This document shows positions 1 to 37,288 of a stretch of DNA of 37,288 nt, in pieces (position 1 is the first letter of the stretch; every line of letters starts with the position of its first letter). A program made the position numbers and the translations under genes. The stretch is from Candidatus Omnitrophota bacterium (GTDB taxonomy: Bacteria > Hinthialibacterota > Hinthialibacteria > Hinthialibacterales > JAKPRU01), in the NCBI GenBank assembly GCA_029570205.1, contig JAKQSI010000055.1, positions 1-37,288 of the forward strand. Direction: 5' to 3'. The notes beneath the pieces were generated by a model. It did no database searches, had not been told where the DNA came from, and was given only the letters and a program-made list of their open reading frames with translations.

Positions 1-119
1 GAACGATTCGTCCGAGGAACCCCGGTAGTCGCTGCACTCCCGAAAGCGGTCTGGATCAACCCGCCAGACCAAAGAAGTTCAACACAAGAAACACTCACTA
101 ATTTCCAAACGGAGCTGTC

Positions 120-845
120 TCATTGGACTTGACACATTCCGTTCGGCACACCCAAGATCAATAGTCCACCCGGTCTTAATACCCGATATACCTCTGCCAA
201 TGCTGTTTCGTCCTCTCGAATATGCTCCAGGACATGATTGAAAAAGATGATATCAAAAGAGTTGTCATCGACAGGGTAATCAGTGATATCAGCCATGAAT
301 AATCGGATCCCACGTGATATCTGTGCAGCTCTTCTCAGGCGCGTCAGATTGTAGTCACTTGCGTATAGGTGGGGAACATATTGGCCCAACCATCTCAGAT
401 TATTCCCGTCCCCACAGCCAAGGTCCAATGCAATTCGCGGTGAGTGATCAGCACTATACTGCATTATAATCCCATCGAGATACTCTCTTCTTTTCTTTAG
501 ATGATGACGATAAGGACCTTCCCATTGTTTCGATTGTAACCCTTCGTACCAGTCGGTTTTACCTTTCTGCTTCTCCAGTTGTATTGTTTTCTCAATAAAT
601 TGAATATCTTTTATCAGGATCGGAATAGAATCAACCATCCGTATGAGAAAACTACACTGGTTGCAGACAAATTCTTCTACCGGGTCGGGAATTTGTATCG
701 AACCCCTGCAATTGGGACAACAGAACACGGACCGGGCATTCTCATTTTCCGGTCCAGGAGAACCCATGGGCCTGTCCATGCCACAGTATTTATCAGAATT
801 CGGATCATGAGTCCACTGAACGGGATTCTCGGATAATCCTGTCAC
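120..845 (-). CDS. Class I SAM-dependent methyltransferase with N-terminal zinc ribbon
   Basis: The protein has 241 residues and probably methylates a small molecule or envelope component; the substrate cannot be read. The N-terminal part carries CxxC pairs (C43/C46 and C61/C64) in a Trm112-like zinc ribbon. The SAM-binding core follows: motif I ALDLGCGDGN at 139-148, an acidic post-I strand (YASDYN), and the motif IV/V block DIIFFNHVLEH near 198-208, then VLRPGG. This is the Methyltransf_11 layout. The start is a GTG preceded by AAGGGA at about 9 nt. The protein stops only about 10 residues after the LRPGG strand, whereas relatives usually continue for several more strands, so the C terminus may be truncated or frameshifted. 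It lies downstream of the two pseudopilin genes on the same strand. The family call is firm, the function unknown. Confidence 0.85.
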   Translation of the reverse strand: MTGLSENPVQWTHDPNSDKYCGMDRPMGSPGPENENARSVFCCPNCRGSIQIPDPVEEFVCNQCSFLIRMVDSIPILIKDIQFIEKTIQLEKQKGKTDWYEGLQSKQWEGPYRHHLKKRREYLDGIIMQYSADHSPRIALDLGCGDGNNLRWLGQYVPHLYASDYNLTRLRRAAQISRGIRLFMADITDYPVDDNSFDIIFFNHVLEHIREDETALAEVYRVLRPGGLLILGVPNGMCQVQ

Positions 846-949
846 TTCTCTTGTTCCCTTCTACAAAGGCTCGTTCCAGGCCGATAAGAAGGTAGTCCAA
901 AATACCCTGTAACCCAAGGCATCCGGCCAAGTTTATCATTCTCGCGGGA

Positions 950-1513
950 TCATTTGCACCTCCGTGCGGCCAGATTGTTCCCCGGCTCGCCCTTTCCCTT
1001 GACTCCGGGAGAAATTATCACGCCATTGCTTCTGATCCCGTTTGAGGCATCATACGGGATGTTTGGGAACCCGCAACAGACCGGCCCTTCCCCATAAATC
1101 AGATATCCGAATCCGGCGCCCCTCCATTCCTCGTACAACGCCGGCGCATTGACACGCATGAACTCCAGGTCCCCCAGAGCCGTGTTGTGATACATGCCCT
1201 GGTGATTCTTGAAATACTCCAGGTCGTCCCGACCTTCCATAAACGGATCGGTGAGCGGCCCGTTCAAATAACCAAGGTTGATATAGGGACAATGCTCCTC
1301 TTTCCCATCATAATGGCCGGGAACATCGCCCACATCCATCAGATACAGCTTTTGCACGTCCTTATAGGCACGCAGTTCGCTCTGCGAATGGGCGACCCTG
1401 GCCCGAATCTGAGCGTTCAGAAAGTTGGGAACCGCAATCGCGGCCAGAATGCCGATAATGGCAACCACAATCAGCAACTCAATCAGTGTGAAACCGAAAG
1501 AACTTTTGCGCAT
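950..1513 (-). CDS. Type II/IV pseudopilin with class III prepilin leader (copy 1)
   Basis: This 187-residue protein starts with a short basic leader, MRKSSFG, then FTLIELLIVVAIIGILAA, the prepilin signature. PilD-type peptidase would cut after Gly7, leaving N-methylated Phe; Glu sits at mature position +5. The hydrophobic helix anchors it in the inner membrane before assembly into a pilus or type II secretion pseudopilus. The C-terminal domain (YKDVQKLYLMD onward, with several Cys) is a variable head of the type common in uncultured bacterial lineages. A longer in-frame start exists upstream, but the chosen ATG follows AAAGAGG at about 6 nt and gives a normal leader. It is tandem with a paralogue whose leader-encoding region is almost identical in DNA. 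The partner machinery is not in the window. Confidence 0.88.
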   Translation of the reverse strand: MRKSSFGFTLIELLIVVAIIGILAAIAVPNFLNAQIRARVAHSQSELRAYKDVQKLYLMDVGDVPGHYDGKEEHCPYINLGYLNGPLTDPFMEGRDDLEYFKNHQGMYHNTALGDLEFMRVNAPALYEEWRGAGFGYLIYGEGPVCCGFPNIPYDASNGIRSNGVIISPGVKGKGEPGNNLAARRCK

Positions 1514-1526
1514 TTGAACCTCTTTC
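1434..1526. repeat. 93-bp direct repeat covering RBS and 5' end of pseudopilin copy 1
   Basis: This block matches 2183-2275 at 92 of 93 positions (one C/T difference near 1477). It spans the ribosome-binding site, the start codon and the codons for the prepilin leader and helix. Identity stops abruptly at both ends. Confidence 0.9.
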
Positions 1527-1665
1527 CGATTTGAATCTGTCATTGGCTCCATGCAGAGAACCAATCCAAAGACATGACCGTTTTGAAAACCCGGATCCCA
1601 CAGAATCAACTTACAAATTCCTTGAGATCCTCTCCATTGCCGTTCTGTTCCGCGCGGGATATACC

Positions 1666-2262
1666 TTAAAACCCGCCCGCTGCAATTCCCCCCGGACCGG
1701 CCCGTATAATGTCTCCATCGCTCGTGAGACCGTTGGATGCGTCATAAATCATCGCCCCGCCCTCACAGGCCCAGACTTTCAGGTCGGGACCCTGCGAATT
1801 AAAGGCGTAAACAAGCCGTTTCTCATCCATCCCGAGACCCGCCGCAACCATCTGCAAAAACGGCCAGCTTCCCGTCTTTTCCGGAGGACTCGACGCCGCC
1901 ACCCACATGTCATACGTGAGATAATACGGACAGGCATCGCTGAACTTCGCTTTGCCATGATCTCCGAACGGGTCGTAAGGCCATGACGGCATATATGCCA
2001 CGGGGGTGGTCAGGGGAATCCACCGCCCTTCAATACCGATACTTCGACGAGGATTTGTGTCAATCCAGGGGTAGTCGTTATTGTCCATGAAATACATGTC
2101 GATGGCATTGGCAAAGCTCCTCTGGTCGGAGTGAACACGAGCAATCTTGGCACGAACTTGGGCGTTCATCAGATTGGGGACGGCAATCGCGGCCAGAATG
2201 CCGATAATGGCAACCACAATCAGCAATTCAATCAGTGTGAAACCGAAAGAACTTTTGCGCAT
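1666..2262 (-). CDS. Type II/IV pseudopilin with class III prepilin leader (copy 2)
   Basis: This 198-residue pseudopilin has the same leader, MRKSSFG before FTLIELLIVVAIIGILAA, with the expected peptidase site after Gly7 and Glu at +5. The first 40 or so residues match the downstream copy closely, while the globular heads differ (here HSDQRSFANAIDMYFMDNNDYPW and later PGGIAAGGF). This suggests different partners on one shared assembly system. The start follows AAAGAGG as in copy 1. An upstream in-frame Met would add a charged extension before the leader and is disfavoured. Both genes lie downstream of the macroglobulin gene on the same strand, separated from it by a hairpin. Confidence 0.88.
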   Translation of the reverse strand: MRKSSFGFTLIELLIVVAIIGILAAIAVPNLMNAQVRAKIARVHSDQRSFANAIDMYFMDNNDYPWIDTNPRRSIGIEGRWIPLTTPVAYMPSWPYDPFGDHGKAKFSDACPYYLTYDMWVAASSPPEKTGSWPFLQMVAAGLGMDEKRLVYAFNSQGPDLKVWACEGGAMIYDASNGLTSDGDIIRAGPGGIAAGGF

Positions 2263-2275
2263 TTGAACCTCTTTC
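2183..2275. repeat. 93-bp direct repeat covering RBS and 5' end of pseudopilin copy 2
   Basis: Second copy of the block at 1434-1526, 749 bp away in the same orientation. The match includes synonymous positions and the untranslated RBS region, so it reflects recent duplication or gene conversion rather than protein-level constraint alone. Confidence 0.9.
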
Positions 2276-2418
2276 TGTTGCAGATCTGTCATCCGGTCCT
2301 GCAACGGACAAATGGAAATATGCGTCTTGGGATGAAGACCCGAAGAAACAACAATTTCAGGTTACAAACTCTACGGATACTTGTCAATTCCCGCTGCGGA
2401 TAATGCCGGACATAAAGA

Positions 2419-2442
2419 CAGGGGCATGGCCTCATGCCCCTG
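2419..2442 (-). terminator. Perfect 10-bp hairpin downstream of the macroglobulin gene
   Basis: CAGGGGCATG and CATGCCCCTG form a perfect 10-bp stem around a four-base loop, 70 bp beyond the macroglobulin stop codon and before the pseudopilin start. On the minus strand it is followed by TCTTTAT, only weakly T-rich, so it may be a weak intrinsic terminator or an mRNA-stabilising hairpin. Confidence 0.45.
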
Positions 2443-2511
2443 ATCGGATTCTTGCGCCGGATACTTGAATACCCGGCCTGATTCGCGTGTCTCTCGATAT
2501 TTGCCGAGTCC

Positions 2512-5500
2512 TCACTCCGCCACGATCTGCGATCCCGGAGATTCGGCGCGGATTCCGGTATTGTAATATGAATAGGCTGCGCTGGTTCCGATAATCGCTC
2601 TCACCGGGAACAGGGCTTTCACCTGAAAAGTAAACTCAACGGACTCAGCCGGTTCCAGGCCATCCACATAGAAGATCACTTTCCGGCCCGCCTGCTCCAC
2701 CCGCTTGATGAGATCCAGTTCCAACACCTTGTCCAGGCTTTCCTGCACCGCCGCAAATCCCGTGGGAACCGAGATATCCAGGATCAGCATCCCGGAGGAT
2801 GGTTGTGGTGTCGGGACCGGCGTTCCCTCCGGGTCTGGAATCGGCTCGCCGCCCAATGCTTCCGGTTTCTCATTCCCCCCGCTTTCCCCCGGCTCCTCCA
2901 GGCCATAATAGGTCGCCGTCACCCGCACATCCACAAGATCATCCACCGCCACATGATCCGTGGAATAGGCTACCTGCAAATCCATTCCGTTGCGGATCAG
3001 ACCGGCATCGCCGGAAGACCACACATTGAAAATCTTCGCCAGCTGATACGTGATATCGCCCTGTCCGCGATGACGAAGTTCCAGAGCGCCTTCCCGTGGA
3101 ATCTCATACACCTGGAGAACGTCAAAATTGGCGCTGTTGACATGAAACGTATGAAGCAATTCGCCATCCAGAAGAAGGTCGATGTCCGCATTGGTGTTTC
3201 TCGACTGACGCAGAGCGGCCTCGGCGAGCGCACGAAACGCCATGACCGTATCCTGTGTGGAACCGAATCCGCCCAGGGAGTTCCGCTGCGCCGCAATCCA
3301 GGACAGGGCGGCGGCGGCTTCCGGTCGCGATTGCTCCATCAGAGCCAGCGCAGCGTAGGCGGTCGTTTCTACCGAATTAGGCGACCAGTACATGCCGTTC
3401 TTGTCTGTCTCGGCAAGCGTCAACAGCAAATCCACCGCTTGCCCGGCTGCCGGATGATCCACGCCGGAAAGCGCAAACGCCGCAATCGCCAGCGCGTATG
3501 GATTATCGGTGGCCTCCATCAGATGGCTTTGGAGGTAGTTCGCCGCGTTCTGCCGGACTGTCGCAGAACCGCCGGCATAAGTTGAAAGCGCATTCAAAAC
3601 ATAAGCTGTCAGTCCGTAATTCCCATTCAGCCCGCCGATCATTTCCTGGTGACAAATAAATCCCACCGGCTCCCAGGAACCGTCCGCCAATTGGTGACTT
3701 TCGATCCAGGTTGCCGCGCTCGCCAGGACTGTTTCATCAATCGTGCGCACATCGCGCGCAACGCTGAATGTCGAAAGAACAAACGCTGTCAGCCACAAAC
3801 TGCCCTCCTCGTCCGATTCCCCAAACGCCGAGAAAGAACCATCACTGTGCCGGTACGTCAGTTCCCGTTGATAGCCGACATTGACAAATGTCTCCGCCTT
3901 GGCCCGGATCTCCGGATTCAGTTGCCCAGTAAGTTCCAGGTAGCGCAGCACCTCGATATCCGGCGCGAGAAAGATCATGTTCTGCTCGCCGCACCCATAA
4001 GGCATTCCAAGCAGATCATCGATACCGTTCATGGACTGCGCAACAAGGCTGGGAGTGATTGCAAGACGCAGTTTGCCGGAATCGGGAACAATCGCGGGAA
4101 TCGCTGTGTCGGTTTCCGGTTCGGGCCGGATTTCCCATGGAAAACAGGCATCAAGGGTGACGGTTTCGCCCTCGTGAATGATTCCGTTGGTTACCGACTC
4201 GCGGCGCGTTCCTTCCGGTTCCACCCGAAACTCTTTGCGGATGGCATCTGCCCGGCTCGCCGATTGTGCGATCACCTCCAGGGTCCAGGTCCCCACTTTG
4301 ACCGGCTTGATTGGGATCGACACTCCCACAACGGCGTTCGGCTCCACGGTCACCGTCTGTACCAGATCGCCCAGCGGTTCGAAGAAATCGCCCGCCTTCA
4401 GTTCCAGACGCACCTGCTGGGGAACATCGACATAGTTGAACACTTGCAGAAGTAAGGGGAACTCTTCCCCACGTGTGACCGCATAAGGCAGGTCCGGCTC
4501 CACAAAGAAATCCTGGAATACCCGCAGAGAGCCTTCTGTGATTCCAAGCCCCCGTTCGGAGGTTGAGACCGCGTGAAGCCGCCAAGTGGTGATGGAATCC
4601 GGAGCCGTCAGGTCAATCGAGACCGCCCCGGAGGCATCGGTTTTTATCTGAGGATTCCACAGCCATGTCTCCGGGAAGAATTGCCGAACGCGCTGGACTT
4701 CGGCCAGATCGCCGCCCCCCGCCCCATTTTCCGGTTCGCCGACCGGCTCCGGAAAGTTCTTTTCATTGCCAAAAAACACGCCAGGTCCACGCCAGAACCT
4801 CCAGGGTTCGATCTCTTTGCCCTGCGGCAGGAAAAATCCTTTCGAGGTCACCATCTGCAACCCCGCACCCTTTAGAGTATCCGCGCTGCCCTCGCTGCCG
4901 ACTCGGGGCATATCCCACGGACTGCCGGGATGCTCCTCAACCTGGGGTTCCATGAAAATGCGTTCCAATTCGGCGAACACCTGTTGAAGGTTCAGCCTCC
5001 CCGCCGCCAGGGCATAGACCGACTCATCTACAATCGAAAGGCCGATCATCGCCTCGCCGGGTGTTTGAAGATGAAGCGCAACCGGATTGCCCGGCAGGAC
5101 TTCATCCGCCGAAAAGGAGGCTTTCAAAGAATCGGTTGTTGCCTGCTCTACCTCAAATGGAAGAACATCGGCGGAGACTTCTCCATCGGGATTGATGAGA
5201 TAGGCTACAATTTTCGATTCGGGACTCATCTCCGGTGTAATTGTGAACCGGATATCCCGACCCGTTACCACGCCCGAAAAGACCGTCCGCCCGGCGGCAA
5301 ACACATCATAGAAAATCGTTCCGGGATTCGTCGAAAACGCTGTAAATGCCGCTTGGTCTCCGATCTTGCAGATCCCCGTCTCCGTCTGCCGCACATGCAG
5401 GAAACTGGACGAGGGAGAATAAGTAGAGTTCAGCGTGATGGTTTGGCTTGCCAGATAGTTCCCCGCTTTCAATTCCGCATGGAATTGCCCCATAACGGCC

Positions 5501-7725
5501 TTCTCCGGGACAGCGGGGATATCCACAAGTCGAAGTCCGTTTGCAGTAGAGACAGGTAGAGTGGATTGCTCAATCACCTCCATGTTTTCATTCCAACAGG
5601 TGGTTTGGAGCGAGACTTCGCCGCTTGTGGGAACACCGTCCGGGGTCTCGGTGATTACCAGAACCTGAAGAGGAAGCCCCGGTTTCAGAGTCTGGGAATC
5701 GGTGATCAGGCGCACCTGGATGGGGGCGTCTACAACGCGCAACAGAAGACTTGTTCGCTCCTCATGCCCGCTTTCGTCCGTCACCACAACGTCCAGCTGA
5801 AGCGTTCCTGCGCCTTCTTCCGCCAGGGTTCCGGAAACATACTCAACCGGCGGAAGGAAGAACTCGATCTTGCCGTTTTGAAGTTCCCCTGTAAATGTGG
5901 CGTACTGGTCCCACGCGCCGATATACCGGAATGCCGCCAGATTGACCTTGCCCTCTACAGGCTTTCCGAAGAAGTATTGCGCGTCAATTGTTCCATTGAT
6001 CTGTTCGTCATAGAGAAACCATGTTTTCTCCGTGTTCACTTCGACAGCGAACTTGGGCAGGACATACCGATCCACCAGCACATCCAGAACCGTCTCGGAA
6101 CTGCCGGATTTCGCGCGGATTTTCCATGTTCCCAGATTCAGCTCATTGGCCAGGGGGAGATTGAATGGGGTAATACCAAACAAATCCGCTGTCACAGTCT
6201 CCTTGTGAATCTTGATTCCTTTGGCGTCAGAAATGGAAACTTCGACTGTGCCTGGAAGTGGGGTGAGATCATTGCTGAGAGAAAGGACACGTCCCTGGAT
6301 GGTCTGGCCGGGGCGGTAGATGGGTTTGTCGGTCTCAACAAACAGAACCGGACCCTCTTGGACGGTCACATTCGCGCTGAGGGTCTCATTGCCTTCGATA
6401 TTCAGCGCGAACGAATACGAGCCGGAGGGCACATTGGGCGCCTTAAATAAGATATTCCGATGCCCGGTCGCGTCTGTTGATCCGGTAAAGATCGGAATGG
6501 CCACCTCACCTGTGGACATGGTCAGGCGAATCGCCGCCGGCGTGGGCTTGAGGTCCTGACCGGAAAAAGTCGTCACATTGACCGATGCTTTTCCGCCCGC
6601 ATAGATCTTCAGCGGAGCGACCATGGTGGCCGCAATTTCCCCTGTCACATGAGTTTCGGGATCGAGATCGCCCGTGTGACGGAATACCAGCAAATCATCG
6701 AGAACCGCCCGTTCGGATACGCCGGGCGCTCCGGGTGTGTGCTGCAAAGCAACCATAAGGAATTGCGGCGCATACTTGAAAAACCCACCTGTGTGCAGTA
6801 GCTCGTTACCGACCGCATCGGATGCAAATTCCGTAACTCCCAACATTTCTCTTTCGGAAGTCAAAACGAGCGTCACCAGGTTCGTTCCGCTTTCCGCCGA
6901 GAGAACGGTAGTCTGTGTGAATAACCAGCCTGCCTGTTCTGTTGTGGGCTGTTCGGCAACCGCTCCCGCATTGGCTGATCCGCCTTCGGGCGTCGTAGTC
7001 AATTCCACCGCGTGCCCGGATTCCACAGAGACCACTCGTGTCTGTCCCGGAACGCCGCCGATACCCGAAATGAGAGATTCCGTATTGCTTTCAAAGTCGC
7101 CACACGGCAACAGTGAAATGAGGTTGTCGGGTTTCGGGAACCGCGCAAGGAAAATCTCAAAGTTGTCGAAAAGAATCTCCACCGGCCCGGGTGCGCTTTC
7201 CGGCAGGGCAGCCTGAAAAACAGGCACAATCACACCGGATGGCGCTCGATAAACAAAAGCCAGTTGTTCCGCATCTTCCGACGGAGCGCCGACCGCATTC
7301 CGAGCCACATAAGCCATTCGGCCATCCGCCACATCCTGTTCTCCAATGTTCAGCGCACCAAGCGCCACACTTGCTCCCGGTCCGGATACCCAGACCAAAC
7401 ATTGCGCCAGCACGGGGTCCGATCCGACCGCATAAGGCGTATTCCCGATAATCAGCATCCCCTCGCCCGGATTGAGCGAGATCAGGAGACCCTGCCCATC
7501 ACTGAGACCCGATTGGACCGGCGCATGCCCGATGCTCACATACCCGGCAGACAGACCGACAGGGGCGCCGGCAGCGAACTTCTCCACAGAGAACTCCTTT
7601 TCGCTGAACCGATCAAATGCCAACGGCTCGCCTGCATAGCACGGTGAGAAGACAAATCCAAAGACGATTGGGAGAAGGGGAACAACACAAGTGCGCGCAA
7701 ATGAGGAAGTTAAGCAATTTCGCAT
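2512..7725 (-). CDS. Alpha-2-macroglobulin family protease inhibitor with thioester, exported
   Basis: This 1737-residue protein begins with a signal peptide (hydrophobic to about residue 31, no clear lipobox). Two beta-sandwich-like segments (about 35-350) precede macroglobulin domains; the MG2 signature ETDKPIYRPGQT lies near 463-474. A Gly/Pro/Glu-rich, low-complexity bait-like stretch is near 925-1010. The thioester motif GCGEQ is intact (Cys1245, Gln1248), followed by an alpha-helical thioester domain with GYQRELTYRHSDGSFSAFG, very close in style to animal A2M/C3. A Pro-rich linker near 1610-1640 leads to a receptor-binding-like C-terminal domain. Known members trap proteases by bait cleavage and covalent capture through the thioester. 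Bacterial A2Ms often sit beside pbpC; no such partner is seen here. The start follows CCGGAGG at 9 nt. It is divergent from the TolB-like gene. Family call is strong; export destination is inferred. Confidence 0.93.
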   Translation of the reverse strand: MRNCLTSSFARTCVVPLLPIVFGFVFSPCYAGEPLAFDRFSEKEFSVEKFAAGAPVGLSAGYVSIGHAPVQSGLSDGQGLLISLNPGEGMLIIGNTPYAVGSDPVLAQCLVWVSGPGASVALGALNIGEQDVADGRMAYVARNAVGAPSEDAEQLAFVYRAPSGVIVPVFQAALPESAPGPVEILFDNFEIFLARFPKPDNLISLLPCGDFESNTESLISGIGGVPGQTRVVSVESGHAVELTTTPEGGSANAGAVAEQPTTEQAGWLFTQTTVLSAESGTNLVTLVLTSEREMLGVTEFASDAVGNELLHTGGFFKYAPQFLMVALQHTPGAPGVSERAVLDDLLVFRHTGDLDPETHVTGEIAATMVAPLKIYAGGKASVNVTTFSGQDLKPTPAAIRLTMSTGEVAIPIFTGSTDATGHRNILFKAPNVPSGSYSFALNIEGNETLSANVTVQEGPVLFVETDKPIYRPGQTIQGRVLSLSNDLTPLPGTVEVSISDAKGIKIHKETVTADLFGITPFNLPLANELNLGTWKIRAKSGSSETVLDVLVDRYVLPKFAVEVNTEKTWFLYDEQINGTIDAQYFFGKPVEGKVNLAAFRYIGAWDQYATFTGELQNGKIEFFLPPVEYVSGTLAEEGAGTLQLDVVVTDESGHEERTSLLLRVVDAPIQVRLITDSQTLKPGLPLQVLVITETPDGVPTSGEVSLQTTCWNENMEVIEQSTLPVSTANGLRLVDIPAVPEKAVMGQFHAELKAGNYLASQTITLNSTYSPSSSFLHVRQTETGICKIGDQAAFTAFSTNPGTIFYDVFAAGRTVFSGVVTGRDIRFTITPEMSPESKIVAYLINPDGEVSADVLPFEVEQATTDSLKASFSADEVLPGNPVALHLQTPGEAMIGLSIVDESVYALAAGRLNLQQVFAELERIFMEPQVEEHPGSPWDMPRVGSEGSADTLKGAGLQMVTSKGFFLPQGKEIEPWRFWRGPGVFFGNEKNFPEPVGEPENGAGGGDLAEVQRVRQFFPETWLWNPQIKTDASGAVSIDLTAPDSITTWRLHAVSTSERGLGITEGSLRVFQDFFVEPDLPYAVTRGEEFPLLLQVFNYVDVPQQVRLELKAGDFFEPLGDLVQTVTVEPNAVVGVSIPIKPVKVGTWTLEVIAQSASRADAIRKEFRVEPEGTRRESVTNGIIHEGETVTLDACFPWEIRPEPETDTAIPAIVPDSGKLRLAITPSLVAQSMNGIDDLLGMPYGCGEQNMIFLAPDIEVLRYLELTGQLNPEIRAKAETFVNVGYQRELTYRHSDGSFSAFGESDEEGSLWLTAFVLSTFSVARDVRTIDETVLASAATWIESHQLADGSWEPVGFICHQEMIGGLNGNYGLTAYVLNALSTYAGGSATVRQNAANYLQSHLMEATDNPYALAIAAFALSGVDHPAAGQAVDLLLTLAETDKNGMYWSPNSVETTAYAALALMEQSRPEAAAALSWIAAQRNSLGGFGSTQDTVMAFRALAEAALRQSRNTNADIDLLLDGELLHTFHVNSANFDVLQVYEIPREGALELRHRGQGDITYQLAKIFNVWSSGDAGLIRNGMDLQVAYSTDHVAVDDLVDVRVTATYYGLEEPGESGGNEKPEALGGEPIPDPEGTPVPTPQPSSGMLILDISVPTGFAAVQESLDKVLELDLIKRVEQAGRKVIFYVDGLEPAESVEFTFQVKALFPVRAIIGTSAAYSYYNTGIRAESPGSQIVAE

Positions 7726-7776
7726 GGCGACCGGCCTCCGGAAGATACTTTCGCAGACAATGGCAACTCCACTCTA

Positions 7777-7782
7777 AGTATA
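7777..7782 (-). promoter_or_regulatory. Candidate -10 box for the macroglobulin gene
   Basis: On the minus strand TATACT (5 of 6 to TATAAT) lies about 52 bp upstream of the start codon in the A+T-richest part of the 258-bp divergent intergenic region. No good -35 box stands at the right distance. The rest of this region holds an imperfect CCTTAA/TTAAGG inverted repeat (7887-7917) and a GGGGCA/TGCCCC hairpin (7921-7945) in the leader of the TolB-like gene. Confidence 0.3.
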
Positions 7783-7983
7783 TCTTATTTATGGATTTTC
7801 TTCCCACGAGAATCATAATAATCCTGAAGGAACTTTTCCCGACAAGACAATCCCTCGCAAGACAGGTCATACAGAAGGATGCCTAGCCTTAAATCCAACA
7901 AATCCTTATCCTTAAGGTTTGGGGCAGGCCGGTAAAACGTGCCCCGAAATTCGCAAAAGACAGGTCGTCATACGAGGTTGAGC

Positions 7984-9357
7984 ATGGCTCGGGGCGTCAC
8001 AGTTACGCTTGGTATCTTATTCATAGCCGCTTCGGTCGGATGGTCCCAGCGGACCGATATTGAAGTAGTGGTTGAGGGCCAGACTCCCCCTCCCAACATC
8101 GCCATCCAGAAATGCCGGATCGACGGAGCATTCCCGGACGCAGAAAAGATTGCCGGAGAAATATCCGCTGTCCTTCGTCAGGACCTCTTGTGGACCCGCG
8201 CTTTTGTCATTGTGGATGATGAGAAGGTCAATCAACTTGCGGAAGAGGACCGTAAAAGCGGCACAGTCAACTATGCGGCCTGGAACGACATCCAGGCGCA
8301 TTACCTGGTGGAAACAATCGTTCGGAGCCGCACACCCGATACGGTCGAACTGGATTTGATTCTCCATGACATCCGCGACCAGCGGGTTACCGAGGGCAAA
8401 CGAACACCGAACTGCCGCGTCAACCAGGTTCGTCAGGTCGTTCATCGCTATAGCGACGTGATTCTGAGGCGATGCACGGGGAAGATCGGGATTGCTCAAA
8501 CCAAATTCGCTTTTGTAAACTACAAACCATCCCAGCGTGTCAAAGAGATTTTTCTGATCGACTACGACGGATACAGCGAGAGCGTGTCGCAGGTGACACA
8601 GCACAACTCCACCACGCTGTTCCCGGCGTGGTCACCGGATGGGCAATGCCTGGCGTATACCTCCTATTTCAGTAATTGGGCGGATTCGTATATTCATTAT
8701 TTATATAAACGGGGAGGAACACGGGTCTTTCCGCTTGCCGCCTTTCCCGGAAACAACATCACTCCCTGTTGGAATCCGACCGATGCGGACTGGCTGGCGA
8801 TTTCCCTTTCCTATAAAGGAAATCCGGACATATTCCTCATCAGGCGGGACGGTAAAAAAACCCGTCAGCTGACCATAACAAAGTCCATTGAAACCTCCCC
8901 CTGCTTTTCTCCGAACGGGCAGGAAATCGCGTTTACATCCGACCGAATCGGGTATCCGCAAATCTACGTCATGAGCTCGGATGGAACCAATGTTCGTCCG
9001 CTGGTAACCATGTACGGGTATGCGTGCGATACCGCCCAGTGGTCGCCGGTGCCGGTCGGGGGACCTCTGGGGGATTACCGGATTGCGTTTCGGGCGTATG
9101 CTTTGGGTGCGGCTCGAGGCGACATTTTTGTAGTCAATCCGGACGGGTCCGGACTGGTGAACCTGACCCAGAACCAGGCCGACAATTCGAACCCGTCCTG
9201 GTCACCGGATGCGCAGTACATTGCGTTCTCTTCCACCCGCGCAGGCGGGAAATCGGAAATCTGGGTCACGCAGGCCGATGGAAACAATCCCCGGCGCGTA
9301 ACTTACCTCCCGGGCGAGAATCTCTCCCCGGCCTGGTCGCCTGCCGTGGAACCGTGA
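7984..9357 (+). CDS. TolB-like periplasmic beta-propeller protein
   Basis: With the chosen start the protein has 457 residues: a signal peptide (MARGVTVTLGILFIAASVGWS), an N-terminal alpha/beta domain of the TolB type (to about 165), then a six-bladed WD40-like propeller with repeated PD40 motifs such as FPAWSPDGQCLAYTS, SPCFSPNGQEIAFTSDR and NPSWSPDAQYIAFSSTR. TolB proteins act in the Tol-Pal envelope system; this length fits the family (about 430). No pal, tolA, tolQ or tolR is next to it, so it could instead be a TolB-like paralogue with another partner. The start at 7984 follows GAGG at 6 nt; a Met 15 codons upstream would put a charged extension before the signal peptide. Confidence 0.85.
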   Translation: MARGVTVTLGILFIAASVGWSQRTDIEVVVEGQTPPPNIAIQKCRIDGAFPDAEKIAGEISAVLRQDLLWTRAFVIVDDEKVNQLAEEDRKSGTVNYAAWNDIQAHYLVETIVRSRTPDTVELDLILHDIRDQRVTEGKRTPNCRVNQVRQVVHRYSDVILRRCTGKIGIAQTKFAFVNYKPSQRVKEIFLIDYDGYSESVSQVTQHNSTTLFPAWSPDGQCLAYTSYFSNWADSYIHYLYKRGGTRVFPLAAFPGNNITPCWNPTDADWLAISLSYKGNPDIFLIRRDGKKTRQLTITKSIETSPCFSPNGQEIAFTSDRIGYPQIYVMSSDGTNVRPLVTMYGYACDTAQWSPVPVGGPLGDYRIAFRAYALGAARGDIFVVNPDGSGLVNLTQNQADNSNPSWSPDAQYIAFSSTRAGGKSEIWVTQADGNNPRRVTYLPGENLSPAWSPAVEP

Positions 9358-9394
9358 GAACAGGGAGACATGTAAAAAAACGTGAACCGTGGTA

Positions 9395-9422
9395 TTCTCA
9401 CAGGTTGTAAATCTGGTATAAT
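9395..9422 (+). promoter_or_regulatory. Candidate sigma-70-type promoter of the coiled-coil gene pair
   Basis: TTCTCA (9395-9400, 4 of 6 to TTGACA) and a perfect TATAAT (9417-9422) are separated by 16 bp. They lie about 80 bp upstream of the first coiled-coil gene and just after the TolB-like gene. Confidence 0.45.
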
Positions 9423-9502
9423 GCGATTCTACTAGGAGGATGAGACTGCCGGTTTGGTATGAGACCGGACTCAACTACTCCGTTGAACGGGGGGAAATGT
9501 CG

Positions 9503-10627
9503 ATGGCGCTGAATGAAAGCGTTGCTTCCTTGTCCCTGGAAAACTTTCTGCCGAAAGACGGCGCGGCCCAGGTGTCTCTGGATGAAGTTTACAAAGCGCT
9601 GGATCGATTGGTGAACACGGCCGCATCCAAACGCAATATCAATCCCAACGAACTCGTGCGCGTAGTTGATAATGGGAAAGTGAGTTGGATCACTGCTCGG
9701 CAGGCACAGCGGTATCTGGAGTCCGACGCTCAATCCGGCGATGGTTTGCGCGAAAAAGTGGAACGTGCCCTTAAAGGAGATGCCCGGATCCTTCACCAGG
9801 AGTTGCGTGTCCTCCTCGCTATCGCGGCGGGGACATTTGAAAACTTGAATGCCGAAGGCCTGATTGACGAAAAAGAAGAAGAGAGAATCCGTCCCTCGAT
9901 CCGGCGGCGTGAAAGTGAAATCTCAGATACGTTTACGCAACTCTATGAGGTGGAGGGACGGATTTCCGCGGCTCGTGCCCGGCAGCCGCTTATCGCGGAA
10001 TATGAGAATTGCATGGGGCAGCTTCTCAATCTTCAAAGTCAGGGAAAAATGGACGAGGCGCGGGAACTGGCGCGATATCTTGCCATGGAAAAAAAGAAAT
10101 ATGTCCTCATGTCCCACGCCATCGAACCGGATGTCTATACTGCCTATTTCCATAGACTGAATGCGCAAAAAACCCGGAAAAAGACCCTTAATCTGCAACA
10201 AAACCTCTGTCAGAAAAAGGAGGGGGTCATCGGGCTTAGAATCGATCAACTGCACGCCAGAAAGGAGACTATCGAAAACCGGATCAACCTGGCCGACACA
10301 ACCACGGCCACGGATCTCACCCAAGCGGAAATTGCTCTAGGGGCAAAAGAAGAACTCCTTTTGGCGAATCACGAGATCAAACAGGCAAGCGATCAGCTGG
10401 CCGCTGTGCAGACAGAAAACCAAGTCCTGGTGAAGCAGGAAAAAGAGGCTCAAATGGTTATTGAACACATTGCCACAAATGTGTTGAAAGATCAGGAATT
10501 GGCCATCGACGTTGAGTCACAAGTGAAGAATATCGAACAGCGCAGGAAGTCACAACCGACAAAGCCTCCTGAGAAACCCAAAACCGAACTACGAGGTCGC
10601 ATGGCAACAACCGAGCGACATCAGTAA
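9503..10627 (+). CDS. Coiled-coil protein of unknown function, paralogue of the next gene
   Basis: I do not recognise this 374-residue family. It has no signal peptide or membrane segment, so it is probably cytoplasmic. Three parts are visible: a small N-terminal domain (about 20-75, with NELVRVVDNGKVSWITA), a long charged helical region predicted to form coiled coils (about 80-340, with GQLLNLQSQGKMDEARELA), and a basic C-terminal tail ending LRGRMATTERHQ. All three parts recur in the following gene, so this is a tandem duplicate. Start choice is uncertain: the ATG at 9503 has GGGGGG at a good distance, while an in-frame ATG at 9440 abuts AGGAGG with no spacing and would add 21 residues. No function is claimed. 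Confidence 0.8.
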   Translation: MALNESVASLSLENFLPKDGAAQVSLDEVYKALDRLVNTAASKRNINPNELVRVVDNGKVSWITARQAQRYLESDAQSGDGLREKVERALKGDARILHQELRVLLAIAAGTFENLNAEGLIDEKEEERIRPSIRRRESEISDTFTQLYEVEGRISAARARQPLIAEYENCMGQLLNLQSQGKMDEARELARYLAMEKKKYVLMSHAIEPDVYTAYFHRLNAQKTRKKTLNLQQNLCQKKEGVIGLRIDQLHARKETIENRINLADTTTATDLTQAEIALGAKEELLLANHEIKQASDQLAAVQTENQVLVKQEKEAQMVIEHIATNVLKDQELAIDVESQVKNIEQRRKSQPTKPPEKPKTELRGRMATTERHQ

Positions 10628-10718
10628 ACCTGCAATGCAATGCGGTTGAGCCTGTAAAACAACGAATCCAGAAAGGGCGTGTGCAAAATAGACTTATGCC
10701 CGGAACGGAGAAGCTTCC

Positions 10719-11780
10719 ATGCAATCGTCAGGACGATCAATTGCCAAAATCCCGGAAATGGGAACCGATGACCGGGGGTTCGAACAGCTCCAGAGGCTGA
10801 TCGAAAACCTGGTCCAACAAGAAGCGGCCCGGAAAAAGACTTCCCCCGATGACCTGATTCGTGTCGTGCGCGGAAATGAAGTGGTATGGATGACAGCGGA
10901 CGAAGCGGATGCTCTCCTCGCTTCCGATACCGAATCGGAAGATGATCGCCTGCGCAACAGTGTCGAACGCGCCTTGAAAGGCGAGACACGAATCTTCCAT
11001 ATCGAATTGAGAGCCATGATTGCGCTGGGCATGGAAATGCTGGATCGCTATGCCAAAGAAGGATCGGTCGATCAAAATGAGGTTAATCGCATCCGTCCGA
11101 TATTCATCCAGATGGAACGTCGCATCAATACAACCGTCGATCGGTTGAAGGAAATCGAAAAACGCATTCAGAACTACCGCAGAATCAACCCCATCCTCGA
11201 TGAGTTTGAAAGTAAGATCGGACAGTTGCTCAATTTACAGCGCGTCGGTAAGAACGAAGAAGCAGCCGACCTGGCAAAAGAACTCGGCGCTCTCCGAAAA
11301 CGATATCTATTCCTCAGTCGGGGACTGGCTTCGGACACCAACGTCGTCTACGGTCACCGCCTCGATCTTCAGAAAAACAAGAAAACGATATTGAGCAACC
11401 AGAAATATCTGGCGGCCCAGCGCGCGGGTATGTTGACGAAATTGCTGGAAAAGGGACGGACCCGTTTGGAGATTCTTTGCAACGGATTCCCCGTCGAAGA
11501 GGCGATCAAAGGTGAACGGAAAGACGAAATCAACACCTGCATGGAGGATCTGAAAGCACAGCAAAGTGAACTAAGAGCCATCTCCAAAGGCTTACAGGTG
11601 ATTGAGTTCCAGGAAAAGGAAGTCGAATCCGTCATTTCCCATATCGTCCAGAACGTGGTTCGGGAGGAATCCAAATTGGAAGAAAGTGAGAAGTCGCCCG
11701 AATCGCAGCCTGGCGCCTCGGAATCTGCACAAGAAGACAAACGGTTGCGCCGAATGGCAACCGTGCAGCGAAGACGATAA
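10719..11780 (+). CDS. Coiled-coil protein of unknown function, paralogue of the previous gene
   Basis: This 353-residue protein is a diverged paralogue of the upstream gene, 91 bp away. Matching blocks are DDLIRVVRGNEVVWMTADEA (NELVRVVDNGKVSWITARQA upstream), VERALKGETRIFHIELRAM (VERALKGDARILHQELRVL), IGQLLNLQRVGKNEEAADLA, and the tail LRRMATVQRRR (LRGRMATTERHQ). The body is rich in Lys, Glu, Arg and Leu heptads, fitting a long coiled coil, possibly a hetero-oligomer with its partner. No signal peptide, membrane helix or catalytic motif is visible. The start follows CGGAGAAG at about 5 nt. A conserved N-terminal module and basic tail on both proteins suggest that these ends carry the binding functions; this is inference. 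Confidence 0.82.
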   Translation: MQSSGRSIAKIPEMGTDDRGFEQLQRLIENLVQQEAARKKTSPDDLIRVVRGNEVVWMTADEADALLASDTESEDDRLRNSVERALKGETRIFHIELRAMIALGMEMLDRYAKEGSVDQNEVNRIRPIFIQMERRINTTVDRLKEIEKRIQNYRRINPILDEFESKIGQLLNLQRVGKNEEAADLAKELGALRKRYLFLSRGLASDTNVVYGHRLDLQKNKKTILSNQKYLAAQRAGMLTKLLEKGRTRLEILCNGFPVEEAIKGERKDEINTCMEDLKAQQSELRAISKGLQVIEFQEKEVESVISHIVQNVVREESKLEESEKSPESQPGASESAQEDKRLRRMATVQRRR

Positions 11781-11997
11781 TACCCCTTCTTTCCGGAGCC
11801 TCTTCTTCGATTTCTCGATTCAGCTGAACCCACAGAACCGGACAACCGACCTTATTTCCCCGTGCGAAATCTCTCCAAACACAACCTTTGTCGATTCCAA
11901 CGAGAAAATTACTGGGGAGATAAGAGAATCTCGCGGCGACCCAAGCCGATGCGACAGATGACGATATTCCGCGCCGGGCAGGAATCGGCCGGGCGGG

Positions 11998-13338
11998 TTA
12001 CGGCTGTCCGGGATTCTCCTGACTGTCGGTAAGGGGAGGCAGTACCACACGAACGGTGGTATTTGGGATGATTCCGACCGTCTGCCGGTGTGTGCTTTTC
12101 CTTTCCTTGGCGAGAACACGCAATTCATGTTCGCCCATTCGTACTCCTGTGATTTCCCGCCCCCTTGGTCGCCCGTCAAAATAGATCTCCACCGGGGTCT
12201 CTTCCCATCCGCAAATCCAGAGATCGCCTTTTCCCCGCATCCCGATCCTTGCGTGATTCGCAGCTTCTCCGATTACGGGTAGAAGCGAAACCAGGACCGC
12301 CCCGATCAGAACCAGCGAAATCGGACGGGAGAAACGCCGAAGGTGTAATAAGACTCCTACCAGCCAGGCCATCGGAACAAATCCCGGCGCAAAAAGGTCC
12401 CAGTCATTCTCCGGCCCCAAGTCGATGTGCCATACCAGGCTGTACCCCAGGTACAGAAGCCATACCGAACTGAAGAATAAAAGGTAACGGTTCCGCACAA
12501 TCAGAACGAAATTGCGCCTCGATAGCGCAATGAACAAAAGCGGCCAGAACATCGCGCCGCAAACAATTTGGATTTTCCCCCATTCCCGAAAATGGCGCCT
12601 GGAAAACAGCGGGTAATACATACCCGTATCCCCGACATCAAACAGGCGAAGAAGGTGCTGCCCATACAGCTGACCGTGCAAATCCACCCCCAGCCAATGC
12701 GCACCACGGAGAAACACAAAAATCAGCCCCAAGGGAATCAAGCCAAAAGCCAGCTCCCGCAACCCGCTTCTCTTTCCTCCGGTAACTATCCATAAAACCA
12801 GGAGACTCGGAAACAGGAACAACCCCATGAGATGAGTCCAGCACAGAAAACTGTACGCCAACGCCGCCCAGCCGACCGATATCCGCTCCTGAAGAACCAG
12901 CGACGCGACAAACAGGTACAATGCCGTCGCGGCGGCCACCAGAGCGTAGTATTCGACATGCCCGCAGAAAATGCGTCCAAATCCGGCTGTCAGAAGCAGA
13001 AAAAGTGGCCATCGGCTTGAATACGGCAAGAGATATGCCGTCAGCACGGAAATAAAAACAAAAAATCCGCCGGACAGAACCGAGTAAAGATGAAGCGCAT
13101 CGACTCCGTTCCATCCGAAAGGAGAAACACAAACATAAATCCCTCTTGCAATCGCTTGTGCCAGAAGTGAACGACGGTAGAACCAGACTCCTCCTTCCAC
13201 CATCCGCCAGATCCGATCCCCGTCCTCAGTCGGCACAACTTCCCGAAAAAACCAATAAATCAGCGTCATGCAAAATGAAAAAAGGGTTGCATAAAGAATA
13301 GTTCGGAACGATATGCGGGACTGAATACACTGGATCAT
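11998..13338 (-). CDS. Polytopic membrane protein (GT-C-like) with PEGA-like C-terminal domain
   Basis: About 446 residues with roughly nine to eleven hydrophobic helices (for example ILYATLFSFCMTLIYWF and LAFGLIPLGLIFVFL), then a soluble tail of about 60 residues. The tail (PVEIYFDGRPRGREITGV, then GEHELRVLAKE) resembles a PEGA domain, a small extracytoplasmic beta fold often linked to surface processes. The membrane part has the look of a GT-C type lipid-linked sugar transferase or a PMT/DUF2029-like protein, but I see no decisive motif. It lies 13 bp downstream of the STAS gene, so they are probably co-transcribed. The start is uncertain: the ATG at 13338 avoids overlap with the STAS gene; an in-frame ATG at 13395 would overlap it by 44 bp, and neither has a strong RBS. 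Confidence 0.75.
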   Translation of the reverse strand: MIQCIQSRISFRTILYATLFSFCMTLIYWFFREVVPTEDGDRIWRMVEGGVWFYRRSLLAQAIARGIYVCVSPFGWNGVDALHLYSVLSGGFFVFISVLTAYLLPYSSRWPLFLLLTAGFGRIFCGHVEYYALVAAATALYLFVASLVLQERISVGWAALAYSFLCWTHLMGLFLFPSLLVLWIVTGGKRSGLRELAFGLIPLGLIFVFLRGAHWLGVDLHGQLYGQHLLRLFDVGDTGMYYPLFSRRHFREWGKIQIVCGAMFWPLLFIALSRRNFVLIVRNRYLLFFSSVWLLYLGYSLVWHIDLGPENDWDLFAPGFVPMAWLVGVLLHLRRFSRPISLVLIGAVLVSLLPVIGEAANHARIGMRGKGDLWICGWEETPVEIYFDGRPRGREITGVRMGEHELRVLAKERKSTHRQTVGIIPNTTVRVVLPPLTDSQENPGQP

Positions 13339-13351
13339 GACCAAAGAGGAC

Positions 13352-13687
13352 TCACCGGAAACCCTTGAGCGCCTCGATTTCATCCCGGTATACATCGGTG
13401 CTGCCCAGAAATCCGCCGGAGCGCAACATGCCTCTTACCTGGGTAGAGGGGGCAACGATTTGAACACGGCATCCCTGTTTCTCCGCGTCGCGATAGAACG
13501 AGTGGATTAACGACACGGCTTTGCGCGGAAGCATTCCGATATCGCTGAAATTCAAAATGATGCACCGATAACCCAGATCGAGAAGATGCCTCATGGATCG
13601 ACTTGTTTCGGCGCTGTCCTCTCTTTCCCAGATTCCCGAGAAGTCGAGGATAATTACATCTTCCACATTTCGAACGTTGACTTCCAT
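13352..13687 (-). CDS. STAS-domain protein lacking the phosphorylation motif
   Basis: This 111-residue protein has the STAS fold pattern of anti-sigma-factor antagonists: VIILDFSGIW, then RCIILNFSDIG, then a C-terminal QIVAPSTQVRGMLRSGG segment like the helix-strand end of SpoIIAA. In SpoIIAA-type proteins the loop after the second strand reads D-S-S-G and its Ser is phosphorylated by the anti-sigma kinase. Here the matching positions read Pro-Arg-Lys-Ala (about 54-57), so this switch is absent. It may act as a constitutive or purely structural partner. No anti-sigma kinase or phosphatase is adjacent; the membrane protein follows by 13 bp. No clear SD precedes the ATG. Confidence 0.78.
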   Translation of the reverse strand: MEVNVRNVEDVIILDFSGIWEREDSAETSRSMRHLLDLGYRCIILNFSDIGMLPRKAVSLIHSFYRDAEKQGCRVQIVAPSTQVRGMLRSGGFLGSTDVYRDEIEALKGFR

Positions 13688-13727
13688 AATCAGACAATCC
13701 GATAAAACCGGGTTTGACTCCGATCAA

Positions 13728-13755
13728 TGTATACTGAACACGCTTGTCATGGCAA
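13728..13755 (-). promoter_or_regulatory. Candidate promoter of the STAS/membrane protein operon
   Basis: On the minus strand TTGCCA (13755-13750) and TATACA (13733-13728) are separated by 16 bp, about 40 bp upstream of the STAS start codon in the 192-bp divergent region. Confidence 0.4.
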
Positions 13756-13879
13756 GACGCTGGGGTGAAGGCCCCGCAATCTTTCCGGTCTGTGACGGTT
13801 TGTGCTTGTCCGTGTTGGCCCATGTTCCTCCCTCATTGACCGCCGGCCCACCTGCCGTTAAGATCTCCCAGGAGATTGA

Positions 13880-14068
13880 ATGATGGAAGATTCCAACGCC
13901 AGAGAAATCAATCCAAAAATCGGCAAATTAGTTGCCGCGATTGGGGATAAACGCCGCGAACTGGGGCTTCTGGAATGGGGGCAGGTTCCGCTGGAAGAGG
14001 TAATTGATCGATTGAAGAAAAACTCCAGGGATAAAAAGGGCAAAGAAGAAATTCCTCAAAAAAAGTAA
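13880..14068 (+). CDS. Small charged protein, unknown
   Basis: A 62-residue, Lys- and Glu-rich protein with no match I recognise. The N-terminal half looks helical (INPKIGKLVAAIGDKRRELG); the C-terminal end is a lysine-rich tail. AGGAGA precedes the first ATG by 5 nt; a second ATG follows directly. The next small gene starts 17 bp after its stop with a strong RBS, so both are probably one operon. A real gene is supported by the two good RBS sites and tight spacing. Confidence 0.65.
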   Translation: MMEDSNAREINPKIGKLVAAIGDKRRELGLLEWGQVPLEEVIDRLKKNSRDKKGKEEIPQKK

Positions 14069-14085
14069 ACCAAAGGAGATGGGCG

Positions 14086-14373
14086 ATGAAAACGGCTTAT
14101 GAACTGGCAATGGAACGACTGGAAAAAGAATCACCACGCTTACAGAAACCGCTGACGGATGACCAGAAGAAACGTCTGGCTGAAATCGATGAACAATACC
14201 AGGCAAAAATCGCCGAACGCCGAATCTTGAGCGAAAAACAGGTCATGGATCTCCTCCGGGAAGGGAAACAGGAGGAAGCCGGAAAAGCCAGAGAAGAGTT
14301 CATCGAAGAAATGCGTAAATTGGAGGAGGAAAAAGAATCGGAGAAAGAGAAAGTCCGGCGCGAGTCGCAGTAG
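14086..14373 (+). CDS. Small coiled-coil protein, unknown
   Basis: A 95-residue, highly charged helical protein with heptad-like spacing throughout and Glu/Lys-rich ends; no signal peptide. AAAGGAGA stands about 6 nt before the ATG. The segment VMDLLREGKQEEAGKAREEF resembles LLNLQRVGKNEEAADLAKEL of the larger coiled-coil proteins at 9503-11780, so a distant relation is possible but unproven. Its stop codon is one base from the stop of the convergent flippase gene. Confidence 0.72.
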   Translation: MKTAYELAMERLEKESPRLQKPLTDDQKKRLAEIDEQYQAKIAERRILSEKQVMDLLREGKQEEAGKAREEFIEEMRKLEEEKESEKEKVRRESQ

Positions 14374-14374
14374 G

Positions 14375-15838
14375 TCAGGTTCGGTTGCGCAATCCCAGTA
14401 TAGAACGGGCCAGGTCCAGGTCCTCTTGAACTGCTCCCCGAAATATAACGAGTCCCGCGCCGTATACCGCCGCACCGATCAAAACCTCCCAATACCAGGC
14501 GTACGGAAGCGCAACCAGGATCGCGGCCATTGTCAATGCCGCAACGATCATCCCGAAACTGCGGCACAAGTCCTTTCTGTGCCATTCCATTCGATCTCGA
14601 CAGTAATAAACCAGCGCACAAAAATAAAGTGCCTGCGAAAAGATAGTAACCGCTGCTGCCCCTTCGGCGCCATACCGGAGAATAGCAGGGATATTCAGAA
14701 CAAAATTCGAACCCATCGCCAAAATTGAAGAATAAAAATTCTTCTTCTGCCGGTCGATTGCATTGAGAACGGTTCCGAGCAGAAAGTTCCCGAAAATGAA
14801 AGGCAGCGACCAGACCAGGAGCATCAGCACCATGACCCCATCCGGCGCGTATTTCGGATAACACTGCTCCATGAATGATTCCGCAATCAGGGTTCCTCCT
14901 ATCGCCATGGGAATGCTCAGATACATCAGCAGCCTGAGAAACCGGGCGATCAATCGGTCGATGGATTCACCCTGTGCGTACAGGGAAGACAGCACCGGAT
15001 AGGATGCAACAGCCAGCATTTGCGGAAACAGGAACAGCCCTTCGAATGGTCTGTACGCTGCCTTGTAAATACCGGTCTCGGCATCCCCCGCCAGGATATT
15101 CACCATCACGGTATCCTCGCGGTGCAGCAGAAGAATACAGGCCGCCGAAAGGCCGATAGGGACTGCCGTTCGCTGCCAGGTCAACGCCAGATGGAAATCC
15201 CAGCGTGGTCTGCACGGTGCAATTCGTCGAAAAATCACCCGCCATCCCAGTGCCATCGCCAGCAAACCGGAGGCCATATACACCCACAACAGCGCAGAAA
15301 TCCTTCCCCCCATCCATAGCGCGGCAATCCCTGCCACAACCAGGAACGTTCGATCCGCCAGGTTGATCCCGGCTTCCGCCGCCAGCTGCTCCTGACTCCG
15401 CAGCAGCGCCTTTGTCAATGCGCCGTGAAAAATAATCACGCAATAAATGGAAGCCAGAGAGTTCTCTACCCAATACACCCGGTCGCGTATGGAAAGATCG
15501 ATCACAAATAGAGTCAGTTCCATCACGACAAAAACGAACAGTGAAACAACCAGCCGATACCCCAGGATCGCCTCCGCGACCACCCGGAATCGGTCTTTCC
15601 ATTTCGCCAAGTCCCGTGTAACAGTCTGCTCCAGACCAAAATCCACCAGAACCCCGAAAATCAGGGCCATTTCCAGAAGGTATTCGAGATATCCGTAGGA
15701 ATCGCGGCCCAGGATATCCGCGGCGAGGATGGCAAATATGAGAAGAAGAATCTTACAGATGATTCCCGATCCGGTGAGCAAACCGGTAAACCGTGCAATC
15801 CGCTCGCCGCCAGTTCCGTTTCCCGGGGATTCGTTCAT
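14375..15838 (-). CDS. Wzx-type polysaccharide flippase (MOP superfamily)
   Basis: This 487-residue membrane protein has 12 to 14 hydrophobic helices and the MOP/Wzx order: an N-terminal helix pair with GLLTGSGIICKILLLIFAIL, the region DILGRDSYGYLEYLLEMALIFGVLVDFGL typical of lipid-linked oligosaccharide flippases, and PVLSSLYAQG in the middle. Such proteins move undecaprenyl-linked sugar units across the inner membrane. It lies 18 bp after a GT4 glycosyltransferase gene on the same strand, which supports a role in surface glycan export. An ATG at 15838 directly follows a possible TTG start at 15841; no good SD is seen, consistent with translational coupling. Confidence 0.87.
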   Translation of the reverse strand: MNESPGNGTGGERIARFTGLLTGSGIICKILLLIFAILAADILGRDSYGYLEYLLEMALIFGVLVDFGLEQTVTRDLAKWKDRFRVVAEAILGYRLVVSLFVFVVMELTLFVIDLSIRDRVYWVENSLASIYCVIIFHGALTKALLRSQEQLAAEAGINLADRTFLVVAGIAALWMGGRISALLWVYMASGLLAMALGWRVIFRRIAPCRPRWDFHLALTWQRTAVPIGLSAACILLLHREDTVMVNILAGDAETGIYKAAYRPFEGLFLFPQMLAVASYPVLSSLYAQGESIDRLIARFLRLLMYLSIPMAIGGTLIAESFMEQCYPKYAPDGVMVLMLLVWSLPFIFGNFLLGTVLNAIDRQKKNFYSSILAMGSNFVLNIPAILRYGAEGAAAVTIFSQALYFCALVYYCRDRMEWHRKDLCRSFGMIVAALTMAAILVALPYAWYWEVLIGAAVYGAGLVIFRGAVQEDLDLARSILGLRNRT

Positions 15839-15856
15839 CAATTCTTAAGTATACCG

Positions 15857-16981
15857 TCAAAGAAAACCCAGATTCCTGTAAAAGTTTCCCATGTTCGCGG
15901 CGAAACGCTCCCACGAAAAGAGTTCCCGCGCCCGACGTTGCCCATACTCCACGATCTCTGTGCGCCACACAGCATCCCCGCGAAGCCGCCGAATCGCGCC
16001 AACCAGCGCATCCACATCATCTTCCGGGAACAGCAAATCCTCCCGTCCCAGAACCTCCGGAATTGCGCCGGATGATGAACCAAACGCCGGAATCCCCAGG
16101 GCCATGGCCTCGATCAAAACACGCCCCAGCTGCTCCGACCAGCCCTGCATCGTTCGGGATGGCAGAACCAGCAGATCGAACGACGCCAGATGATTGACAA
16201 CCTCTTCCTCAGGAATCGATGAAATCCATCGCACGCGATTCTCGACATGACACTGACTCGCCAGACCCCGAAATGTACTCTCATCCGCGCCGCTGCCGAT
16301 CAGGATCAGCTCCGCATCGGGGAGTCGGTCCATGGCCCGGATCAGGATATCGATACCCTTCATTTCCAGCATTCGCCCGATGTATCCCACAGTGAAAGGC
16401 CGACCGGGATCTTTTCGAACAACGGGAGATTGAAAATACCTTGCACTCACACCGTAGGGGATCACAGCTGTCGGTTTATCATATCCCTTCCGACGCAGGA
16501 CGGTCTCAGCCATTCCGGTTGCGCAGACAGCGGCTACTGAAATCCGATGCAACCAACGGTCGATTCGGGCATACACGGGCGACAGGCGCGAGGGATACTT
16601 CCATGGTCGGTAGAGATTCTCCCAGGTGTAGAACAACAAATCGAAAGAACCCACAAAGGTCCTGAGAAAAGCCGTCTCCCCGGAAACCAGCGCCCACGGC
16701 TCTTCCAATAGCTGAACGACTTCAGGTTTCACATTCCGCAAAACGCGAGCCAGACCGCCCGAATAGAAATGACGGGCGTAGTACCCCGGAAAACAGACGG
16801 TTCCCCGATGTGGAACATACCGTTCATCGCCGTGATCGACCCAGGACACCGCCCGGTCATTCTCCACCCAGCGGCTCGGCCCAAACACATGGAGCTCAAG
16901 ATTCGGCAAGGAAGCAAGCGCCTGATGACGCTCATGCGCCGAGGGCAACCCTGCGGTCTTGTCAATAATGAGAAGACGCAT
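15857..16981 (-). CDS. Glycosyltransferase family 4 (GT-B fold)
   Basis: This 374-residue cytoplasmic or membrane-associated enzyme probably transfers a sugar from a nucleotide donor onto a lipid-linked or surface glycan. The second Rossmann half carries the family marks: FTVGYIGRMLEMKGIDILIRA, then ELILIGSG, then the EX7E-type region EQLGRVLIEAMALGIPAFGS followed by GAIPEVLG. The N-terminal acceptor half is less conserved, as usual. The donor and acceptor cannot be told from sequence. It is followed at 18 bp by the flippase and preceded by the large exoprotein gene at 47 bp, all on one strand. A small hairpin lies in the gap before it. Confidence 0.9.
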   Translation of the reverse strand: MRLLIIDKTAGLPSAHERHQALASLPNLELHVFGPSRWVENDRAVSWVDHGDERYVPHRGTVCFPGYYARHFYSGGLARVLRNVKPEVVQLLEEPWALVSGETAFLRTFVGSFDLLFYTWENLYRPWKYPSRLSPVYARIDRWLHRISVAAVCATGMAETVLRRKGYDKPTAVIPYGVSARYFQSPVVRKDPGRPFTVGYIGRMLEMKGIDILIRAMDRLPDAELILIGSGADESTFRGLASQCHVENRVRWISSIPEEEVVNHLASFDLLVLPSRTMQGWSEQLGRVLIEAMALGIPAFGSSSGAIPEVLGREDLLFPEDDVDALVGAIRRLRGDAVWRTEIVEYGQRRARELFSWERFAANMGNFYRNLGFL

Positions 16982-16987
16982 GGACTC

Positions 16988-17009
16988 AAAAAGGCAGGAG
17001 CAGCGCTCC
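16988..17009 (-). terminator. Weak hairpin with T tract between exoprotein and glycosyltransferase genes
   Basis: On the minus strand GGAGC and GCTCC pair around a three-base loop and are followed, after GCC, by five T. It lies 20 bp after the exoprotein stop and just before the glycosyltransferase start. It may attenuate rather than end transcription. Its flanks (GCGGGAGCG ... GCTCCTGCC) resemble the palindrome at 33552-33571. Confidence 0.35.
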
Positions 17010-17028
17010 CGCGCTTCAAGGTCAAAAA

Positions 17029-20000
17029 TCAGAAGTCAAACGGATCATCGTTTTTCTTTCGATTGTTCGACTCGCCGTTTCCATTCGAGCCACCGAAAGA
17101 ATAAGTCGAGGAACCGGGGGAGGAAGTCTCCTCCAGATCTTCCGATGTCCGGCTTGAGTACGCATCCAGCGGGCCGGCTGTTTCGGGAATCACCGGGCGA
17201 CGGGAACCACGTCTGCGCAGCAATGTAATCAACAGGAACAGGAAGATCACTCCGATCACGCCACCGACAATACCGAGAGTCAGCGGGGTGTATCGTTTCA
17301 AAATTGTGAGATTCACCATGGCAGGTGTCGGGTCGAAATTTCCGGCCGGGTCTACAGCGCGTACCGTTGCGATATACCCCCAGGAATAAAAGGATAGCGG
17401 TTTGGTGACAATCCAGTCTTTTCCGGCGGGCAGGGGGGCATCTTGCCAGCGCTCATCCCCCAGATGGTATTGGAAAAACCGGATCGGTTTAGGTTGACCG
17501 CCCTCTTCAATCGGCGGATCGGTTCCTTCGAGGGTCACAATCGGGTATCCCCCGGATTCACTCCAGCGATACTCAAACACCGCTCTCGTTTCCGGAGGTG
17601 TTCGGTCTACCGTGAAAACAGCGGTTTCCTCCGGGGTTTTGTTTCCGGCAGGGTCTACCGCCCAGATTGTGATGGTATGTTTTCCTTCTTCGAGATTTTT
17701 CAGAACAGTTTTACCCTCTGTCCCGTGGGCTTGCGGCGCTCCGTCATCGATCTTGGAGAAGAAATTGAATGCCACTCGTGCGCCCGTATCATCCAGTCCC
17801 TCCCAGGAAACAGGGATATCCTCCAGGTTGGTATAATCGGGCGGCCGTTGCACAAACCGAGCCTCCAGCCCCACTTTAACAATCACTTTGATCTCGTCCG
17901 GTGTCGCATCGATGTTTTCCCGGCCATCCCTGGCGCGCACGCGGAGAGTATGCTCCCCATTGGCGAGATTGGTAAACTCGTAAGTGCGTTCGGAGAAAAA
18001 TGCGGACCACTCTCCATTGTCCAGCTGGACCGAGTATTGAAGTTCTTCCGGTTTCTGTGTGTTGTCTTTTCCGGTGAATTCAATGGAGTAACTGCGTTTG
18101 TTGATCGTTGGCGGAGCATCCGGCTTATTCAGAATCTGCGTATCCGGCGCAGCCTGGAACGTATTGAACTTGAATTCGGACGGCGGTTCCTGGATGTTCC
18201 CGGCCACATCCATTGCGCGGATTCGGAACGTATACTCGCCGTCAGGAGGAGTCTCGATAACCACGAAGGGTTCTTTTGCAAAGGGAGACCAGGGATTCTG
18301 GTTAATCGTGTGAGAATAGGTCAGTTGCGCATTCTCGGAAATGTTGTCGTTCGCCGTCCAGGTAAACCGAATCTGGGGTTCTTTCACGTTGGGATCCGCA
18401 GGCGCGGTGATTTGAGTTGTGGGTCGGACACTGTCGGTCCGCATGTAGGAAATCCAGCTGTTCTCCGATTCTCCGGCGCTCCAAACAATATGATAGACAT
18501 CCCCGGAGACAGCCAGCCTGGGAGTCGTGCGGATGTAATAGGGAACGGTGAGGCTTTTGGTTTGCCCGTCCAGCTGTTCTCGGAAGTTGATCGAGACAGC
18601 CTGATAGGGCGCGCGAGGCGACCACACTGCGCGGCGTCCCCCCGGCGTTGAGACCACGTCGATTACCATTCGGGAATCGAATTCTTGCGTCCCGCCGAAA
18701 TGCTCGGCCCAAGTTTGCCCCTGGTCGGCGCTGATGGATGTTTGGATCTCGGTATCCTTGTTCAGCGTCAGGAAAATCTGCCCGTTCTCCGGCCCATAGA
18801 CCTGAAAAATACTGGGCATTTGAGCGGCGAACAATTCTTTGATCCGACGCGGCGGTGTGAAAGTATTATCCGCTTTGTTATAGAAACTGGAAATGACGGT
18901 GACATGCACATTCAAACCGGACTGCTGGGTGCCCCCGAGTTCAATCTTTCCGAATCCCGCCTGGATGCTGTCGGGGGACCAATCGGTCCGCTCGTTCAGG
19001 TTGACCGAACCCAGCGTAGTCTCCAGGGGGATCTCCTGCCAGACAAGCAAAGCGCTGTTGTCCAGGGAAAGCACACGCGGGGACAGGCAATGATTGGGAC
19101 TTTGCGCCACCTGTTTTGGGGGTGTCCAGGTCTTTCCGTCATCTGCGCTTCGAGAAGCAAATATCTGTCTTGCCCGTGTCTGGTTGATTTCCACAATGGA
19201 CGACCAGACAACAAGCGCCTCATCCTTCACAATGGCAACCGCAGGGGAGAAGTTAACCGGCAGATTCCCGCTCAGGACCACCGGCTCGGCCCAGTTCTTG
19301 CCCCCGTCGCGTGAAATAAGCATTTTCAACGCCTCTTCCGCGTAGGCCACAAACACCAGATCCCCCTTTGCCGCGACAGCCGGGTAGTACCATTGAATTG
19401 TGGGCGAAGTCACCAGGCGGCGCTCTTCGGACCACCCCTTCTCCAATCCCCGAATGGTTGTTGTCAGTGGCAGGGAAGAATCGGCTTTTGCCGCCTCCTG
19501 ACTTTCCAAAGCCGCGTCTGTTTTGGGTGCTTGAATCCTCGGCGCCCCTGTCTTGAACGCAATCGGATAGGGAACGGCAGGTTGGCCGAGAGTATTTTGA
19601 AAGTTCTGAAATTTGTCGCTATTGACACTGACCCAATACTCCCGGTTCGGTTTTAAAGCGACCGGAAGGACGCAGGTCCGCGCGTCAAGCCAACGTGCCC
19701 GCTTTTTCGGATCTCCCGGATAAGTCGGACCACCACCAACCCAGGAAAACAGATTTCGGTTCATATCCTGGTCGAAGACAACACGTATTTCTTTCAGCTC
19801 CGGATCGACATCCGTCGCGCCGTTGTCCGGTATGGCCTGGATGACCTTGGGAGGCGGTGTTTTGAAATCCCCGGTTTTAAATTCAATCGGATACGGTTCA
19901 GCCGGTTCGCCGTTTGTATTCTGAAAACCCTTAAAGCGTTCGCTGTTGATGCTCAATTTGTATTCCCGGTTGGGGCCGAGTTGGATGGGTATCAGGCAGG

Positions 20001-20322
20001 TCCGGGCGTCCTGCCATTTCGGCATCTTGCCCTGTGCGCCCGGGAAAGTCGGTCCTGTACCCACAACCGAAACTCCACGCGGGTTCATATCCTGGTCAAA
20101 AACAATCCGCATCTCTTTGAGTGTCGGATCGACATCGGTCGCGCCATTGTCCGGAGTGGCCTCGATCACCTTCGGAGGAGCGGCTGTTACAAGACCGGCG
20201 CAGGTTAATACCGCCGCCAGAGCAAGCAGTAACCGAAAAAAATTGCCCTTGCGGACTCCTCCCGGTTCTTGGGATGGAAAGTACACTCTGCGGCGCAAGA
20301 AAGACATTGTGTTCGTATTCAT
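17029..20322 (-). CDS. Large membrane-anchored exoprotein: SbsA-Ig x2, Asp-box propeller, Ig-like domains
   Basis: This 1097-residue protein starts with a basic segment and a signal sequence (FFRLLLALAAVLTCAGLVTAA). Two repeats of about 115 residues follow (each beginning PPKVIEATPDNGATDVDP or close to it), matching SbsA-type Ig-like (Big_5) domains. Next comes a sialidase-like propeller with Asp boxes SRDGGKNW, SADDGKTW and SADQGQTW (about 330-530). Three or four Ig-like, Y_Y_Y-like domains (about 640-1005; for example ANGEHTLRVRARDGRENID) lead to one transmembrane helix near 1010-1035 and a short, Ser-rich cytoplasmic tail. It is therefore exposed outside the inner membrane, perhaps binding glycans. 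No sialidase catalytic set is visible. It lies between holA and the glycosyltransferase on the same strand. The start lacks a strong SD. Confidence 0.85.
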   Translation of the reverse strand: MNTNTMSFLRRRVYFPSQEPGGVRKGNFFRLLLALAAVLTCAGLVTAAPPKVIEATPDNGATDVDPTLKEMRIVFDQDMNPRGVSVVGTGPTFPGAQGKMPKWQDARTCLIPIQLGPNREYKLSINSERFKGFQNTNGEPAEPYPIEFKTGDFKTPPPKVIQAIPDNGATDVDPELKEIRVVFDQDMNRNLFSWVGGGPTYPGDPKKRARWLDARTCVLPVALKPNREYWVSVNSDKFQNFQNTLGQPAVPYPIAFKTGAPRIQAPKTDAALESQEAAKADSSLPLTTTIRGLEKGWSEERRLVTSPTIQWYYPAVAAKGDLVFVAYAEEALKMLISRDGGKNWAEPVVLSGNLPVNFSPAVAIVKDEALVVWSSIVEINQTRARQIFASRSADDGKTWTPPKQVAQSPNHCLSPRVLSLDNSALLVWQEIPLETTLGSVNLNERTDWSPDSIQAGFGKIELGGTQQSGLNVHVTVISSFYNKADNTFTPPRRIKELFAAQMPSIFQVYGPENGQIFLTLNKDTEIQTSISADQGQTWAEHFGGTQEFDSRMVIDVVSTPGGRRAVWSPRAPYQAVSINFREQLDGQTKSLTVPYYIRTTPRLAVSGDVYHIVWSAGESENSWISYMRTDSVRPTTQITAPADPNVKEPQIRFTWTANDNISENAQLTYSHTINQNPWSPFAKEPFVVIETPPDGEYTFRIRAMDVAGNIQEPPSEFKFNTFQAAPDTQILNKPDAPPTINKRSYSIEFTGKDNTQKPEELQYSVQLDNGEWSAFFSERTYEFTNLANGEHTLRVRARDGRENIDATPDEIKVIVKVGLEARFVQRPPDYTNLEDIPVSWEGLDDTGARVAFNFFSKIDDGAPQAHGTEGKTVLKNLEEGKHTITIWAVDPAGNKTPEETAVFTVDRTPPETRAVFEYRWSESGGYPIVTLEGTDPPIEEGGQPKPIRFFQYHLGDERWQDAPLPAGKDWIVTKPLSFYSWGYIATVRAVDPAGNFDPTPAMVNLTILKRYTPLTLGIVGGVIGVIFLFLLITLLRRRGSRRPVIPETAGPLDAYSSRTSEDLEETSSPGSSTYSFGGSNGNGESNNRKKNDDPFDF

Positions 20323-20432
20323 TCAGGGTCTCTCTCTGAATCTGAGATTGTGGGGATCAATCAGCGCGGTATTTGCTGCGTTCCGTTACTCTGAGTTTAT
20401 CCAAACATCGTACCACTGTCTGCCGGATATCC

Positions 20433-21425
20433 CTAGGATGATGCAGACAGTTCCACGACCAGGCGTTCGAGAGCCGTTTCGGGTGCGCCGGCGCTGCTTT
20501 TCAGCATTTCGTCCGTAGCGCGGATTCGGGCCAATCCCCGCTCCAGGTTTGCCAGGCTGAACCCGGATGCCTGCTGAATGGTCGCCTGCAGCGGATAGCC
20601 TTCCAGCCCGGTTGCTTCCGACCACTTGTTGCGCGGAATGCCTTCCGCTTCGGCTGTGCGCACTGCCCACATTTGTCGAAACAGTCGCGCCAGCATTCCC
20701 AATACAAGCGCCGGCTCGACTCCCTGCTCGAAGATTCTCCGCAGGTTCATCAGGGCTGTTGCCGGGTCTTTCGCCGCCACATTGCGCGTAATGGTCCATA
20801 CATCCTCTTCCGGGTCCGTCGCCAGCAGAGACCGACAGGTCGGCAGATCCACCCGTCCTTTCGGTCCTGCGTAGAGAATGACCTTATCCAACTCGGAGAG
20901 CGCCTCCAAACCGCGCGTGCCCACACGCTCCAGCAGCAGGTTTAGCGCATCCGCGTCGAGACGCACTTCCGCTTCTTTCAGACGCTGAACCACCATGGCC
21001 CTCACCTCCGACGGCGCCGGAGGTTTCAGTTCAACGTTCGGAACCTTGTCCATAATTTCTTTGAGGGCTTTTTTGGGGGATTTCTTCGATCCCAGAATCA
21101 AGACCAGGACGCAGTCTTTCGCAGGCTTCTTGATATACGACAGCGCTGCCTCCAGATCCTCCACCCTGGCTTTCTCAAACTGGTGCAGAACAACAACTCT
21201 GCGTGGGGTAAACAGCGAGGAGGCGGCGGCATCCTCGAGGGCATTTGCCGTCTCGCTCTGGCCCGCATCGTATTCGCGCCGCTCGCAATTATTTTCTCCA
21301 CCCAAACGTTTCACCAACTGATCCAGCGTCTGTCGTATGCGGAACGAATCGGTTCCGATACAGAGCAGAACAGGAGACAGGGGCAGAGAATCTTTCTTGC
21401 TTGGGGTTGAACGAACCGGAGGCAT
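20433..21425 (-). CDS. holA: DNA polymerase III delta subunit
   Basis: This 330-residue protein has the HolA layout: an N-terminal nucleotide-binding-like fold (VLLCIGTDSFRIRQTLDQLV), the VVVLHQFEK strand, VLVLILGSKKSPKKALKE, then a C-terminal helical domain (ALMNLRRIFEQGVEPALVLGMLARLFRQMW) typical of delta. It loads the beta clamp with the gamma/tau complex during replication. Length fits the family (about 340). It begins 6 bp after lptE, a neighbourhood common in Gram-negative bacteria. The SD is weak, consistent with coupling to lptE. Confidence 0.9.
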   Translation of the reverse strand: MPPVRSTPSKKDSLPLSPVLLCIGTDSFRIRQTLDQLVKRLGGENNCERREYDAGQSETANALEDAAASSLFTPRRVVVLHQFEKARVEDLEAALSYIKKPAKDCVLVLILGSKKSPKKALKEIMDKVPNVELKPPAPSEVRAMVVQRLKEAEVRLDADALNLLLERVGTRGLEALSELDKVILYAGPKGRVDLPTCRSLLATDPEEDVWTITRNVAAKDPATALMNLRRIFEQGVEPALVLGMLARLFRQMWAVRTAEAEGIPRNKWSEATGLEGYPLQATIQQASGFSLANLERGLARIRATDEMLKSSAGAPETALERLVVELSASS

Positions 21426-21431
21426 CGTGAA

Positions 21432-21920
21432 TCACCAGCCATCCAGGAAACGACTGATGATCTGATCCGCCAGAACGCTGCCGATATCCCGTTGTCGTTC
21501 GATGGTGGGTTCGTTTGTCAACAGAAACGGTCCGCGTGTTTGGAATTCTGTTTCCTCCATCACAATCCGCCCGTCATCCGCATCCACCATCCGCGCTCGA
21601 AGAACGAGGGTCATGTCATAGCCGACCGCGCGATCCAGGTCCGTGAAACTCAGCGGCTCGATCTCTACGGAGGTGATTCGACCCTCCAGCACGACATCCG
21701 CGTGCGACCGGTCCGTCACCCGCAGTCGTCGATCCCGCAGAAAACTCTGGATAACAGACGCTGTGATCGTCTCTTCCAGGCCCGGTTCCATGGTCTCATT
21801 TTTGAATACCGGTATGGCAATGGAACCGTACTCCTCACCCAGAACAGTCTCATGGGTCGTGCTGCACGAGACTGCTGTCAACACGATGAAGACAACCACT
21901 CCGGACAAATATCGGTTCAT
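21432..21920 (-). CDS. lptE: LptE-like LPS-assembly lipoprotein
   Basis: This 162-residue protein has a lipoprotein signal (VFIVLTAVSC, acylated Cys near residue 19) and the LptE family pattern: SIAIPVFKNETMEPGLEETITASVIQSFLRD, then ADVVLEGRITSVEIEPLSFTD, then a VLADQIISRFLDGW end. LptE plugs the LptD barrel and helps insert LPS in the outer membrane, so its presence supports an LPS-bearing envelope. It is directly upstream of holA, as in many Gram-negatives. Other members of this domain family exist, so the symbol is a homology-based guess. AAGGGG lies about 11 nt before the ATG, slightly far. Confidence 0.8.
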   Translation of the reverse strand: MNRYLSGVVVFIVLTAVSCSTTHETVLGEEYGSIAIPVFKNETMEPGLEETITASVIQSFLRDRRLRVTDRSHADVVLEGRITSVEIEPLSFTDLDRAVGYDMTLVLRARMVDADDGRIVMEETEFQTRGPFLLTNEPTIERQRDIGSVLADQIISRFLDGW

Positions 21921-21997
21921 AGATCAAAGCGCCCCTTCTCTGAGAGTCGGGCAAGAATAAGCGAATTTGAACGCAACGGCAAGCCGGCTGAGCCGGA

Positions 21998-23212
21998 TTA
22001 ACCTTTTTTCTCTCGTTCCACCAGGGCACGGATTTTCTGGGGTAACCCGAACAGATTGATAAACCCTTCGGCGTCCGCCTGATTATACACGGCATCTTCC
22101 TCAAAAGTCGCAAAGTCCTTACGGAACAGAGAGTTCGGCGATTTCCGACCCGCCACGATAATGTTTCCTTTGTACAGTTTCAGCCTGACCGTGCCGCTCA
22201 CCAGGCGTTCCGTACGCTCCAGGAACGCATCCAGCGATTCCTTAAGGGGGCTGAACCACTGCCCGTTATAGACCAACTCGGCATATCGTTCGGCCAGTAT
22301 CAGGCGGGCATGAAGGGTATCCCGATCTACAACCAGAGAGACCAGCTCGCGATGTGCCGCATAAAGCACGGTGGCGGCAGGACTTTCATAAACCCCACGC
22401 GACTTCATCCCTACCAGTCGATTCTCCACAAGGTCCACTCGACCGACCCCGTTCTCTCCGGCTATTCGGTTCAGTTCAGTGACCAGATCCACCGGCCCCA
22501 TTCGTTGGCCGTTGAGAGCCACCGGCACCCCCGCCTCGAAATCCAGTGTGACCAGAGTGGGCGTATCCGGGGCGTCCTGGGGATCCTTTGTGAGAATAAA
22601 CATATCCTTTGGCGGTTCGTTCCAGGGATCTTCCAGAATGCCGCCCTCAAATGAAAGATGCCACATATTTCGATCCATCGAATACGGTTTTTCGGCGGTC
22701 ACTGGGACCGGGATATTGTACTTTTTAGCGTATGCGATGGCATCCTGACGGGAGCGAATCTCCCATTCGCGCCAGGGGGCGACAATTTTCATCTCCGGCG
22801 CAAGGGCTTTGTACGTCAGTTCAAACCGCACCTGATCGTTTCCTTTTCCCGTTGCTCCATGGGAAAGCGCGTCCGCTCCCTCTTTTCTGGCGATCTCCAC
22901 CTGCTTCTTGGCGATCAGCGGACGGGCCAGCGAGGTTGCCAGAAGGTACTTCCGCTCGTAGACAGCATCCGCCTGCATAACAGGGAACGCATACTCGCGC
23001 AGAAACTCCTCCCGCAAATCCTCAATGTAAATCTTCGATGCCCCCGAATCGATGGCCTTCTTGTTTAACGGCTCCAGCTCTTCCCCCTGCCCCAGATCCG
23101 CCGCAAACGCGATCACCTCACAATGGTAATTCTCCACCAGCCAGCGAATAATAACCGAAGTGTCCAAACCGCCGGAATACGCCAAAACAATCTTCTGAAT
23201 ACCTTTTTTCAC
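21998..23212 (-). CDS. argG: Argininosuccinate synthase
   Basis: This 404-residue cytoplasmic enzyme joins citrulline and aspartate with ATP to form argininosuccinate in arginine synthesis. The N-type ATP pyrophosphatase P-loop is AYSGGLDTS at 11-19; other family blocks are [21 protein letters not shown] and [15 protein letters not shown]. Length is typical. The start is GTG with GAGAGG about 8 nt before it. It is 77 bp upstream of lptE on the same strand. No other arginine gene is in the window. Confidence 0.97.
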
Positions 23213-23657
23213 TATGGGGTCCTCTCAAGTGGGTTCGGCTGCACAACGCTTGAATCGAAATATCCTATACAACCCGGGCGGGAAACGAGAGACTTCCCGC
23301 ACTTGATACGGAAATGCGAATCGTAACACCCAACAACCGAAAAGGGCCTCCACAAGAACCGCAAATTTTTCGTTTATGTGGAATTGTAAATTGATTTGAA
23401 TTGGTGTACTCTACGAGCGGTTTAGTATCTGTATTCACAGGATTTGTGCCTGCGCCGTGAGGGTGAGAAGAGCAATAGTGAGGCTCTCTGACAAATGACG
23501 AATCCGCCGATTGGTCTGCGAAATCCGGGACTTTCGGATTCGATAAGAATTGGGGTCTTCTCCATGATTCACTGTAGTCCCGATACGATCGGAGAGTCTG
23601 AACGATCGTGATATCCTCTTTCCCGCGAAATATGGAATGACCATGGGAATATAAGAG
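23213..23657. other. 445-bp divergent intergenic region
   Basis: The region separates argG (minus) from the unknown gene at 23658 (plus). It holds a perfect 7-bp hairpin (GCGGGAA/TTCCCGC, 23278-23300) in the argG leader and an A+T-rich stretch near 23365-23410 where promoters for either side could lie. I see no coding region, RNA gene or strong promoter pair. Confidence 0.5.
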
Positions 23658-24545
23658 ATGAAGAAAAAACGCGGCGCTGTACGAAAAATGGATGTCTCGG
23701 AGGCACAGCGCGTTGTGCGGATGCACGAAGCCGCTCGTGAACTCGAGGAGGCCAAACGCGATGTGGCCATTCGAATGGAAGCCGGCCTGACAACGGAACC
23801 GACAGGAACCGCGGACACCGAAATCGGCAGTATCATCGCTGCCGGCATGACCCCCCAACAGGCCGCAGCAGAAATCCGGAGAATCTTTGACGACTTTATG
23901 AACGCTTTGGCGGAGTATGTTTTTCACCCGGCTCATCGAAAACGGTTCTTTCCAGACCGGAAAGCCGGCTATCTCGTGGGCCTGTTGAAAGGCGCCGGGT
24001 ATACAATGCAGGCCGCAGCGGCCATGGACATTTTCAAAGATCGTGTCAAGCAAAAACAGGGCGGAAAAATGCCGACCATTACCGAAAAAACCGGATTGTT
24101 TGGCAAAACCACCAGCCGGCCCATGAAATTGGGGGAAATTGTCAACCGGTTCGAGGTAGAGGAACATCTACCTCCTGAAGATCTTCCATCGCTGACAGGG
24201 TTTGTTGGAACACAGCGGGGATTGCTGGATTACGTTCGCGCCTCCCTCTTCGACGGGGAAGAAATCCGCGATCCGATCAAACGCAACCAGCGGAAACAAC
24301 TTACCGCCTTCCTCAAGGGAGCCAAACTCCTGGACCCCGCCACCGATGACCGTCAGGAAAAAGTGGTTATTGCCTGTCTGCTCACCCCCGATGCCTATCA
24401 ACCGAAATCCATGGACGACATCGAACGGATCCTCCGATTTCGGGGACTTCTCTCGAAAGGCACACAATATCTCCGACGGAGAGTCAAGGCGTTGGAGGCA
24501 GCACAGGCAGCCGAGAATACGACAAACCAGGACAATTCCCAGTAG
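23658..24545 (+). CDS. Protein of unknown function
   Basis: A 295-residue soluble protein I do not recognise. It begins with a basic stretch and a charged helix (VSEAQRVVRMHEAARELEEAKRDVAIRME), then a mostly helical body with no signal peptide or membrane segment. The segments ISTIIAAGMT-like (IGSIIAAGMTPQQAAAEIRRI) and RNQRKQLTAFLKGAKLLDPATDD are notable but not diagnostic, and no catalytic motif stands out. The RBS is weak (AAGAG directly before the ATG). The coding call is supported by length, clean codon use and lack of any better frame; large minus-strand frames here look like shadows. The radical SAM gene starts 254 bp further on the same strand. Confidence 0.7.
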   Translation: MKKKRGAVRKMDVSEAQRVVRMHEAARELEEAKRDVAIRMEAGLTTEPTGTADTEIGSIIAAGMTPQQAAAEIRRIFDDFMNALAEYVFHPAHRKRFFPDRKAGYLVGLLKGAGYTMQAAAAMDIFKDRVKQKQGGKMPTITEKTGLFGKTTSRPMKLGEIVNRFEVEEHLPPEDLPSLTGFVGTQRGLLDYVRASLFDGEEIRDPIKRNQRKQLTAFLKGAKLLDPATDDRQEKVVIACLLTPDAYQPKSMDDIERILRFRGLLSKGTQYLRRRVKALEAAQAAENTTNQDNSQ

Positions 24546-24777
24546 AATTTGGGTATCCGCTTCCACTTTCCGAAGGTTGAATTTTTCGCTCGGTCTGGTA
24601 TATTCGGCGTGGACCCGTGATGGTTGATTGACAGGGAGAAAAGGGGGATCGATATTCCGACGCCGTTCAGGCGTATTCGATTTGTCCTCCGCAACCGCGT
24701 TGATCGTCCGGTGTCTAACAAAGAAGTTGTATCCGACCCCACGGCGAGCACAAATGGGGGATTGCAAGGCTAAGAAA

Positions 24778-24789
24778 CCAATCGATTGG
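24778..24789. promoter_or_regulatory. 12-bp perfect palindrome just upstream of the radical SAM gene
   Basis: CCAATCGATTGG is a perfect palindrome 10 bp before the start codon at 24800. It could be an operator but no second copy or known factor supports this. Confidence 0.25.
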
Positions 24790-24799
24790 GGTATTTTCT

Positions 24800-26752
24800 A
24801 TGTATCATCAACATTCAACACCCTCGCGGACAGCGTTTCATTCCGATTCTGTCACCCCGGGGAAGTCTCAACCCGTGCTTCGGAATACATCCGTTCCCGG
24901 GAAAGTCCTTCTGGTATATCCGGAATCTCCACGCATGACCTATTGGAGCTTCAGTACGGCCCTGAAAATGATCGGGAAAAAGAGCGCTTTTCCGCCGCTC
25001 GGTCTGGCCACGGTCGCTGCTATACTGCCGGACTCCTGCGAATGTCGCCTCCTGGACCTGAATGTCGAACCGCTGACCGACCGGGACCTGGAATGGGCCG
25101 ATGTCGTGTTTCTTTCGGCCATGATTGTTCAGAAAGATTCCTTCGATGAAGTCCGCAAGCGGGCGAACCGGCTGGGAGTACCCGTGGTGGCCGGAGGACC
25201 CTATCCCTCAAGCGATTATCCGTCATTGGAGGGAATCGACCATTTTGTGATCGGTGAGGCGGAAGAGATCCTCCCCCGATTCTGGTCCGATTTCGTCCGG
25301 GGAAAAGCCAAACGCGCATACAGCCGACCGGTTACACAAAAAGAGGTCGATGCAATCCTCGCTTATTTCGGCGAGGATGCGGATGTGGAGTTGTCCAATG
25401 AGCGCCCGGATGTCAACCGGACCCCGATTCCTCGTTTTGATTTGCTCCGGATGGACGCATACCGGTGCATGGCCGTGCAAGCCTCACGGGGGTGCCCGGT
25501 CGGATGCGAGTTCTGTGATATCTGGCGTCGCTTCGGACGGAAACCACGATTCAAATCGCCCGAAAAATTCCTCGAAGAACTCGACACTCTGTACCGCCTG
25601 AACTGGCGTGGGGTGGTTTTTGTGGTCGATGATAATTTCATCGGCAACAGCAAACGGGCCAAAGAACTCCTGTGGGCAGTGCGCGACTGGCAAAAAAGCC
25701 ACGGATATCCTTTCCTGTTTTTCACCGAAGGCACCTTGACCATCGCCGATGATGATGAACTGCTCCAGGGGTTCCGAGACGCAGGGTTCGACATGGTGTT
25801 TGTGGGGATCGAAACACCTTCCAGGGAAAGCCTTCGCGAAACCCGCAAACACATCAACAATCTCGGCAGCATGGCCGAAAAAGTCGAGAAAATGCAGCGG
25901 GCCGGTCTGATGGTCACTTCCGGGTTCATTCTCGGATTCGACAACGATCCCGACAACATCGCCGATCTGATGATCGAATTCATCCAAAATCTTGGCATCC
26001 CGGTGGCTATGGTTGGATTGATGCAGGCTTTGCCGGAAACAGACCTGTATGACCGCCTGGAGTCCGAAGGACGGTTATTGGGCAAATCCACAGGAAACAA
26101 CACCCACTGCTTCCAGACAAACTTTCGGACCCGTCGGCCGATGGAACAGGTCTCCTCGGATTATCAGAGAATCCTTCAGGCAATCTACCCCTCTGATCTG
26201 AAAGCCTATTTTCAACGGTGTGCCGTACTGCGGGATCGCTGGCGTCTCCCCATAAGAACCTTTCGGGTTTCCTGGAGCGACATTCGGGCGTGCCTCTGCT
26301 TTCTTGGGGCCATTCCTTTCCGACCGTACCGGTGGAATGCCGTCAAATTCCTGCTGGAGACTCTCTGGCGAAAACCCAGTTTCCTGGTTGATGCCATCAG
26401 CCTGGGGATTCAAGGGCACCATTTTCGTCAGATCACCTTTTCTGCTTTTGAGGTGGACCGGCTGCAACGGTATTTCCTCGAGAAGCGTGTCGCCTTCTCA
26501 CGGACATTGAAGCAATATATGGACGGCACAGCTCAGTCGAAAGAGGCAATTCTGGCGGAGTTTCGGCGGTTCCGCGACGAGACGCTTCGAGACGCGCGAG
26601 GAAAGTTTGAGAAACTCCATAAGGATGTGCGGACAACTATCGGAAACGAATACGAACGGTTCGCGCTTGAAATCAATGACATGTATCAGCAGGCCGTTCA
26701 ACATCTTCTCCTGGGGGTTACCATGCCCCAACAGGATGAAATTCACGCCTGA
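24800..26752 (+). CDS. B12-binding radical SAM protein (DUF4070 type)
   Basis: This 650-residue protein has an N-terminal cobalamin-binding-like domain (about 35-150; KVLLVYPESPRMTYWSF, PPLGLATVAAIL, VVAGGPYPS), a radical SAM TIM barrel with the cluster motif Cys232, Cys236 and Cys239 (CPVGCEFC), the GFDMVFVGIETPSRESL strand, and a DUF4070-like C-terminal part (RILQAIYPSDLKAYFQRC). This layout is shared with HpnP-like hopanoid 2-methylases and related B12-dependent radical SAM enzymes; the substrate here cannot be told. An extra C-terminal region of about 110 charged, helical residues lies past the usual end. It is exported neither by signal nor by membrane helix. The start lacks a strong SD. 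Confidence 0.88.
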   Translation: MYHQHSTPSRTAFHSDSVTPGKSQPVLRNTSVPGKVLLVYPESPRMTYWSFSTALKMIGKKSAFPPLGLATVAAILPDSCECRLLDLNVEPLTDRDLEWADVVFLSAMIVQKDSFDEVRKRANRLGVPVVAGGPYPSSDYPSLEGIDHFVIGEAEEILPRFWSDFVRGKAKRAYSRPVTQKEVDAILAYFGEDADVELSNERPDVNRTPIPRFDLLRMDAYRCMAVQASRGCPVGCEFCDIWRRFGRKPRFKSPEKFLEELDTLYRLNWRGVVFVVDDNFIGNSKRAKELLWAVRDWQKSHGYPFLFFTEGTLTIADDDELLQGFRDAGFDMVFVGIETPSRESLRETRKHINNLGSMAEKVEKMQRAGLMVTSGFILGFDNDPDNIADLMIEFIQNLGIPVAMVGLMQALPETDLYDRLESEGRLLGKSTGNNTHCFQTNFRTRRPMEQVSSDYQRILQAIYPSDLKAYFQRCAVLRDRWRLPIRTFRVSWSDIRACLCFLGAIPFRPYRWNAVKFLLETLWRKPSFLVDAISLGIQGHHFRQITFSAFEVDRLQRYFLEKRVAFSRTLKQYMDGTAQSKEAILAEFRRFRDETLRDARGKFEKLHKDVRTTIGNEYERFALEINDMYQQAVQHLLLGVTMPQQDEIHA

Positions 26753-26761
26753 TCGGTTCCG

Positions 26762-29700
26762 CTAAATCCGTGGATCAAGAATCGGTCCCAGATACGCTTG
26801 AAACGGTTCCGGCACATCATACGGACCGATTGCCCGTATGGTGATCTTGCCGTCAATTCTCCGGGTCTGCGACAGGGAGATACGATCCTCCACCGGCGGA
26901 CGATGGTTTTTGGTTCCCAATCCGGAAATAAGACGGTTCCATCGGACCTGTATGCGCTCGCCGTTCGGCTCGCTTCGTACATGAGCCGGTTTTGCCGGGA
27001 CTATGCCGACTCCGTAGCCGTCCTCATCATTCCAGGAAGCCCATTGCACATTCCCCTTGTTTCCCGCACAGAACGGTTCGCCGGTCCAGAACGAGAAATA
27101 CCCTTTCAATGCCGCAATATGACGATCCGGGTACCAGCAATTCGGTCCGTATCCCTGCCAGCAGAAACGGCTCAACGATTTGGGTATCTCAAACCGCAGC
27201 CCATATTCGGGAAGTTCACAATCCAGACCGACCGCTTCCAGGCGATAGGTAATCTCCACAGCGGCCTGATCCGGGAACGAATATGAAAGATCCAGGTTAA
27301 ATCCGGCGTTGGAATCTACAGTTGAGCGATACGAATGTCTGGCGATCAGGGTTTTCCCGCTCCGTCTGACTTGGGATCGATCCTTCTGAAGTTCCAGATT
27401 CGCCAGGCGCACGCCACCAAACAGGGCGCCTTCTTTGTCCCAAACCTGCTCCGAAAAACTTCTCGGACGATAAACATTCGGCAGCAGCGGACCGTACAGT
27501 ACCTCCTTGCCGTGTGATGAAACCGAAATCAGCTCCCCGGTATCGCCGTTCATGGTAAGGCCCAGCGGCCCGGCTGTCACACAGGTGATCGGTCCGGCGG
27601 AAATCTCGACCGATTCTTTTCGATAAGCAGGGGCGGTCTGACTCGGTTCCTTAATTCCCATGTCAACTCGACAGCGGCTGACCTCGATCCCGTTCCAGTC
27701 GGTAAATGTCACCAACAGAAAGGTATCTTCCGGATGCGCGAGATCTTTGGGGATTTGTGCGGGAACCGAGAGACTTCGAGTATGGTGCGGCGGACATTCA
27801 ACCGGAATCACCCCGCTTCGCAGCTGTTTTCGCCCATCAAACAAAAACCAAGTCACCAGAATCCGGTTCAGGTCCGTGAAATCGTACCGATTCTCGACAT
27901 TCAAGGCGATTTTTTTCTTGCCTGATTGCGCCGGAATTGTTGTCTCTTGAATCAGCGCCGGACGGTATACTGCCATGGTTTCGTAATACTCCGGCTGCGG
28001 AATCCGATCGGAAGAGACAATCCCGTCGGTCCCCTTGATCCCCTGCGCATCCACCACGGTATTCTCATCCACCCAATAATCGGCCTGGATATCGGAGGGG
28101 GTCCCGGACTGAATCAGCGGATCGGCCTTTGCGTCCCATACCTCTCTTCCGTCCACTTTGCGGCGAATCCCCCGGTCCGACCAGAGCCAGATCATGCCCC
28201 CGGCGCATTTCTCGCATTCACGAACCTTCTCCCAGATATTCTGCAAACCTCCGCAACCGTTCCCCAATGCGTGCGAAAATGCGGTCATAATCACCGGGCG
28301 GGGCGTCGATCCCTCCGGAGGTTGACAGAGTTTCACCAAGTCCTCCCCAGCAGGAAAATGAGGAGCCAGAATATCTACTTCCGACGGAAGATTTTCTTCA
28401 TCGCGCTGCGGACACAGCACTGGACGGATCGGATCGATGGCCTTGACCAGGCTGATAATCTCGCGCGTCATCCCGGTATACGGATTCTCATTCCCAATAC
28501 TCCAACTGAGAACGGATGGATGGCTGCGGTCACGAGTGACAACTCCGCGGCCCCGAAGCAGGAAATACGGCAGATATCGTGTGTCCCAAAGCAGATGCTC
28601 GGCAAAATCGAACGGAACCTCCTCGATGACATACATCCCCATTTCATCGCATAGATCGATGAATCGCTCGTCCGGGGGATGAAACAGCGTTCGCACCGCG
28701 TTGATATTTGCCGCTTTCATCAGTTGGAGGTCTCTCCGCCAGAGCGTTTCATTGAATGCGGCGCCGGCGGAAGGGTCCAATTCGTCCCGGCATACGCCTT
28801 TCAGTTTGATCGGAACGCCGTTCAGCATGAAAACACCGCCCTGGATATGCACCGACCGAAATCCCACCTGTCGGACCACCTGCTCCCCAAGCCTTTTGTC
28901 GAACTGCAACGAGACTGTCAGCGTGGCAAGGACCGGGGACTCCGCCGACCACGGCGGAACATTCGGGATCGATTCATCCCACTCCAGGTGTGGCGAAGGG
29001 ATCTCCTGGCCGGAAACCTGTACTGTTTTCTGTTTCCGCAGCAACTCGGTTCCCTGTGGACCGGTCAGGCGGATCTCTCCGGTTACGGTTTCTGTTCGGG
29101 TGTGAGATGGAGGAAAGGAATCCAGCGCCATTTGAACCCGCAACCGGCCGGATTGATCCTTGGGATTGTAATCCGCCCGCACAAACAGGTCTTGAATAAA
29201 CGACTGCGGTTTCCGGATCAGGATCACCGGACGATAAATGCCGGATAGACTCCACGTGTCAAAACAGTCAAGAGAACAAATCTCCGGCGCTTTCACTACG
29301 CGCACCGCAAGGGTGTTTTCGGCTCCATATTCCAGAATCTGCGCAACCTGCACCTCAAACGGTGTGAATCCGCTCCAGTTCGATCCCACCTCCCGACCGT
29401 TGATCCATACTGTGGACCCGAACGAGACTCCCTCAAAACGGATATAGACAACACTGTTTTTCCACTCCGCCGGGAGGAAAAACTTGCGGCGGTATAACCC
29501 CATCAGATTAGAACGTGAGCCGAACTCCGGCTCCTCAAATCCGTACATCTCCCAATTCCCCGGAACCGGCACTTCGGGCCAGTCGGAATCGTCATACCCC
29601 GGCGCGGTAAAACCTGCAAACTCGGCAAAACCCTTGTTGTCTACAACACGCAATTTCCAGGTTCCGTCCAGGGAGAGGAAACTATTCGACTGATTCGATA

Positions 29701-29785
29701 TCGGCACCGCGTTCACACAAAGTGACAACAGAACAATCGGTGAAACCAGCCGAAGAACTTGTATGATAATCCGTTGAAGGTTCAT
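26762..29785 (-). CDS. GH2 beta-galactosidase-like protein with Ala in place of the nucleophile, exported
   Basis: This 1007-residue protein has a signal peptide (VLRLVSPIVLLSLCVNA) and the LacZ-like order: jelly-roll N domain (WKLRVVDNKGFAEF; WINGREVGSNWSGFTPFE), Ig-like domain, TIM barrel (FNETLWRRDLQLMKAANINA), then a small-chain-like C region (FEIPKSLSRFCWQGYGPNCW). The acid/base Glu is retained (Glu433 in SWSIGNEN). The nucleophile position is Ala502: the block reads IMTAFSHALGN where LacZ has ILCEYAHAMGN, codon GCA at 28280-28282. The Mg-ligand segment DEANIETHG is EEVPFDFAEH here. It may be catalytically dead, sugar-binding or use another mechanism. The start follows AAGG at 7 nt; a longer in-frame start upstream would put 50 residues before the signal peptide and is rejected. 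It is divergent from mnmA. Confidence 0.9.
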   Translation of the reverse strand: MNLQRIIIQVLRLVSPIVLLSLCVNAVPISNQSNSFLSLDGTWKLRVVDNKGFAEFAGFTAPGYDDSDWPEVPVPGNWEMYGFEEPEFGSRSNLMGLYRRKFFLPAEWKNSVVYIRFEGVSFGSTVWINGREVGSNWSGFTPFEVQVAQILEYGAENTLAVRVVKAPEICSLDCFDTWSLSGIYRPVILIRKPQSFIQDLFVRADYNPKDQSGRLRVQMALDSFPPSHTRTETVTGEIRLTGPQGTELLRKQKTVQVSGQEIPSPHLEWDESIPNVPPWSAESPVLATLTVSLQFDKRLGEQVVRQVGFRSVHIQGGVFMLNGVPIKLKGVCRDELDPSAGAAFNETLWRRDLQLMKAANINAVRTLFHPPDERFIDLCDEMGMYVIEEVPFDFAEHLLWDTRYLPYFLLRGRGVVTRDRSHPSVLSWSIGNENPYTGMTREIISLVKAIDPIRPVLCPQRDEENLPSEVDILAPHFPAGEDLVKLCQPPEGSTPRPVIMTAFSHALGNGCGGLQNIWEKVRECEKCAGGMIWLWSDRGIRRKVDGREVWDAKADPLIQSGTPSDIQADYWVDENTVVDAQGIKGTDGIVSSDRIPQPEYYETMAVYRPALIQETTIPAQSGKKKIALNVENRYDFTDLNRILVTWFLFDGRKQLRSGVIPVECPPHHTRSLSVPAQIPKDLAHPEDTFLLVTFTDWNGIEVSRCRVDMGIKEPSQTAPAYRKESVEISAGPITCVTAGPLGLTMNGDTGELISVSSHGKEVLYGPLLPNVYRPRSFSEQVWDKEGALFGGVRLANLELQKDRSQVRRSGKTLIARHSYRSTVDSNAGFNLDLSYSFPDQAAVEITYRLEAVGLDCELPEYGLRFEIPKSLSRFCWQGYGPNCWYPDRHIAALKGYFSFWTGEPFCAGNKGNVQWASWNDEDGYGVGIVPAKPAHVRSEPNGERIQVRWNRLISGLGTKNHRPPVEDRISLSQTRRIDGKITIRAIGPYDVPEPFQAYLGPILDPRI

Positions 29786-29881
29786 AGCCGGACCTTGGGC
29801 CTCCCGTTGTATGCAAACTGTCTGGCAATGGTGGCGGTTGGTGAGGCCGGAATCAAGAGAGGCAACCACGCAGACCATCCT

Positions 29882-29919
29882 CAGGTTGCACCGGCATCTT
29901 GCCGGTGGGTGACAACCTG
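29882..29919. promoter_or_regulatory. Nested two-stem hairpin in the mnmA leader
   Basis: CAGGTTG and CAACCTG form an outer 7-bp stem; inside, CACCGGCA and TGCCGGTG form a perfect 8-bp stem with a three-base loop. The structure ends 14 bp before the mnmA start codon, where a weak RBS (CCGGAAC) lies. It could be a repeat element or a leader control site. Confidence 0.4.
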
Positions 29920-29933
29920 CCCGGAACAAAAAC

Positions 29934-30971
29934 ATGAAACAAAAAACAGCAGTCCTGATGAGCGGCGGGGTAGACAGCAGTGTGGCGGCGCTGTTGCTGA
30001 GAGACCGGGGCTATAATGTCTTTGGGCTGACCATCCTGCAGTATGAACATGACCCATCGGACAGCCAGGTGGAAAAGGCGCAATCCGTGGCGCACCTTCT
30101 TGGGTTGGAACATCACACTCTTGCACTTTCGCAATTCTTTCGGGAAGCCGTGATCGAGCCGTTCCTGGAGGCATATCGCGCCGGGCGAACGCCCAATCCC
30201 TGCTTTCGCTGCAATCCCAGGCTGAAATTCGGCAAATGCTTTGAGATCGCCCGGCAAATGGGCGCCGAATGCATCGCCACCGGCCATTATGCGCGGATTC
30301 TCTCGACAGACCGTGGGCTGCGACTCGGCAGGGCGATGGACCCGTGGAAAGACCAGAGCTATTTCCTGGCAGGAGTTCCAGGCGGAATGCTGGAAAACAT
30401 CCTGTTTCCTAATGGCGAATTGACAAAGGAACGGGTCCGTCAAATTGCGCGGGAACATAGCCTTCCCGGTGCCGACACCGAGGAAAGTCAGGAGATCTGC
30501 TTTACACCGGGCGGTGATGTTCATGCCTTCCTGGAAGGGCAACTTGAGGAAAATGAGGGGGATATCGTGGACGGTTCAGGCGCAGTTTTGGGTTGTCACC
30601 GGGGGATTGTGCATTACACCGTAGGACAGCGAAAAGGACTGGGATTGGCCGGCGGGCCGTATTATGTCCGGGCGCTGGATGCAGCGAGAAATCAGGTGCT
30701 TGTCGGCAGGTATGAGGAGCTGCTTGCACGCAGGGTCTATGCCGTCGAGGCAAATTTCTTTGCCCCTCTTGTACAGGGAACCGGCGGCCAGGCCAAGATC
30801 CGATCCCGCCACACCGCCGCACCCTGCACAGTGATTCACGCAACGGGGGAAACATTCGCTGTGGAGTTCACCCAACCGCAGTGGGGTGTGGCCCCCGGTC
30901 AGGCTCTGGTCCTTTATCATGGAGATATCATTCTCGCAGGCGGCGTAATTGACCGCTGGGACCCGGCCTGA
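29934..30971 (+). CDS. mnmA: tRNA 2-thiouridylase
   Basis: This 345-residue cytoplasmic enzyme inserts sulfur at U34 of Glu, Gln and Lys tRNAs. The N-type PP-loop is SGGVDSS (10-16). The catalytic Cys lies in TPNPCFRCN (Cys93, with Cys90 nearby), the second active Cys in EESQEICF (Cys189), and the tRNA-binding C-terminal beta domains begin near YTVGQRKGLG. Length is a little short of E. coli MnmA (about 370). It stands alone between the GH2 gene (divergent) and the PHP gene. A hairpin occupies its leader. Confidence 0.93.
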   Translation: MKQKTAVLMSGGVDSSVAALLLRDRGYNVFGLTILQYEHDPSDSQVEKAQSVAHLLGLEHHTLALSQFFREAVIEPFLEAYRAGRTPNPCFRCNPRLKFGKCFEIARQMGAECIATGHYARILSTDRGLRLGRAMDPWKDQSYFLAGVPGGMLENILFPNGELTKERVRQIAREHSLPGADTEESQEICFTPGGDVHAFLEGQLEENEGDIVDGSGAVLGCHRGIVHYTVGQRKGLGLAGGPYYVRALDAARNQVLVGRYEELLARRVYAVEANFFAPLVQGTGGQAKIRSRHTAAPCTVIHATGETFAVEFTQPQWGVAPGQALVLYHGDIILAGGVIDRWDPA

Positions 30972-31153
30972 TTGTAGATTGCGGATTGTTGGGGTAAGGG
31001 ATTTTCCGGGTGGCACAGGCATCCCTGATCGGTTCTGTCTGTTCCATCCTCTTTCGTCTCTCGCATCAATTTCTTGCAGAATCACCCGGGAATATAGTAT
31101 GCTTGCTCAATACACAATAAGGCGAGTTTCTTCTGCAACAAAGGAGTGTCAGA

Positions 31154-32305
31154 ATGTCTCGATCGCGATCTTACCGCTTTTCTTCACTTGTGGTCTTCAT
31201 CTCCGCCTCTCTCTTTTTCACCTTTGCAGGACCGGTCCGGGCAGAGGTTCGCACGGAGGTGAAGATCCCGAACATCCCGGAATACACGATACTCAAGTGC
31301 GATTTCCACACGCACACCGTCTTCTCGGATGGCGATGTCTGGCCGACCGTCCGGGTCGAGGAAGCCTGGCGGGATGGACTGGATGCCATTGCCATCACAG
31401 ATCACATTGAATATCAGCCACACAAAAAAGATGTATCGACCGACCACAACCGTTCTTATGAACTGGCCGAGCCGCAGGCACAGGCCCTGGGAATGATCCT
31501 TATCCGTGGGGCTGAGATCACCCGCAGCCTCCCTCCGGGACATTTCAACGCCATCTTTATCAAGGATGCCAATCCGCTGGATACGAAAGAGTATCTGGAT
31601 GCGATCAAGGCCGCCATCGATCAGGGCGCATTTGTGTTCTGGAATCATCCGTCATTCTCTCATCCGAAAGGAATCTCCGAATGGTTTCCCGAACACACCA
31701 CGATCTTGGAGAAAGGCTGGATGTACGGTATCGAGGTTGTGAACGGAAGAACCTATTACCCGGAATCTCAACAATGGTGCCTGGAGAAAAAACTGACCAT
31801 GATGGCGGACTCGGATATCCACGACCCGATTGGGATGTATTCCATTCCGGGCGTGGAAGAGAAACGACCGATGACGCTTGTCCTGGCGAAAGAGCGGACA
31901 CCGGAGGCAATCAAAGAGGCCCTGTTTGCCCGCAAAACAGTTGTTTACGCCTTGGGGATGCTGATCGGGGAAGAACAATATCTCAAGCCGATTTTCGATG
32001 CCTCCATCAATGTGCTGAATCCTTCCGTCAATCTCTCTGCGGGCGGCAGGGGGATTTGTCAAATTCGAAACAATTCTGAGGTGAGTTTTGAATTGGAGTG
32101 CGCCGCCCAACCGGAGGATATCACGGTCCCTCAAAGTCTCGTGTTGTATGGAGACAAGGTCACCAGATTTCCAATCAAGGCCAAATCGAAAGAGACTACC
32201 GGCACAAAGAAAGTTAAAGTCTCGTATGTGGTAAAGAATCTCCTGATCGCCCCGAAAACAGGACTGCCGGTAACTTTGGACTTCGAGGCGGTCTTTACGA
32301 AATAG
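31154..32305 (+). CDS. Exported PHP-domain metal-dependent phosphoesterase-like protein
   Basis: A 383-residue protein with a signal peptide (SLVVFISASLFFTFAGPVRA) and a PHP metal-binding site: HTHTVFSDG (His52, His54), ITDH (Asp83, His84), GAEIT (Glu121), WNHP (His165) and ADSDIHD (Asp219/221, His223). PHP enzymes hydrolyse phosphoester bonds with two or three metal ions; the natural substrate is unknown. A C-terminal beta-sandwich of about 100 residues follows. AAAGGAG lies 6 nt before the ATG. Upstream, TTGCAG and TATGCT with 18-bp spacing (31074-31103) may be a weak promoter. The FG-GAP gene follows at 28 bp, so both are probably one operon. Confidence 0.87.
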   Translation: MSRSRSYRFSSLVVFISASLFFTFAGPVRAEVRTEVKIPNIPEYTILKCDFHTHTVFSDGDVWPTVRVEEAWRDGLDAIAITDHIEYQPHKKDVSTDHNRSYELAEPQAQALGMILIRGAEITRSLPPGHFNAIFIKDANPLDTKEYLDAIKAAIDQGAFVFWNHPSFSHPKGISEWFPEHTTILEKGWMYGIEVVNGRTYYPESQQWCLEKKLTMMADSDIHDPIGMYSIPGVEEKRPMTLVLAKERTPEAIKEALFARKTVVYALGMLIGEEQYLKPIFDASINVLNPSVNLSAGGRGICQIRNNSEVSFELECAAQPEDITVPQSLVLYGDKVTRFPIKAKSKETTGTKKVKVSYVVKNLLIAPKTGLPVTLDFEAVFTK

Positions 32306-32333
32306 ACTCTTATGGATTGAGAGGAACATTCTG

Positions 32334-33524
32334 ATGCGTTTTCACTTGTCTCTAATCGCGCTTCTAATGTGCATACCGGCGGTCCTGGCATTCACCCTGC
32401 CGCCGTTCGAGACCGTTGTGATCGACTCTGATATCAAGCTCGGCTATAACCTGACCCTGGGTGATATCGATGCCGACGGAAAACAGGACATCATCGGTCT
32501 TGCGGAATCCGATTCCGGTTATGTTGCCTGGTACAGGAATCCGAGTTGGCAGAAGTTCCGTATCACACCGGAAAGCCTCAAGTCTCCCATTGATGCCCAG
32601 GTACAGGACATCGACGGCGATGGAGATCTCGACATCGCTGTGGCGCATGATTTTCATTATACCGATGACACTCCGAAAGGTGCAGTGAGCTGGCTGGAGA
32701 ATACCGGGAAATGGGATGAACCCTGGCCGGTACACCCGATCGGATTCGAGCCGACTCTCCACCGCATCCGTTGGATTGACTTGGATGGGGACAAAAAACC
32801 GGAACTTCTCTCCGCTCCCATTCTCGGCCCCGGCTCGCAGAAGCCTCTCTATATTGCCACCCCGGTACGATTGGAGACCTTTGCCATTCCGGGTGACCTG
32901 TCTGTTCCGTTATGGGAAGAGCGCCTGATAGATGATTCGCTGCATCTGGATCATGGCCTGACTGTACTCGATTGGGATAAGGATGGCCGGGATGATTTCC
33001 TCACCGCAAGCCATGAGGGAATCACTCTGTTTTTGAATAAACAATCCGGCCTGCAGCGCCAGGTTCTCAACAAAGGCTTTCAATCCGACAGCGGCGATCA
33101 GGGTTCCAGCGATGTTCGCCGGGGTTTTCTTGGGAAGAACAAGCCGTTCCTGGCCGCGATTGAACCGCGCCATGGGCATCAATTAGTTGTTTATCTTCCC
33201 CCAAAATCCGGTGATACCTGGCAACGGGTAGTTCTGGATGACACATTCAAAACCGGCCACGCGCTGGCCTGCGGTGATCTGGACAAGGATGGTGACGATG
33301 AAATTGCCGCCGGGTATCGCGGCGAGGGAACCAGCCTGTTCCTGTATGAATGCGCTAATCCGCGGCAGGGAACCGAGTGGGTCCGAACGCCGTTAGATGA
33401 AGGCGGAATCGCGGCCAACAGCTGTGTATTCTTCGACAGCGATGGGGATGGAGACCGGGATATTGTCTGTATCGGCGGCTCCACAAATAACCTCAAATTG
33501 TATATTAATCGAATGAAACCGTAG
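32334..33524 (+). CDS. Secreted FG-GAP/VCBS-repeat protein
   Basis: A 396-residue protein with a signal peptide (LIALLMCIPAVLA) and at least six calcium-binding FG-GAP/VCBS motifs of D-x-D-x-D-G type: DIDADGKQD, DIDGDGDLD, DLDGDKKPE, DWDKDGRDD, DLDKDGDDE, DSDGDGDRD. These form a seven-bladed, integrin-like propeller, commonly a binding or scaffold surface. No catalytic domain is visible. It follows the PHP gene by 28 bp with GAGAGG about 9 nt before its ATG, and the two exported proteins probably act together. Two hairpins lie right after its stop codon. Confidence 0.88.
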   Translation: MRFHLSLIALLMCIPAVLAFTLPPFETVVIDSDIKLGYNLTLGDIDADGKQDIIGLAESDSGYVAWYRNPSWQKFRITPESLKSPIDAQVQDIDGDGDLDIAVAHDFHYTDDTPKGAVSWLENTGKWDEPWPVHPIGFEPTLHRIRWIDLDGDKKPELLSAPILGPGSQKPLYIATPVRLETFAIPGDLSVPLWEERLIDDSLHLDHGLTVLDWDKDGRDDFLTASHEGITLFLNKQSGLQRQVLNKGFQSDSGDQGSSDVRRGFLGKNKPFLAAIEPRHGHQLVVYLPPKSGDTWQRVVLDDTFKTGHALACGDLDKDGDDEIAAGYRGEGTSLFLYECANPRQGTEWVRTPLDEGGIAANSCVFFDSDGDGDRDIVCIGGSTNNLKLYINRMKP

Positions 33525-33544
33525 GGGCGCACGGCTGTGCGCCC
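33525..33544 (+). terminator. Perfect 8-bp hairpin directly after the FG-GAP gene
   Basis: GGGCGCAC and GTGCGCCC pair around GGCT, starting at the base after the TAG stop. It is followed by TTGG rather than a T tract, so it may be a terminator of the bidirectional type or an intergenic repeat. Confidence 0.45.
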
Positions 33545-33551
33545 TTGGAGT

Positions 33552-33571
33552 GCGGGAGCGTTAGCTCCCGC
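33552..33571. repeat. Perfect 8-bp palindrome, second hairpin after the FG-GAP gene
   Basis: GCGGGAGC and GCTCCCGC pair around GTTA. A closely similar element in inverted orientation lies at 16993-17012 (GCGGGAGCG, then GCTCCTGCC), suggesting a dispersed intergenic palindrome. Confidence 0.5.
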
Positions 33572-33669
33572 CTTGTCCTGCCTGTAAATTATGGCTCATT
33601 TCACGTATTGATCTACTCGGGAAATCCATTATCATAATACGATTTTACTACGGGTATCCGGAGGAAAAC

Positions 33670-35206
33670 ATGAATCGACGGAAATCTGCTCTGCTGGTTG
33701 CATCACTGGGACTTTTTCTTCTTTGTTCATGCAGCCACCAGGCCCGCAACTCCTCTCTTCCGAAAACACACGCGCCTGCTGTGTCCTTCACCAGAGTGGA
33801 AACACTCGATGAGTTGCTTGCGCAGCCGGAGGAGGAAATCGACATCGCCCTTGGTGCGCTGCTCGTCGAGCGTGAGTTGGAGCCGGATCTCGACGTAGAC
33901 CACTACCTGAAACAGGTGAATGACCTCGCGAAGGAACTTGGGCCTCGAATCGTCTCCTGCAAGATCCCATCCGACCAACTGGGAAAAATGGCGGAATTCA
34001 TATTCGAAGAAAAGCAAATCGGGATTGCGCATGATGATCCGGGTAAGGGCCGATTTCTCAATGAGTTGTTGGATAACGGACACGGAAATTGTTTCGGACT
34101 GACCTTGCTGTATCTCTCGCTTGGTCAGCGGCTCGACATACCGTTAAAAATGGTCGCTGTTCCCGGGCATTCCTTTGCGTATTATGACAGCAGGAAATCC
34201 ACAATTGCCGTTGTTTTGCTGCAAGCCGGCGAGACGCTTCGAGAGAATGGGGAATTGGATCACGCATAGGATCGACCGATGAGGCAGTAAGTATGCTTCG
34301 CCGCGCGGCTGAACTCGATCCCAATGCCGCCATCATACATTACGAATTGGGCATGGTCTTGATGGAAAAACACGACCTTGCAGACGCCGTCGCGGCGTTT
34401 CGCAGGAGTATCGAGATCGATCCGGACAATCCGAAGGTCTACGGAAGTCTTGGCATTGCCCTGTATCACCAACACGACCTGGAAGGAGCGATTGGTGCAT
34501 TCCGCAAAGCGATCGACATGGGCCTCGGTTCCGCTTTGTATCACATGAGGCTTGGTTTTGCTCTATTCCAGCAAGGAAACACAGACGAAGCCTTGGCCGC
34601 ATTCCGAAAGGCCGAAGCAGTTGATCCGAATATACTGAATCAGTCCCCGAATTACCGCCTGATGGCGGGAATCGCCTGCCATAAGGGCGGGGATTTCCAG
34701 GCAGCCAAGGAACATTTTCGCAAAGCGATTGGACTGGATGCAGGTTACGATGAAGCCTATTGGCGCTTGGGAGCCATTCTTGCAGACGAGGGTAATTTGG
34801 ATGAGGCGGCTGCGATGCTCGGTAAGGCCGTCGAACTCAATCCGAAAAATGCCCTGGCGTGCCTGATCCTCGGCACTCTTCTCCACAAGCAGGGAAAAAC
34901 GGACGAAAGTATAGCGCGTTTGGGAAAGCCATCGGGGCGGATCCTTCCAATCTCATGGCCCATATCGGGATGGGACTCGCTCTCAATGAAAAAGGAGACA
35001 CAGAAAAGGCGATTGACGCTTTTCGCAGGGCCGTTGCCATTGATCCGCGTCACCCCCAGGCCTCTCAGGCTTTGCTTGGCGGTCTCTGCGATTTCCGAAA
35101 ATATGACGAGGCATGGGCCGAGGTGAAACGTTGCCGTACGCTCGGAATGGAACTACCCGCCGGCCTTCTCGACCGCCTCAAACGTGAATCCGGCAGGGAG
35201 GAGTGA
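33670..35206 (+). pseudogene. Frameshifted transglutaminase-like/TPR lipoprotein gene
   Basis: Three plus-strand frames join into one gene. 33670-34269 encodes a lipoprotein signal (LGLFLLCSC, Cys19 or Cys21) and a SirB1/Transglut_core2-like core with GNCFGLTLLYLSLGQRL (Cys141) and VPGHSFAYYD (His167). Next come TPR repeats to 34915, and a third frame carries the last TPRs and the end at 35206. First break: reading joins perfectly (GELDHA then VSMLRRAAELDP, exact TPR spacing) if the 20 bases at 34267-34286 are removed. Second break: near 34914-34918 one missing G would restore ESIAAFGKAIGADP. The transglutaminase core also ends abruptly before the first TPR, so an internal deletion is possible. 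Intact relatives probably anchor at the outer membrane and bind proteins. Assembly error cannot be excluded for the single-base break. Confidence 0.8.
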
Positions 35207-35588
35207 TAACCGAACGGTGATTCGCCTGACCCACATTCGTCATCAATGTTCGTAAGCGGCTGATGTTATTGATGTGAGTGGTGATTACCGGCGCTATTTT
35301 CTGTATTTCTGCTTCGGGCGGGGATATCGGGTTACACGCCAATTCATCCCCAATCTCCTGTAAACCCCCCGGTGTTCCGCCTCCGCCACCAACCCGTCTA
35401 TCCGGTGTCCCATAGTCCTTTCCCAAACCAAACCATGAGGAATTTGGACCGGCGAACAGGAGATAGAACCGTAAAGTATGAGGAACCGAAAGACTCGTGG
35501 AAAAACAACTTTCCACACAAGACAAATCCATGACAAAATGGAGTTCAACTCATAAGATACGAAGCACGTAAGCTCAGTGTTTTCAAGA
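35207..35588. other. Intergenic region between the decayed TPR gene and the tRNA fragment
   Basis: I see no convincing gene in these roughly 380 bases. A minus-strand frame crosses it but runs through the tRNA fragment and has no RBS or recognisable domain. The region may be a remnant of inserted DNA. Confidence 0.4.
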
Positions 35589-35630
35589 AGGGGGAGACGG
35601 GTCTCGAACCCGCTACCCTCAGATTGGAAG
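35589..35630 (-). pseudogene. tRNA-Gly(TCC) 3' half, remnant or attachment site
   Basis: Read on the minus strand, the bases match tRNA positions 32 to 73 without a gap: anticodon loop CTTCCAA (anticodon TCC, glycine), 3' anticodon stem TCTGA, five-base variable loop, T arm GCGGG-TTCGAGA-CCCGT with all five pairs possible (one G-U), 3' acceptor strand CTCCCCC and T73, the usual bacterial tRNA-Gly discriminator. The 5' half, which should contain TCAGA and GGGGGAG, is absent upstream, so it is not a functional tRNA. tRNA 3' halves starting at the anticodon loop are typical attachment sites left by tyrosine integrases. It lies 138 bp before the CRISPR array. Confidence 0.75.
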
Positions 35631-35665
35631 TACATGGTAGCGGTCATGCCCTCTCGCACCGTCTC
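35594..35665. repeat. Two-part inverted repeat overlapping the tRNA fragment
   Basis: GAGACGG (35594-35600) pairs with CCGTCTC (35659-35665), and CCGCTACC (35610-35617) pairs with GGTAGCGG (35636-35643). Both left arms lie in the tRNA T arm/acceptor, so part of the tRNA end seems mirrored on the far side. The total span is 72 bp. Confidence 0.6.
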
Positions 35666-35768
35666 GGTACATCTCACGCAGAATCAAGTCCTTTCAAACA
35701 CATAGACTCAACGGCGTGAAGGCGTTTCGCGCCGTCATGCTAGTCGTGAGCCCCGAAAATGGGGCAGG
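35631..35768 (+). promoter_or_regulatory. Presumed CRISPR leader
   Basis: This stretch precedes the first repeat on the side expected for a leader, given that repeats end in GGAAAC on the plus strand. It holds an ACGGCG/CGCCGT hairpin (about 35711-35736) and, ending four bases before repeat 1, a GCCCC/GGGGC hairpin (35750-35765). AATGGGGC here repeats a motif of the repeat itself. I could not place a firm promoter. Confidence 0.5.
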
Positions 35769-37288
35769 GCTTCAATGGGGCCACGGCTATTCAGCCGTGG
35801 AAACCTGTTTTTTCTTCAATTTTTTTTCTTGATTCAAATGCTTCAATGGGGCCACGGCTATTCAGCCGTGGAAACCAGGAGATCGACGATGAGGGGGATA
35901 TTCTCGGGACGCTTCAATGGGGCCACGGCTATTCAGCCGTGGAAACCATCCGATGCCAATAAATGGTCCCCATGTTCCCCAATGCTTCAATGGGGCCACG
36001 GCTATTCAGCCGTGGAAACATTGTTCAAGGAAATTCAACAGCTTCCATCGGTCTTGCTTCAATGGGGCCACGGCTATTCAGCCGTGGAAACATATTGGAG
36101 CATTGCATTGAGCGCAGTAACGTCACGAGCTTCAATGGGGCCACGGCTATTCAGCCGTGGAAACCTCGCCGGGGAGCGGGGAGCCGCCGAATCATCGGCA
36201 GCGCTTCAATGGGGCCACGGCTATTCAGCCGTGGAAACCTTCTGGTGTGAGCAGGTTGACGATTCTTCACATTGCTTCAATGGGGCCACGGCTATTCAGC
36301 CGTGGAAACAACTACCCAGAATCTCATGCCGGTCTGGAGCGTGTAGCTTCAATGGGGCCACGGCTATTCAGCCGTGGAAACGGAGACATGAGACATGGAT
36401 GCAACGCAATCCCTCCAGCTTCAATGGGGCCACGGCTATTCAGCCGTGGAAACGCTCGCCTCCACCTCGTCAGGCTTATCTGGTTCAACCGGCTTCAATG
36501 GGGCCACGGCTATTCAGCCGTGGAAACAACCTATGGGATTTTGAAGGGAGGAACATGCCAAGAGCTTCAATGGGGCCACGGCTATTCAGCCGTGGAAACA
36601 ATAACCGAAATCAAGGGAGTTTTTTTCTTATAGCGCTTCAATGGGGCCACGGCTATTCAGCCGTGGAAACTAATCTCGGCCTATACGTCCCAGTTCATCT
36701 CAACGTCAGGCTTCAATGGGGCCACGGCTATTCAGCCGTGGAAACGGCAACGTCGGGGTCCGGCCCGTTCACGCACGTAATGCTTCAATGGGGCCACGGC
36801 TATTCAGCCGTGGAAACACGCGAAGAAACTTGCCGAGTCCCCTGGAACTCTAACGGCTTCAATGGGGCCACGGCTATTCAGCCGTGGAAACTATATTCTG
36901 GCGTCATCTGCACGTGACTTTCTAAAGAGCTTCAATGGGGCCACGGCTATTCAGCCGTGGAAACAGCGATTGACACCACGGTTTGCCTCTGGCCATTTAC
37001 GGGCTTCAATGGGGCCACGGCTATTCAGCCGTGGAAACTCCGTGAACCGTTCCGTGAACCGGATCAAACCAAGTTGCTTCAATGGGGCCACGGCTATTCA
37101 GCCGTGGAAACATCTCAGTTCTTTATCGACATACCAATTCGTATTCGCAAGCTTCAATGGGGCCACGGCTATTCAGCCGTGGAAACTACGATTGCCTGTT
37201 CCAGGCAATCTGAACACAGCCTGCTTCAATGGGGCCACGGCTATTCAGCCGTGGAAACAGCAAGACGGGATGTGGCGATACTGGCGTG
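35769..37288 (+). CRISPR. CRISPR array, 21 identical 36-bp repeats, runs off the window end
   Basis: The 36-bp repeat begins GCTTCAATGGGG, has a perfect 8-bp stem (CCACGGCT/AGCCGTGG, loop ATTC) and ends GTGGAAAC, the kind of 8-base crRNA 5' handle seen in type I and III systems, which suggests plus-strand transcription. Repeats start at 35769, 35840, 35911, 35984, 36056, 36129, 36203, 36274, 36346, 36418, 36492, 36564, 36635, 36710, 36782, 36856, 36929, 37003, 37076, 37151 and 37223. All 21 copies look identical. The 20 complete spacers are 35 to 39 bp and all different; a 21st is cut by the window end. No cas gene is in the window, so the type is not decided. An apparent 380-residue open frame here (peptide GHGYSAVET repeated) is a product of the repeats. 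Confidence 0.99.

Follow-up and report, generated by a model that had tools for sequence, protein, structure and literature searches.

The window analyzed here, meaning the whole stretch of DNA under study, is 37,288 nt long and covers positions 1 to 37,288 of contig JAKQSI010000055.1 from a Candidatus Omnitrophota bacterium (assembly GCA_029570205.1). The genome is 4.39 Mb in 131 contigs, the GC content of the window is 51-57%, and the phylum was represented by 14 genomes in the set examined. GTDB OLB16, equivalent to Hinthialibacterota, is listed with 21 genomes or species of 3.39-7.54 Mb with a GC content of 49.66-65.03% (PMC11382960). A LacZ-type GH2 homologue is encoded at positions 26762-29785, with its ATG at 29785-29783 and its stop codon at 26764-26762. 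The frame is real and open over 1007 residues, as the sequence-only reading had said; the strand, which that reading omitted, is minus. An alternative in-frame start, giving a longer frame, is found upstream at 29935; the three species of the genus compared here (the window's own and two congeners) all share the Met at 29785. The gene is flanked by a convergent radical-SAM/DUF4070 gene on one side and a divergent mnmA on the other, and no polysaccharide-utilization genes adjoining it were found in the neighbourhood within the window. The gene and its parts are:

26762..29785, minus strand: LacZ-type GH2 homologue, 1007 aa, single-gene unit (domain search; same place in two congeners, L093 and L094)
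29708..29785, minus strand: putative type I signal peptide, residues 1-26, MNLQRIIIQVLRLVSPIVLLSLCVNA (read by eye; start Met common to both congeners)
29207..29674, minus strand: GH2 N-terminal sugar-binding (jelly-roll) domain, residues 38-193 (PF02837, E=1.1e-20)
27965..28852, minus strand: GH2 TIM-barrel domain, residues 312-607; active site altered (PF02836, E=3.6e-42)
26978..27556, minus strand: LacZ domain-5-like C-terminal domain (Bgal_small_N), residues 744-936 (PF02929, E=5.2e-16)

Pfam searches recovered the full five-domain LacZ architecture (GH2_N, Ig-like GH2, GH2 TIM barrel, LacZ_4, and Bgal_small_N). The GH2 family domains (PF02837, 74.7 bits; PF00703, 34.7 bits; PF02836, 145 bits) and LacZ domains 4 and 5 (PF16353, 34.4 bits; PF02929, 59.5 bits) all scored above the curated cut-offs, and the NCBIfam cut-offs for LacZ equivalogs were missed (NF052611, 408.5 bits vs. 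999; NF041100, 352 bits vs. 2000). The nearest solved structures are LacZ-type beta-galactosidases, both by sequence (E=3.3e-80) and by Foldseek (E=7.4e-68). The structure model is of moderate quality (pLDDT 75, built from 17 sequences); it has a predicted helix at residues 2-25, within the signal-peptide-like stretch that had been claimed earlier and that could also be recognized by eye.

Other features of the window were noted in passing. A REP-like palindrome, CACCGGCATCTTGCCGGTG, lies at 29889-29907 in the gap before mnmA and has 31 copies in the genome with one mismatch or less, compared to 0 for the reversed control. A PHP-domain gene (31154-32305) between mnmA and an FG-GAP gene is missing at this place in congener G009 (L093) and was thus gained or lost within the genus. 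The window also encodes a bacterial alpha-2-macroglobulin-like protein (1737 aa; 2512-7725, minus strand), in which a bait region and a thioester domain are recognized, and carries a 199-aa gene (24168-24767), whose congener copy (L093:7174-7768, minus strand) matches in two frames and may be frameshifted.

We numbered the active site by alignment with E. coli LacZ (L059). The positions that carry the argument are:

28784..28786, minus strand: Asp334, replacing LacZ His357 (H357D); His in intact homologues
28682..28684, minus strand: Phe368, replacing LacZ His391 (H391F); from alignment with homologues
28487..28489, minus strand: Glu433, the LacZ acid/base Glu461, retained in the SWSIGNEN motif
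28355..28357, minus strand: Phe477, replacing LacZ Tyr503 (Y503F; DILAPHF for DIICPMY); from alignment with homologues
28280..28282, minus strand: Ala502, codon GCA, at the LacZ nucleophile Glu537, lost; TAFSHALGN motif, GCA in 3/3 species

The loss of the nucleophile, the retention of the acid/base Glu, and the spacing of 69 residues between the two sites (76 in LacZ) had all been read from the sequence before, and all three held in the alignment. Neither Asp nor Glu occurs between positions 496 and 518 of the translation, which rules out a register shift to a neighbouring acid. By sequence family the protein belongs to GH2, and the nucleophile Glu of retaining glycosidases is absent from the protein in all three species. 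H357, H391, and Y503, absent from the earlier reading, are the more telling losses: together with E537 they form columns that are near-invariant among 32 homologues with both catalytic Glu residues. In LacZ, H357 and H391 contact the sugar. Conversely, the equivalents of LacZ Asn460 (Asn432), Asp201 (Asp176), His540 (His505), and Trp568 (Trp533) are kept. The protein retains 64 of the 73 near-invariant columns of the intact homologues, and the active site bears a disproportionate share of the changes (4/9 columns lost vs. 5/64 elsewhere; Fisher p=0.011); the scaffold therefore appears intact, with the damage centred on the active site.

A changed Mg-ligand segment had also been offered as a sign of inactivity. 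This argument was dropped, because nucleophile-bearing relatives (L057, L037, L048, L072, and others) are equally devoid of E416/H418; Asp393 of the window protein occupies the position of a LacZ Mg ligand. The active pneumococcal enzyme BgaA has an active site without bound metal (PMC4161441).

The same residues bear on the possibility that the protein is still an enzyme working by another mechanism. As an inverting hydrolase, a lyase, or a transferase, it could use Glu433 as acid (or base), with the missing role taken by water, by a group of the substrate (substrate-assisted catalysis), or by a carboxylate that has moved, for example Asp334. Such a reading would account for the retention of Glu433, Asn432, His505, Trp533, and Asp176 in 3/3 species, and acidic residues do stand at an active-site His position (Asp334) and at a Mg-ligand position (Asp393). 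However, four active-site residues are gone together, and the loss of H357, H391, and Y503 makes another mechanism less likely. Substrate-assisted enzymes of the GH18/GH20 type use an acidic pair, and no such pair adjoins Glu433; to our knowledge, no GH2 enzyme works by an alternative mechanism of this kind. We regard continued catalysis as unlikely.

Next, the gene was compared among congeners. Ala at the nucleophile position, which the sequence-only reading had suggested looking for in close homologues, was found in both congeneric orthologues (97 and 90% aa identity, from separate assemblies), each with an intact 1007-codon frame and each located between the radical-SAM/DUF4070 gene and mnmA. 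A base-call error at codon 502 is excluded by the occurrence of GCA in these two separate congener assemblies. The dN/dS ratio was 0.124 against G008 (97% aa identity) and 0.082 against G009 (90%). In a control comparison, the G000/G009 pair gave 0.105 and 0.090 for two intact GH2 genes, so the protein is constrained about as much as intact GH2 enzymes. The earlier view that this is not a decaying gene is thus borne out: with codon 502 identical across the three separate assemblies, the frame intact in all three species, and dN/dS at 0.08-0.12, a sequencing or assembly error or a gene in decay has a negligible probability. A catalytic residue is lost and the gene is kept by selection, two of the marks by which a pseudoenzyme is recognized.

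The constraint is unevenly distributed along the protein. Within the genus, conservation is highest in the N-terminal sugar-binding domain, which differs from G009 at 4.5% of positions vs. 11.5% for the barrel (p=0.015; 41 substitutions, one species pair), and the two intact GH2 controls had no such contrast between domains. The difference is no more than suggestive of constraint having moved away from the barrel and towards the sugar-binding domain.

Outside the genus, the nearest relatives (L057, L037, L048, L038, L072) belong to Bacteroidota, Verrucomicrobiota, Acidobacteriota, and Massilia. These are GH2 proteins of the NE[ND]P type, and identity to them reaches 48% in the barrel and is 27-30% after residue 194. 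They have the NEN/NED-P motif in common with the window protein and retain the nucleophile Glu, H357, H391, and Y503, whereas the window protein is changed at all four. Glu in close homologues had been named as evidence against a real loss; it was found only at these distances and not within the genus, which dates the loss and does not refute it. Since all the nearest outside relatives carry the nucleophile, the loss arose on the long stem of the genus or earlier within the order. A mirror image was seen in UBP15-type genomes (another candidate phylum; L044, L045, L046, L049), which have SLGDDN at the acid/base site vs. SLGNEN in intact relatives, R/L at H357/H391, and N at H540, with the nucleophile Glu kept.

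Within the same order, sister family f2 was found to have a second nucleophile-less clade (L011, L012, L018, L019, L020, L024), with one copy per genome in 6/6 genomes. Its proteins are LacZ-like and have lost the nucleophile like the window protein, with S, D, G, A, N, and D at this position and Glu in 0/6. They form a separate clade from the window's gene and are more degenerate than the Ala type: the acid/base Glu, kept in the window protein, is missing in 5/6. Their N-terminal sugar-binding domain is undetectable in 3/6. No synteny was found between the f2 loci and the window locus. With three genomes of the Ala type and six of the second clade, all nine genomes of the order examined carry one nucleophile-less LacZ-like homologue each, and this distribution is the new observation of the present work.

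Clade placement was derived from quick tree searches. A tree in which the Ala type and the f2 clade were held together was 14.4 log-likelihood units worse (AU p=0.159), and profile scores (608 vs. 371 bits) favoured a nucleophile-bearing ancestor of the NE[ND]P type for the window protein. The nucleophile may have been lost once or twice: the AU test allows a joint clade, and the profile scores favour separate descent. One f2 protein, L012, also has H357D, Y503F, and the GLGxxxHR motif like the window protein; these common features may reflect common descent or convergence.

A small exported protein of 180-204 aa without a Pfam family is encoded directly downstream of the f2 homologue in 4/6 genomes, at the following loci:

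L087:11420-12034, plus strand
L092:10854-11396, plus strand
L091:7549-8109, minus strand
L096

Related copies occur at other places in f2, and f5 has a single one; in the window's genus none was found. This pairing, frequent in f2, touches on a purely structural or protein-binding role, in which the barrel would be a fossil and the function would reside in conserved surfaces of the beta domains or in an oligomer interface. The strong conservation of the N-terminal domain within the genus would fit such a role as well. Yet no partner gene adjoins the window's gene, the genus is without the small exported protein, and several active-site residues stay invariant, so that we consider a role of this kind quite improbable.

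The reading we favour, and hold to be probable, is an exported full-length GH2 pseudoenzyme of the LacZ type that is dead for retaining hydrolysis and binds carbohydrate. It brings together Ala502 in three species, purifying selection, the kept scaffold, the suggested shift of constraint, and the f2 clade devoid of nucleophile in 6/6 genomes. Retaining GH2 enzymes need the nucleophile to form the glycosyl-enzyme; with Ala502 no such intermediate would form, and a site that has also given up H357, H391, and Y503 is expected to be incapable of ordinary hydrolysis. The end of a glycan could then be held uncut by what is left of the pocket and by the N-terminal jelly-roll domain, as LacZ E537Q and BgaA E645Q hold uncut sugar. 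The protein, periplasmic or secreted, would thereby serve in carbohydrate binding or as a scaffold. The sequence-only reading had proposed an exported sugar-binding pseudoenzyme. The pseudoenzyme part stands on the lost nucleophile and the selected frame, export is predicted from the signal-peptide-like stretch read by eye, and we infer inactivity and sugar binding from the altered and the retained residues and domains. Several points count against this reading: no polysaccharide-utilization genes adjoin the gene; with H357 and H391 gone, affinity for galactose may be lost; and the kept Glu433, Asn432, His505, and Trp533 could equally point to retained chemistry. In a broader form, the order (of the OLB16/Hinthialibacterota-like phylum) would have converted a LacZ-type GH2, in one event or in two, into a protein that is exported, does not hydrolyse, and fills a new, conserved role, and the window version would in addition use its acid/base Glu in an undescribed GH2 reaction; this combination is a long shot.

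A lineage that keeps one nucleophile-less copy per genome makes it possible to ask what the GH2 scaffold does besides cutting sugars. Annotation by domains only would label such proteins beta-galactosidases, and the sugar-degrading capacity of uncultured bacteria would be over-counted.

Few enzymes have been studied as thoroughly as LacZ, yet no natural GH2 or LacZ-type pseudoenzyme was found described in the open-access papers searched, where most apparent hits seem to be prefix matches to other families (GH20, GH28). The window protein has the five-domain architecture of the LacZ-type beta-galactosidases (E. coli LacZ; Thermotoga maritima, 6s6z/6sd0; B. thetaiotaomicron, 3bga/3dec) and equivalents of their Glu461, Asn460, His540, Trp568, and Asp201. 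It differs from them in the missing nucleophile, in H357D, H391F, and Y503F, in an incomplete Mg site, and in having no equivalent of W999; most of the intact NE[ND]P relatives likewise have neither the Mg ligands nor W999. LacZ E537Q (1jyn, with lactose, among the Foldseek matches of the window protein) and BgaA E645Q (4cuc) are likewise GH2 scaffolds without a nucleophile, but these are engineered single changes in which, unlike in the window protein, all other sugar contacts are kept. Klotho (GH1) and YKL-40 (GH18) are natural pseudoenzymes of glycoside hydrolase families. When the nucleophile is mutated in LacZ or BgaA, lactose or LacNAc is held without being cut, in a shallow, loading mode (PMC4161441), and a natural glycoside hydrolase pseudoenzyme has been described in beetle GH28 (PMC6549527). 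In beetle GH28, Klotho, and YKL-40, as in our reading of the window protein, a catalytic residue is gone and the protein is kept by selection and exported; these three are eukaryotic and belong to other families, whereas the window protein is a bacterial GH2.
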